Shown piece by piece: positions 1 to 45,326 of a stretch of 45,326 nt of DNA. Source of the stretch: Gemmatimonadota bacterium (lineage in GTDB: Bacteria > Gemmatimonadota > Gemmatimonadetes > Gemmatimonadales > Gemmatimonadaceae). Position 1 is the first letter of the stretch. The number at the start of each line of letters is the position of its first letter. The stretch is from positions 1 to 45,326 of the forward strand of contig VHBO01000013.1 in the NCBI GenBank assembly GCA_016871895.1. Reading direction: 5' to 3'. The notes below the pieces were generated by a model, which saw only the letters and a program-made list of their open reading frames with translations, was not told the origin of the DNA and did no database searches. A program made the position numbers and the translations under genes.

Positions 1-101
1 GGGGCATTCGAGAACGAGTAGTTGGAGGCTGGGGTCGCTCGGATGTTCGCGGTCGGTGCATCCCTACTTATATCCTCTCAAGTCATTGTGGTGTAATGCT
101 T

Positions 102-107
102 TATAAA
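102..107 (+). promoter_or_regulatory. possible -10 element for tRNA-Ala
   Basis: An AT-rich stretch (about 61-110) stands out from the GC-rich surroundings and ends in TATAAA just before the tRNA. Transcription starting about 6 nt downstream would begin at the tRNA 5' end. I see no good -35 box 17 bp upstream (TTGTGG at 86-91 is too close). Nothing else can be recognised in positions 1-101, apart from a possible reading frame entering from outside. Confidence 0.35.
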
Positions 108-112
108 TCTGA

Positions 113-185
113 GGGGCGTTAGCTCAGCTGGGAGAGCACCTGCTTTGCAAGCAGGGGGTCGCCGGTTCGATCCCGGCACGCTCCA
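113..185 (+). tRNA. tRNA-Ala (anticodon TGC)
   Basis: The sequence folds as a standard cloverleaf. The 7-bp acceptor stem GGGGCGT/ACGCTCC has one G-T pair, the D arm starts AGCTCAGCTGGGAGAGC, and the anticodon loop TTTGCAA carries TGC. The T arm has the usual GGTTCGATCC, and the discriminator base is A. CCA is not encoded; the next bases are TCC. A peroxiredoxin gene starts only 43 nt downstream on the same strand with no promoter evident between them, so the two may share a transcript. Confidence 0.97.
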
Positions 186-228
186 TCCGCATCCTCATCC
201 GTCGTTCGCACCCAGCCTCCTCGACCTG

Positions 229-690
229 ATGCCCATTCCCGCGATCGGTTCCGCCGCCTCGGACTTCACCCTCGAGACCACGGGCGGCTCGGTGACCCTC
301 TCGTCGTTCCGGGGTCAGCAGCACGTCCTCCTCGCCTTCTTCCCGCTTGCCTTCACCGGCGTCTGTACGGCGGAGATGTGCGCCTTCGGCGACGACTTCG
401 ATGCCTTCGCGTCGCGGGACGTGGTCGTCATCCCCATCAGCGTCGATGCCGTCCCCTCGCTGAAGGAGTTCCAGGCCAAGCACGCGATGCGCGTCGACCT
501 GGCGTCGGATTTCACACGAGAGGTCTCGCGTGCGTACGGGACGCTCCTGGAGGAGCGCTTCTTCTCGACGCGTGCCTATTTCCTGATCGACAAGGCGGGG
601 GTCGTGCGCTGGTCGTTCGTCGAGGCGACGCCTGGGACGCGCCGCGAGAACGCCGAGATCCTCGCCGAGATCGCGAAGCTCGGGGCGTGA
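229..690 (+). CDS. peroxiredoxin (BCP/AhpE-like thiol peroxidase)
   Basis: A 153-residue thioredoxin-fold peroxidase that reduces hydrogen peroxide and organic peroxides in the cytoplasm, using thioredoxin or a similar thiol donor. The peroxidatic motif PxxxTxxC is present as PLAFTGVC with Cys46. A second cysteine five residues later (Cys51) sits where BCP-type enzymes carry the resolving cysteine. The N-terminal 'G..A.DF.L' strand and the central 'FFP' strand fit AhpC/TSA proteins. The open frame extends upstream through the tRNA, so the first ATG after the tRNA (229) is the sensible start, although the upstream bases are pyrimidine-rich and show no Shine-Dalgarno sequence. The last codons overlap a histidine-kinase remnant. 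Family call is firm; the subfamily (BCP versus AhpE) is not settled. Confidence 0.9.
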   Translation: MPIPAIGSAASDFTLETTGGSVTLSSFRGQQHVLLAFFPLAFTGVCTAEMCAFGDDFDAFASRDVVVIPISVDAVPSLKEFQAKHAMRVDLASDFTREVSRAYGTLLEERFFSTRAYFLIDKAGVVRWSFVEATPGTRRENAEILAEIAKLGA

Positions 691-794
691 TTCGCTCTGC
701 CATCGAGCAAGAGCACGGCGGGCGCATCGAAGTGGAGCGCGTCGAGGGGCGTGGCGCGACCTTCCGCGTGATCTTGCGGGCGGTGGGCACGTGA
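687..794 (+). pseudogene. remnant of a histidine-kinase ATPase domain (C-terminal tail only)
   Basis: This frame encodes about 35 residues that read like the last strand-turn-strand of a HATPase_c domain: a 'EHGGRIEVERVEGRGATF' segment followed by a final hydrophobic strand and a stop. The same region of the intact kinase downstream reads 'AHGGTITVASRPGRGTTF', so this is a different kinase's tail. No HisKA, N-box or G1-box precedes it; the upstream DNA is the peroxiredoxin gene in another frame. Its TGA overlaps the GTG of the response regulator (GTGA), the usual kinase-regulator coupling in an operon. I infer that an ancestral kinase gene was deleted, leaving its end. It could still be translated as a tiny peptide, but a function is doubtful. 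Confidence 0.6.
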
Positions 795-1459
795 AGGTCC
801 TCGTCATCGAGGACGACCCCACCGTTGGGCAATTCGTCTCCCGTGGGCTCGAGGAGCACCGGTGGACGGTCGACCTGGTCGCCGACGGGGACGCGGGCGA
901 GGGCCTCGCGCGCGCACAGCCGTACGACCTGATCGTCCTCGACTTGCGTCTCCCGGGGCGGAGCGGGGTCGAGGTGCTGCGCGCGCTCCGGCAACGGGGC
1001 ATTGAGACGCCGGTGCTGGTGCTCACTGCGCAGGACGCCGTCGACGCGAAGGTGGAGACCCTCCGGGCGGGGGCGGACGACTACGTGACGAAGCCCTTCG
1101 CGTTCGAGGAGTTGCTCGCGCGGGCGGAGGCGCTGGTCCGACGGCCACGCGCCATCGCCTCGCCGCGCATCACGGTGGCGGATCTGGTGATCGACCTCGA
1201 TGCGCGGGAGGTCGCTCGCGGCGGGCGCCCCATCGAACTCACGCCGAAGGAATTCCTCGTGCTCGAATATCTCGCCCGCCACGCCGGCCGCGTGATGAGC
1301 CGCACCCTCATCACGGAGTACGCGTGGGGCTACCACTTCGATCCGGGAACGAACATCGTCGACGTGGTGATCACCCACCTGCGGAAGAAGGTCGACGCCG
1401 GATCGGAGCGGAAGCTGATCACGACCGTCCGCGGCGTCGGCTACGTGCTGAAGGGGTAG
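791..1459 (+). CDS. OmpR/PhoB-family response regulator
   Basis: A 222-residue two-component response regulator. The receiver domain (about 1-115) has the acidic pair 'IEDD' at 6-9, phospho-acceptor Asp51 in 'IVLDLRLPG', the switch Thr in 'VLTAQD', and Lys in 'VTKPF'. The C-terminal half (about 125-222) is a winged-helix DNA-binding domain with the OmpR signatures 'LTPKEF.VLEYLA' and 'VDVVITHLRKKVD', ending 'TTVRGVGYVLKG'. It starts with GTG overlapping the stop of the decayed kinase fragment and lies 4 nt upstream of an intact sensor kinase, its likely partner. The signal sensed and the target genes cannot be read from the sequence. Confidence 0.95.
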   Translation: MKVLVIEDDPTVGQFVSRGLEEHRWTVDLVADGDAGEGLARAQPYDLIVLDLRLPGRSGVEVLRALRQRGIETPVLVLTAQDAVDAKVETLRAGADDYVTKPFAFEELLARAEALVRRPRAIASPRITVADLVIDLDAREVARGGRPIELTPKEFLVLEYLARHAGRVMSRTLITEYAWGYHFDPGTNIVDVVITHLRKKVDAGSERKLITTVRGVGYVLKG

Positions 1460-1463
1460 GGCG

Positions 1464-2945
1464 GTGGCGAGCCTCCGGCGGCAGCTGACGCGGGCCCACG
1501 TCGTCGGGGGATTGGCGACGAGCGTCGCGCTGGTCGGGGTGTTGCTCGGCTCCGAACGGACGGCGGCGCAGCGTGCCCTGCAGCAGCGGGTCGATGAGGC
1601 GGCCACCGTCGCGGCCCGCGTCCTCGCGCAGGCGGGGACGGGGCGCTTCGTGGGCATCGTGGTCACCTCGGACAGCGCCGCACCGCCCGCGCTCTCGCCG
1701 GCCGTCACCCGGACCCTTGCCGCCCTTCCCGGATACCTCCTCGTCGCCGACGGGGCTGCGGTGCTCTTCGAGAGCGAGGCGGTCCGTCGGTTGCCCACGC
1801 GCGACCGTGCCACCCTCGTCACGGCCGCGACGACGTTGCTCACGCCGGCGCGCCCCGCGGCGGAGGTCCGCCTCTCGACGGAGACCGTCTTCGTGCGGCT
1901 CCGCGGCGAGGAGGAGCCGCTCGCGCGCGGGACCTCCGGGGCACCGCTTCGCGTGATCGCGGGGCGCTCACAGGAGCCATTGGCGCTCACTCGGCTCGAT
2001 GGCTTCGGGCCGCTGCTCGTCGCGATCGGCCTCCTCGCTCTCATCTCGGGCGTCATCGCCTGGGGGGTGATCGGCGCCAGTCTCCAGCCGTTGGAGCGCC
2101 TCGCCGGGAGCCTCGAGGCGATCCAGCACGGGCGCTCGTTGCATCGTCGGGTCCGCGAGGAGGAGGGGATCGAGGAGGTCGACCGGCTCGCGGAGACGAT
2201 CAACGCGATGATCGCGCGCATCGAGGCCTCGTTCGCCGCCCTGCGCCGCTTCACTGCCGATGCAAGCCACGAGCTCAAGACCCCGCTCGCCGTCCTGCGG
2301 GCGCATCTGGAGCGGACGATGACGACGGCACAGGTCCCGCCCGAGCAGCTCGCGCCGCTCGAGGATGCGCTGGCGGAGACGGCACGGATGACGGACCTCG
2401 TCGAGTCGCTGCTCACCCTCGCGCGGGCCGACGAGGGGCGGTACGACCTGCATCGCGAACCGGTGGCGCTCGAGCCGCTGGTCCTCGAGCTCTACGAGAC
2501 GGCGGGGATCCTTGGCGAGGAGGCCGGCGTGACGGTGCTGCTGACCGGGACCGAGCCGCTGACGGTGCCCGGGGAGGCGAGCCGGCTACGGCAACTCGGG
2601 CTGAATCTGGTGACCAACGCGGTGAAGTACACGCCCGCCGGTGGTCGGGTCGCGATCGGCCTCTCGCGACGAGGGGAGGAGGCGGCGATCGTGGTGGACG
2701 ACACCGGTGTGGGGATCGCGGCACCCGACCTGCCGTTCATCTTCGAGCGATTCTGGCGTGCGGACCGGTCTCGGTCGCGGGCGGCGGAGCGCGGCGGCTT
2801 CGGTCTCGGGCTCTCGATCGCCGAGTGGATCGCGCATGCCCACGGGGGAACGATCACCGTTGCCTCGCGTCCCGGTCGAGGGACGACGTTCACGGTGTTG
2901 CTGCCGCTCGAGCCCCGAGGGGATGGGGGGGCACCGCGGTCGTAA
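1464..2945 (+). CDS. HAMP-containing sensor histidine kinase
   Basis: A 493-residue inner-membrane sensor kinase, partner of the adjacent regulator. The N-terminus has a membrane segment (about 12-32), followed by a periplasmic sensor region of about 140 residues with no motif I recognise. A second membrane segment lies near 178-200, then a HAMP linker with 'LQPLERLAGSLEAI'. The HisKA H-box is 'DASHELKTPLAVLRAH' with His269 as the phospho-acceptor. The ATPase domain shows an N-box (NLVTNAVKYTPAGG), G1 (DDTGVGI), an F-box (FERFWRADRSRS) and G2 (GGFGLGLSI). It starts with GTG 4 nt after the regulator stop, so the two genes are co-transcribed. Complete and apparently functional. Confidence 0.94.
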   Translation: MASLRRQLTRAHVVGGLATSVALVGVLLGSERTAAQRALQQRVDEAATVAARVLAQAGTGRFVGIVVTSDSAAPPALSPAVTRTLAALPGYLLVADGAAVLFESEAVRRLPTRDRATLVTAATTLLTPARPAAEVRLSTETVFVRLRGEEEPLARGTSGAPLRVIAGRSQEPLALTRLDGFGPLLVAIGLLALISGVIAWGVIGASLQPLERLAGSLEAIQHGRSLHRRVREEEGIEEVDRLAETINAMIARIEASFAALRRFTADASHELKTPLAVLRAHLERTMTTAQVPPEQLAPLEDALAETARMTDLVESLLTLARADEGRYDLHREPVALEPLVLELYETAGILGEEAGVTVLLTGTEPLTVPGEASRLRQLGLNLVTNAVKYTPAGGRVAIGLSRRGEEAAIVVDDTGVGIAAPDLPFIFERFWRADRSRSRAAERGGFGLGLSIAEWIAHAHGGTITVASRPGRGTTFTVLLPLEPRGDGGAPRS

Positions 2946-3012
2946 GGGAAGCCTCACTCAGCGTTCATCAAATCCTAATCTTTTCGTCATTACCGCGTAG
3001 GGGAGGCCGTCG

Positions 3013-3019
3013 TAGCTTC
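3013..3019 (+). promoter_or_regulatory. TA-N2-TT type -10 candidate before the TonB operon
   Basis: TAGCTTC lies in the gap between the sensor kinase and the TonB gene and matches the TA-N2-TT box seen before several other genes here. A weak TT-containing -35 could lie near 2990. It directly abuts a terminator-like hairpin, so if it is used, the transcript would begin inside or just before that hairpin. Confidence 0.35.
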
Positions 3020-3020
3020 T

Positions 3021-3061
3021 TGCCCGTCGGCACCGAGCGCGGTGACGACGGGCACTTTTTT
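3021..3061 (+). terminator. intrinsic terminator (or 5' leader hairpin) between kinase and TonB genes
   Basis: A 9-bp perfect stem (TGCCCGTCG 3021-3029 with CGACGGGCA 3046-3054) continues past a G/A mismatch into CACC/GGTG and closes on a 6-nt loop. Six T residues follow (3056-3061). This is a textbook rho-independent terminator that would isolate the two-component genes from the TonB operon. The possible -10 box immediately upstream makes a leader or attenuator role an alternative. Confidence 0.75.
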
Positions 3062-3077
3062 CATCGGAGATGGAAGA

Positions 3078-3782
3078 GTGGCACTGAGACTCATCGAGAC
3101 GGGAACGCGCAAGAGCAAGGGCATCGGGTCGACCTTCGCGTCGATCGTGATCCACGCCCTCATCGTGGTCGGCTCGGTCATCGCGACGAAGCACGTCGGC
3201 GAGGCCGTGGCGGAGACGGTCGAGGCGGTGACAGAGTTCGTGGTCGAGGAGGAGAAGAAGGAGGAGGAACCGAAGCCTGAGGAGCCGCCGCCGGACGTTG
3301 CCGCGCCGCCGCTCGCGAAGGGGTTCCAGGTCCTCACCGCGCCGGTCGAGATCCCGGACGTCATCCCGGAGATCGACCTGAACGCGAAGGTGACCAACGA
3401 GGCGGACTTCTCTGGCCGCGGGGTCGCGGGTGGTGTGGCGACCGGTGTCGTCGGCGGCGTGGTCGCCCCGAACGCGGACCAGGCCTACTTCGACTTCCAG
3501 GTCGAGAAGCCGGTCGCGCCGATTCCCGGGTCGGGGGCGCCACGGTACCCCGACATCCTCCGCTCGGCCGGCGTCGAGGGCGAGGTCCTCGCGCAGTTCG
3601 TCGTGGACACCCTCGGGCGCGTCGACATCAGCTCGTATAAGGTGATCCGCACCTCGCACGAGCTGTTCGCGACCTCGCTCCGCGCGGCTCTCCCCGCGAT
3701 GCGGTTCATGCCCGCCGAGGTCGGCGGGCGAAAGGTGAAGCAGTTGGTGCAGCAGCCGTTCGTGTTCGCCCTCCAGCGGTAA
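3078..3782 (+). CDS. tonB: TonB-family energy transducer
   Basis: A 234-residue TonB-like protein linking the ExbB/ExbD proton channel to outer-membrane receptors. It has a short cytoplasmic N-terminus, one membrane anchor (about 17-36, 'STFASIVIHALIVVGSVIA'), an acidic/proline spacer (EEEKKEEEPKPEEPPPD) and a C-terminal TonB domain. That domain contains 'PRYPDILRSAGVEGEV', '..VVDTLGRVD' and 'ALPAMRFMPAEVGGRKV'. I chose GTG 3078 because GGAG sits 8 nt upstream; an upstream GTG at 3042 lies within the terminator hairpin and is less likely. It is the first gene of a tonB-exbB-exbD-exbD operon with short gaps (42, 32 and 9 nt). The receptor served is not in the window. Confidence 0.9.
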   Translation: MALRLIETGTRKSKGIGSTFASIVIHALIVVGSVIATKHVGEAVAETVEAVTEFVVEEEKKEEEPKPEEPPPDVAAPPLAKGFQVLTAPVEIPDVIPEIDLNAKVTNEADFSGRGVAGGVATGVVGGVVAPNADQAYFDFQVEKPVAPIPGSGAPRYPDILRSAGVEGEVLAQFVVDTLGRVDISSYKVIRTSHELFATSLRAALPAMRFMPAEVGGRKVKQLVQQPFVFALQR

Positions 3783-3824
3783 TCATCCACCGTCCCACCT
3801 AGGCACGTCAGGAGAATCGCAGTC

Positions 3825-4565
3825 ATGGAAATGAACCTCGCCGAGATCTTCCAGGAGAGCCCGCTCTTCGCCAAGGGCATCTGGGTCCTCATGCTCAGCA
3901 TGTCGTTCTGGTCGCTGACGGTCGCCGTCGGCAAGTGGAACGCGATGCGCAAGGCGGCCGCGGAGACGAAGAAGTTCGCCCCCGAGTTCGACCAGTTCCT
4001 CAAAGAGGACAAGCTCAGCGAGGCGATCGACCTCGCCGACCAGTACAAGAAGTCGCATGTCGCGAAGGTGCTCGGCGCCGCCCTCGGTGAGGTGAAGCCC
4101 CTCCTCCTCGACGGCACCGTGACCGTGTCGGACATCAACTCGGTCGAGCGCGCGGTCGAGCGTGAGATGCTGCAGGAGATCGTCGAGATGAAGCGCGGCC
4201 TCGCCGTCATCGCGACGGTCGGTTCGACGGCGCCGTTCGTCGGCCTCCTCGGCACCGTCGTCGGCATCATTAACGCGTTCTCCAAGATGGGTGCGTCGGG
4301 GAGCTCGGGCATCAACGAGATCATCGTCCCGATCGCGGAGGCGCTCATCGCCACCGGCCTCGGCCTCGGCGTCGCCATCCCGGCGGTGTGGTTCTACAAC
4401 TACTTCCAGACGAAGATCGAGAACCTCACGGCCGAGATGACGCACATCTCGAAGTACGTGATCGACTACCTCATCCGTACGATGTCGGGCGAGTTCGGCC
4501 GGTCGCGCTTCACCCGTGAGTTCAGCACGAAGGCCACCGGCGGGTCCGCGCCGATCTCCCAGTAA
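3825..4565 (+). CDS. exbB: MotA/TolQ/ExbB proton channel protein
   Basis: A 246-residue inner-membrane protein of the ExbB/TolQ family that forms the pentameric proton channel driving TonB. Three membrane segments are visible: about 15-37, about 127-152 with the conserved 'ATVGSTAPFVGLLGTVVGI', and about 168-192 ('IAEALIATGLGLGVAIPA'). A long cytoplasmic stretch lies between the first and second. An AGGAGA ribosome-binding site precedes the ATG. Operon position between tonB and two exbD genes supports ExbB rather than TolQ or MotA. Confidence 0.94.
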   Translation: MEMNLAEIFQESPLFAKGIWVLMLSMSFWSLTVAVGKWNAMRKAAAETKKFAPEFDQFLKEDKLSEAIDLADQYKKSHVAKVLGAALGEVKPLLLDGTVTVSDINSVERAVEREMLQEIVEMKRGLAVIATVGSTAPFVGLLGTVVGIINAFSKMGASGSSGINEIIVPIAEALIATGLGLGVAIPAVWFYNYFQTKIENLTAEMTHISKYVIDYLIRTMSGEFGRSRFTREFSTKATGGSAPISQ

Positions 4566-4597
4566 GGCTCTCCCGTAACCCGTAGGAGGGTTCTCGC

Positions 4598-5047
4598 ATG
4601 GGTGCATCCGTGGGCTCGAGCGGCCCCGTCAAAGCCGAGCCAAACGTCGTGCCGATGATCGACGTCATGCTCGTGCTGCTGGTGATCTTCATGGTCGTGA
4701 CTCCGGCGATCGCGGCGGGTTTCTCCGCCGAGCCGCCGAAGGGCGCGAACCTGAAGCCTCACCCGGAGGAGGAGACGGACCAGGTGCTCGGTATCGACCG
4801 GTTCGGGCAGTACTTCCTCAACAAGAAGAAGATCGAGAACGCCTCGCTGGCCGACAACCTCACGCGGATTTACTCGACCCGCGGCGATGCGATCCTCTAC
4901 CTGAAGGCCCACTCGGGCCTCCCGTACGAGGTCGTCCAGCAGGCGTGGAACATCGCCTCCCGCAGCGGCGTGCGCGTCGTCGCGGCGATCACCGACCAGG
5001 TCGGTTCACCCACGGCGGAGGGTGAAGCCTCCGCACAGAACCCCTGA
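4598..5047 (+). CDS. exbD: ExbD-type biopolymer transporter (first copy)
   Basis: A 149-residue ExbD/TolR family protein with a single N-terminal membrane helix and a periplasmic domain. The helix carries the conserved proton-handling aspartate (Asp22 in 'NVVPMIDVMLVLLVIFMV'). It starts at ATG 4598 behind a clear AGGAGGG site. It shares the first six residues (MGASVG) and the helix motif with the next gene, but the periplasmic parts differ strongly. This copy has an extra basic/acidic insert after the helix (about 40-60), so the pair probably forms a heteromeric ExbD unit or serves different TonB proteins. Confidence 0.93.
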   Translation: MGASVGSSGPVKAEPNVVPMIDVMLVLLVIFMVVTPAIAAGFSAEPPKGANLKPHPEEETDQVLGIDRFGQYFLNKKKIENASLADNLTRIYSTRGDAILYLKAHSGLPYEVVQQAWNIASRSGVRVVAAITDQVGSPTAEGEASAQNP

Positions 5048-5056
5048 GGAGATCCT

Positions 5057-5458
5057 ATGGGAGCCAGCGTAGGCAACAGCGGGGGGTTGAACAACGAGCC
5101 GAACGTGGTGCCGATGATCGACATCATGCTCGTGCTGCTCGTGATCTTCATCCTCGTGCAGCAGGTCCGGAAGGCGATCGACATCCAGCTGCCGGATCCG
5201 ACCCCGGCGGTCGCCACCGCGAACTCGGCCTCGAATCAGATCGTCCTCGAGGTCTTCGCGAATGGCACGTACTCGGTCAACCGGGAGCCCGTCGATTCGG
5301 CGTCGCTGCCGAAGTTCCTGAAGGACATCTACGATCCGCGGCCGGAGAAGATCATCTTCGTCAAGGGTGATCCGAAGGCCGAGTTCCAGTCGATTATCCA
5401 CGCGATGGATGTCGCCCGTGGCGCCGGGGTCCGCGTCATCGGCGTGCCGCCGGGCTGA
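5057..5458 (+). CDS. exbD: ExbD-type biopolymer transporter (second copy)
   Basis: A 133-residue ExbD/TolR family protein, last gene of the TonB operon and 9 nt behind the first exbD. The membrane helix reads 'NVVPMIDIMLVLLVIFILV' with Asp22 at the same position as in copy one. The periplasmic part ends 'ARGAGVRVIGVPPG', the usual last strand of ExbD. An AGGAGA site precedes the ATG. Gene duplication is evident from the shared MGASVG start and helix. Two ExbD proteins per operon are also common in Bacteroidetes-type TonB systems. Confidence 0.93.
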   Translation: MGASVGNSGGLNNEPNVVPMIDIMLVLLVIFILVQQVRKAIDIQLPDPTPAVATANSASNQIVLEVFANGTYSVNREPVDSASLPKFLKDIYDPRPEKIIFVKGDPKAEFQSIIHAMDVARGAGVRVIGVPPG

Positions 5459-5469
5459 TCGAGCCGCGT

Positions 5470-5540
5470 CCCGGAGGTTCGACCTCCGGGGATGTGACGG
5501 CGGACGAACCTTTTCTGGTTCGTCCGCCGTATCATTTTTC
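5470..5540 (+). terminator. tandem hairpins ending the TonB operon
   Basis: Two hairpins follow the second exbD. The first is a 9-bp perfect stem on a 3-nt loop (5470-5490). The second has a 14-bp perfect stem (5497-5510 with 5517-5530) on the 6-nt loop TTTTCT and is followed by ATCATTTTTC. The second is a strong intrinsic terminator. The next start codon lies only 9 nt after the T tract, leaving little room for a separate promoter for the following gene. Confidence 0.85.
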
Positions 5541-5548
5541 ATCCACGT

Positions 5549-6364
5549 ATGCCGTCCACTCCGTTCGACGCCGCCGGTCGCCCACGTCCGGCCTATCGCC
5601 CCATCGCCGGGCCTCGCCGCCCGCGCCGGGGCACAGGCGCGGCGCTACTGTCGTTCCTGCTCCATCTGGCGCTGGTACTCGCGGTCTTCCTGCCGCCGGT
5701 GATTGCGTCGCAGCTGGACCTGCCCCTTTCCGAGGGGGCCGGCGGGGCCACGCCGGCTGGTGGCGGGGGCGGCGGGAATCGTGGGTCGGGGGCCGAGCGC
5801 GTGATCCCGGAACGGATCACTTACGTCCAGGTCGCGCCCGCAGTGGCCCCCGCACCGGTCCCCACACCCATGGAGAAGCCACCGGAGCCGCCGAAGCCGA
5901 AACCCCCTGAGGTGCCCCCACCGGCGCCGGCTGCGGCCCCTGCCGAGTCGGCGCCGGTGACCGCTCCGACCCCCGGCAGCGGTGGTGGGACGGGGGTGGA
6001 CCGGTCGGGCGGGAGTGGGCCCGGGAGCGGGGGCGGGGTCGGATCGGGTGTCGGCACGGGGCGGGGCTCCGGAACGGGGCCCGGGACGGGGGGCGGCGGG
6101 GACGAGGTCTATCCCCCAGAGGTGACCACGATGGTGATGCTGCCGCAGCCGGTGCCGAGGAAGATCCGGCCGTACACGATGGTGGCGTGGTTCGACGTCG
6201 ACGAGCGCGGACGCGCCACATTGATCGCGTTCAATCCGTCGAAAGACGGGGCGTACAATCGCCGCATCCGAGAGGTGCTGACGGAATGGCGGTTCCGTCC
6301 GGCGGTCCGCGCCGATGGCACTCCGGTGCGCGACACGGTGTCGGTGACCGCTGCGGTGCCCTGA
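5549..6364 (+). CDS. second TonB-like protein with Gly/Pro-rich linker
   Basis: A 271-residue membrane-anchored protein with TonB architecture. The basic N-terminus (RRPRRG) is followed by one membrane helix (about 31-52, 'ALLSFLLHLALVLAVFLPPV'). Next come low-complexity spacers: a Pro/Lys stretch near 110-130 ('PPEPPKPKPPEVPPP') and a Gly/Ser/Thr run near 145-188. The C-terminal domain (about 190-271) resembles TonB_C: 'VAWFDVDERGRA' and '..REVLTEWRFRPAVRADG'. It stands after a strong terminator and has no exbB/exbD of its own, so it may borrow the upstream channel. The start has no obvious Shine-Dalgarno sequence. Assignment as TonB rests on architecture and the C-terminal pattern. Confidence 0.7.
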   Translation: MPSTPFDAAGRPRPAYRPIAGPRRPRRGTGAALLSFLLHLALVLAVFLPPVIASQLDLPLSEGAGGATPAGGGGGGNRGSGAERVIPERITYVQVAPAVAPAPVPTPMEKPPEPPKPKPPEVPPPAPAAAPAESAPVTAPTPGSGGGTGVDRSGGSGPGSGGGVGSGVGTGRGSGTGPGTGGGGDEVYPPEVTTMVMLPQPVPRKIRPYTMVAWFDVDERGRATLIAFNPSKDGAYNRRIREVLTEWRFRPAVRADGTPVRDTVSVTAAVP

Positions 6365-6401
6365 GCTCCGCCGGAGACTAGTCCCTCCCACGGCGGCACC
6401 G

Positions 6402-6409
6402 TAGCTTCC
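6402..6409 (+). promoter_or_regulatory. TA-N2-TT -10 box, probably leaderless start for the permease
   Basis: TAGCTTCC at 6402-6409 ends its TT 7 nt before the ATG at 6415. Transcription from such a box would begin at or next to the A of the start codon, giving a leaderless mRNA. No Shine-Dalgarno sequence lies in the gap, which agrees. No recognisable -35 box is present. Confidence 0.45.
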
Positions 6410-6414
6410 CCGCC

Positions 6415-7947
6415 ATGCCCTCCCCCCTCTGGGCGCGGAAGCCGATCGCGTCCCTCGACAGCACCGGCAGCGGCCTCGCCCGCACCCTCGGGACGCGCGA
6501 CCTCGTCGCCCTCTCCATCGGCGCCGTCATCGGTGCCGGGATCTTCTCGACCCTCGGGACCGCCGCGGCGGGGGAGATCGCCGCCTCCGGCGAAGTGATC
6601 CGTTACGGCGCCGGTCCGGCGCTCGTCATCAGCTTCCTCCTCCTCGGCGCCGTCTGCGCGCTCGCGGCGCTCTGCTACGCGGAGCTGGCAGCGATGATCC
6701 CGCAGGCCGGGTCCGCCTACGCGTACAGCTACGCCTCGCTCGGCGAGCTGGTCGCGTGGATCATCGGCTGGGACCTCATCCTCGAGTATGCGGTGGGGAA
6801 CGTCGCCGTGGCCATCGCGTGGGGAGGCTACTTCGAGTCGCTCGTCTCCCCCTGGCTCCACATCCCAGGCTGGCTGACGCACGGGTACTTCCAGGTGCAG
6901 GCGGGGGCGGCGGGGACCGGGGCGCACGCCGAGGTGATGCAGGCGCTGCTCGCCGAGGCCCCGCGGCTCGCCGGGATGCCGCTGCTCGTGAACCTCCCGG
7001 CGTTCCTCATCGTCGCGGCCATCACCTGGCTCCTCGTCCTCGGCGTCCGTGAGAGCACGCGGGTGAACAACGCGATGGTGCTCGTGAAACTCGCCGTGCT
7101 TGCGCTCTTCGTGGTCGTCGGGGTGCAGCACATCGACCCCGCGAATTATCGGCCCTTCGCCCCGAACGGATTCACGGGGATCCATCAAGGCGCGGCGATC
7201 GCCTTCTTCGCGTACATCGGGTTCGATGCGATCTCAACGGCGGCGGAGGAGACGAAGGATCCGCAGCGGACGATGCCTCGCGGGATCCTGCTCGGGCTCG
7301 CCGCCTGCACGCTCATCTACGTGATCGTCGGGGCGGTGGCGACGGGACTCGTCCCCTATCTGCAGCTCAAGAGCGCCGACCCGCTCGCGCACGCCTTCGA
7401 GGTGGCCGGGCTGACGCGCTTCTCCTGGATCATCGCCCTCGGAGCCGTGGTCTCGATGTCCGCGGTGCTCCTCGTGTTCCAGTATGGTCAGCCGCGCATC
7501 TTCTACGCGATGGCGCGCGACGGGCTGCTGCCGCCCTTCGCGGCGAAGCTCCACCCGAAGTACCGCACCCCGCACGTGACGACCATCCTCACGGGGGCGT
7601 TCGTAGCGCTCGGGGCGCTCGTCGCTGATGATGCGGCGACGTACGATCTCACCAACATCGGGACGCTTTTCGCCTTCACCCTCGTCTGCGTCGGCGTCCT
7701 CGTACTCCGCGTGATCGAGCCCGACCGGCCGCGGCCCTTCAAGGTGCCCGCCGTCTGGCTCGTCGCCCTCACCGGGGCGGCGGCCTGCCTCTTCGTGATG
7801 CGCGGGCTCCCGGCGATGGCCTGGCAGGGCTTCGGCGTCTGGCTCGTCATCGGGCTCGCGCTCTACTTCTCCTACGGCGCGCGGCACTCGCGCCTCCGTC
7901 GCGGTCTCCCCCCGCTCGCCTCCGAGGTCTCGGACTCCCATGGCTGA
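6415..7947 (+). CDS. APC-superfamily amino-acid permease (CAT-like)
   Basis: A 510-residue inner-membrane transporter with about twelve hydrophobic segments. The first helix carries the APC signature 'LVALSIGAVIGAGIFSTLG'. Helix 6 contains 'GAAIAFFAYIGFDAISTAAEETKDPQRTMP', quoted here in two parts: 'GAAIAFFAYIGFDAIS' and 'EETKDPQRTMPRGI', both highly typical of the cationic/neutral amino-acid permease group (YfnA/CAT type). It likely imports amino acids by proton symport. Its stop overlaps the start of the next transporter by 8 nt, so the two are co-translated. Substrate cannot be told from sequence. Confidence 0.92.
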   Translation: MPSPLWARKPIASLDSTGSGLARTLGTRDLVALSIGAVIGAGIFSTLGTAAAGEIAASGEVIRYGAGPALVISFLLLGAVCALAALCYAELAAMIPQAGSAYAYSYASLGELVAWIIGWDLILEYAVGNVAVAIAWGGYFESLVSPWLHIPGWLTHGYFQVQAGAAGTGAHAEVMQALLAEAPRLAGMPLLVNLPAFLIVAAITWLLVLGVRESTRVNNAMVLVKLAVLALFVVVGVQHIDPANYRPFAPNGFTGIHQGAAIAFFAYIGFDAISTAAEETKDPQRTMPRGILLGLAACTLIYVIVGAVATGLVPYLQLKSADPLAHAFEVAGLTRFSWIIALGAVVSMSAVLLVFQYGQPRIFYAMARDGLLPPFAAKLHPKYRTPHVTTILTGAFVALGALVADDAATYDLTNIGTLFAFTLVCVGVLVLRVIEPDRPRPFKVPAVWLVALTGAAACLFVMRGLPAMAWQGFGVWLVIGLALYFSYGARHSRLRRGLPPLASEVSDSHG

Positions 7948-9262
7948 ATCGATCGGCAACAGCGGCACCGGCATGAAGCTGCATACCAAGATCCTCCTCG
8001 CCCTGCTGGTCGGTGCCACAGCGGGGATCCTCGTCAACACGCAGCTCGGCAAGGACGACGCCACCGTCGGCTTCGTGAACACCTACATCGCGGGGCCGAT
8101 CGGTCAGATCTTCCTGCGGATGCTGTTCATGGTGGTGATGCCGCTCGTCTTCTCCTCGATCGCGCTCGGCGTCGCCGGCCTCGGGGATCTCCGGAAGGTC
8201 GGGCAGGTGGGTGGCAGGGCGATCGGGTACTTCCTCGGGACCACCTTCATCGCCGCCGCCTTCGGACTCCTCGCCGTGAGCGTCGTGCGTCCCGGTGATG
8301 CTGTCCCGGACGCGGTGAAGACCGAGTTGATGGCCACCTACGCCGGTGACGCGGCGGCGAAGATCGAGGCCGGGCAGCAGGGCGGCTTCGGTATCAACAC
8401 CTTCGTGAACATCGTCACGCGGAATCCGGTCAAGTCGGCGGCGGACTTCGATATGCTCGGCGTCATCTTCTTCGGCCTGATGTTCGGGGCCGCGCTGACG
8501 CAGATGCGGCAGGAGCGGGCCGAGCCGATGATCAAGGTCCTGGAAGCGATCAATGACGCCGTCACGGTCATCGTCGGGATGGCGATGAAGCTCGCCCCCT
8601 ACGGCGTCGCGGGGCTCATCTTCGGCGTCACCTCGAAGTTCGGGTTCGCGCTCCTCAAGCCGCTCGGCGCCTTCGTCCTCGTCGTCCTCGGCGCCTTGCT
8701 CTTCCATATGTTCGTCAACGTCTCGCTGATCCTGAAGTTCGTGATCGGCTTGAGCCCGAAGGTCTTCTTCTCGCGCGTGCGCGGGACGCTGATCACCGCC
8801 TTCAGCACGAGCTCAAGCTCGGCGACGCTCCCCGCGGCACTCAAGACGGCCGAGGAGGGGCTCGGCATCCCGAACCGGATCGCGGGGTTCGTGCTCCCGC
8901 TCGGCTCCACGATGTGCATGAATGGCACCGCGATCTTCGAGGGGATCACCGTGATCTTCCTCTGTCAGGCCTTCGGGGTCGACCTCAGCCTGGGGAACAT
9001 GATCGTCGTCGTCGTGATGTCGGTGATCACCGCCGTCGGCGCGGCCGGCGTGCCCGGCGGCTCGATCCCGCTCCTCGTGGGCATCATCGCGATGATGGGC
9101 GTGCCGGGTGAGGCGATCGCGATCGTCCTCGGTGTCGACCGGATTCTCGATATGACCCGGACGGTGGTCAACGTCTCGGGGGATCTCTCCGCGACGGCCT
9201 TCGTGGCGAAGTCCGAAGGGCTCTGGGACGCCTCCCGGGTGCCCGCCGAGCAGGGCGCGTAA
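7940..9262 (+). CDS. dicarboxylate/amino acid:cation symporter (DAACS, GltP/DctA-like)
   Basis: A 440-residue sodium- or proton-coupled symporter for glutamate/aspartate or C4-dicarboxylates. Family hallmarks are in order: the re-entrant loop 1 serine-rich motif 'STSSSSATLPAAL' (about 292-304), the helix 7 motif 'GSTMCMNGTAIFEG' (NMDGT in other members), loop 2 'AAGVPGGSIPLL', and helix 8 'VDRILDMTRTVVNVSGD'. It overlaps the upstream permease by 8 nt. The pair may supply amino acids that feed the aspartase-like enzyme further on, but that is only a guess. Transcription ends at the very strong hairpin that follows. Confidence 0.93.
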   Translation: MAESIGNSGTGMKLHTKILLALLVGATAGILVNTQLGKDDATVGFVNTYIAGPIGQIFLRMLFMVVMPLVFSSIALGVAGLGDLRKVGQVGGRAIGYFLGTTFIAAAFGLLAVSVVRPGDAVPDAVKTELMATYAGDAAAKIEAGQQGGFGINTFVNIVTRNPVKSAADFDMLGVIFFGLMFGAALTQMRQERAEPMIKVLEAINDAVTVIVGMAMKLAPYGVAGLIFGVTSKFGFALLKPLGAFVLVVLGALLFHMFVNVSLILKFVIGLSPKVFFSRVRGTLITAFSTSSSSATLPAALKTAEEGLGIPNRIAGFVLPLGSTMCMNGTAIFEGITVIFLCQAFGVDLSLGNMIVVVVMSVITAVGAAGVPGGSIPLLVGIIAMMGVPGEAIAIVLGVDRILDMTRTVVNVSGDLSATAFVAKSEGLWDASRVPAEQGA

Positions 9263-9297
9263 GGGAGGGCAGCGCGCCGCCCGCGCCAGCGCAGGGC

Positions 9298-9347
9298 AAA
9301 CGGACGAGGGCCGCCGGATGACTGCATCCGGCGGCCCTCGTCCGTTT
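9298..9347. terminator. bidirectional terminator between convergent genes
   Basis: A perfect 23-bp stem (9298-9320 with 9325-9347) on a 4-nt loop. The outer pairs are AAA/TTT, so a short T run ends the stem in both directions. It lies between the symporter stop (+) and the kinase stop (-), the expected place for a shared terminator. Confidence 0.85.
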
Positions 9348-9357
9348 ACCGCTCGGC

Positions 9358-10302
9358 TCAGCGGGCGGCTTTTGCCCGCTGGCGCGCCATCGCCGCCGCC
9401 CCGCGGGCGGCGCGCACCTGGTCACCCTTCAGGTGGCATCCCGGCACCGCGTGCTTCAGCCGGTGCTCGACGAGCCGACGCAGGAAGCCGCCGCGCCCGA
9501 GCATCCCGCCCGAGAGCGCCACCGGGATCGCTGCGCGCTCATCGACGAAGAGCTGGCGCGCGAGGGTCCGCACGTGGAGTACGAGCTCCTCGGCGGCGAG
9601 CGTGCAGATCGCATTGGCGCGGAGGTCCCCGTCGGCGGCGACCGTGAGGACCGTCGGGGCGAAGGCGGCGAGCGCCTTCGGCGACGCGGCGGCCGCCCAG
9701 CCGATCAGACCATCGACCGATTCCAGCTCCAACGCGGTGAGGAGCGCCCCGACGAGCTTCGTCTCCGGCTCGCGTCCGTCGTGCGATGCGGTCACGACGC
9801 TGAGGGCGCGCCGCCCGATCCAGGCGCCACTCCCCTCGTCGCCGCAGACCGGGCCCCAGCCGCCGCAGCGGAGCAGGGTGCCTGTCGGGCCGCGGCCATA
9901 GGCGATCGAGCCGGTGCCGGCGATCAGCAGGATGCCCGGGCCGTCGCCGAAGGCGTCGGTGAGCGCCACCTCGGCGTCGGTCGTGACGAGGACGTCGTCC
10001 GCGAGGTCGGCCCGCTCGAGAATCCGCTGCAACGCCTGACGCTCGGCCTCCTGGCCGGCGCCGGCGACACCGACGACGAGGCCTGCGGGGCGCTCTGGAC
10101 CGTCCTCGCCGACCTCCCCCTGTGCCTCGGTCAGCGCGTCGCGAATGAGGTCGGTGATGACCTCGGCCGTGTGCAGCGCCTCGCCGGGGCGGAGGGCGCT
10201 GGCATCTCCGACACGAGCGGCCCGCTCCTTCCCCTTCCGGTCGACGACGACGACCTCGGTCTTGCTGCCCCCACCATCGACTCCCACGAAGAGCTGCGAC
10301 AT
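9358..10302 (-). CDS. BadF/BadG-type amino-sugar kinase (GlcNAc or MurNAc kinase)
   Basis: A 314-residue ASKHA-fold kinase of the BadF/BadG/BcrA/BcrD group, which includes mammalian NAGK and bacterial MurK. The phosphate-1 loop is 'GVDGGGSKTEVVV' at the N-terminus. Further motifs are 'TDAEVALTDAFGDGPGILLIAGTGS', cited here as 'TDAEVAL' and 'LLIAGTGSIAYG', followed by 'GDEGSGAWIGRRAL', and 'ALSGGMLGR' near the end. I chose the ATG at 10302 because the N-terminal motif begins directly there; the longer frame upstream runs through the transporter gene. It lies 17 nt behind a sodium:solute symporter and near NagZ/NamZ genes, so it probably phosphorylates GlcNAc or MurNAc freed from cell wall. Confidence 0.85.
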   Translation of the reverse strand: MSQLFVGVDGGGSKTEVVVVDRKGKERAARVGDASALRPGEALHTAEVITDLIRDALTEAQGEVGEDGPERPAGLVVGVAGAGQEAERQALQRILERADLADDVLVTTDAEVALTDAFGDGPGILLIAGTGSIAYGRGPTGTLLRCGGWGPVCGDEGSGAWIGRRALSVVTASHDGREPETKLVGALLTALELESVDGLIGWAAAASPKALAAFAPTVLTVAADGDLRANAICTLAAEELVLHVRTLARQLFVDERAAIPVALSGGMLGRGGFLRRLVEHRLKHAVPGCHLKGDQVRAARGAAAMARQRAKAAR

Positions 10303-10319
10303 GGCGCTGGATTCCCTGA

Positions 10320-11837
10320 TCAGACGGACCGCGCCCCCGTGGGCGCTGGATGAGTGAAGGAGGACAAGATACCTACGACGAGGGTGATCGTGGTGCCGAT
10401 CAGCACGAACCAGGGCCACGCGATCCCGATGAAGGGGGTCAGGAGCCCCGAGAGGGCTGGCACCGCCGCCACGATCCGGCCCGCGAAGACGATAAGGCTC
10501 ATCGTGCCGATCCCGACCGCCATCCCGAGGATGGCGTCCCGTTGGATGGCGCGGGGCCAACCGAGGGCGAGGAAGAACCCGCCCAGCAGCCCACCATACG
10601 TGAAGGAGGCGACCGAGAGGGCGATGACCACGACCGGCGTCCCTTCGGCGCGGTAGAGTAGGGCGCCGCCGATCAGGAGGGCCGCCCAGAGCAGCGTGAA
10701 CCGCTTCGAGACGCGGAGCATCGCGTCCGGGGAGGCACCGGCCCCACGCAGCGGGACCCAGAGGTCGTGGGTCGTCGCGGCGGCGAGCGAGTTGATCGAG
10801 CCGGAGATGGTGCTCATCGCGGCCGCGAGGATGGCGGCGATCACGACACCGGTCAGTCCGGCGGGCATCTGCTGGACGATGTACGTCGGGAAGATCTTGT
10901 CGGGGGCGGGGAAGCTCGTCCCACCGTAGAAGACCCAGAGGCCGAGGCCGATGGTGAGGAAGAGCGCGAACTGCGCGATGACGAAGACGCCGCTGCCGAT
11001 CAGCGCCCGGCGGGCGTCCGGGAGCGAGGCGGAGGCGAGGAGCCGTTGGACGATCAGCTGGTCGGCACCGTGCGAGGCCATCGCGAGGAACCCGCCGCCG
11101 AGGAGGCCGGCGAAGACGGTATGCGGCTGCCGCAGCGTGAGTGAGGCGTCGAACCACGCCAGCTTCCCGGCGCCGGCGGCCTGGGCCCAGACGGCACTCC
11201 AGCCGCCGTCGATGCCGCGCCCGAGCAGCACGACCGCCCCTGCCGCGCCACCGAGGTAGACGATCGTCTGGATGACGTCGGTCCAGACGACGGCGCGCAT
11301 CCCGCCGTGGTACGTGTACAGGACGGTGGCGCCGCCGAGCGCGAGGATCGAGATTGGGGTCAGCCAGGCGGCCGGGACGATTGGGCCGAGGATCAGCGCG
11401 ATCGGGATCGCGGTCGCGAAGACGCGTACCGAGTCGCCGAAGGCGCGGGTGAACATGAAGGTCACCGAGGCGAAGCGTCGCGTGGCGACGCCGAAGCGGC
11501 GTTCGAGCAGCGCGTACGCGGTCACGAGCTCCCCGTCCATATAGCGTGGCAGGAGCGTGTAGGCGACGACGATGCGACCGAGGAGATACCCGACCGTCAC
11601 CTGCAGGAACCCGAGGTTCCCGAGGTAGGAGAGTCCGGGGATCGAGATGAAGGTGAGCGCGCTCGTCTCGGTGGCGACGATTGAGAAGCAGACGGCCCAC
11701 CACGGGATAGTGCCGCTGGCGACGAAATAATCCTTGCTGTCCTTCTGGCCTCGGCCGAGGTGGATGCCGAGCCAGGTGGTACCGGCGAGGTAGGCGACGA
11801 GGATCGCCCAGTCGAGGGAGGTGAAGGTCGCGGTCAT
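10320..11837 (-). CDS. sodium:solute symporter (SSS family), probable amino-sugar importer
   Basis: A 505-residue inner-membrane transporter with about thirteen hydrophobic segments. Its beginning, 'DWAILVAYLAGTTWLGIHLG', and the following 'KDSKDYFVASGTIPWWAVC' are typical of SSS proteins. Core motifs follow: 'ATETSALTFISIPGLSY' in the sodium-site region, 'YTYHGGMRAVVWTDVIQ', and 'ISGSINSLAAATTHDLWVP'. The latter two are characteristic of the SGLT-like subgroup. It precedes the BadF-type kinase by 17 nt, forming a transport-plus-phosphorylation pair. With NagZ and NamZ close by, I infer uptake of MurNAc, GlcNAc or a small muropeptide sugar. The ATG at 11837 has no evident Shine-Dalgarno sequence. 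Confidence 0.88.
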   Translation of the reverse strand: MTATFTSLDWAILVAYLAGTTWLGIHLGRGQKDSKDYFVASGTIPWWAVCFSIVATETSALTFISIPGLSYLGNLGFLQVTVGYLLGRIVVAYTLLPRYMDGELVTAYALLERRFGVATRRFASVTFMFTRAFGDSVRVFATAIPIALILGPIVPAAWLTPISILALGGATVLYTYHGGMRAVVWTDVIQTIVYLGGAAGAVVLLGRGIDGGWSAVWAQAAGAGKLAWFDASLTLRQPHTVFAGLLGGGFLAMASHGADQLIVQRLLASASLPDARRALIGSGVFVIAQFALFLTIGLGLWVFYGGTSFPAPDKIFPTYIVQQMPAGLTGVVIAAILAAAMSTISGSINSLAAATTHDLWVPLRGAGASPDAMLRVSKRFTLLWAALLIGGALLYRAEGTPVVVIALSVASFTYGGLLGGFFLALGWPRAIQRDAILGMAVGIGTMSLIVFAGRIVAAVPALSGLLTPFIGIAWPWFVLIGTTITLVVGILSSFTHPAPTGARSV

Positions 11838-11885
11838 CGCGTGGGCCCGGGGGAAGGGGAAGGGCGGCGCGTGGGGGGGAAATGC

Positions 11886-11911
11886 GACGGGCGCCCATTG
11901 GGGCGCCCGTC
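11886..11911 (-). terminator. hairpin downstream of the Fe-S carrier gene
   Basis: A 10-bp perfect stem (GACGGGCGCC/GGCGCCCGTC) on a 6-nt loop, 21 nt beyond the stop of the minus-strand A-type carrier. Reading on the minus strand, it is followed by GCATTT, a weak T run. It probably separates the carrier from the symporter-kinase pair. Confidence 0.6.
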
Positions 11912-11932
11912 AGTCGATTCACCGGTGGCCGA

Positions 11933-12289
11933 TCAGGCCGAGAAGCTGCTCCCGCAGCCGCAGCCGCCGGTCGCGTTCGGGTTCTTGAAGGTGAAGCCCG
12001 ACCCCTGCATCGACGTGACATAGTCGATCGTCACGCCATTCAGGTACTGCATCGAGAAGGGATCGACGAAGACGTTGAACCCGGCCTGCGGCAGCACCGT
12101 GTCGTCGTCCGCCGGCTTGTCCTCGATGAGGAGCGAGTACTTGAAGCCGGAGCAGCCGCCGGGCTGCACGCTGACGCGCAGACCGCCGACCTCGGGGGCG
12201 ACGTTCTCCGCGGCCATGAACTTCTGCACCTCGGTCGCCGCGGCCGGGGTGATCGAAACCATCGTCTCAGGGGCGTTCATCGTGCTCAT
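11933..12289 (-). CDS. A-type iron-sulfur carrier (ErpA/IscA/SufA family)
   Basis: A 118-residue HesB/IscA-fold protein that accepts Fe-S clusters from the assembly machinery and passes them to apo-proteins. The three ligand cysteines are in place: 'QPGGCSGFKY' in the middle and 'GGCGCGSSF' at the C-terminus. 'VTIDYVTSMQGSGFTFKNPNA' is typical of the family; quoted in part, 'YVTSMQGSGFTF' and 'NPNA'. The N-terminal extension is short. GGAGG 6 nt before the ATG at 12289 fixes the start. No suf or isc operon is in the window, so it is a stand-alone carrier, most like ErpA. Confidence 0.93.
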   Translation of the reverse strand: MSTMNAPETMVSITPAAATEVQKFMAAENVAPEVGGLRVSVQPGGCSGFKYSLLIEDKPADDDTVLPQAGFNVFVDPFSMQYLNGVTIDYVTSMQGSGFTFKNPNATGGCGCGSSFSA

Positions 12290-12343
12290 CGTGGACCTCC
12301 GCGAGCGGGGTTGCGGGCGTCGGCTGACGACCCGATTACTGAT

Positions 12344-12352
12344 GGGAATATA
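12344..12352 (-). promoter_or_regulatory. TA-N2-TT -10 box for the Fe-S carrier
   Basis: Read on the minus strand, TATATTCCC lies 55 nt upstream of the carrier start in the 151-bp gap behind the NagZ gene. It is a good match to the TA-N2-TT box. No clear -35 box is present. Confidence 0.45.
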
Positions 12353-12440
12353 GAACCGCGGACGGGTGAGGGGCCACCACGCCGTGAGGAACGGGTGGGG
12401 CTTGGCCGGCGCCGCCGACGCGATGGGCCCCCGGTGCTCG

Positions 12441-15332
12441 TCAGGGACTGCCGCGGCCGTTGCCGGCCGGCGCGAGTGTCGCCGCCGTCTCGGCCACCGT
12501 CGTCCGGACCCGCGCGATTCCGGTCCGCTCCCTGGTGGGATTCACCCGGTTCGTCAGGAGGATCACGAAGCGGTCGTTCGCCGGGTCGATCCACAGCGAC
12601 GTCCCGGTGAACCCGGTATGGCCGAAGGCCGGGGCGCGCATCAGTCGACCGGCGGAATTCCCCCCCGTCGGGACCTCCCACCCCAGCGCCCGATTCGAGA
12701 AGCCGGGGCGCTGGACGGTCGTGAAGCGGCGGATGGTCTCCGGCTCGAAGATCCGTACCCCCTCGAGCGCCCCGCCGTTGAGGTAGAGCCGCGCGAACCG
12801 GACGAGATCCGCCCCGGTGCTGAAGAGCCCCGCGTGACCGGAGACCCCGCCGAGGAGATGGGCGTTCTCGTCGTGGACCTCACCGCGGAGGAGTCGACCG
12901 CGCCAGGGGTCGCGTTCGGTGGGGGCGATGCGCGCGCGGAGCGATGTCGGCGGCAGGAAGCGGGTGTCTCGCATTCCGGCGGCGGTGAACACGTGCGCCG
13001 CGAGGTAGCGATCGAGGGGCTCGCCGCTCACGCGCTCGACCACCCAGCCGAGGAGCATCGCCCCGAGGTCGGAATAGACCATCCGCGCGCCTGGCACGGT
13101 GTCGAGCGAGGCGTCGAGGACGATCCGTCGCGCTTCTGCGGCGCTCGTGGTGCGCTTCCAAAGCTGGATGAAGGGGGCGAGTCCGCCGGAGTGCGTGAGA
13201 AGGTGCCGTATGGTGACGGCGTCCTTGCCGCGGCCCTGCCACTCCGGGAGGTAGCGCTGCACCGGCGCGTCGAGGTCGATCCGTCCCTGCCTGACGAGCT
13301 GCATCATCGCGCTCGTCAGGCCGACGACCTTGGTGAGGGACGCCATATCCCAGATGGTCTCGAGCGTCGGCGCCGGGGCGTCCGCGGCCCAGTCGATGCG
13401 GCCGGCGCTGACCTGACTGAGGATACCGGCCCGGTTCCCGACGATCGCGATGCCGCCCGGGAAGATCGAGTCGCGCACGGCGGCCTCGAGGATGCGGCGG
13501 AGGGAATCCTCGAGCGGCCGGACGTCCGGTGAGCGGTCGGCGCCGTCGCCGGCACGGAAGTAGCCGGGGAGGGTGATCGGCGCGCGCCCCGCGAACGGGA
13601 TGGCGCCGGCCACGGCGCGAGCGGCGGCGCGCTCGACGGCATCCCCGCGACCGAAGGTCGCGACGTACGCGGAGACGCGGTTGAACTCGCGCAGCACATA
13701 TGGGTTCGAGAACGCGACCACCGTGACCGGTCGCGTCCAGGCGACCGAGTCAATCCACTGCGCGACGTGCGCCCCGACGGCGAAGCGCCCTTCCCCCTCG
13801 ATGGTGCGCACAAATGTCGCGAGGACCATCCGCTCCCCGGGTCGGAGGAGCGAGTCGAGCCGCGCGCGTGAGGTGGCCGGCGAGATGCGGAGGAGGCGTC
13901 CCTCACCGAGCCGCCCCCGCAGCTCCGCGGCAAAGGTACGGCCGGCGTTCACGTCCGATTCACCCGCGAAGGTGACGATGGCCGTCGCGGTGCCGCGCGT
14001 CAGGGGGAGGACCGCGCCGGTGTTCCGGAGGAGGGTGATGGCGCCGTCGGCGATGCCTTGGGCCACCGCGCGATGCGGGGCGGCGCCGACGATCTCGCGG
14101 AGCGAGTCGAGGTCGACGATCGGCCGCTGGATGGCCCCGGTGCGGATCTTCATCTCGAGGATCCGGCGCACCGAGGCATCGATCCGCGCGGCCGGGATCT
14201 CCCCACGCGCGATGGCGGCGAGCACGGCCCCGATGGCGCCCCCGACGTCGGCGGGCATCAGGAGGAGGTCGGCGCCCGCCTGCACCGCACGGACGGAGCT
14301 GACCTCGTTCGGGTACCCCGCGCCGACGCCGCGCATATCCATCGCGTCGGTGACCGCGAGCCCGCGGAAGGCGAGGGTGTCGCGGAGGAGCCCCTCGAAG
14401 ATCGCGGGGACCAAGGTGGCGGGGGTGGAGTCGCCCGCGACCGCGGGGAGGGCGATATGCGCACTCATCACGGCTGCGACGCCCGCGTCGATCGCGGCGC
14501 GGAAGGGGCGCAGTTCCATCGAGTCGAGTCGAGCGCGGCTCGCGGTCACGATCGGGAGCGCGAGGTGCGAGTCGGTATCGGTGTCCCCGTGGCCCGGGAA
14601 GTGTTTGACAGTCGCCGCGACGCCGGCCTCCTGCACACCGGCGACGAAGGCGGCACTCATCGCCGAGACCTGCGCGGGATCCTCGCCGAAGGACCGGACA
14701 TTGATGACCGGATTCGCCGGATTGTTGTTGACGTCGACCGTCGGCGCGAAGGCGAGGTGGATGCCGATCGCCCGTGACTCGCGCCCCGTGATGCGCCCGG
14801 CCTCGCGCGCGAAGTCCACGCGCCCGGTGGCGCCGATCGCCATGTTGTTCGGGAGCACGGTCGCATCGCCCCCCCGGAGGAGCCCGGGAGTGAAGGTCCC
14901 CCCCTCGAGGCGCCCCAAGCCCGGCTCGACGTCGGAGGCCACGAGGAGCGGGAGCGCCGCGCGACGCTGCAGCGCGTTCACCTTCGCGGCGACCTCGATC
15001 GGGGAGCCGAGCGACATCACGACACCACCGACCTTGTCCTCCGTGATGCGGGCGGCCGCCCAGGCGAACGCGGAGTCCGTCGTGCTCGTATAATCCCCCA
15101 ACACCCAGATCATCACCATCTGGGCGACCTTGTCCCGCAGCGGCATCGCGGCAAGGGTCGAATCGATCCAGCGGGTCGCGGCGCGCGGCAGTGGCGCCGA
15201 GAGGGAGACGGGGACGTCGTGCAGGGCACCGGGGCGTGGCGCGGGCGTGGGTCCACCGGAGCCAATCGGGGTGCAGGCGATGGCGAGACAGGCGCCGGCG
15301 AGGCCGGCCACACGAACGGGGGCGGGATGCAT
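12441..15332 (-). CDS. NagZ-type GH3 beta-N-acetylglucosaminidase fused to AmiE-like serine hydrolase
   Basis: A 963-residue exported protein with two enzymes in one chain. The N-terminus is a signal peptide, perhaps a lipoprotein ('LAIAC'). Residues about 55-400 are a GH3 NagZ domain. It holds the NagZ-specific 'KHFPGHGDTDTDSHLALP' (Lys243-His244, with the His-Asp acid/base loop) and the nucleophile motif 'VTDAMDMRG'. About 410-590 look like a GH3 C-terminal-type domain. About 600-950 are a beta-lactamase/PBP-like serine hydrolase with SxxK 'SLTK' (Ser665, Lys668), 'YSD' and 'HTG'. In Bacillus subtilis separate NagZ and AmiE (YbbE) remove GlcNAc and the stem peptide from muropeptides; here they are joined. 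The start at 15332 follows the signal peptide; the frame stays open upstream into the divergent gene. Confidence 0.88.
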   Translation of the reverse strand: MHPAPVRVAGLAGACLAIACTPIGSGGPTPAPRPGALHDVPVSLSAPLPRAATRWIDSTLAAMPLRDKVAQMVMIWVLGDYTSTTDSAFAWAAARITEDKVGGVVMSLGSPIEVAAKVNALQRRAALPLLVASDVEPGLGRLEGGTFTPGLLRGGDATVLPNNMAIGATGRVDFAREAGRITGRESRAIGIHLAFAPTVDVNNNPANPVINVRSFGEDPAQVSAMSAAFVAGVQEAGVAATVKHFPGHGDTDTDSHLALPIVTASRARLDSMELRPFRAAIDAGVAAVMSAHIALPAVAGDSTPATLVPAIFEGLLRDTLAFRGLAVTDAMDMRGVGAGYPNEVSSVRAVQAGADLLLMPADVGGAIGAVLAAIARGEIPAARIDASVRRILEMKIRTGAIQRPIVDLDSLREIVGAAPHRAVAQGIADGAITLLRNTGAVLPLTRGTATAIVTFAGESDVNAGRTFAAELRGRLGEGRLLRISPATSRARLDSLLRPGERMVLATFVRTIEGEGRFAVGAHVAQWIDSVAWTRPVTVVAFSNPYVLREFNRVSAYVATFGRGDAVERAAARAVAGAIPFAGRAPITLPGYFRAGDGADRSPDVRPLEDSLRRILEAAVRDSIFPGGIAIVGNRAGILSQVSAGRIDWAADAPAPTLETIWDMASLTKVVGLTSAMMQLVRQGRIDLDAPVQRYLPEWQGRGKDAVTIRHLLTHSGGLAPFIQLWKRTTSAAEARRIVLDASLDTVPGARMVYSDLGAMLLGWVVERVSGEPLDRYLAAHVFTAAGMRDTRFLPPTSLRARIAPTERDPWRGRLLRGEVHDENAHLLGGVSGHAGLFSTGADLVRFARLYLNGGALEGVRIFEPETIRRFTTVQRPGFSNRALGWEVPTGGNSAGRLMRAPAFGHTGFTGTSLWIDPANDRFVILLTNRVNPTRERTGIARVRTTVAETAATLAPAGNGRGSP

Positions 15333-15362
15333 CGTCACGGACGGCTTCGGGAGGGAGAGGGG

Positions 15363-16676
15363 GTGCGCGGAGCGATGGGTGTCGCGGCGGCGTGGATGCG
15401 CTGGCTGGCGGTGCTGCTGCTGGTGGCGTGCGCGCCGGCCCCGGCATCGCGCGCCCAGGCGCACCCGACGCGGGACGCGCGCCCGACGTTCGCCCCCGGG
15501 ATGACGGTCCTGCTGGAGGATTCGTTGCAGGTGCTCGCCGGGCGCCGCATCGCGGTCATCACGAACCACACCGGAATCGATCTCGAGGGACGGTCGATTG
15601 TCGACCTGCTGCGCGAGGATCCGCGGGCTCGCCGGGCGAACATCTCGGTGGTGCGGCTGTTCTCCCCCGAGCACGGGATCCGCGGCGATGTCGACCACAC
15701 GAACGTGCCGGACGCCGTCGACCCGCGGTCGGGGCTCATGGTGCACTCGCTATACACCCGCGAGACGATCCCGCCGCCGGACTCGCTGCTCCGCGACGTC
15801 GATGCGCTCGTCTTCGACCTGCAGGACATCGGCACGCGCACCTGGACCTATGTCGGGGTAATGGTCTATGCGATGCGCGCCGCGGCGCGCGTGGGCATTC
15901 CGTTCGTGGTGCTCGACCGACCGAACCCAATCACCGGCCGGATGGAGGCGCCGCTCCTCGACTCGGCCCTCGCGAATCCCGAGGACCCGACGCCGACGCG
16001 GCGCGGCGCCGCCTTCGCATTATATCCCGCGCCGCTCCGGCACGGGATGACGATGGGGGAGCTGGCGCGGTGGTTCGCCGCGGAACTGCCCATCCCCGCT
16101 CAGCTCACCGTCGTCGCGATGCGTGGCTATCGGCGGGGGATGTGGTGGGAGGAGACCGGGCTCCGTTGGGTGGTCCCGTCCCCGGCGATGGTCTCTCCGC
16201 TGAGCGCGTTGGTCTATCCCGCGCTCGTCGCGCTCGAGGGGACGAACCTCTCGGTGGGGCGGGGGACGCGCGAACCCTTCCAGCGATTCGGGGCGCCCTG
16301 GCTCGACGCCCCCCGCGTCGCGACGGCGATGAACGAGCTGGGGCTCGCGGGGGTCCGGTTCGACGCCGAACGCTTCACCCCGGTGAACAGTCCGGACAAC
16401 AAGTTCAGCGGGCGGGAGATCCCGGGCATCCGCATCGTCGTGGAGGATCGGGACCGCTTCCAGGCCGGCCGGGTCGGCGCGGCGGTGCTCTGGGCGCTGC
16501 GGCGCGCCCACGCGGATTCGCTGCGCGTGAACGCCCGGACGATGGACATGCGCTTCGGGTCGACGGCGGCGCGTGTCGCGCTCGATTCGGCCGCGGACCC
16601 GAACGAGGTGATCGATCGCCTGCAGCCGGAGGTCGTCGCCTTCCAGCGTCGCGTCCGTCCGTACCTGCTGTACTGA
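15363..16676 (+). CDS. NamZ-like exo-beta-N-acetylmuramidase (DUF1343, GH171), lipoprotein
   Basis: A 437-residue DUF1343 protein. The family's characterised member, NamZ (YbbC) of Bacillus subtilis, cleaves MurNAc from the non-reducing end of peptidoglycan sugars. Seen here are a signal peptide with a good lipobox (LVAC), 'RRIAVITNHTGID', the family motif 'FSPEHGIRGD' with its conserved Glu-His, 'VDALVFDLQDIGTRTWTY', 'LDRPNPITG', 'EGTNLSVGRGT' and 'PFQRFGAPWL'. I chose GTG 15363 because GGAGG sits 8 nt upstream; ATG 15375 is an alternative. Only 30 bp separate it from the divergent NagZ-AmiE gene, so their promoters must overlap and the two are probably regulated together. Confidence 0.88.
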   Translation: MRGAMGVAAAWMRWLAVLLLVACAPAPASRAQAHPTRDARPTFAPGMTVLLEDSLQVLAGRRIAVITNHTGIDLEGRSIVDLLREDPRARRANISVVRLFSPEHGIRGDVDHTNVPDAVDPRSGLMVHSLYTRETIPPPDSLLRDVDALVFDLQDIGTRTWTYVGVMVYAMRAAARVGIPFVVLDRPNPITGRMEAPLLDSALANPEDPTPTRRGAAFALYPAPLRHGMTMGELARWFAAELPIPAQLTVVAMRGYRRGMWWEETGLRWVVPSPAMVSPLSALVYPALVALEGTNLSVGRGTREPFQRFGAPWLDAPRVATAMNELGLAGVRFDAERFTPVNSPDNKFSGREIPGIRIVVEDRDRFQAGRVGAAVLWALRRAHADSLRVNARTMDMRFGSTAARVALDSAADPNEVIDRLQPEVVAFQRRVRPYLLY

Positions 16677-16680
16677 GCGC

Positions 16681-17307
16681 GTGACCACCCGGGAGACGCT
16701 CCTGCGGCCCTGGTGGGCGATCGTCCGTGGCTATCTGCGGTTGATCGAGCCACTGGTCGCGTGGTGCGTGCGACGCGGGATTGCGCCCAACACCATCACG
16801 GTCGTCGGGACGCTCGTGGCGGCGGTCGTCGGGGGGCTCTTCGCGGTCGGTCGGGTCGCCGCCGGCGGGTGGACCCTCGGGCTCCTCGCCTTCTTCGACG
16901 TCATCGACGGCGAGGTGGCGCGCCGCACCGGCCGCGCGACCGCGTACGGGGCCTTCCTCGACGCCACCCTTGACCGCGTGGCGGACGCCTGCCTCCTCGG
17001 CGGGCTCGTCGTGCTCTACGCGACCCATCCGGTCCACCGCTCTGGCGCGATGGTCGTCGTCGCGCTCGTCGCGCTCGTCGCGACGCAGCTCACCTCCTAC
17101 ACCCGTGCCCGAGCCGACCTCGCCGGCATCGACCTCAAGGGCGTCGGGTGGTTCGAACGCCCCGAGCGGATCACCCTCCTCGCCGCGCCGCAGGCCTTCT
17201 TCGGGCTCCGGTTTGAGGGACGCGTGCTCGCCGGCGTCGTGAGCCTGCTGGCCATCGCGGGGGTGGTGACGGTCTGGCAGCGGATGCGCCGCGTGGCGCA
17301 GGGCTGA
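16681..17307 (+). CDS. CDP-alcohol phosphatidyltransferase family protein
   Basis: A 208-residue integral membrane enzyme that moves a phosphatidyl group from a CDP-lipid to an alcohol (glycerol phosphate, inositol phosphate, serine or similar). The full family motif D-G-x2-A-R-x8-G-x3-D-x3-D is present as 'DGEVARRTGRATAYGAFLD' followed by ATLD. At least four hydrophobic segments follow. It starts with GTG 4 nt after NamZ, so it belongs to that transcript. Which alcohol is used is not clear; the length and 'RRGIAPNTITVVG' fit PgsA-like or archaetidylinositol-phosphate-synthase-like members. Confidence 0.87.
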   Translation: MTTRETLLRPWWAIVRGYLRLIEPLVAWCVRRGIAPNTITVVGTLVAAVVGGLFAVGRVAAGGWTLGLLAFFDVIDGEVARRTGRATAYGAFLDATLDRVADACLLGGLVVLYATHPVHRSGAMVVVALVALVATQLTSYTRARADLAGIDLKGVGWFERPERITLLAAPQAFFGLRFEGRVLAGVVSLLAIAGVVTVWQRMRRVAQG

Positions 17308-17316
17308 TAACTTTCC
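17308..17316 (+). promoter_or_regulatory. TA-N2-TT box before the 2-oxoacid dehydrogenase operon
   Basis: TAACTTTCC begins directly after the stop codon of the preceding gene and 33 nt before the ATG of a lipoprotein gene that heads a ten-gene run. It matches the TA-N2-TTT form known for FCB bacteria. No -35 box is seen. GGAGG at 17330-17334 serves the downstream start. Confidence 0.45.
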
Positions 17317-17340
17317 GGTGTCCGCCTCCGGAGGCTCGTG

Positions 17341-17778
17341 ATGACCCGATACCGACCCGCATTCGTTGCCGCCGCGTTCGCCGCGCTGGCACTCGTGGGT
17401 TGCGCCTCGGAGCCCAAACCGCATCGGATTCGGCTCGCCACCGATGACTTCGCTTTCGAGGTCACGGCGGACGTGATGCCGCCCCGGTCCGTCGAGCTCA
17501 CGACCTACACCATCCGCGTGAAGGATCGGGAGACGAAGGAACCGGTCGTCGGCGGGGAAGGGCGCCTCTTCGCCACCAACGGGTCCCGCATCACCGTCTG
17601 GGACGGTTTCGCCCCGAGCACCGAGCCCGGGAGTTACACGGCACGCGTCCGCTTCCTCACCGCCGGCCAATGGCAGCTCGGTATCCAGTTCCGGGCGAGT
17701 CACGACACCACCGTCGCGCTCCAGCGCACCCACGACTGGGGACAGCTGGTCCGCAACGAATCCCCCCCCGAGCTATGA
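17341..17778 (+). CDS. putative lipoprotein with YtkA-like beta domain
   Basis: A 145-residue exported lipoprotein of unknown role. The signal peptide ends in a clear lipobox (LVGC, Cys about residue 21). The mature part is beta-rich: 'VELTTYTIRVKDRETKEPV', 'EGRLFATNGSRITVWDG', 'GSYTARVRFLTAGQW'. This pattern resembles YtkA/FixH-type domains seen in copper or oxidase-related lipoproteins, but there is no metal motif. ATG 17341 is preferred over GTG 17338 because GGAGG then sits 6 nt upstream. It is the first gene of the operon leading to E1-alpha, and its stop overlaps the next start (ATGA). Confidence 0.75.
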   Translation: MTRYRPAFVAAAFAALALVGCASEPKPHRIRLATDDFAFEVTADVMPPRSVELTTYTIRVKDRETKEPVVGGEGRLFATNGSRITVWDGFAPSTEPGSYTARVRFLTAGQWQLGIQFRASHDTTVALQRTHDWGQLVRNESPPEL

Positions 17779-18089
17779 AGCACTTCCACCGCACCCATCT
17801 CCATCCGGACGCGGTCCTCGCGACTGCGGATGCCTTCTTCCCCACCATTGGGATGCAACCCACCGGCAAGCCCGGCGCGCGCAGCCGTCGGTATCAGGGC
17901 ACGGTCGGGACCCCCGAGGTCCCGATGACGCTGACGATCTCGGTGTGGATGGAGGGAGGCCACTACACCTTTGTCGAGGCGCACACCGACCAGATGGGGG
18001 AGAGCCGTCTCGATCGTGGCGTGAAGACCTTCTTCGTCCGGTTGCACACGCAGGACGACCCCGCGCACACCTTCGCGCCGTCGTACTGA
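17775..18089 (+). CDS. conserved small protein of unknown function
   Basis: A 104-residue soluble protein that I do not recognise. It has no signal peptide or membrane segment. It is His/Thr-rich near the start ('MKHFHRTHLHPDAVL') and alternates strands after that ('VPMTLTISVWMEGGHYTFVEA', shortened here to 'TLTISVWMEGGHYTFVEA'). The fold may be a small alpha/beta domain of the START or polyketide-cyclase kind. Start and stop overlap both neighbours (ATGA upstream, TGATG downstream), so it is translationally coupled and very likely real. Its position directly before E1-alpha hints at a link to the dehydrogenase, without proof. Confidence 0.75.
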   Translation: MKHFHRTHLHPDAVLATADAFFPTIGMQPTGKPGARSRRYQGTVGTPEVPMTLTISVWMEGGHYTFVEAHTDQMGESRLDRGVKTFFVRLHTQDDPAHTFAPSY

Positions 18090-19234
18090 TGGCCGCCCGC
18101 CGTCGGTCGCCGGGCCCAGGGAGCGCGGCTGCGCACCTCGGTGAGTCGCTGCCCCTCGAGCGGAAGCTCGCGCTATACCGCTGGATGCGACTGACCCGGA
18201 CGCTCGAGGAGCGGCTGGTCGCGCTCTATCGTCAGACGAAGGTGGTCGGCGGCCTGTTCCGGTCGCTGGGGCAGGAGGCGGATGCCGTCGGGTCGTGCTT
18301 CGCCCTCGAGCCGCGCGACGTGATGTCGCCGCTCATCCGCAATATGGGCGCGATGCTCGTGAAGGGCGCGACGCCCGTCGAGATCCTCAAGCAGTATATG
18401 GCGAAGGGGGACTCCCCCACGCGCGGGCGCGAGCTCAACATCCACTTCGGCGACATCGGACCGGCCGGGACGACGCGCGGCTTCCTCGGCCAGATCTCCC
18501 CGCTCGGCGATATGGTGCCGGTGATGGCCGGCGTCGCGATGAGCTTCAAGGCGCGTGGGGAGGATCGGGTCGGGCTCGTGTACGTGGGCGATGGCGCGAC
18601 GAGCACCGGCGCCTTCCACGAAGGGATCAACTTCGCCGCAGTGCAGCGCCTCCCGCTCGTTGTGATCATCGAGAACAACGGCTACGCGTACTCCACGCCG
18701 ACGAGCAAGCAGACGGCGGCGAAGCAGTTCGTCGACAAGGCGATCGGCTACGGCGTGCCGGGCGAGCAGGCCGACGGGAACGACGTCCTCGCCGTCTACG
18801 ACGTGACGAAGCGGGCGGTGGACCGCGCCCGGGCGGGCGAGGGGGTCACGCTGATCGAGCTGATGACGTATCGCCGCAAGGGCCACGCCGAGCACGACAA
18901 CCAGTCCTACGTCCCGCCGGGCGAGATCGAGAAGTGGGCGGCGGAGAACGACCCGATCGACCGCTATGTGCGCGTCCTGACGGAGCGCGAGAAGGTGCCG
19001 ACGGCGACGCTCGCCGAGATCGATGCCTCGGTGTCGGCCGAGGTGGACGAGGCCACGGAGATCGCGGAGCGGTCGGGCACCCCCGCGCCGCTCGACGCGC
19101 TTGAGGGTGTCTACGCCGAACCGCCGCGGGAACGCCCCCTCTGGTTCCGCGAAGGGGCCGACGTCTCCGGTCTCGGGCAGGAGCGTCCGGAGGGGTGGGG
19201 CACGTGGGACGCGAGCAAGGGAGGGGCTCGCTGA
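18089..19234 (+). CDS. 2-oxoacid dehydrogenase E1 component, alpha subunit
   Basis: A 381-residue thiamine-diphosphate enzyme subunit that, with E1-beta, decarboxylates pyruvate or branched-chain 2-oxoacids. The ThDP motif GDG-(x)n-NN is present as 'VGDGATSTGAFHEG' and 'VVIIENNGYAYSTP'. 'YRRKGHAEHDNQSYVPP' matches the phosphorylation-loop region of E1-alpha. The ATG at 18089 overlaps the stop of the previous gene; the frame is open further upstream but that part overlaps it. The E1-beta start overlaps this stop by one base. Sequence style ('SLGQEADAVG..FAL', 'RNMGAMLVKGATPVEIL') is closest to branched-chain or pyruvate E1 in heterotetrameric complexes. Exact substrate uncertain. Confidence 0.92.
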   Translation: MAARRRSPGPGSAAAHLGESLPLERKLALYRWMRLTRTLEERLVALYRQTKVVGGLFRSLGQEADAVGSCFALEPRDVMSPLIRNMGAMLVKGATPVEILKQYMAKGDSPTRGRELNIHFGDIGPAGTTRGFLGQISPLGDMVPVMAGVAMSFKARGEDRVGLVYVGDGATSTGAFHEGINFAAVQRLPLVVIIENNGYAYSTPTSKQTAAKQFVDKAIGYGVPGEQADGNDVLAVYDVTKRAVDRARAGEGVTLIELMTYRRKGHAEHDNQSYVPPGEIEKWAAENDPIDRYVRVLTEREKVPTATLAEIDASVSAEVDEATEIAERSGTPAPLDALEGVYAEPPRERPLWFREGADVSGLGQERPEGWGTWDASKGGAR

Positions 19235-20217
19235 TGGCGGGCACCGAGATCACCTACCTCGAGGCGATCCGCGAGGCGATCGACGAGGAGATGGCGCGCG
19301 ACCCCGAGGTCTTCCTGTTGGGGGAGGACATCGGTGCGTACGGCGGCGCGTTTAAGGTCACCGACGGGATGCTGGCGAAGTACGGCGAGGCCCGCGTGAT
19401 CGACTCGCCGATCTCCGAGATCGCGATCGTCGGCGCGGCCGCGGGCGCAGCGCATATGGGGATGCGGCCGGTGGTCGAGATGCAGTTCATCGACTTCATC
19501 GCGAACGCGTACGACATGCTGACGAATTACGTCGCGACGGCGCGGTACCGCGCCTTCCTGCCCTGCCCGATGGTAGTGCGTGGCCCGAGCGGCGGCTACG
19601 TGCGCGGCGGCCCCTTCCACTCGCAGAACCCCGAAGCGGGGTTCATCCACACGCCGGGGCTCAAGGTCGTCTATCCGTCGACCGCCGAGGATGCCAAGGG
19701 GCTGATGAAGGCCGCGATCCGCGATGACGACTGCGTGCTCTTCTTCGAGCACAAGTATCTGTACCGGCGCATCAAGGGCGTGATGCCCGCCGGCGATCAC
19801 ATCGTCCCGATCGGGAAGGCGCGGACCGCGCGCGTCGGCACCGACGTCTCGATCATTACGTATGCCGCGACGGTGCACAAAGCCCTGGAGGCGGCAGAGC
19901 GGCTGCAGGCGGAGGATGGCCTCTCCGTCGAGGTGATCGACCTCCGCTCGCTCGCGCCGCTCGACGACGAGGCGATCGTCGCGACGGTGCGAAAGACGAA
20001 TCGCGTGTTGGTCGTGCACGAGGACACCCGTACCGGCGGTATCGCGGGTGAGATCACGGCACGGATCAACGAGACCTGCTTCGCAGATCTCGACGCACCG
20101 GTCCTGCGCGTCACGGCGCACGATATCCCGTTGCCCTATGCCCCCGCGCTCGAGGACTTCGTGCTCCCGCAGGTGGACGACATCGTGCTGGCGGTTCGCC
20201 GGCTGGCGGCCTGGTAG
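19234..20217 (+). CDS. 2-oxoacid dehydrogenase E1 component, beta subunit
   Basis: A 327-residue transketolase-like subunit partnering E1-alpha. It begins with 'TYLEAIREAIDEEMARDPEVF', quoted in part as 'YLEAIREAIDEEMARDP', then 'LGEDIGAYGGAFKVTDG', typical of E1-beta. 'EMQFIDFIANAYD' and 'PSGGYVRGGPFHSQNPEA' line the active site, and the C-terminal transketolase domain has 'EVIDLRSLAPLDDEAI' and 'VLVVHEDTRTGGIAGEI'. It overlaps the E1-alpha stop by one base and ends directly against the ATG of the next small gene, so the operon is continuous. Confidence 0.95.
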   Translation: MAGTEITYLEAIREAIDEEMARDPEVFLLGEDIGAYGGAFKVTDGMLAKYGEARVIDSPISEIAIVGAAAGAAHMGMRPVVEMQFIDFIANAYDMLTNYVATARYRAFLPCPMVVRGPSGGYVRGGPFHSQNPEAGFIHTPGLKVVYPSTAEDAKGLMKAAIRDDDCVLFFEHKYLYRRIKGVMPAGDHIVPIGKARTARVGTDVSIITYAATVHKALEAAERLQAEDGLSVEVIDLRSLAPLDDEAIVATVRKTNRVLVVHEDTRTGGIAGEITARINETCFADLDAPVLRVTAHDIPLPYAPALEDFVLPQVDDIVLAVRRLAAW

Positions 20218-20511
20218 ATGGCGACGGCTCCGACTCGCGGCCCCGCGCCGCTCGTCCGCGTGATCCCGATCGGCTGCTTCATGGCCGTCATCGGGTTCTT
20301 CTCCGGCGGCATGATCGGCGTGTTGATCTCGAAGGGGGTCGCCTTCATCCGGAAGGCGCCCGCCTGCGACGGCATCCCGACGTGCGACTGGTACATTTAT
20401 ATGCTGGTCGGCGGCGCCCTCGGCGCCCTGACCCTGCCGTGGTTGGTGGTCTCCGCGCTCCGGAGCACGCCGCCCGCGCCCTCCGCTCCGACCGACCGTC
20501 CTGAGGAATAG
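20218..20511 (+). CDS. small two-helix membrane protein between E1-beta and E2
   Basis: A 97-residue protein I cannot assign. It has two hydrophobic segments (about 15-37, 'IPIGCFMAVIGFFSGGMIGV', and about 60-84, 'YMLVGGALGALTLPWLVVSA'). Between them lies a short loop with two cysteines ('APACDGIPTCDWY'), likely periplasmic and able to form a disulfide. The C-terminal tail is Pro/Glu-rich. Its ATG begins at the base after the E1-beta stop and the E2 GTG follows 2 nt after its own stop, so it is translated as part of the complex operon. It might tie the complex to the membrane, which is speculation. Confidence 0.8.
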   Translation: MATAPTRGPAPLVRVIPIGCFMAVIGFFSGGMIGVLISKGVAFIRKAPACDGIPTCDWYIYMLVGGALGALTLPWLVVSALRSTPPAPSAPTDRPEE

Positions 20512-20513
20512 CC

Positions 20514-21866
20514 GTGGCCCGCATCGACGTCATCATGCCCCAGATGGGCGAGTCCATCGCCGAGGGGACCCTCTCGCGCTGGTTGAAGAAGATCGGCGAT
20601 GAGGTGAAGCGGGACGAGCCGATCTTCGAGATCTCGACGGACAAGGTCGACGCCGAGATCCCCGCGCCCGCGGCGGGGGTGTTGGCCGAGATCATCGTGA
20701 TCGAGGGGACGACCGTCCCCGTGAACACCGTCGTCGCGCGCCTCGAGACGGAGAAGGGGGCCGCGATCGCGTCGGCGCCGAGCCCGTCGCCGGCCGCCGC
20801 AGCCCCGGCGCCCGCGCCGGTGGGGGCTGCCGCGCCGAGCCCGGTGGCGGCGTCGCCCGTGCCCGCTGTGCCGGCGCCCCCGGCGCGCCCCGCCGCCGCT
20901 GGCTCCCTCGAGGAGCGCCTGCGGACGAAGTCCTCGCCGCTCGTGCGGCGGATGGCGGCCGATGCGGGCGTCGACATCACCGCGCTCTCCGGTTCCGGGA
21001 TCGCTGGCCGCGTGACGAAGAAGGACCTCGAGGCGCATCTCGCCTCCGGTGGGGCTCGCCCCGCCACCGCGCCGTCAGCGCCCGCCGCGATGCCCGCGGG
21101 GCTGCCCGGGGCGATCGCGGTCCCCGCCGCGCCGATGGGCGGCCACGCCGAGCCGACGTTCCAGCCGTGGCCGGGTGACGTCGTCGAGCCGATGAGCAAG
21201 ATCCGCCGGCTCACGGCGGATCATATGCGCCAGGCCAAGCAGGTGGCCGCGCACGTGACGAGCTTCTTCGAGATCGATCTCACCCGCGTCGCGCGCCAGC
21301 GCGCGCAGATGAAGGCCGCGTTCGAGGCGGAGACGGGACAGAAGCTCACCTTCCTGCCGTTCATCATGAAGGCAGTTGTGGAGAACTTGCGCCGCCACCC
21401 GGTGATGAACGCCACCGTCTCGGGCACCGACGTTATCCTGCGCAAGCGGTACAACATCGGGATCGCCGTGGCGCTCGACCCGGTCGGACTCATCGTGCCG
21501 GTCATCAAGGACGCGGATGGCCTGAACCTCACCGGCCTCACGCGCGCCGCGAACGACCTCGCGGCCCGCGCGCGCTCCAAGAAACTGAGCCCGGTCGACG
21601 TGCAGGACGCGACCTTCACGATCACGAACCCCGGCGTCTTCGGCTCGCTGATGGGGACGCCGATCATCCCCGTCGGCACGACGGCGATCCTCGGGCTCGG
21701 CGCGATCGAGAAGCGGCCCAAGGTCATCACCGGCGCGGACGGCGAGGATACGATCGCGATTCGCACCTGCGCGTACTTCTCCTGCAGCTTTGACCATCGC
21801 GTCGTGGACGGCGCCGATGCCGACCGCTTCATGGCGGACCTGAAGAAGACCCTCGAGACCGCCTGA
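20514..21866 (+). CDS. dihydrolipoamide acyltransferase (E2 component)
   Basis: A 450-residue E2 core of a 2-oxoacid dehydrogenase complex. The single lipoyl domain (1-78) carries the modified lysine Lys44 in 'EISTDKVDAEIP'. An Ala/Pro linker (about 85-135) leads to the E3-binding domain ('SSPLVRRMAADAGVD' and 'GSGIAGRVTKKDLEAHL'). A second linker is followed by the catalytic domain, with 'PMSKIRRLTADHM' at its start and the active-site 'DHRVVDGADADRFM' near the end. It transfers the acyl group to CoA. The GTG start is 2 nt behind the small membrane protein. No E3 (dihydrolipoamide dehydrogenase) gene is present here. Confidence 0.95.
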   Translation: MARIDVIMPQMGESIAEGTLSRWLKKIGDEVKRDEPIFEISTDKVDAEIPAPAAGVLAEIIVIEGTTVPVNTVVARLETEKGAAIASAPSPSPAAAAPAPAPVGAAAPSPVAASPVPAVPAPPARPAAAGSLEERLRTKSSPLVRRMAADAGVDITALSGSGIAGRVTKKDLEAHLASGGARPATAPSAPAAMPAGLPGAIAVPAAPMGGHAEPTFQPWPGDVVEPMSKIRRLTADHMRQAKQVAAHVTSFFEIDLTRVARQRAQMKAAFEAETGQKLTFLPFIMKAVVENLRRHPVMNATVSGTDVILRKRYNIGIAVALDPVGLIVPVIKDADGLNLTGLTRAANDLAARARSKKLSPVDVQDATFTITNPGVFGSLMGTPIIPVGTTAILGLGAIEKRPKVITGADGEDTIAIRTCAYFSCSFDHRVVDGADADRFMADLKKTLETA

Positions 21867-21869
21867 GCG

Positions 21870-22130
21870 ATGTCGAAGGCCCTGACGATGCACCGTACCG
21901 TCGTCACGCCCGGCGACCGCGCCCGCTTTCTGGAGACGGCGCGCGCGAAGGCACGGCATTACGAGGCCGCCGCCTGCCGCTATTGGCTCTTCGAGGAGGC
22001 CGCCCTTGCCGGCGCCTTCATCGAGTTCTGTGAGGCGCCCGACGCCGCCACCCTGACCGCCGCGCACGCGGCCGCGCCCGGACGTATCCTCGATCCGTCG
22101 CGCGTGTATACCTCTGTGGAGCTCAGCTGA
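21870..22130 (+). CDS. small protein of unknown function
   Basis: An 86-residue soluble protein, 3 nt after E2. The layout 'MHRTVVTPGDRARFLETARA', a helix, then 'CRYWLFEE' and 'GAFIEFCEAPDAATL' resembles a dimeric alpha-beta barrel (antibiotic-biosynthesis-monooxygenase/NIPSNAP-like) fold, where residues pack around a small ligand. I cannot name a family. The stop overlaps the next ATG (TGATG), which supports real translation. Confidence 0.7.
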   Translation: MSKALTMHRTVVTPGDRARFLETARAKARHYEAAACRYWLFEEAALAGAFIEFCEAPDAATLTAAHAAAPGRILDPSRVYTSVELS

Positions 22131-22396
22131 TGCCCACCCGACGTCTCGAGATCGACGGCCGCACCTGGGCCATCTACCCCAGCGGCTACATCACGCAGTA
22201 CGACGCCGACGAGTTCGGCCTCCTCTTCGTGCACGGCACCGGTGAAGACCGCGAGGTGCGCGTCACGCGGTATTCGCCGGGCCGAACCCGGTCGCGCGAG
22301 CAGGCGCTCGCGGAGATGTCGGACGCCGACGTGCGTCGGCTCTTCGGGCTCTCGCAGCCCAGCGTCCGCTCCCCCGAGGCCGGTTACGCCCCGTGA
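22130..22396 (+). CDS. small beta-rich protein of unknown function
   Basis: An 88-residue protein that I do not recognise. The first half is strand-rich with aromatic residues ('RTWAIYPSGYITQYDADEFG'). The second half has a predicted helix ('SREQALAEMSDADVRRLFGL') and a Pro-rich end. It has no signal peptide, Cys pair or membrane segment. Both ends overlap neighbours, the E2-linked small gene and the PHP gene, so it is coupled to the operon. The dehydrogenase E2 and two small genes in a row may be a lineage-specific block. Confidence 0.7.
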   Translation: MPTRRLEIDGRTWAIYPSGYITQYDADEFGLLFVHGTGEDREVRVTRYSPGRTRSREQALAEMSDADVRRLFGLSQPSVRSPEAGYAP

Positions 22397-23241
22397 CGGC
22401 TGACGCGGCCCCGGCGCCGCGTCACGTCGATCTGCACGCCCACTCGACGGCCTCCGACGGCACGGCCACCCCGACCGGCGCGGTCGAGGCCGCGCATCGC
22501 GCCGGCGTCGTCGCGCTCGCGCTCACCGATCACGACACGCTCGCCGGGGTTGCGGAGGCGCAGACCGCCGCCGATCGCCTCGGCCTCCGGCTCGTCCCCG
22601 GCGTCGAACTGAGCGTCCATCAGGAGGGGGTCGAGGTGCATCTCCTCGGTCTCCACATCCGTGACGTCGCCGGCCTGCAGGGGGAGCTCGAGGCGATCCG
22701 CTACCAGCGGCGCGTGCGTGCCATCGCGATGGTCGAGCGCCTCGCGGCCGCGGGTGCGCCGATCGCCTTCGAGGCGGTGCTCGCCGCGTCGGGCGGCGGG
22801 GCAATCGGGCGTCCGCACGTCGCGCGGGCCCTCGTCGCCGCCGGCCACGTGAAGGACCAGCGCGAAGCCTTCGATCGCTATCTCGCGTTCGGGCGCCCCG
22901 GCTACGTCGAGAAGGCGCGGCTCGAGATCGCGGATGGCATCGCGATGATCCACCGTGCCGGCGGACTCGCCGTCATCGCGCATCCGGGCGCCGAGGGACG
23001 GCGCGAGCGCATCGAGCCGCTTGTGCCCCTCGGCCTCGACGGACTCGAGGTGCGCCATCCGAGCCACACCGCCGAGGATGTGAAGCGCCTCGACGCCCTC
23101 GCACGGCACTTCGGGCTCATCGTGAGTGGCGGTTCGGATTGGCACGGGGCGATGCAGGGGCCGCGCGTCCTCGGCGCGATGCGCGTCCCGGAAACGTGGT
23201 TGGAGGCGCAGGACGCGCGCCTCGCAGCGCGCGCGGCCTGA
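22393..23241 (+). CDS. PHP-domain phosphoesterase (TrpH/RNase AM-like)
   Basis: A 282-residue metal-dependent hydrolase of the PHP family. Metal-binding motifs are 'HVDLHAHSTASDGTATP' (HxH), 'ALTDHDTLAG', a histidine in 'GGAIGRPHVARALV', 'AVIAHPG' and 'SGGSDWHG'. The arrangement and length match TrpH-like enzymes that hydrolyse 3',5'-nucleoside bisphosphates or 5'-phosphorylated RNA ends. GTG 22393 overlaps the previous stop by 4 nt. It is probably a housekeeping nucleotide-turnover enzyme carried along in the operon. Confidence 0.88.
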   Translation: MTADAAPAPRHVDLHAHSTASDGTATPTGAVEAAHRAGVVALALTDHDTLAGVAEAQTAADRLGLRLVPGVELSVHQEGVEVHLLGLHIRDVAGLQGELEAIRYQRRVRAIAMVERLAAAGAPIAFEAVLAASGGGAIGRPHVARALVAAGHVKDQREAFDRYLAFGRPGYVEKARLEIADGIAMIHRAGGLAVIAHPGAEGRRERIEPLVPLGLDGLEVRHPSHTAEDVKRLDALARHFGLIVSGGSDWHGAMQGPRVLGAMRVPETWLEAQDARLAARAA

Positions 23242-23257
23242 CGGAGCCGCGGGGCGG

Positions 23258-24022
23258 ATGACCGGCGCCGCCGACGCGCTGCGGCCAGAGGCGACACACG
23301 CCGACGCCCGCGTGGTGCTCGTCACGGGGGCGGGCCGCCGGGTGGGCGCTGCGATCGCCGAGGCGCTCGCAGCGCACGGATGGGCCGTCGCGGTGCACCA
23401 TCACGCGAGCGCGGATGGCGCGGCGCGCGTGGTCCTCGACCTCGAAGCCGCCGGGGGCACGGCCGCCGCGTTCGGTGCGGACCTCGCTGATGCCGACGCG
23501 TGCGCCGCCCTGCCGGGCGCGGTGGCGGCGCGGTTCGGCCGACTCGACGCCGTCGTCCACGCCGCCGCCTCGCTGGAGCGCACGCCCCTCGGAGCGACAT
23601 CGGCGGCGATGGTCGATGCGATCCTCGCGCTCAACCTCCGCGCGCCGTTCCTCCTCGCGCAGGCGAGTGCAGCGCTCCTGCCTGAGGGCGGTGCGATCGT
23701 CTGCATCGGCGACCACCTCGCCGACGAGGCGACGCCGGGGTTCGCCGTGCACGGGGCCGCGAAGGCCGGCGTGCACGCCCTCGTCCGTCATCTCGCGGCG
23801 GCGCTCGCACCGCGGGTGCGGGTGAACGCGGTCGCGCCCGGCGTGGTCCTCCTCCCCGACGACGCCCCGGCCGGCCTCGCGGAACGCCTCGCATCAGAGG
23901 CCGCGCTCGGACGGATCGGGACGCCGGCGGATATCGCCGGGGCGGTGCGCTTTCTGCTCGACGCGCCCTTCGTCACGGGGCAGGTGCTCCGCGTCGACGG
24001 CGGGCGCGGACTCGGGGCGTGA
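23258..24022 (+). CDS. pteridine-reductase-like SDR with His in place of the catalytic Tyr
   Basis: A 254-residue short-chain dehydrogenase. The cofactor loop 'VTGAGRRVGAAIAEALAAHG' has the 'GRR-V-G' form used by NADPH-dependent pteridine reductases (FolM/PTR1). 'DAVVHAAAS' corresponds to NNAG. In PTR1 the active site is Asp-x12-Tyr-x3-Lys. Here Asp152, His165 and Lys169 keep this spacing, but the Tyr is His (CAC), in 'GFAVHGAAKAG'. The C-terminal 'GQVLRVDGGRGL' is normal. It may use His as proton donor, have altered chemistry, or be inactive. The ATG at 23258 is 16 nt after the PHP gene. Family call firm, substrate uncertain. Confidence 0.85.
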   Translation: MTGAADALRPEATHADARVVLVTGAGRRVGAAIAEALAAHGWAVAVHHHASADGAARVVLDLEAAGGTAAAFGADLADADACAALPGAVAARFGRLDAVVHAAASLERTPLGATSAAMVDAILALNLRAPFLLAQASAALLPEGGAIVCIGDHLADEATPGFAVHGAAKAGVHALVRHLAAALAPRVRVNAVAPGVVLLPDDAPAGLAERLASEAALGRIGTPADIAGAVRFLLDAPFVTGQVLRVDGGRGLGA

Positions 24023-24023
24023 A

Positions 24024-24038
24024 CGGGGCGCGGCCCCG
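24024..24038. terminator. short GC hairpin in a convergent gap
   Basis: CGGGGC/GCCCCG forms a 6-bp perfect stem with a 3-nt loop, filling the 18-bp gap between the SDR stop (+) and the stop of the minus-strand outer-membrane protein. It lacks a T run, so termination efficiency is unclear. Confidence 0.4.
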
Positions 24039-24040
24039 CG

Positions 24041-26263
24041 TCAGAGCTGGCGCAGCCAGCTCAGCTTGACGATCAACTGCCGGCCGCGCGGCGTGAGTCC
24101 GCCGAGGATCGGCTGGCGATCGTTGTAAACCACGTAGAGAAAGGAGAGCGGGGAGAACTCCCAGCTGAAGCGCGCGTTCAGCGTCCCGCGTTCGATCACC
24201 GAGTTGTACTGGTAGAACGCGCTCCACTGGAGCCGCGGACTCGCGAAGAGCCGCAGTTCAGGCCCCGCGAGGTAGGTCACGAGCGAGGTGTCCGCCGGAC
24301 CCAGCGAGCTGAGGAAGTTCACCTCGTAGGTGGCCCGCACGCTCAGGTACGGACTCGGCGACCATCGCCCGGCGAGCGCCAACTGCTCCTGCCGTCCATC
24401 GAAGAATCCGCCGGTCGACGCGCTCACCGAACCGGCGAGCGGCGCACTCTGGTCGGTCGAGACGTCGACGCCGGTGCGGATGTAGTCGTACGCACCCGGC
24501 GCGATGGTCACGCCCGGGAGGATCGGGAGCGCGCTCGTCGGGCGCTGGTAGTTCTGCTGCACGTACGGCGTCAGCGTCCCGCCGGTGCGGCGTAGCACCT
24601 CGCCGCGGAGCGCGATGCTCCCCTCTTGGAGCCGCCTCGACTGCGGATCGTGGAAGAAGAGGGAGAAGACCTCAGGGCGGAACCAGACCACGCCCGGCGG
24701 GCGCCAGGCGGGCTGAAAGGTGCGACTCGCGTACGGCCCGGTCATGATGACGTCGGGGCGCGAGACGAACCCCGTCCGCGGTCGAAAGTCGGTGGAGACG
24801 TAGGCGCCGGAGACGCCAACGTTGGATGACGGCGTGTTGCGACTGAGCGCGTAAGTGGCGGCGACGCCCGTGCGGCCGGTGTCGGCCGAGGTGGTGAGCA
24901 TCGCGCTGAGCTGTGTCGCCTCCCCGAACCGCGTGAGTGCGTCGACCGCGGTAACCACGTTGCGCCGGTCGCCAGCGTCGTCGCGGTACGCCACGAGGCC
25001 GCCGATGCGTGTGGAGCGGCCGACGAACTGCGTGAGGCGTCCGACGGCGAAGTCCGCGGCGTCGGCGTTCGTCGCGCCGGTCCCCGCCTGTCGCATCAGG
25101 AGCGCGCCCGCAGCGGTCCGGCCGGTGCGATAGCCATAGCGGAGCCCGCCGACGATGGGGCGCGGCGTGCCGTCCGCGCCGAGCCCGATGCTCCGTGAGA
25201 AGAACGGCTGCACCACGAAGGGATTGATGGTGCCTCCAGCGAACGCCGCCCCGTTCGCGCCTCCGCCGGCGGTGAGAAGGTCGGCGTTCTCAAGGAAGAA
25301 CTGACGCTGCTCCGGGAAGAAGACGCTGAAGCGGGTAAGGTTCACGACCTGTCGGTCGACCTCGGCCTGTGCGAAATCGGTGTTCACCGTCGCCTCGACG
25401 AGCGAGTTCGCGGTCGGTGCCCAGATGATCTCGCCGCCGACATCGGCCGCGGTGCCGTCGCGCGCGCCCGCGCGGGCCTCCTTCGTCGCGTTCGTGAGGC
25501 CATAGAGCCGCGAGCGGAGATTGGTGCGGGGCGGCGGCGGCTGGATGGAGTCGAGCACGCCCGCGTAGGCGAGGCGCCACGAGGAGAACTGCCGAGGATA
25601 CGGGGCCCACGCCGTCCACTGTGCGACGCGCCGGCTGTTGCGGACGAAGTTGATGTCCCAGGTGGTGAGTCCCGGCGCGTACCGGAGCGAGGTCCACGGG
25701 ACGGCGATCTCCGCGACCCATCCCGAGTCCGACTGCGTGGTGCGCACCCGCCACATCGCATCCCAGCTGAAGCTGAACGTGGCGCCGCCGTCGAAGGCCT
25801 GCACGTCGCCCTGCGACCCGAGCGGCGTCACCTGGATCTGGTAGACGGTCCGATGGTCGCCGAGCGAGCCAATGGTGATGCCGAAGACGTCGCTTTCGGG
25901 CGGGGTGAAGTCACGGCGGAGGTCCGGCATCCGCAGGCCCCGCGGGCCGGCGGTGTCCCGATGGAACGCCCCGATGTAGAGATGCTCGTCGTCGAAGAGG
26001 ACGTGCACCACGCTGGGGAAGTCGGTCGATCGGATGAAGTCGGGCCGGACGCGCAGGAAGTCACCGATGGGGGCCGCAGCCGCCCACGCGGCGTCGTCGA
26101 GCCGGCCATCGAGCACGATCGGACCGGTGGCGCGCCGAGCCACGGCGTGCCGCCGAGTCGCATCGGTCGGGACCGTGACGGAATCGACGTCCTGCGCGGC
26201 AAGGCGGAGCGAGCCGAGGAGCAGGAGCGTGGCGAGGGCGAGACGTCGCAGGGAGTGGGGCAC
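24041..26263 (-). CDS. DUF5916-like outer-membrane protein with N-terminal CBM9-like domain
   Basis: A protein of about 740 residues with a signal peptide (core 'LALATLLLLGSLRLAAQ'). The first part (about 30-230) looks like a carbohydrate-binding family 9-like beta-sandwich: 'GPIVLDGRLDDAAWAAA', 'VVHVLFDDEHLYIGAF', 'DVFGITIGSL', 'WVAEIAVPWTSLRY'. The rest resembles the DUF5916 beta-barrel region, alternating strands with a C-terminal 'GRQLIVKLSWLRQL' ending in an aromatic/Leu strand. The motif 'FFPEQRQFFLENADL' is typical. Role unknown; likely polymer or polypeptide binding at the surface. The start is uncertain: GTG 26263 gives a clean signal peptide, ATG 26332 a longer basic leader, and ATG 26419 is also in frame. 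Confidence 0.82.
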   Translation of the reverse strand: MPHSLRRLALATLLLLGSLRLAAQDVDSVTVPTDATRRHAVARRATGPIVLDGRLDDAAWAAAAPIGDFLRVRPDFIRSTDFPSVVHVLFDDEHLYIGAFHRDTAGPRGLRMPDLRRDFTPPESDVFGITIGSLGDHRTVYQIQVTPLGSQGDVQAFDGGATFSFSWDAMWRVRTTQSDSGWVAEIAVPWTSLRYAPGLTTWDINFVRNSRRVAQWTAWAPYPRQFSSWRLAYAGVLDSIQPPPPRTNLRSRLYGLTNATKEARAGARDGTAADVGGEIIWAPTANSLVEATVNTDFAQAEVDRQVVNLTRFSVFFPEQRQFFLENADLLTAGGGANGAAFAGGTINPFVVQPFFSRSIGLGADGTPRPIVGGLRYGYRTGRTAAGALLMRQAGTGATNADAADFAVGRLTQFVGRSTRIGGLVAYRDDAGDRRNVVTAVDALTRFGEATQLSAMLTTSADTGRTGVAATYALSRNTPSSNVGVSGAYVSTDFRPRTGFVSRPDVIMTGPYASRTFQPAWRPPGVVWFRPEVFSLFFHDPQSRRLQEGSIALRGEVLRRTGGTLTPYVQQNYQRPTSALPILPGVTIAPGAYDYIRTGVDVSTDQSAPLAGSVSASTGGFFDGRQEQLALAGRWSPSPYLSVRATYEVNFLSSLGPADTSLVTYLAGPELRLFASPRLQWSAFYQYNSVIERGTLNARFSWEFSPLSFLYVVYNDRQPILGGLTPRGRQLIVKLSWLRQL

Positions 26264-26448
26264 AGGGATGCGGTTGGGAAGGCGGCAGGAAGCGGACGCG
26301 GCGCCCGGCCCGGCCCGGCGGCGTCGGGCCATCACCGTCCGGCGCTTCGGCGCACCGCGTGGGTCGCCGGGCACTCTGGCGCCTGACGCCCTGCGGAGCG
26401 TACATAAGTCGTTCCGCATCCGCCACCTCCACCTGTACTCCGGCTGCT

Positions 26449-28155
26449 ATGTCCTCGACGATTCGACCGACCGTGCTGCTCGCCGCGCTGCTCGCCTCTT
26501 CCGTCCTCGTGGCGCAGGGACCGCCGGCGGCGCCGGCCGCCCCGCGTCCCGCCGCCCCACGTCCCGCCGCGGCGACCGCCGCGGCGACTGCCGCCGATAT
26601 GGCGGCACAGGAGCGCCTGCGGGGCGAGCGCGCCGAGGATCCCAATCCGGCGCCGGCGCGCCGAGAGGGGGAGGGGCCATTCCAGCGGCTCATCATCCGC
26701 GGCGTGAATCTCATCGACGGCTACGGGTCGGCCCCGCGTGGGCCGGTCGACGTCGTCGTCGAGGGGAATCGAATCGCGCAGGTCGTCGGGGTGGGCTATC
26801 CCGGGGTTGCCATCGATGAATCGAAGCGCCCGCGCGGGGCGACGCGGGAGATCGATGCGACCGGGATGTACCTGATGCCCGGGCTGATCGACCTGCATGT
26901 CCATCAGGGCACGCAGCAGAAGGCCCCGGATTCCGAGTACTACAACAAGCTCTGGCTCGCGCACGGGATCACGACCGTCCGTGGCGTGCCGTTCGCCAGC
27001 TTCGATTACTCGGTCCGCGAGCGCGCCCGCAGCGCGGCGAACGAGATCGCCGCCCCGCGGTACGTCGTCTACCAGCGGCCGGGCACGGGGTGGGGGCGTG
27101 GGACGCCCCGCACGCCGGATGACGCCCGTGCCTGGGTACGGTGGGCGAAGCAGAACGGGGCCGACGGCCTCAAGCTCGGCGCCGAGCGCCCTGACCTGAT
27201 GGCGGCGTACATCGACGAGGCAAAGAAGCTGGGGCTCGGCACCACCGCGCACCTCCAGCAGAGCGGCGTGGCGCAGGTGAACGGACGCGTCGCCGCGGAG
27301 ATGGGCCTCGGGGCCATCACGCACTTCTACGGCATCTTCGAGTCGATGTACGACAACCATCAGGTCCAGCCGTGGCCGCTCGATGCGAACCTCGGCGACG
27401 AGCAGACGCGGTTCGGCCAGGTGGCGCGCCAGTGGAGCCTCGTCACCCCGGGGAGCGAGAAGTGGAAGTCCTTCCTCAAGACGCTCCTCGCAAACGACGT
27501 GACGCTTGACCCCACGATGACCACCTACCTCACCGGGCGCGACGTGATGGCGCGGATGCGTGCCCCGTGGCACGAGCGCTACACGATCTCGACGCAGTGG
27601 GATTTCTACATCTCCAACCGGTCGAATCACGGCGCGTACTTCTACGACTGGACGACCGATGATGAGGTGGCGTGGCGCAACTTCTACCGCGTCTGGATGC
27701 AGTTCATCAACGAGTACAAGAACATGGGCGGCCGCGTGACGGCGAGCTCGGACGCGGGCTTCATCTATAACACGCCGGGGTTCTCCACGATTCAGGAGCT
27801 CGAGCTGCTGCAAGAGGCCGGGTTCTACCCGGGTGAGGCGATTCGCGCCGGCACCTACCACGCCGCGCTGACGAACGCCAAGCCGACGGGGCGGCCGATC
27901 GAGACCGGCGTCGTCGAAGCGGGGATGCTGGCCGACCTCGTCATCGTGGACGCGAATCCGTTCCAGAACCTCAAGGTCCTGTACGGAACCGGGTGGGAGC
28001 GACTCAACGACGCCAGCGGCCGTGTCGAGAGCTATGGCGGCGTCCTTTGGACGATCAAGGACGGCATCGTCTTCGATGCCAAGCAGCTCCTCAAGGACAT
28101 CGAGGAGATGGGGAACGCCCAGCGGCGGGCGCGGGCGGCCGGCGGGACGCGGTAA
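26449..28155 (+). CDS. exported amidohydrolase-family metal-dependent hydrolase
   Basis: A 568-residue amidohydrolase with an N-terminal signal peptide (core 'VLLAALLASSVLVAQ') and a low-complexity Ala/Pro linker before the enzyme. The metal centre is visible: 'GLIDLHVHQGT' (HxH), His in 'GTTAHLQQSG', His in 'AITHFYG', and the catalytic Asp in 'TASSDAGF'. The flanking beta-sandwich is 'IIRGVNLIDGYG' at the start and 'GMLADLVIVDANPF' at the end, the imidazolonepropionase/adenine-deaminase style. It is probably a periplasmic peptidase or amide hydrolase. No Shine-Dalgarno sequence precedes ATG 26449. It is divergent from the DUF5916-like gene; if that starts at 26263 the gap is 185 bp. Confidence 0.88.
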   Translation: MSSTIRPTVLLAALLASSVLVAQGPPAAPAAPRPAAPRPAAATAAATAADMAAQERLRGERAEDPNPAPARREGEGPFQRLIIRGVNLIDGYGSAPRGPVDVVVEGNRIAQVVGVGYPGVAIDESKRPRGATREIDATGMYLMPGLIDLHVHQGTQQKAPDSEYYNKLWLAHGITTVRGVPFASFDYSVRERARSAANEIAAPRYVVYQRPGTGWGRGTPRTPDDARAWVRWAKQNGADGLKLGAERPDLMAAYIDEAKKLGLGTTAHLQQSGVAQVNGRVAAEMGLGAITHFYGIFESMYDNHQVQPWPLDANLGDEQTRFGQVARQWSLVTPGSEKWKSFLKTLLANDVTLDPTMTTYLTGRDVMARMRAPWHERYTISTQWDFYISNRSNHGAYFYDWTTDDEVAWRNFYRVWMQFINEYKNMGGRVTASSDAGFIYNTPGFSTIQELELLQEAGFYPGEAIRAGTYHAALTNAKPTGRPIETGVVEAGMLADLVIVDANPFQNLKVLYGTGWERLNDASGRVESYGGVLWTIKDGIVFDAKQLLKDIEEMGNAQRRARAAGGTR

Positions 28156-28186
28156 CGCGGCCGCACAATCCTTCGACGCCGTTCGG

Positions 28187-28220
28187 ACGGGGCGTATCCG
28201 GGGTGCCGGGTGCGCCCCGT
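28187..28220. repeat. inverted repeat before thioredoxin reductase
   Basis: ACGGGGCG (28187-28194) and CGCCCCGT (28213-28220) form an 8-bp perfect inverted repeat with an 18-nt spacer. It lies after the amidohydrolase stop and 8 nt upstream of a -10-like box, so it could end the upstream transcript or act as an operator for trxB. Confidence 0.4.
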
Positions 28221-28227
28221 TCGTGGA

Positions 28228-28235
28228 TAGATTGC
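28228..28235 (+). promoter_or_regulatory. TA-N2-TT box before thioredoxin reductase
   Basis: TAGATTGC lies 22 nt before the trxB start and fits the box seen elsewhere. No -35 box is recognisable; the inverted repeat occupies that position. Confidence 0.4.
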
Positions 28236-28257
28236 CTCCATCTCAACGCACGGGTGG

Positions 28258-29244
28258 ATGGTGGCGACGCACGAATACGAGGTGGTGATCGTCGGGGCGG
28301 GACCGGCGGGGATGTGTGCCGCGCTCTATACGGGACGCTCGATGCTCCGGAGCGTCGTGCTGGAGCGCGGCTTCCCCGGCGGGGAACTGCTCAACACCGA
28401 GGTCATCGAGGACTACATCGGGTTCGAGTACGTCCTCGGCCACGAGCTCGCGATGAAGTTCCAAGCGCACGCCGAGAAGTTTGGCGCCGAGATCCGCACG
28501 TCGACCCCGGTCGAGTCGGTGACGCGGCGTGCCGACGGCATCTTCGAGTGCGTCACCGAGTCGGGTGACGTCTTCGTGTCCCCGACGGTCATCGTCACCG
28601 CCGGCGGCACCCCCGTGAAGCTCGACGTCCCAGGCGAGATCGAGTACGCCGGCAAGGGCGTCTCCTACTGCGCCATCTGCGACGGCGCCTTCTACAAGGG
28701 GCACACCATCCTCGTCGTGGGCGGCGGGGATGCCGCATGCGAGGAGGCCGATTTCCTCACGCGCTATGCCGAGAAGGTGTATCTCGTCCATCGCCGGGAC
28801 ACCTTCCGTGCGTCGAAGCTCGTGCAGCAGCGCGCCTTCGCGAATCCGAAGATCGAGGTCATCACCGATACCGTCGTCGATGAGATCGTCGGCGCCGAGG
28901 GACTGATGACGCACGCCCGCCTCCGGAACCTGAAGACCGGTGCGGCGTCCGACCTCATCGCGACCGGCATCTTCATCTTCGTCGGCTTCAAGCCGAACAC
29001 CGGGATCATCCGCGACCACGTCGAGCACGACGCCGCCGGCTATCTCATCACCGACGCGATGATGCAGACTTCGGTGCCGGGGCTCTTCGCCGCCGGCGAT
29101 GTGCGGGCGCAGCTCACGCGTCAGGTCACCACCGCGGTGGGCGACGCGACGACCGCCGCCATCGGAGTGGAGAAATACCTCACGGCGCGGAAGAACGGGC
29201 AGCCGGTGCCCGCCGCCCCGCCGATGCTCGGCGTCACGGCGTGA
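28258..29244 (+). CDS. trxB: thioredoxin reductase (FAD-dependent, CxxC)
   Basis: A 328-residue low-molecular-weight thioredoxin reductase that passes electrons from NADPH through FAD to thioredoxin. The FAD loop is 'IVGAGPAGMCAALYTGR', the redox pair is Cys138-Cys141 in 'SYCAICDGAFY', and the NADPH loop is 'VVGGGDAACEEADFL'. 'HRRDTFRASK' supports NADPH over NADH. The end of the FAD site is 'VPGLFAAGDVRA'. It may recharge the thioredoxin used by the peroxiredoxin at 229-690. GTGA overlap couples it to the following hydrolase. Confidence 0.95.
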   Translation: MVATHEYEVVIVGAGPAGMCAALYTGRSMLRSVVLERGFPGGELLNTEVIEDYIGFEYVLGHELAMKFQAHAEKFGAEIRTSTPVESVTRRADGIFECVTESGDVFVSPTVIVTAGGTPVKLDVPGEIEYAGKGVSYCAICDGAFYKGHTILVVGGGDAACEEADFLTRYAEKVYLVHRRDTFRASKLVQQRAFANPKIEVITDTVVDEIVGAEGLMTHARLRNLKTGAASDLIATGIFIFVGFKPNTGIIRDHVEHDAAGYLITDAMMQTSVPGLFAAGDVRAQLTRQVTTAVGDATTAAIGVEKYLTARKNGQPVPAAPPMLGVTA

Positions 29245-29888
29245 CCGACCCCGCCGTCTTCGTCGTCGGCGCCTTCCAGGAGAACTGCTACCTCCTGCAC
29301 GATGCCGCCGCGGGGACGGCCATCCTGATCGATCCCGGCGACGATCCGATCCGCCTCTGTGCAGAGCTCGAGCGTCGCGCGGCGCGGCTCACCGCGATCT
29401 GGCTGACGCACGCCCACCTCGATCACATCGGCGCGGTTGAAGGGATCCGCCGAGCCTGGCCCGGGGTGCCGGTGCACCTGCATCCCGCCGACACCGAGGT
29501 GTACGACTTCGCGTGGCGCGCCGCGGCGATGTACAACCTCCCGTTCGAACAGCCCGCCCCCGCCGATCGGGCGTTCGCCGAGGGGGAGACGCTGACCTTC
29601 GCCGGCGAATCGTTCACCGTCTGGCATCTGCCGGGTCATAGCCCCGGCCACGTCGCGCTCATCAGCGCGACCCGGATCTTCGGCGGTGACCTCCTCCTTC
29701 AGGGCTCGATTGGGCGGACCGACCTCCCGCGGTCAGAGCCGGCAGCGATGGCCGCGTCCCTCGAGCGCCTGATGACCCTCCCGGACCACCTGATCGTCCA
29801 TCCCGGACACGGGCCGGCGACCACGATCGGGGCGGAGCGGGCGTCGAATCCGTTCCTGACCGGGGCCGCCCGCATCCCGCGGACGTAA
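29241..29888 (+). CDS. metallo-beta-lactamase-fold hydrolase (glyoxalase II-like)
   Basis: A 215-residue zinc or iron hydrolase. The metal motif HxHxDH is present as 'THAHLDHIG' (His57, His59, Asp61, His62). Later ligands are His in 'WHLPGHSPGHVAL', Asp in 'IFGGDLLLQGSIGRTDLP' and His in 'LIVHPGHGPATTIG'. This set is typical of the YcbL/glyoxalase II-like group that hydrolyses thioester or related substrates. The start overlaps trxB by 4 nt (GTGA), suggesting a shared role in thiol or redox housekeeping. Confidence 0.92.
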   Translation: MTDPAVFVVGAFQENCYLLHDAAAGTAILIDPGDDPIRLCAELERRAARLTAIWLTHAHLDHIGAVEGIRRAWPGVPVHLHPADTEVYDFAWRAAAMYNLPFEQPAPADRAFAEGETLTFAGESFTVWHLPGHSPGHVALISATRIFGGDLLLQGSIGRTDLPRSEPAAMAASLERLMTLPDHLIVHPGHGPATTIGAERASNPFLTGAARIPRT

Positions 29889-29901
29889 CCGGTTTGCGGT
29901 G

Positions 29902-29910
29902 TATCTTGCG
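29902..29910 (+). promoter_or_regulatory. TA-N2-TT box before a lipoprotein gene
   Basis: TATCTTGCG lies 31 nt before the lipoprotein ATG; a TTTG (29893-29896) precedes it closely but is too near to be a -35 box. It matches the TA-N2-TTTG box of FCB bacteria. Confidence 0.4.
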
Positions 29911-29940
29911 GTAGCCCCCTCACCTCTGGCCCCGCTGCTC

Positions 29941-30747
29941 ATGCGATCCTCCTCGTCGCTCCGTCGGTCGCTCCCCGCGCTGGCGCTCCTGTGCACCGCC
30001 GCGTGCGTCGACACGCTCGACATCCCCGATGCCCGGTACGGCGTGGTCTCCGTCACCACGTACGCGGATGACATCGCCGGCACCACGATGGCGCCCGAGG
30101 TCATCTTCTACGACAAGACCGACCTGCGCATCACGCCGCCGGGCGCGGACTCCTGTCGCTTCGCGACTTACACCGCGAATCCCAACGTCAACACGAACAG
30201 CTTCACCTTGGGGGCGGGCGACTATCTGCTCTCGACGATCCGGACGCGGACTGACACCCTGCGCCCGTACTTCGTCGGCAACCTGACGATCTATCGGCCA
30301 CCCACCGGGCGGACCATCCCGTTCACCCCCGGGGACACGCTCACGCTGCAGGTCCCCGGCGCTCCGGCTGGGTTCCCCGCGATCACCGCGAACGTCCGGA
30401 CGGCTGAGGCCTTCACCCATGAGCCGGTGACACCGCCCGCCGATGGGCAGCCGCTCACGCTGACCTGGACGCCGGCGCCCCAGCCGGGCTCGCTGATGAC
30501 CTTCGCGCTCCGGTACGCGAACAGCTTCTCCACCGACCAGCAGCCGAACGAGCAGGTGTTCTGCGGCTTCACCGATGATGGGAGCGGCACGATCCCGGCC
30601 GAGTACGTCGAGTTCTGGCGGAATGCACCGGTGGCTTCGCGCAGCGTCCGCGCGATCCGGCTCCGGGTGAAGGAGGTCGTCATCGACTCCCGGACGCGGC
30701 TTGCCTTCGTCTCCACGTACGGCGTGCCGCTCCTGACGGCGCCGTGA
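29941..30747 (+). CDS. putative lipoprotein of unknown function
   Basis: A 268-residue secreted protein. The signal peptide is 'RRSLPALALLCTAACVDTL', with a lipobox-like 'TAAC'. The mature region is beta-strand-rich and Thr/Pro-rich ('GAGDYLLSTIRTRTDTLRP', 'TIPFTPGDTLTLQVPG', 'LTLTWTPAPQPGS'), like an Ig-like or lipocalin-style surface lipoprotein. I know no family for it. ATG 29941 places the signal peptide at the start; an upstream GTG at 29899 overlaps the -10 box and is less likely. The stop overlaps the aspartase-like gene (GTGA). Confidence 0.7.
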   Translation: MRSSSSLRRSLPALALLCTAACVDTLDIPDARYGVVSVTTYADDIAGTTMAPEVIFYDKTDLRITPPGADSCRFATYTANPNVNTNSFTLGAGDYLLSTIRTRTDTLRPYFVGNLTIYRPPTGRTIPFTPGDTLTLQVPGAPAGFPAITANVRTAEAFTHEPVTPPADGQPLTLTWTPAPQPGSLMTFALRYANSFSTDQQPNEQVFCGFTDDGSGTIPAEYVEFWRNAPVASRSVRAIRLRVKEVVIDSRTRLAFVSTYGVPLLTAP

Positions 30748-32150
30748 CCGAGGCCGCCCGCACGGAGCACGACGCGCTTGGCGCGGTCGCGCTCCCGGCG
30801 GACGCGTGGTACGGCATCGCGACGGCCCGCGCCCTCGCGACCTTTCCGATCAGCGGGCTGCGGGCCCATCCCACCCTCATTACCGCCGTCGTGCGCATCA
30901 AGCGTGCGGCGGCGGTCGTGCATCAGGGCACGGGTCGGCTCGACGATCGACGGGCCGATGCCATCATCACGGCCTGCGACCAGCTCCTCGGCGGCGCGTA
31001 CCGCGACCAGATCCTCGTCGATGTCTATCAGGCCGGCGCGGGGACCTCGTTGCATATGAACGTCAACGAGGTCCTCGCGAACCTCGCGACGGTGGCGCTC
31101 GGGGGCGCTCGGGGGACGTACGACCCCGTGCATCCGAACGACCACGTGAACATGGCGCAGTCGACGAACGACGTCTTTCCGACGGCGATGCGGCTCGCGG
31201 CGCTGGAGGCGTTGGGGCCCGCGCTCAGCGCCGTCGATTCGCTGGTCGATGCCCTCCGGGAGCAGGCCGTGCGCCTCGATGGGCACGTGAAGACCGGCCG
31301 CACTCATCTGCAGGACGCGATGCCGATCCGCCTCGGGCAGGAGGTCGGCGCCTGGGCCGGGTCACTTGAGCGGGGCGCCCGACGGGTCCGCCACTCGGCA
31401 CGCTATCTCCTCGACCTCGGGATCGGTGGGACCGCCGTGGGGACCGGGGTGAACGCAGAGCCGGTCTACGCGTCGCGGATGGTGGCGGAGCTCGCGCGCC
31501 TGACGGGGCTCCCGCTCCGTCGTGGCGCCGATCTGGTGCAACTGATGCAGTCGCTGGGGGACCTCGCCGGCGTCAGTGCGGCGTGGCGGGTGCTCGCCCT
31601 CGACCTCGGCAAGATCGCCGCTGACCTGCGGCTCCTCTCCAGCGGCCCGCGGACCGGGCTCGACGAGTTGCGACTCCCGGCCGTCCAGCCTGGCTCCAGC
31701 ATCATGCCGGGGAAGGTGAACCCGAGCGTCCCGGAGATGGTGCAGCAGGTCGTGTTTCAGGTCGCCGGCCACGATGCGACCGTCGCGGCGGCGGCGGAGC
31801 GAGGGGAGCTCGAACTCAACGTGATGATGCCGGTCGTGGCGCACAATCTCCTGTCGGCCATCACCATCCTCGGCAACGCGGTGCGGGCGCTCGAGACGCA
31901 CACGATCCGCGGCTTGGAGGCGAACCCGGAGATGCTGGCGTATTGGGTCGAGCGGTCGGCGGCGCTCGCCACCGCGCTGGCGCCACGGCTCGGATATGCA
32001 CGGACGGCGGCGCTGACCAAGCGGGCGATCGCAGAGGGCGTCACGATTCGTGAGCTGGTGGTGCGCGAGGGACTCCTGACAGCGGACGAGGCGGAGGTGC
32101 TTCTCGACCTTCGGCGGCTCACCGAGCCAGGTGTGCCGGGCGACGACTGA
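30744..32150 (+). CDS. aspartate ammonia-lyase-like enzyme (fumarase/aspartase superfamily)
   Basis: A 468-residue lyase. The signature loop 'GSSIMPGKVNPSVPEMVQQV' is present with the catalytic Ser. 'THLQDAMPIRLGQE' and 'AQSTNDVFPTAMR' are the other two conserved blocks. The N-terminus 'DALGAVALPADAWYGI' and the 'VPEMVQQV' continuation favour aspartase over fumarase C, which has a 'NPTQCEA'-type continuation. It would release ammonia from aspartate to make fumarate, perhaps with the amino-acid transporters at 6415-9262. GTG start, coupled to the lipoprotein stop. Confidence 0.85.
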   Translation: MTEAARTEHDALGAVALPADAWYGIATARALATFPISGLRAHPTLITAVVRIKRAAAVVHQGTGRLDDRRADAIITACDQLLGGAYRDQILVDVYQAGAGTSLHMNVNEVLANLATVALGGARGTYDPVHPNDHVNMAQSTNDVFPTAMRLAALEALGPALSAVDSLVDALREQAVRLDGHVKTGRTHLQDAMPIRLGQEVGAWAGSLERGARRVRHSARYLLDLGIGGTAVGTGVNAEPVYASRMVAELARLTGLPLRRGADLVQLMQSLGDLAGVSAAWRVLALDLGKIAADLRLLSSGPRTGLDELRLPAVQPGSSIMPGKVNPSVPEMVQQVVFQVAGHDATVAAAAERGELELNVMMPVVAHNLLSAITILGNAVRALETHTIRGLEANPEMLAYWVERSAALATALAPRLGYARTAALTKRAIAEGVTIRELVVREGLLTADEAEVLLDLRRLTEPGVPGDD

Positions 32151-32260
32151 AAGCGGGGCGGTCCCGGTCGTCGTGAACGGAGCTGCGCGACGGCGACGCG
32201 CGCTCGCGGGAACCCCGAGTACCCTTGTCCCCATCCCCGGAACAGGCGCACCTTTCTCGG

Positions 32261-32716
32261 ATGCGCATCACGACGTGGGCCGAGTACGGGGTCATCTGCG
32301 CGCTGCACCTCGCGCGCCGCACCGAGGAGGGGCCCGTGACCGGCCGCGACATCGCCGCGCGGGAACGGCTCCCCGGGGATTATGTCGAACAGATTCTCCT
32401 CCGGCTCCGGCGGGCGGGGATCGTGCAGAGCACGCGCGGCGCGAAGGGGGGCTACGCGCTCGCGCGTCCGTCCGAGACGATCACCGTCCGGGAGATCATC
32501 GCCGCCGCCGAGCTCGTGACGTTTGATTTACACTGCGACACGCACCCGCTCGACGCCGAGCGCTGTTCGCACTCGTGTGACTGTTCCATCCGGCCGGTCT
32601 GGATGATGCTGCAGAAGCGGATCGACGAGGTGCTGGACGGTGTCCGCCTGGCGGACCTGCTTGAGGCGGAGCCACAGGTGCGAGAGCGCGTCGGCCTGCC
32701 GGTGCTGCAGGGGTGA
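32261..32716 (+). CDS. Rrf2-family transcriptional regulator with cysteine cluster
   Basis: A 151-residue winged-helix regulator of the Rrf2 group (IscR, NsrR, RirA), which often senses Fe-S status or nitric oxide. 'MRITTWAEYGVICALHLARR' opens the domain, and 'VEQILLRLRRAGIVQSTRGAKGGY', cited in part as 'LRRAGIVQSTRGAKGGY', is the recognition region. Cysteines occur in the cluster segment 'HCDTHPLDAERCSHSCDCSI': four cysteines with spacing 9, 3 and 1, unlike the three-Cys IscR form. ATG 32261 starts the conserved domain; the GTG-led extension upstream is doubtful. An A-type Fe-S carrier elsewhere in the window would fit a link to Fe-S homeostasis, but no operator is proven. Confidence 0.88.
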   Translation: MRITTWAEYGVICALHLARRTEEGPVTGRDIAARERLPGDYVEQILLRLRRAGIVQSTRGAKGGYALARPSETITVREIIAAAELVTFDLHCDTHPLDAERCSHSCDCSIRPVWMMLQKRIDEVLDGVRLADLLEAEPQVRERVGLPVLQG

Positions 32717-32717
32717 A

Positions 32718-32760
32718 CGACGACGCGCCGCCCCCGGTGGGGAGCGGCGCGTGATCGTCG
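32718..32760. terminator. large GC hairpin between Rrf2 gene and tRNA-Leu
   Basis: Nested stems: CGACG/CGTCG outside, a perfect 9-bp ACGCGCCGC/GCGGCGCGT, and CCCC/GGGG inside on a 3-nt loop with a bulged A. It lies 2 nt after the Rrf2 stop and 15 nt beyond the tRNA-Leu 3' end, so it can serve both strands. There is no T run. Confidence 0.6.
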
Positions 32761-32775
32761 AACCGGTGCCTCGAG

Positions 32776-32859
32776 TGCCGAAGGGGGGACTCGAACCCCC
32801 ACGGGCGTACGCCCACTGCGCCCTGAACGCAGCGCGTCTACCAATTCCACCACTTCGGC
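32776..32859 (-). tRNA. tRNA-Leu (anticodon CAG)
   Basis: Read on the minus strand the sequence folds as a class II tRNA with a long variable arm. The acceptor stem is GCCGAAG/CTTCGGC, the D arm contains GGTAGACGC, the anticodon loop TTCAGGG carries CAG on a CTGCG/CGCAG stem, and the T arm has GGTTCGAGTCC. The discriminator is A; CCA is not encoded. It is convergent with the Rrf2 gene. Confidence 0.97.
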
Positions 32860-32868
32860 GAAGTGCGG

Positions 32869-32897
32869 AACGTACCGGCGCGCGATACCCAAGTCAA
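32869..32897 (-). promoter_or_regulatory. promoter of tRNA-Leu (TTGACT, 17 bp, TACGTT)
   Basis: On the minus strand a -35 TTGACT (32897-32892) and a -10 TACGTT (32874-32869) are separated by exactly 17 bp. The mature tRNA begins 9 nt after the -10 box. This is the clearest promoter in the window, and its -10 is of the TA-N2-TT kind, which supports the other boxes of this form. Confidence 0.75.
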
Positions 32898-32923
32898 CGT
32901 TCGGTCGTCATCCTTCAGGCGAG

Positions 32924-34717
32924 ATGACCAAGCCACGGACCGACGAGGGGATCGCGACGATCGCCCGCAATGCACGTGCCCGCCACGACTACGAGATCCT
33001 CGAGACGTGGGAGGCCGGCATTATGCTGCTCGGCACCGAGGTGAAGTCGCTGCGCGATGGGCGGGCCCAGATCACGGACGCGTACGCGGTCGTGAAGGAT
33101 GGGGAGGTCTGGCTGCTCAACGCGCACATCGCCCCGTACTCGCACGGCAACGTGTGGAACCACGAACCGACCCGAAGCCGCAAGCTCCTCCTGCACGCGC
33201 GGGAGATCCGCAAGCTGATCGGGGCGGTCGAACGCAAGGGGCTCACGCTCGTGGCACTCGAACTCTATTTCAAAGACGGCCGCGCGAAGGTCCGCATCGG
33301 ACTCGCCCGCGGCAAGAAGCTCCACGACAAGCGTGCCGATGCACGCGAACGCGATGCGAAGCGCGAGATGGCGCGCGCGGTCCGTACCGTGAAGGGGCTC
33401 GTCCTGGCGCTCGCACTCGGCCTGGCGATGCCGCTCGTCGCGGCACCGCCAGGCCCCGTGATCCGCGTGCGGAGTGCCGCGGGGGACACGGCGGTCGCCG
33501 TGGTGGCGAGTCCCTCCGGCGGTGCCGTGCGCGCGGATGTCGTCGCGCGTCTCCTCGGCGGGGCACTCGAGGTGCGTGGACCCGGGCGCTGGCGGCTGGC
33601 GATTGGGGGCGCTGCGTTCGATCTCGAGGCGGGATCTCCGTTCGCCGCGTACAACGGTTTCCCTCTGCCGCTCGTCGAGTCCCCGCGGTTGGTCGATGGG
33701 GCGCCTGCCGTCCCGCTGCAACTCTTTAGCGAGATTCTCCCGCGATTCGACGTTGGCGTGCGATGGGATCGCACCGCAGGAGCGCTGCATCGTGACCGGC
33801 AGGGGACGGTCGCGCGCGTGGCGCCGGTGGACGAGGGGCGGCCGGACCGCGCCGCTGCTCCGCGCGCCGAATCCACCAGACGCGATGGCAGTGGGGTCGC
33901 GGCCGAGGGGGCGCTCGGGGCCGCGGCGGCGCTCGGCGCCGGGAGCGAGGCGGCGGGTCGCACATCCCCGGCCCCGCGCCTCTCTCGATCGTACACCGTC
34001 GTCGTGGACGCCGGGCACGGCGGACGCGACCCCGGTATGCGTGGCGCCGTCGTCGACGGCCGCGCGCTGAGCGAGGCCCGGATCACCCTCGAGATCGCGA
34101 AACGCGTCAAGGCGGAACTCGAGGCGCTCGGGCTCCGGGTGCTGATGACCCGCACGACGGATACTCTGATCAATCTCTTCCATCGCGGCCCGATCGCGAA
34201 CCGCGCGAGCGGCGACCTCTTCGTCTCCGTGCACGTAAACGCGGCCAATCCGAAGTGGAACAATCCCACGGCGGCGCGTGGCTTCGAGACATTCTATCTC
34301 TCGACGGCACGGACCGAGGATGAAGCGCACGTCGCCGCGATGGAAAACGACGTCGTCCATTTTGAGACTGAGGCCGATGCGCCCCGTGGCAACGATGCGC
34401 TCGCCTTCATCCTGAACGACCTAGCTCGGAACGAGCATCTGCGGGAGTCGAAGGAGATCGCGGCGGTGGTGCAGCGCCGGCTCGCCGGGATCCACCCGGG
34501 GCCGAATCGCGGGGTGAAGCAGGCCGGCCTCGCCGTCCTGTCCACGGCGTATATGCCGGCGGTGCTCGTCGAGGTCGGCTTCGGGTCCAACCCCGCGGAG
34601 GCGCGGTGGATGTCGAGCGACGCGGGGCAGGCCGATGCCGCGCGCGCCATCGCCGAGGCGGCGCACGAATATCTCGTCGACTACGACCGGCGGCGCGCCC
34701 GGCCTGCCACGCGATGA
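32924..34717 (+). CDS. SmpB fused in frame to N-acetylmuramoyl-L-alanine amidase
   Basis: A 597-codon uninterrupted frame with two unrelated modules. Residues 1-155 are SmpB, the tmRNA-binding protein of ribosome rescue: '[19 protein letters not shown]', 'IAPYSHGN', '[19 protein letters not shown]', and the complete basic tail '[18 protein letters not shown]'. From codon 156 (GTG 33389) a perfect signal peptide follows ('[18 protein letters not shown]'). Next is a copper-amine-oxidase-N-like domain (about 180-280), a low-complexity linker, and an Amidase_3 domain. That domain has zinc His365 ('[10 protein letters not shown]'), 'FVSVHVNA' and the Glu in '[11 protein letters not shown]'. SmpB acts in the cytoplasm and the amidase outside it, so one chain is puzzling. 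Internal initiation or a lost stop is likely. Confidence 0.8.
33389..34717 (+). other. possible separate amidase reading from internal GTG
   Basis: Starting at GTG 33389, the same frame yields a complete 442-residue exported Amidase_3 protein with its signal peptide at the very N-terminus. The GTG sits in GTGA, and the TGA (33390-33392) lies one frame away from SmpB. GTGA start-stop overlaps are frequent in this genome, so this looks like an original SmpB-stop/amidase-start junction in which SmpB has slipped into frame. There is no Shine-Dalgarno sequence before the GTG. Offered as an alternative to the fusion. Confidence 0.5.
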
Positions 34718-34742
34718 CCGCCCTCGTCCACCGCCCGTCCCG

Positions 34743-35666
34743 ATGACCGATCTCAGCACGCGCCTCGGCGCACTCATGCTGCAGAACCCGATCCTCCTCG
34801 CGTCGGGGACCGCCGCGTATGGGCGTGAGCTCGCGGACGTGATGGACCTTGAATCGCTCGGTGGGTTCGTGACGAAGGCGGTGAGCGTTGAGCCGAGGGC
34901 CGGCGCGCCCGCGCCGCGCGTCGCGGACTTCGATGGCGGGATGATCAATGCCGTCGGGCTCGCCAACCCCGGCGTCGAGTCCGTCTGCGCCGAGGATCTC
35001 CCGTGGATCGCGTCGCACGTGCGGCGCCCCCGGGTGCTCGTCAACGTCGTCGGGCGCGAGGCGGCGGACTTCGGCGCGGTCGTCGCGCGGATGGACGGCG
35101 AACCGGGGTTCCACGGGTTCGAGCTCAACGTCAGCTGTCCGAACGTGAAGCAGGGGGGGGTGGAGTTCGGGGCGGACCCCGAGGCGCTGCGTGTCGTGGT
35201 GTCTGGCGCGCGTGCCGCGACCCGGAAGCCGATCTTCGTGAAGCTCTCGCCGACGCTGCCGCGCGTTGGCGAGGTCGCGCGCCAGGCGGTCGATGCCGGC
35301 GCCGACGGCATCACGGTCATCAACACGATCCCGGGGCTCGTCGTCGACCTGGAGCGCCGCCGGCCGATGCTCGGCTTCGGCAGCGGCGGGGTGAGCGGCC
35401 CTGGCCTCCTCGCCGTCGGCGTGCTCGCGACGTGGCGGGTGCGGCAGGCCGTCTCGGTGCCGATTATCGGGGCCGGTGGGGTGCAGCACGCCACCGACGC
35501 CCTGCAGTACCTGATGGCGGGCGCCTCCGCGGTGGCGATCGGTACCGCGGGCCTCGCCGACCCGAAGCTGCCGGGCCGGGTGATCCGCGACCTCGGCCGG
35601 TGGACCGAGCGGCATCGGGTCGCTCGGCTTGCGGATATCATCGGAACGCTGGAGTGGCCGTCGTGA
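34743..35666 (+). CDS. pyrD: dihydroorotate dehydrogenase, class 1B type
   Basis: A 307-residue FMN enzyme of pyrimidine synthesis that oxidises dihydroorotate to orotate. Class 1 features are seen: 'NPILLASGTAAYG', 'NAVGLANPG', the catalytic Cys in 'ELNVSCPNVKQGG', 'KLSPTLP', 'VINTIPGL' and 'IGAGGVQHATDALQYLMAGA'. Class 1B enzymes use the PyrK Fe-S/FAD partner and NAD; no pyrK lies next to it here. ATG 34743 begins 26 nt after the amidase stop, and the stop overlaps pyrF (GTGA). Confidence 0.93.
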   Translation: MTDLSTRLGALMLQNPILLASGTAAYGRELADVMDLESLGGFVTKAVSVEPRAGAPAPRVADFDGGMINAVGLANPGVESVCAEDLPWIASHVRRPRVLVNVVGREAADFGAVVARMDGEPGFHGFELNVSCPNVKQGGVEFGADPEALRVVVSGARAATRKPIFVKLSPTLPRVGEVARQAVDAGADGITVINTIPGLVVDLERRRPMLGFGSGGVSGPGLLAVGVLATWRVRQAVSVPIIGAGGVQHATDALQYLMAGASAVAIGTAGLADPKLPGRVIRDLGRWTERHRVARLADIIGTLEWPS

Positions 35667-36394
35667 ACGTGTCGCCGCTGCGGGCACAGCCCGTCATCGC
35701 CTTGGATGTGCCTGACCTCCCGAGTGCGCTCGCCCTCGTGGAGCGATTGGGGCCCGACGGCGACTTCGTGAAGGTCGGACTCGAGCTCTTCACCGCCGCC
35801 GGGCCCGCGGTCGTCGAGGCGATGCATCGGCAGGGGCGCCGGGTCTTCCTCGACCTGAAGCTGCACGACATCCCGAACACCGTGCGTGGGGCGGCGCGCA
35901 GCGCCGCCGCGATGGGGGTGTCACTACTGACCGTGCACGGCTACGGCGGTGCCGCCATGGTGGAGGCGGCGGTCCAGGGTGCGGCCGAGGGAGGGGTGGT
36001 GGGGGTGGCGGGCGGCGGGACGGGGATTCTGGTGGTCACCGTGCTGACGAGCCACACCGCGGCCGATCTGGGCGTGACACTCGGTCGCGAGACCCCGGAG
36101 GTCGGGGCGGAGGTGATCCGTCTGGCCGGAGTCGCGGAGGTCGCCGGTGCGCACGGGGTCGTCTGTTCGGGCCACGAGGTGGCGGCGGTCCGGTCGACGT
36201 ACCCTGGGCTGCATCCGTTGGTGCCGGGGATCCGGCTCCCCGGAGGCGCGGCGCACGATCAGGCCCGGATCACGACGCCGGAGCGGGCGGCGGCGGATGG
36301 GGCGGCGTACCTGGTACTCGGCCGGGCGGTGACGGGGGCGTCGGAGCCGGCGGCGGTGCTCCGGGGGATCCGGGAGAGCCTGGCGGGACGCTGA
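35663..36394 (+). CDS. pyrF: orotidine 5'-phosphate decarboxylase
   Basis: A 243-residue TIM-barrel enzyme giving UMP, the last step of pyrimidine synthesis. The catalytic D-x-K-x2-D motif is 'FLDLKLHDIPNT'. Further motifs are 'VIALDVPDLPSAL', 'KVGLELF', 'LLTVHGYGG' and 'VPGIRLPGG'. GTG 35663 has GGAG 8 nt upstream and overlaps the pyrD stop by 4 nt, so the two steps are coupled. A Gly/Val-rich insert near 'GVVGVAGGGTG' is slightly longer than usual. Confidence 0.93.
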   Translation: MNVSPLRAQPVIALDVPDLPSALALVERLGPDGDFVKVGLELFTAAGPAVVEAMHRQGRRVFLDLKLHDIPNTVRGAARSAAAMGVSLLTVHGYGGAAMVEAAVQGAAEGGVVGVAGGGTGILVVTVLTSHTAADLGVTLGRETPEVGAEVIRLAGVAEVAGAHGVVCSGHEVAAVRSTYPGLHPLVPGIRLPGGAAHDQARITTPERAAADGAAYLVLGRAVTGASEPAAVLRGIRESLAGR

Positions 36395-36422
36395 AGGCCG
36401 CATTTCGGTACATGTCGGTCCG

Positions 36423-36481
36423 CCACTTGTGTCAAGTGGCCGGGCCCGCTAAGCTATGGGGCTGGCCGAAAACCGGTCAGC
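36423..36481 (+). promoter_or_regulatory. inverted repeat over -35 box and leader hairpin before rpmJ
   Basis: CCACTTG/CAAGTGG (36423-36429, 36433-36439) is a perfect 7-bp dyad centred on the proposed -35 box, so a bound protein could block the promoter. Downstream, GCTGGCCG/CGGTCAGC (36461-36468, 36474-36481) forms an 8-bp hairpin with one wobble pair near the predicted transcript start. The hairpin might be a target for autoregulation by a ribosomal protein. Confidence 0.4.
36427..36455 (+). promoter_or_regulatory. promoter of the ribosomal alpha operon (TTGTGT, 17 bp, TAAGCT)
   Basis: A -35 TTGTGT (36427-36432) and a -10 TAAGCT (36450-36455) with an exact 17-bp spacer lie in the 135-bp gap before rpmJ. 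The -35 overlaps the centre of a 7-bp inverted repeat. Expected for a strong operon, though each box matches the consensus only partly. Confidence 0.5.
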
Positions 36482-36529
36482 GCAAGCATTTGCGGGCGGC
36501 GACGCCCTCACGTCCCTTCGGAGTCCTCA

Positions 36530-36646
36530 GTGAAAGTTCGCAGCAGCGTGAAGCCGATCTGTGAGCATTGCAAGGTGGTCAAGCGGGCGGGTGTGACGCG
36601 GATCATCTGCAAGCGCAATCCCAAGCACAAGCAGCGGCAGGGGTAA
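36530..36646 (+). CDS. rpmJ: 50S ribosomal protein L36
   Basis: A 38-residue zinc-ribbon ribosomal protein, too short for many gene finders. It begins '[15 protein letters not shown]' and ends 'NPKHKQRQG', matching L36 throughout. Zinc ligands Cys11, Cys14, Cys27 and His33 are present. The start codon is GTG with GGAG 6 nt upstream. First gene of the alpha operon; infA does not precede it here. Confidence 0.95.
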
Positions 36647-36653
36647 TCAGACC

Positions 36654-37031
36654 ATGGCACGTATTTCCGGCGTGGACCTCCCGCGCGACAAGAAGGTCGA
36701 GATCGGCCTGACCTACATCTTCGGCATCGGCCGCGTGCTCGCGCGCCGCATCCTCGCGGCGACGGGCGTGAGCCCGGAGCAGCGAATCCGCGATCTCTCC
36801 GACGCGGACGTGAACAAGCTCCGTCAGGAGATCGAGAAGCAGTACCGCGTCGAGGGTGCGCTCCGCACCGAGGTCGCGATGAACGTGAAGCGCCTGATGG
36901 ACATCGGCTCGTATCGTGGCACGCGGCACCGCCGCGGCCTGCCGGTCCGCGGGCAGCGCACGCACACGAACGCCCGCACCAAGAAGGGGCCGCGCCGCGC
37001 GATCGCGGGCAAGAAGAAGGTGACCAAGTAA
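36654..37031 (+). CDS. rpsM: 30S ribosomal protein S13
   Basis: A 125-residue S13: '[20 protein letters not shown]', '[13 protein letters not shown]', '[18 protein letters not shown]' and a Lys-rich C-terminal tail ('GKKKVTK') that reaches the P-site tRNA. It follows rpmJ by 7 nt, and its stop overlaps the rpsK start (TAATG), so both are coupled. Confidence 0.97.
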
Positions 37032-37408
37032 TGGCTCTCGGGAAGAAGACGAAGCGCGTGGTGGACGCCGAGGGGGTGGCGCACGTCAACGCGACGTTCA
37101 ACAACACGCTCATCACGATCACGGACGCGCACGGGAACGCCGTCTCGTGGGGCACGGCCGGCAAGGCCGGGTTCAAGGGGTCCAAGAAGAGCACCCCGTT
37201 CGCCGCGACCGTCGCGGGCGAGCAGTGCGCGCGCGAGGCGATGTCCGCCGGTGTGCGTCGGGTGCACGTCCGCGTGCAGGGGCCGGGCTCGGGTCGCGAG
37301 TCGGCGATCCAGGCGCTCGCCGCCGCGGGGCTCCAGGTCAAGTCGATCAAGGACGTGACGCCGATCCCGCACAACGGCTGCCGTCCCCCCAAGCGTCGGA
37401 GGGTCTGA
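37031..37408 (+). CDS. rpsK: 30S ribosomal protein S11
   Basis: A 125-residue S11: '[20 protein letters not shown]', '[20 protein letters not shown]', '[18 protein letters not shown]', '[18 protein letters not shown]'. Length and all blocks are standard. It sits at the platform of the 30S subunit near the Shine-Dalgarno helix. Start overlaps the rpsM stop by one base. Confidence 0.98.
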
Positions 37409-37411
37409 TCC

Positions 37412-38044
37412 ATGCGGTATACCGGTCCCAGCTGCCGGCAGTGCCGGCGCGAAGGTACGAAGCTCTTCCTGAAGGGCACCAAGTGCTTCACCGAGAAGTG
37501 CCCGGTGGAGCGGCGCCCGTACGCCCCCGGGCAGCACGGCCAGAACACGGCCCGTCGCCGCAAGGTGAGCGAGTATGCGAAGCAGCTGCGTGAGAAGCAG
37601 AAGATCAAGCGCATCTACGGGCTGAGCGAGCGGCAGTTCCGGAACACGTTCGAGCGGGTCTCGACCCTCCCGGGCGTCACCGGCCATAACCTCCTCGCGG
37701 CGCTCGAGAGCCGTCTCGACAACATCGTCTATCGCATGGGTTTCGCCGCGAGCCGCAAGGCGGCGCGTCAGCTCATCCGGCACCGGCACGTCGAGGTGAA
37801 CGGGAAGTCGGTGGACGTGCCGAGCTTCGTGGTGGAGCCGGGCCAGGAGGTCCGGGTGCGCCAGAAGTCGCGCGAGCTCGTCATCGTGCAGGCGGCCCTC
37901 GAGGTCGCGGCGCGTGGCGCCTCGCCGGCGTGGATCGCCGTCGACAAGGACACCTTTTCGGGCCGCATGCTCGAGCGTCCGCAGCGGCAGAGCATCCCGA
38001 TCGCGGCGCAGGAGCAGCTGGTCGTCGAGCTCTACTCGAAGTAA
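37412..38044 (+). CDS. rpsD: 30S ribosomal protein S4, zinc-binding (C+) form
   Basis: A 210-residue S4 that nucleates 30S assembly. The N-terminus has four cysteines (Cys8, Cys11, Cys25, Cys30; 'CRQCRREG' and 'KCFTEKC'), the zinc-bearing C+ form. The S4 RNA-binding domain is 'LESRLDNIVYRMGFAASRKAA', cited in part as 'LESRLDNIVYRMGFA', then 'LIRHRHVEVNGK'. In other bacteria S4 represses the alpha operon by binding a leader pseudoknot. Folding elements are seen before rpmJ and after this gene. Confidence 0.97.
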   Translation: MRYTGPSCRQCRREGTKLFLKGTKCFTEKCPVERRPYAPGQHGQNTARRRKVSEYAKQLREKQKIKRIYGLSERQFRNTFERVSTLPGVTGHNLLAALESRLDNIVYRMGFAASRKAARQLIRHRHVEVNGKSVDVPSFVVEPGQEVRVRQKSRELVIVQAALEVAARGASPAWIAVDKDTFSGRMLERPQRQSIPIAAQEQLVVELYSK

Positions 38045-38050
38045 GCACAC

Positions 38051-38100
38051 AGACTCCCTGACAGTCTCACGAGCGTACCGCGCGTCAGGGGCGGGGTACG
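38051..38100 (+). promoter_or_regulatory. mutually exclusive hairpins / possible pseudoknot before rpoA
   Basis: In the 108-bp rpsD-rpoA gap, CCCTGAC (38056-38062) pairs with GTCAGGG (38084-38090). Within its loop CGTACC (38074-38079) can pair with GGTACG (38095-38100), which gives an H-type pseudoknot. Alternatively AGACT/AGTCT (38051-38055, 38063-38067) forms a hairpin whose loop holds the whole first arm. Such competing folds could adjust rpoA expression. Chance pairing in GC-rich DNA is not excluded. Confidence 0.35.
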
Positions 38101-38152
38101 GCGTCGGTGGCGCTCCCGCGCCATCGTGACATCACTTCTCTCGAGGATTCCC

Positions 38153-39223
38153 ATGGCTACTACGATCGATCTCCGCGGGCTCGTCCGGCCGCAGCTCGTC
38201 GAGATGACGAAGCGCGAGGACCAGGCGAATGCGGCAGAGTTCCGCCTGCAGCCGCTGGAGCGCGGGTTCGGGCACACGCTCGGCAACAGCATGCGCCGCA
38301 TGCTGCTCTCCTCCCTCCGCGGCGCCGCCGTGTGGGGCTTCCGCATCGACGGCGTGCTCCACGAGCACCAGACCATCGTCGGCGTGGTCGAGGACGTCCA
38401 TCAGATCATCGCCAGCCTGAAGACCCTCGTGCTCGCGCTCGACGCGGACGTCGAAGAGGCGGTGCTCTCGGTGAAGGTCCGTAAGGCGGGGCCGGTGACC
38501 GCCGGCCAGCTTGACCTTCCGGCCGGGGTGCGCATCGTCGACGCTGCGCACCACATCCTGACGCTGCAGGACGCGCGCGACCTCTCGATCGAGCTCCACG
38601 TGAACAAGGGGCGCGGGTACGTCGAGGCCGAGCAGCACCCGGTCGACCGCTCTCTCCCCGTCGACCTCGTCCGCATCGATTCCATCTACTCGCCCGTGCG
38701 GCGCGTCAACTTCGCCGTGGCGGAGACGCGTGTCGGGCAGCGCACGGATTACGATCGCCTCACGCTGACGGTCGAGACGGATGGCACGGTGTCGCCTGAG
38801 GAGGCGGTGAGCTATGCCGCGGCCCTCGCGCAGACGCACTTCCAGTACTTCGCGAGCTTCGGTACCTCCGCCGCGGCCGCGGTCGCGGTGCCGGGTGCCG
38901 AGGGGAGCCCGGAGGGGGCCCGCCTCGCGGAGCTCCTCCGCACGCCGATCGACGAGCTCTCGCTCTCGGTCCGCTCGGTCAACTCGCTCAAGAACTCGAG
39001 CATCCGGTCGCTCGGGGACCTCGTGCGGCAGACCGAGACGCAGATCCTGCAGGTCAAGAATTTCGGCAAGAAGTCCCTCCAGGAGATCGCCGAGCTCCTC
39101 GAGAAGGAAGGACTCAATTTCGGGATGCGGTTCGAGGAGTCGCCGGACGGCGTGCGCGTGGTCGATTGGGGCACGCCGCCGAGCCGCGCCGCCGCGAACG
39201 CCCCTGACGACGAAGAGGAGTAG
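38153..39223 (+). CDS. rpoA: DNA-directed RNA polymerase subunit alpha
   Basis: A 356-residue alpha subunit, longer than the usual 310-340. The N-terminal assembly domain (1-about 240) has 'PLERGFGHTLGNSMRRMLLS', 'EDVHQIIASLKTL' and 'GYVEAEQHPVDRSLPVDLV', cited in part. After an Ala-rich linker, the C-terminal DNA- and activator-binding domain (about 265-330) reads 'PIDELSLSVRSVNSLKNSS', 'IRSLGDLVRQTE', 'NFGKKSLQEIAELLE'. The tail is acidic ('PDDEEE'). ATG 38153 has GAGG 6 nt upstream; an ATC/GTG start at 38126 is less likely. Confidence 0.97.
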   Translation: MATTIDLRGLVRPQLVEMTKREDQANAAEFRLQPLERGFGHTLGNSMRRMLLSSLRGAAVWGFRIDGVLHEHQTIVGVVEDVHQIIASLKTLVLALDADVEEAVLSVKVRKAGPVTAGQLDLPAGVRIVDAAHHILTLQDARDLSIELHVNKGRGYVEAEQHPVDRSLPVDLVRIDSIYSPVRRVNFAVAETRVGQRTDYDRLTLTVETDGTVSPEEAVSYAAALAQTHFQYFASFGTSAAAAVAVPGAEGSPEGARLAELLRTPIDELSLSVRSVNSLKNSSIRSLGDLVRQTETQILQVKNFGKKSLQEIAELLEKEGLNFGMRFEESPDGVRVVDWGTPPSRAAANAPDDEEE

Positions 39224-39228
39224 GACCC

Positions 39229-39588
39229 ATGCGTCACCGTAAGGCTGGGCGGAGTCTCCGCCGCACGTCGGAGCAGCGCCTGGCGCTCCTCCGCAACCTC
39301 GCGACCTCGCTCATCGAGCAGGGCGCCATCGAGACGACCGAAGCGAAGGCCAAGGAACTGCGGCCCTTCGTCGAGAAGCTCATCACCAAGGCGCGCGCCG
39401 GCACGCTGCACGCCCGCCGCCTCATCGCGCGCGACGTGCAGAAGCGTGGCGCCGCCGATAAGCTCTTCCAGGACGTCGCCCCGAAGCAGGCGGCGCGCCC
39501 CGGGGGGTACACGCGCATCCTCAAGACCGGCCACCGGAAGGGTGACGGCGCGGATATGGCGCGGATCGAAATCATCCAGGAGGGCTGA
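39229..39588 (+). CDS. rplQ: 50S ribosomal protein L17
   Basis: A 119-residue L17: 'MRHRKAGRSLRRTSEQRLAL', 'NLATSLIEQGAIETTEAKAK', 'FVEKLITKARAGTLHARRLI' and 'PGGYTRILKTGHRKGDGADM'. It lines the polypeptide exit tunnel rim. Five nt behind rpoA in the standard order, with an AGGAGTAGGA region before the ATG. Confidence 0.97.
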   Translation: MRHRKAGRSLRRTSEQRLALLRNLATSLIEQGAIETTEAKAKELRPFVEKLITKARAGTLHARRLIARDVQKRGAADKLFQDVAPKQAARPGGYTRILKTGHRKGDGADMARIEIIQEG

Positions 39589-39591
39589 CCC

Positions 39592-39816
39592 GTGCCCATC
39601 CAGCGCAATCGCTGCTACGTCTGCGACAAGGGCGTCGCCCACGGCAACAACCGGTCGCACGCGAACAACTCCACCCGTCGCACCTGGAAGCCCAACCTCC
39701 AGGTCGCCCGGATCGTGGAGGGTGGCAAGACGGTGAAGATCAAGGTCTGCACCCGTTGCCTGAATGCCGGCAAGATCCAGCGGGCCCCGCGCGGGGCCGC
39801 CGCCGCGGCCGTCTGA
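39592..39816 (+). CDS. rpmB: 50S ribosomal protein L28, zinc-binding (C+) form
   Basis: A 74-residue L28. 'NRCYVCDKGVAHGNNRSHAN', 'RRTWKPNLQ' and 'KIKVCTRCLNAGKI' are standard; the four cysteines (8, 11, 53, 56) bind zinc. The GTG start follows GGAGG at 8 nt, 3 nt after rplQ. rpmB is usually paired with rpmG elsewhere, so its position at the end of the alpha operon is somewhat unusual. An Ala tail ends the protein. Confidence 0.96.
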   Translation: MPIQRNRCYVCDKGVAHGNNRSHANNSTRRTWKPNLQVARIVEGGKTVKIKVCTRCLNAGKIQRAPRGAAAAAV

Positions 39817-40884
<1,068 letters not shown>

Positions 40885-40885
40885 G

Positions 40886-41854
40886 GTGACCCACGCGCTC
40901 GTCACCGGGGGGGAGGGCTTCGTGGGCCAATGGGTCGTGAAGTCCCTCCTCGCCGATGGCGTCGTCGTCACTGCCACCACGGCCACCCGCCCGCCGGCCC
41001 CGGGTACGCTCGACGCGATGGAGATCGCCGCGGTCCGGTGGGTGGCCGGCGACCTCGCGGCCAGCCGGGACCTCGCCCCGATGCGGAGCCTGCTCGATGC
41101 GGCGCGCCCCGAGGCGATCTATCACCTTGCCGGCATCTCCTACGTCCCCGCCGTCGGCGACGATCCGGTGGCCGCGCTGGGGATCAACGTCGGCATCGGG
41201 GTCCGGCTCATCGAGGCGGCGCGCGGGTGGCGCGACGAGACCGGGGCCGACCCGGCGATCCTCGTCGTCGGGAGCGCGGAGCAGTACGGGCGCCAGCCGA
41301 CGACAGTGGGACGGATCACCGAACACGCCGAGCTCCTCCCGCGCACCTTCTACGGGGCGACGAAGTGCTCGCAGGAGCACTTCGCCCTAGCGGCCGCGCG
41401 GACCTATGGGATGCGCATCATGGCGACCCGGTCGTTCAATCACTGCGGCCCGGGACACGCCCCCGTCTTCCTCCTGCCGGCGCTCGTCCAGCGGGCGCTC
41501 CGCTGCCGGGCCGAGCGGGGCGATCGGATCGTCGTCGGCAACGTGGACTCGGTCCGTGACTACCTGCACGTGTCGGACGTGGTCGCGGCGTACCGTGCAC
41601 TCATCGCCGCCGGAGCGGGCGGCGAGGCGTACAACGTCTGCGGCGGGGAGGGGGTATCGGTCGGCGACCTCGCCCGCGAGGTGCTCGAGGAAGCGGGGGT
41701 CGTGGCGCGGGTCGAGAGCGACGCCACGCTACAGCGCCCCGTCGATGTGCCGTATCTTGTGGGGGACAACGCCAAGCTTCGCGCGCGCACCGGTTGGGCG
41801 CCGCGGCGGGGCCGGCGAGACATCATTCGCGATCATCTGCATGCCGCGTCGTGA
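40886..41854 (+). CDS. GDP-4-keto-6-deoxymannose reductase-like (Rmd) NAD-dependent epimerase
   Basis: A 322-residue SDR of the epimerase/dehydratase kind. Rossmann loop '[10 protein letters not shown]', '[16 protein letters not shown]', 'VGSAEQYG', catalytic 'YGATKCSQE', 'FNHCGPGH', '[10 protein letters not shown]'. Immediately behind gmd, it most likely reduces the 4-keto sugar to GDP-D-rhamnose (Rmd); Fcl/WcaG (fucose) usually has a different shape. GTG 40886 has only AGG-type bases upstream. The last 14 bases overlap the carB start. Confidence 0.82.
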
Positions 41855-44800
41855 CGACCTGAAGCGCATCCTGCTCATCGGTTCCGGGCCCATCGTGATC
41901 GGGCAGGGCGCCGAGTTCGACTACTCCGGGACCCAGGCGGCGAAGGCGCTGCGGGAAGAGGGGTACGAGGTGATCCTCGTGAACTCCAATCCCGCGACGA
42001 TCATGACCGACCCCGAGCTCGCGGACCGCACCTACATCGAGCCGGTGACCCCGGCCTACGTCGAGCGGATCATCGCGGAGGAGCGGCCGGACGCCCTGCT
42101 GCCGACGATGGGTGGCCAGACGGCGCTCAATGTCGCGATGGCGCTGCACGAGGCAGGGACCCTCGAGCGGTACGGTGTCGAGCTGATCGGCGCCAACGCG
42201 CGCGCCATCGCCGTGGCCGAGGACCGCAAGCTCTTCGGCGAGGCGATGGAGCGGATCGGACTGAAGTGCCCGCAGGGGCGTATCGCCACGACCTGGGACG
42301 AGGCGCTCGCCATCTCGGAATGGACGGGGTTCCCTGCCATCATCCGGCCGGCCTTCACCCTCGGCGGCTCGGGGGGCGGCATCGCGTACAACCGCGAGGA
42401 GTTCGAGCGGATCGTGCGGCGCGGCCTCGCGGAATCGCCGATCTCGCAGGTGCTGATCGAGCGGTCGCTGATCGGGTGGAAGGAGTACGAGCTCGAGGTG
42501 ATGCGTGATTCGGCGGACAACGTCGTCATCATCTGCTCCATCGAGAATATCGACCCGATGGGCGTCCACACCGGGGATTCCGTCACCGTCGCGCCCGCGA
42601 TGACGCTGACCGACCGCGAGTACCAGGTGATGCGCGATGCGGCGCTCCGTGTGATCCGCGAGATCGGGGTCGCGGCGGGCGGCTGCAACATCCAGTTCGC
42701 GGTGAATCCTGCGGATGGCGAGATGGTCGTCATCGAGATGAACCCGCGCGTCTCGCGCTCCTCGGCGCTCGCCTCGAAGGCCACGGGGTTCGCCATCGCG
42801 CGGATCGGGACGAAGCTCGCGGTGGGGTACCGCCTCGACGAGATCCCGAACGACATCACGAAGACGACGCCGGCAAGCTTCGAGCCGGTGCTCGACTACG
42901 TGGTGGTGAAGGTGCCGCGGTTCGCGTTCGAGAAGTTCGCCGGGGCCGACCCGTCGCTCACGACGCAGATGAAGTCCGTCGGGGAGTCGATGGCGATCGG
43001 GCGGACCTTCAAGGAGGCGTTCCAGAAGGGGCTGCGGGCGCTCGAGACCGGGCGCGCGGGTTGGACCGTCGGGACGCGTCCGTCGGACGACCGGGTCGCG
43101 GACGACTCCCTCGCGGCGGTGGAGGCGGCGCTCGTCCGGACGGTGCCGGAGCGGCTCTTCCAGATCAAGCGCGCCCTCCTGCACGGGATGTCGGTCGAGG
43201 AGATCCAGCGCCGGACCGGCGTCGACCCGTGGTTCCTCCGGCAACTCGAGGAGCTCGTCGCGGCCGAGCGCGCCTATGCCGCGCTCCCCGAGGTCGATGC
43301 GACCGCACTCCGGGGGATGAAGCGGATGGGCTTCGCCGACGCGCAGCTTGCGGCACTCCGCGGCGAGACGGAGGCCGAGGTCCGCGCTCGTCGGTGGGGG
43401 ATGGGGATCCGACCGAGCTACAAGATGGTCGACACCTGTGCCGGCGAGTTCCCATCGAACACGCCGTACCTCTACTCCAGCTACGACGAGGAGTCCGAGG
43501 CGCCGCGCACGGGGCGGAAGTCGGTCGTGATCCTCGGGAGCGGGCCGAACCGGATCGGGCAGGGGGTCGAGTTCGACTACTGCTGCGTCCGGGCCGCGCT
43601 CGCGCTGCGTGAGGCGGGGTACGAGACGATCATGGTCAACTCCAATCCGGAGACCGTCTCGACCGACTACGACACCTCGGACAAGCTCTACTTCGAGCCA
43701 CTCACCTTCGAGCACGTGCTCGAGATCGTCGAGCGCGAACAGCCGGTGGGGGTGATCGTCCAGCTCGGTGGCCAGACGCCACTCAAGCTCGTGAAGTCGC
43801 TCGAGGCGGCGGGGGTGTCGATCCTCGGCACCTCCCCTGAGGCGATCGACATCGCCGAGGACCGGAAGCGCTTCGAGGCGCTCGCCCGCGGCCTCGGCGT
43901 GCAGCAGCCGCCGAACGGCACCGCGACGAGCGTCCCGGAGGCGGTCGCGATTGCCGCCCGCATCGGCTACCCGGTGCTCGTGCGTCCGAGCTACGTGCTC
44001 GGCGGCCGGGCGATGGAGATCGTGTATGACGAGCCGTCGCTGCGCGACTACTTCGAGCGCGCCGTCCGCGTCTCCGAGGAGCGGCCGGTGCTCGTGGACG
44101 CCTTCCTCGAGGATGCGTACGAGGCCGATGTCGACGCCCTCTCCGACGGCGAGACGGTCGTGATCGGCGGCGTGATGCAGCACATCGAGGACGCCGGCAT
44201 CCATTCCGGCGACTCCGCCTGCGTCCTGCCTCCCGACCGCATCGCCCCCGAGCACCAGGACGAGATGCGTCGGCACACCGTGTCCTTCGCCAAGGCGCTC
44301 GGCGTCGTCGGGCTCATCAACGTCCAGTACGCCGTGAAGGACGGGCAGGTCTACGTGATCGAGGTGAACCCGCGCGCGTCGCGCACGGTGCCGTTCGTGT
44401 CGAAGACGATCGGGAAGCCGCTCGCCTCGCTCGCCGCCCGCGTGATGCTCGGCGAGCGGCTCGTGGACCTCGGCTACACCGAGGAGATCATCGCGCCGTA
44501 TACGAGCGTGAAGGAAGCGGTCTTCCCCTTCTCGAAGTTCCGCGAGTTCGATCCCATCCTCGGCCCCGAGATGCGGTCGACGGGTGAGGTGATGGGGATC
44601 GCGACCGACTTCGGCACCGCGTTCGGCAAGTCGCAGCTCGCCGCCGGCAACGGACTGCCGACGGGGGGGAAGGTGATGATCACCATGAATCAGCGGGATA
44701 AGGCGGGGGTCGTTGCGATCGCCCGCCGCTTCCAGGCGATGGGCTTCGGGCTCGTGGCGACGGAAGGGACCGCGGCGCATCTCGCCGCCGCGGGGATCCC

Positions 44801-45068
44801 CGCGCAGGTGGTGCACAAGGTGAGCGAGGGGCGCCCGCACGCGATCGACCTGATGGTGAACGGGGAGATCCAGCTCCTGATCAACACGCCGTTCGGGAAG
44901 AGCGCCCAGCGCGACGATTACTCGATGCGGCAGGCCGCCGTCGCGTATCGCGTGCCGTACACGACGACCCTCACCGGCGCGAGCGCGGCGTGCGCCGCCA
45001 TCGAGGCGGCGCGGACGCAGCCGCTCGCGGTGAAGTCGCTGCAGGCCTGGCAGGCGGAGCTCGCGTGA
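41841..45068 (+). CDS. carB: carbamoyl-phosphate synthase large subunit
   Basis: A 1075-residue enzyme making carbamoyl phosphate for pyrimidine and arginine synthesis. Two ATP-grasp halves are seen: '[20 protein letters not shown]' near the start and '[19 protein letters not shown]' in the second half. '[19 protein letters not shown]' is in the first half, '[16 protein letters not shown]' in the second, and '[20 protein letters not shown]' and '[16 protein letters not shown]' close each ATP-grasp. The last about 130 residues are the MGS-like regulatory domain. ATG 41841 gives the standard N-terminus and overlaps rmd by 14 nt; carA is not in the window. Confidence 0.97.
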
Positions 45069-45326
45069 GCGCCCCGGTGATCCACCCCTCGGCCTACGTC
45101 GACGACGGTGCCGTCGTCGGCGAGGGGACGCGGATCTGGCACTTCTGCCACGTGAATCCGGGTGCGGTGATCGGGGCGGGGTGCTCCCTTGGGCAGAATG
45201 TGGTGGTGATGGGCGGGACGCGGATCGGGAACAACGTGAAGATCCAGAACAACGTCTCGATCTACGAAGGCGTGGAGCTCGAGGACGATGTGTTCTGTGG
45301 CCCGTCGATGGTGTTCACGAACGTCG
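45065..45326 (+). CDS. hexapeptide-repeat acetyltransferase (WbpD/WlbB-like), cut by window end
   Basis: The first 87 codons of a left-handed beta-helix acyltransferase. '[20 protein letters not shown]', '[19 protein letters not shown]', '[20 protein letters not shown]' and '[14 protein letters not shown]' match the N-acetyltransferase that forms UDP-2,3-diacetamido-glucuronate (WbpD/WlbB). This sugar occurs in O-antigens and related glycans. GTG 45065 overlaps the carB stop (GTGA). Incomplete because the window ends; no start-codon doubt otherwise. Confidence 0.85.

Follow-up and report, generated by a model that had tools for sequence, protein, structure and literature searches.

The window analyzed here is a 45,326-nucleotide stretch of a Gemmatimonadota genome (an assembly of 129 contigs totalling 2,279,195 bases, with a completeness of 96.19%). 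A run of genes within it is predicted, from family and context, to salvage peptidoglycan amino sugars. The features of this locus are:

9358–10302, minus strand: BadF-type sugar kinase, MurK/NAGK-like, 314 aa (PF01869, 98.7 bits, cut-off 31.5)
10320–11837, minus strand: SSF sodium:solute symporter (PF00474, 117.5 bits, cut-off 22.8; TIGR00813, 189.8 bits, cut-off 184)
11854–11932: 79-bp site that holds the NagB-PIG-L gene in relatives
11933–12289, minus strand: ErpA/IscA-type Fe-S protein (TIGR00049, 123.1 bits, cut-off 58.8)
12441–15332, minus strand: NagZ-AmiE fusion, predicted lipoprotein (LAIAC, Cys20), 963 aa
12507–13499, minus strand: beta-lactamase-fold (AmiE-like) domain of the fusion, residues 612–942 (205.3 bits)
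14154–15140, minus strand: GH3 (NagZ) domain of the fusion, residues 65–393 (GH3 N domain, 270.9 bits)
15333–15362: divergent intergenic region between nagZ-amiE and namZ
15363–16676, plus strand: NamZ exo-beta-N-acetylmuramidase, predicted lipoprotein (LLVAC, by eye) (PF07075, 208.8 bits; PF20732, 137.2 bits)
16681–17307, plus strand: CDP-alcohol phosphatidyltransferase, phosphatidylinositol-phosphate-synthase-like, a conserved neighbour (PF01066, 47.2 bits)

The four functions that a first-pass annotation had placed at 9358–16676 (NamZ, NagZ-AmiE, SSF and BadF) are all real and lie where it put them, with domain scores over cut-off, but its list of four genes had passed over the ErpA gene at 11933–12289 inside the set. 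Transcription on the minus strand runs from the fusion through ErpA and the symporter to the kinase, with NamZ divergent on the plus strand, and the 30-bp gap described between the fusion and NamZ (15333–15362) stands provided that NamZ starts at GTG 15363; alternative in-frame ATGs lie at 15375 and 15396. Both NamZ domains (NamZ_N and NamZ_C) exceed their Pfam cut-offs, and the PDB relatives of the protein are 4k05 and 4jja. The GH3 C domain of the fusion scores 28.1 bits, below its cut-off of 31. The CDP-alcohol phosphatidyltransferase, at 148 bits against NF045883 and below the cut-off of 170, is kept as a conserved neighbour and is not assigned to the pathway, and the interposed ErpA, conserved in place, probably also lies outside it.

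The conservation of this arrangement was assessed across 61 genomes of the order, in which the surroundings of NamZ (a locus from 60 genomes) and of MurQ (likewise from 60) were scored with purpose-built profiles and the best NamZ locus in each genome was counted; since contigs end within loci, the cluster counts are lower bounds. NamZ, found in 60 of the 61 genomes, occurs together with both BadF and SSF in at least 42, spanning three families of the order, and the neighbourhood is thus conserved in relatives, a point on which the first-pass annotation had made its reading depend. The best NamZ locus includes an exported GH3 in 37 of 61 genomes, AmiE in 35, both in 29 and the two fused in nine, with a second SSF of about 600 aa in 19 of 61 and NagB-PIG-L inside the cluster in 10 of 61. 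When any NamZ locus is counted, 38 genomes have an exported GH3, which stands head-to-head with NamZ in all 38 loci, and BadF and SSF lie on the same strand less than 500 bp apart in 41 of the 42 loci that hold both. ErpA occupies the same place among relatives, and because an Fe-S protein is conserved between the two gene groups, gene order alone is no proof of function. Some NamZ copies in multi-copy genomes, as well as the sole copy in G019 and G022, are found outside any such cluster, and the AmiE half is missing from the cluster in some relatives.

The joined NagZ-AmiE that the first-pass annotation had singled out is a genuine fusion, but its architecture is not new, as RmNag3 was described earlier (PMC6987092, in the portion of that report available). 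Its GH3 half retains K243-H244 of the KHFPGHG motif, the Asp-x-His dyad (D254-x-H256) described in the available text of PMC6987092, and the nucleophile Asp (D329); of the 39 exported GH3 rows, 38 have these catalytic columns intact, the window fusion included. The same half scores 144.7 bits against the NCBIfam model PRK05337 for beta-N-acetylhexosaminidase, below the cut-off of 207, and its best PDB matches are GH3 enzymes annotated as GlcNAcases together with B. subtilis YbbD/NagZ. The AmiE-like half carries S665-x-x-K668 (S-L-T-K), Y753-S-D755 and H905-T-G907, and across relatives the S-x-x-K and Y-S-D motifs are present in 65 of 65 AmiE domains and H-T-G in 64 of 65. Its nearest NCBIfam models (PBP4B, AcmB and LipE) are other beta-lactamase-fold enzymes and all score below cut-off; we infer its AmiE identity from fold, motifs and context.

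Both the fusion and NamZ begin with a lipoprotein-like signal (LAIAC and LLVAC, respectively, read by eye). Used alone as an export test, the lipobox pattern proved too strict (21 of 39 exported and 0 of 40 cytosolic rows), and a hydrophobicity measure was added: a hydrophobic segment precedes the GH3 domain in 37 of 38 exported versus 2 of 37 cytosolic rows, a count that leaves out one exported and three cytosolic rows that are too short. A quick tree built from 77 GH3 domains separates exported from cytosolic enzymes by one fully supported branch, and on it the fused state maps to two changes, one in a clade of eight (genera g1, g8 and g10) and one in G039 alone. The simplest reading would be two independent fusions arising in a nagZ-amiE order that is common in unfused form. 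Four fusion sequences used as queries against genome_contigs retrieved 38 loci, the best 93% identical over the fusion; 37 of them are labelled Gemmatimonadota, Gemmatimonadetes, Gemmatimonadaceae or Gemmatimonas, and the remaining locus (L209) is labelled Candidatus Kuenenia stuttgartiensis. No full-length fusion was found on plasmid records: of the 95 that match, none reaches 80% coverage at a single place.

The substrate of the kinase was approached through a profile of six relatives, for which the best match in the PDB is 8zo3, an N-acetylmuramic acid/N-acetylglucosamine kinase (187.9 bits, full length), followed by hexokinase (122 bits), GlcNAc kinases (114.8 and 82.2 bits) and the MurNAc-kinase-type structures 8oqw and 8ow9 (31.5 bits). 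The protein belongs to the BadF family with its D-x-G-x-S/T motif, and the catalytic Asp is kept in 65 of 65 relatives including the window; since it scores 84.6 bits against NF046058 (NagK_SO3507) with a cut-off of 370, it is not that equivalog. In Tannerella MurK, small residues (S133-P134-L135) and T94 are located where the lactyl group sits, according to the available part of PMC10465942. The corresponding positions in the window kinase, placed by offset from the GDEGSG motif, are G-G-W and T, which it shares with human NAGK. The T94 residue rule was dropped as a MurNAc marker, since the residue before the catalytic Asp is T in both the window kinase and Tannerella MurK whereas it is N in 8zo3, a MurNAc/GlcNAc kinase that breaks the rule. 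The window kinase is the only BadF found in its own genome and probably takes both MurNAc and GlcNAc, a dual role that suits the set because the set would free both sugars. The symporter is the proposed MurNAc/GlcNAc importer, its sugar being read from gene context. A kinase and symporter specific for an unrelated sugar, the finding that the first-pass annotation had named as telling against salvage, did not emerge: both the identity of the best solved kinase relative and the SSF-BadF pairing in 41 of 42 loci point away from it.

As that annotation had anticipated, MurQ and AnmK are absent from the window and lie elsewhere in the genome, both on contig C11 (365.7 and 315 bits, respectively). 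Across the order, 60 of the 61 genomes have a MurQ that scores over its cut-off, with AnmK beside it in 56. In the genome of the window, murQ, anmK and a signal-less GH3 gene are consecutive with 4-bp overlaps (locus L034, 8749–12472), and a single operon of the salvage set and murQ was rejected on account of the separate contig. A GH3 gene adjoins murQ in 40 of 60 MurQ loci, and 33 of these 40 genes retain all of K243, H244, D254, H256 and D329. The murQ-adjacent GH3s of all four genomes of the window genus examined (G000, G001, G028 and G058) have both Lys243 and the dyad His changed; among the other non-intact examples, G038 has a fragment, G060 a single substitution and G049 a gap. In the quick GH3 tree the four altered proteins form one clade, and their reading frame is open in all four genomes. 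Among these genomes the altered GH3 has a protein identity of 0.54, lower than that of MurQ (0.76) or AnmK (0.73). When differences at codon positions 1+2 are set against those at position 3, the ratio is 0.58 for the GH3 versus 0.33 and 0.39; this measure, taken in a comparison of 18 loci, is rough since third positions are heavily changed, and it also reaches 0.46 in family f3. The pattern suggests relaxed or changed constraint on the cytosolic GH3 of this genus, not plain decay.

Of the three lower-pathway genes that the first-pass annotation had proposed to look for in the genome (murQ, nagA and nagB), murQ is present whereas NagA and NagB were not found. The best NagA score in the genome, among the amidohydrolases searched, is 26.5 bits against a cut-off of 225.65, and a family search gave no match to NagB. 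More broadly, no genome scores over the NagA (TIGR00221) cut-off among the 61 of the order or the 200 of the phylum, compared with 7 of 14 control genomes. Scores within the class of the window are at most 41.3 bits among the matches listed, six genomes of a deep family reach 109–182 bits, and most weak matches cover the model ends only; these genomes may hold a divergent NagA. Clustering of the genes around MurQ gave no NagA substitute, the conserved neighbours resembling, by eye in L034, a phosphatase, a kinase, a protease, a gamma-glutamyltransferase, an ABC transporter and a cytochrome-biogenesis gene. With MurQ in 60 of the 61 genomes of the order and NagA unrecognised throughout the class, something else must use GlcNAc-6P.

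A candidate is offered by the NagB matches: within the order, 39 of 61 genomes score over the TIGR00502 cut-off, and most of these matches fall in open frames at least 600 aa long. A gene from the same genus as the window (L036, 3682–5616) combines NagB with PIG-L (87.3 and 66.6 bits) and scores 857 bits, with a cut-off of 384, against NF002557 (PRK02122, "glucosamine-6-phosphate deaminase-like protein"), a model exceeded in 125 of 200 phylum genomes and in 1 of 14 control genomes. PIG-L is described in Pfam as GlcNAc-PI de-N-acetylase, so it is reasonable to read NagB-PIG-L as a deacetylase-deaminase and a plausible substitute for NagA. It is not the whole answer, however, since 75 of the 200 phylum genomes have neither NagB-PIG-L over cut-off nor NagA. 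Within the window genus, five of ten genomes have it and five give no match, the genome of the window among the latter, and two of the negative genomes are 100% complete, in one and seven contigs. A stand-alone PIG-L was rejected as a substitute in the genome of the window, where the sole PIG-L found is BshB1 (237.2 bits, cut-off 182.5). Among the papers listed in a literature search, in which subscription journals were thinly covered, none paired NagB with PIG-L or LmbE.

The cluster itself bears a trace of this gene. In a blastn comparison with the closest relative (L178), nucleotide identity is 86–88% on either side of 11854–11932, and where the window has 79 bp the relative has about 2.0 kb that includes NagB-PIG-L. 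Of the fetched genome_contigs loci, 24 extend across both ErpA and SSF, and 9 of these have NagB-PIG-L in between; a search of the window's genome with NF002557 found no copy elsewhere. Because more distant relatives also carry the gene at this position, its loss in the lineage of the window would be simpler than repeated gain, although NagB-PIG-L may have moved in and out of the ErpA-SSF site.

In B. subtilis, ybbC corresponds to namZ. The recycling cluster of that organism, murQ-murR-murP-amiE-nagZ-ybbC (PMC5061867), resembles the present set, as far as the available part of the source describes it, in its extracellular NagZ and AmiE with NamZ adjoining and in the use of MurQ as cytosolic etherase. 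In contrast, the window would join NagZ and AmiE in one protein, would replace the PTS protein MurP with SSF and a BadF kinase, and has murQ beside anmK on a different contig; no MurR was seen in the cluster. The murTKQ operon of Tannerella forsythia (PMC5790795) likewise places a sodium-symporter-type MurNAc importer (MurT) beside a BadF-family 6-kinase (MurK), in the portions available of that report and of PMC10465942, but the window kinase is nearer to 8zo3 (187.9 bits) than to MurK-type structures (31.5 bits) and murQ is not adjacent in the window. For the Tannerella pair, growth of an E. coli murP mutant on MurNAc is described as restored by MurT and MurK jointly, and by neither one singly (PMC5790795). 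RmNag3 of Rhodothermus marinus, an exo-GlcNAcase with a GH3 and a beta-lactamase domain that cleaves chitobiose, chitopentaose and pNP-GlcNAc, shares with the window fusion its domain order and export signal; in the text available, its beta-lactamase domain was left unmodelled, no assay on muropeptides is described and no glycoside hydrolase gene is adjacent, unlike the window fusion, which faces NamZ (PMC6987092). The set is distinct from the Bacillus and Tannerella systems in its combination of a fused exported hydrolase, a sodium symporter with a BadF kinase, a detached murQ-anmK operon and no recognised NagA.

Homology and synteny support the first-pass reading of peptidoglycan-sugar salvage, and we regard it as likely that the set works outside-first, through external hydrolysis, import, phosphorylation and then MurQ, with every enzyme activity and the sugar carried assigned from family and context. 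NamZ would take non-reducing MurNAc off glycan ends, the GH3 half of the fusion would release non-reducing GlcNAc and its AmiE-like half would strip peptide from MurNAc, both proteins being predicted lipoproteins. Free MurNAc and GlcNAc would enter through the sodium symporter and be phosphorylated at C6 by one kinase, probably acting on both, and MurQ, encoded together with AnmK in an operon apart from the set, would convert MurNAc-6P to GlcNAc-6P. In relatives that keep NagB-PIG-L, that fusion is probably responsible for both deacetylating and deaminating GlcNAc-6P; in the lineage of the window the compound may be returned to UDP-GlcNAc.

We weighed three other explanations of the locus. The two gene groups could share no more than an inherited order, with NamZ and NagZ-AmiE serving turnover and SSF and BadF another sugar, as would fit the conserved ErpA between them and the lack of any regulator seen to tie them together; this is unlikely given that the SSF-BadF pair lies near NamZ across three families (42 of 61 genomes) and that NagB-PIG-L, by domain an amino-sugar enzyme, falls within the same cluster in 10 of 61. 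Scavenging of GlcNAc or chitin oligomers, with the fusion as a chitobiase-like exo-GlcNAcase, the kinase for GlcNAc and an esterase or peptidase of unrelated function in the beta-lactamase-fold half, can draw on the activity of RmNag3 toward chitobiose and chitopentaose (PMC6987092, available text), on a NAGK-like kinase with GlcNAc kinases among its next PDB relatives, and on the clusters of relatives without the AmiE half. We nevertheless find this account quite improbable in light of the head-to-head placement of NamZ and exported GH3 in every one of 38 loci, the MurNAc-6P-specific MurQ in 60 of 61 genomes with AnmK beside it in 56, and the naming of the best kinase relative (8zo3) as a MurNAc/GlcNAc kinase.

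Class C beta-lactamases carry K-T-G as their third motif. The third motif of the AmiE-like half is H-T-G, and its scores against the models for class C beta-lactamase and PBP4B are far below cut-off (42.1 versus 415 for class C), while the linked symporter and kinase suggest uptake. These points make it very hard to credit a wall-remodelling or beta-lactam-response locus in which this half binds or hydrolyses penicillin and the cell trims its own wall with the glycosidases, although the half does resemble those two models weakly and the authors of the RmNag3 study, in the portion available, tie their domain to beta-lactamase induction (PMC6987092).

The salvage reading can be extended to the phylum, in a form that we offer tentatively and consider rather doubtful as a whole: Gemmatimonadota would run the pathway NagA-free, with GlcNAc-6P from both MurQ and the kinase losing its acetyl group to the PIG-L half and its amino group to the NagB half of the cluster's NagB-PIG-L; the lineage of the window would have deleted this gene and would send the sugars only to new wall, through UDP-GlcNAc and without deacetylation, instead of catabolising them; and the catalytically dead cytosolic GH3 behind murQ-anmK would act as a sensor or scaffold, not as a cutting enzyme.

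The salvage set would provide a PTS-free version of the outside-first route of Bacillus, and its fused, split and partial forms can be compared across the 61 genomes. The widespread NagB-PIG-L family, so far named only "deaminase-like", is the obvious candidate user of GlcNAc-6P, and the genus of the window spans genomes that have it and genomes that appear to have lost it. The most interesting point is the fate of GlcNAc-6P in genomes like that of the window.

The composition of the cluster varies across the order, with an extra sodium:solute symporter of about 600 residues lying within it in 19 of the 61 genomes sampled, and clusters that carry this second symporter often occur without NagZ or AmiE. 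Examples, with further loci also known, are:
L038, 7012-8877: second sodium:solute symporter of about 600 aa
L049, 5444-7243: second sodium:solute symporter of about 600 aa

NamZ itself adjoins a gene resembling phosphatidylinositol-phosphate synthase:
Window, 16681-17307: phosphatidylinositol-phosphate-synthase-like gene
The same adjacency is found in relatives, often together with myo-inositol-1-phosphate synthase (for instance at L049, 11116-12444), which was not found beside NamZ in the window, leaving the synthase-like gene as the only one of the pair found there.

Two further features are:
L034 (the murQ-anmK locus of the window's genome), 11006-12472: cytosolic GH3, catalytic residues lost, behind murQ-anmK
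Window, 32924-34717: apparent SmpB and N-acetylmuramoyl-L-alanine amidase in a single 597-aa frame
Among the loci examined, the loss of catalytic residues in the cytosolic GH3 extends to all four members of the window's genus. In the 597-aa frame, the SmpB-like part occupies residues 5-154 and the amidase-like part follows at residues 343-595.

The Gemmatimonadota-type cluster is also present in L209, a record titled Candidatus Kuenenia stuttgartiensis that is probably a mislabelled or mixed bin. Archaea are not known to have bacterial peptidoglycan. A salvage-like island was observed on haloarchaeal plasmids of Halorussus limi (L225, NZ_CP096661) and Haladaptatus salinisoli (L226, NZ_CP085329), both with nagZ, DUF1343 (NamZ), a serine hydrolase and an anhydro-MurNAc kinase within a short distance, and the former additionally with a peptidoglycan recognition protein. 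A term search of PMC12352652, on archaeal hydrolases, returned no occurrence of NagZ, NamZ or DUF1343. Our search of plasmid records yielded 28 with a NamZ match, including four each from Haladaptatus and Halorussus.

Follow-up and report, generated by a model that had tools for sequence, protein, structure and literature searches.

The locus considered here raises the question of how a single uninterrupted reading frame can encode two proteins belonging to different compartments, and how a cell could obtain both of them from it. In the window, that is, the whole stretch of 45,326 nucleotides that was analysed, an ORF of 597 codons plus stop (32924-34717, plus strand) starts with ATG and runs from smpB to the end of an amidase gene without any internal stop. 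The first-pass annotation had read this as one open frame passing from SmpB through a signal peptide into Amidase_3, a description that the ORF and the Pfam and NCBIfam matches confirm. The SmpB module (residues 1-155, 32924-33388) matches Pfam PF01668 at residues 13-154 with 206 bits, far over the curated cut-off, and also exceeds the cut-off of the NCBIfam SmpB equivalog PRK05422 (216 bits). The C-terminal basic tail (GKKLHDKR...EMARAVRT), including the DKR motif, is present and aligns with the tails of relatives, but as encoded it has no free C-terminus: the ORF continues for 442 codons beyond SmpB, as it does in a second genome of the same genus (G008, see below). The N-terminal signal peptide expected of an exported Amidase_3 is absent, and the hydrophobic signal core is instead internal (residues 156-173, 33389-33442); signal peptidase I may cut behind residue 173 or close to it. 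It is followed by a beta-rich, stalk-like N-terminal domain of the amidase, conserved in relatives and modelled with high pLDDT (residues about 181-290, 33464-33793), by a disordered, fast-evolving linker with pLDDT under 50 (residues about 294-346, 33803-33961), and by the Amidase_3 catalytic domain (PF01520, residues 359-579, 33998-34660), which scores 152 bits, far over the curated cut-off, and in which the alignment shows the AGHGG, HVN and VEVGF motifs to be all present. Upstream of the fused gene, on the opposite strand, ARAGORN places a tRNA-Leu(CAG) (32775-32859, minus strand). The genome of the window (G000) comprises 2.28 Mb in 129 contigs and is 96% complete; both G000 and G008 contain one SmpB match and one Amidase_3 match each, and in G000 the two matches are the fused ORF.

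Such a frame could be produced by a sequencing indel, as the first-pass annotation had suggested among its options. Both genomes are indeed draft assemblies (G008 is labelled a MAG), and earlier SmpB fusions have been attributed to sequencing errors (PMC4131195). However, the same in-frame junction is present in G008 (JARIFA010000054.1, isolate LOR9m-Oct20, locus L046), whose nucleotide identity to G000 over the region is 84-90%. An identical junction is shared by two separately assembled genomes in which the bases around the locus differ by 10-16%, with many synonymous differences on both sides of it and no homopolymer at it, so that a sequencing error fails as an explanation and a sequencing or assembly artefact is extremely unlikely. 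It had also been proposed that many relatives with an SmpB ending at this position would reveal an artefact; the relatives do have such an SmpB, but the artefact does not follow, since G008 carries the fusion as well. From these sequence comparisons, the fused gene looks real.

The bases at the junction are GTGA (33389-33392), with GTG (codon 156, 33389-33391) in the SmpB frame and TGA (33390-33392) in frame +1, exactly as first described, and one of the GTGA stop-start overlaps claimed for other parts of the window was verified at 30744-30747. Among the 17 genomes of the genus that were searched, 15 have the smpB gene, and the fusion occurs only in G000 and G008. In the other 13, SmpB ends in ...ALRTR-stop or similar and the genes are separate, most of them with an amidase start codon overlapping the smpB stop (ATGA or GTGA), an overlap that is lost in the fused pair. 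Compared with these relatives, CGG ACG CGA TGA has become CGG ACG GTG A, a net 2-nt deletion that removes the last arginine and the stop codon of SmpB. Consistently, counted from the first base of smpB, the amidase ATG starts 467 nt further on in G012 and the GTG 465 nt further on in G000 and G008, and smpB is otherwise without indels between these two genomes and G012. The GTG, which had been put forward as an amidase start, coincides with the position of the ancestral amidase start codon in the 13 non-fused genus members, and the fused chain reads RTVK, so that a basic residue is retained near the old end of SmpB. The comparison thus shows a once-separate, overlapping smpB/amidase pair joined by a net 2-nt deletion; the separate origin and the tiny indel proposed at first sight stand, whereas the 1-nt size given for the change does not. 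The deletion brought the amidase into the frame of SmpB in the common ancestor of two sister Gemmatimonadota species, and the presence of the same in-frame junction in the second species argues against chance.

Beyond the genus, the fusion seems to be an exception within a long-standing gene arrangement. Both genes are present and not fused at 67 distinct loci (13 from the same genus and six from outside the phylum), usually with a 4-nt ATGA/GTGA overlap at the loci examined. No other frame long enough to reach the amidase was found among 110 close relatives with SmpB, and no further fusion was found among the phylum and family SmpB matches listed. An smpB gene followed by an Amidase_3 gene is also observed in Krumholzibacteriota and Eisenbacteria (L064, L066, L067, L106, and L118), so that this gene order probably predates the phylum. 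Therefore, the fusion is a recent, local event in an old gene pair. Several other long SmpB frames (618 codons in G187, 433 in G138, 387 in G169, and several of 240-310 codons) were considered and rejected, as they consist of an upstream open frame with SmpB stopping normally. Similarly, a 770-codon RF1 frame in G000, considered as a sign of a wider fusion habit, is only an upstream extension, with RF1 and PrmC separate and overlapping. SmpB was not found in G001 and G003 of the same genus, which are incomplete drafts (71% and 88% complete), probably because of missing contigs. The best-matching records for the window are Gemmatimonadota MAGs, several of them, by name, from lakes or groundwater.

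G000 and G008 are sisters in both the SmpB tree and the amidase tree, so that one joining event explains both. In pairwise comparisons of these two genomes (NG86), which are estimates from one genome pair and short stretches, SmpB residues 1-140 show dN 0.018 and dS 0.23 (dN/dS about 0.08), the amidase domain dN 0.029 and dS 0.59 (about 0.05), and the signal-peptide region dN 0.29 and dS 0.71, while the linker approaches neutrality (dN/dS about 1) and also changes in length. Judged from these values, the SmpB and amidase halves are both under strong purifying selection after the fusion, which implies that both products are functional. The root-to-tip lengths of SmpB, 0.21-0.23 in the fused pair and 0.23 in the unfused neighbours G012 and G013, give no sign of accelerated SmpB evolution in the fused pair, and this match indicates that its SmpB is not decaying.

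Our preferred reading, to which we assign a probability of about one half, is a genuine fusion by 2-nt deletion that is translated as one chain and cut at its internal signal, with both products functional. Because the frame stays open from SmpB through the whole amidase, ordinary termination cannot yield bare SmpB. The sequence predicts that smpB and the amidase are translated as one chain; the former N-terminal signal peptide, now internal, would then engage Sec while SmpB stays in the cytoplasm, and signal peptidase I would cut near residue 173, freeing the mature amidase in the periplasm, while SmpB would keep a stub at its C-terminus, about 18 hydrophobic residues that may be shortened later. 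Some additional amidase may start internally, at ATG149 or GTG156. In both species, hydrophobicity over 19-residue windows of the chain peaks at the junction, and a scan with the -3/-1 rule finds plausible signal peptidase I sites in both G000 and G008. An AlphaFold model (mean pLDDT 74, pTM 0.44, thin alignment), in which the placement of the domains is unreliable, shows the SmpB barrel with confidence and has one helix at 133-165, through which the tail of SmpB passes into the signal core. In G000, the likely cut site is followed by A-P-P. A proline near the cut site can hinder signal peptidase, so that this motif counts against cleavage, and a further point against this route is that SmpB might be retained at the membrane by its hydrophobic stub. 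In structures of trans-translation, the SmpB tail fills the mRNA channel and swings 62 degrees upon translocation, with tmRNA H5 packing on the end of the tail and closing the mouth of the channel (PMC8363625), and the SmpB of Tropheryma naturally carries 44 extra C-terminal residues (PMC4131195). Therefore, an uncut appendage of 440 residues should clash with the geometry of the tail and H5, whereas a short stub is plausible, which favours cleavage. It is rather unlikely, but conceivable, that the gene has become a stable two-product polyprotein, in which the signal peptidase cut replaces the SmpB stop, ribosome rescue and wall cleavage are fixed at 1:1, and the stub may tether SmpB at the membrane, with trans-translation taking place beside the Sec translocon.

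The amidase could instead come mainly from internal initiation at GTG156 or at the in-frame ATG of codon 149 (33368-33370), the ORF being real and the full-length chain a minor product, either acting as SmpB itself or cut back by proteases in the cytoplasm. We consider this possible but doubtful. GTG156 occupies the ancestral start position, initiation at ATG149 would give a signal peptide of normal appearance that contains three basic residues, and codons 145-152 are nucleotide-identical in G000 and G008 while most surrounding codons differ; however, with only 20 of the 140 SmpB third positions differing, this invariance may be due to chance, and the predicted Shine-Dalgarno pairing is weak at both sites (-1.8 to -3.2 kcal/mol). 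Overlapping ATGA/GTGA pairs can be coupled by termination-reinitiation (PMC6728339), and the 4-nt overlap of the relatives would couple smpB and the amidase in this way, but this route disappeared together with the stop in the fused pair. Indeed, every SmpB chain would still be a fusion: in a frame without a stop, internal initiation could supply the amidase alone, never SmpB alone. Bare or tagged SmpB could arise from recoding or nonstop control, and so provide feedback, if ribosomes slipped by +1 onto the overlapping TGA or if the mRNA were cut within the junction and tmRNA tagging followed. The out-of-frame TGA overlaps the GTG in both species and a strong hairpin is predicted in G000, but ACC/ACG-GUG is no known slippery sequence, conservation of the hairpin does not extend to G008 (z +0.94), and, since an A at the fourth position of coding sequences is common in bacteria (PMC5850271), the GTGA needs no special cause; we regard such recoding as very unlikely. 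The hairpin (GGCCTGGCG...CGCCAGGCC, window 33419-33455) lies within the signal-peptide coding region of G000, and as a conserved RNA structure at the junction it was discarded.

The tmRNA gene is complete in both G000 and G008 (RF00023 match, ARAGORN). Its tag reads ANSDFALAA in the fused pair (L134, G000:C21:22372-22731; L132, G008:C5:26610-26969) and ANNNFALAA in the six other genus members checked. All seven genus genomes checked, including G000 and G008, encode a third, short RF-1-domain protein, which in G000 is ArfB-like, with a GGQ motif and a basic tail (L156, G000:C2:142946-143320, minus strand); a search for RqcH as a rescue backup returned nothing over the cut-off. It may thus be asked whether SmpB is crippled by the fusion, a loss that the cell would survive by leaving ribosome rescue to ArfB, a codon-independent release factor. 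The presence of the short RF-1-domain protein in all seven genomes and the alteration of the tag in exactly the fused pair would agree with such a loss, although the latter coincidence, being a single evolutionary event, proves nothing. A useless SmpB would decay, in conflict with the low dN/dS and the ordinary branch length of the fused copies; the tag has also kept its final ALAA, and the ends of the tmRNA are intact. Therefore, we consider a crippled SmpB improbable. The purifying selection would be compatible with a fused SmpB that is active in trans-translation.

A survey of 4542 SmpBs in 2014 described them as single-domain proteins, explained five multi-domain reports as artefacts, and found a longest extension of 44 residues (PMC4131195), a rule to which the two-species SmpB-amidase fusion appears to be an exception; no report of such a fusion was found in the open-access literature searched. 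This SmpB fusion has persisted through a speciation while selection acted on both of its halves. It amounts to a natural experiment that asks if SmpB can bear a large addition at its C-terminus, or if signal peptidase can stand in for a stop codon. More generally, a cell can survive the joining of proteins from different compartments when a stop at a 4-nt overlap is lost.

The fused chain resembles known SmpBs in its complete barrel, GKKLHDKR motif, basic tail, and equivalog score, and differs from them in lacking a stop after the tail. Likewise, its second part has the catalytic and stalk domains of AmiC/AmiA-type N-acetylmuramoyl-L-alanine amidases, as does the neighbouring gene in relatives, but its signal peptide is internal, behind SmpB. 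Most relatives keep the arrangement of pairs coupled by termination-reinitiation, whereas the fused species have lost the stop and hold the pair in one frame. The cytochrome b/c1 precursor FbcH of Bradyrhizobium japonicum is a polyprotein cut at an internal signal peptide, and the mode proposed here would be the same, with one chain whose first part stays inside and whose exported part is freed by signal peptidase. Nevertheless, the parts of FbcH belong to one complex, while the jobs of SmpB and the amidase are unrelated.
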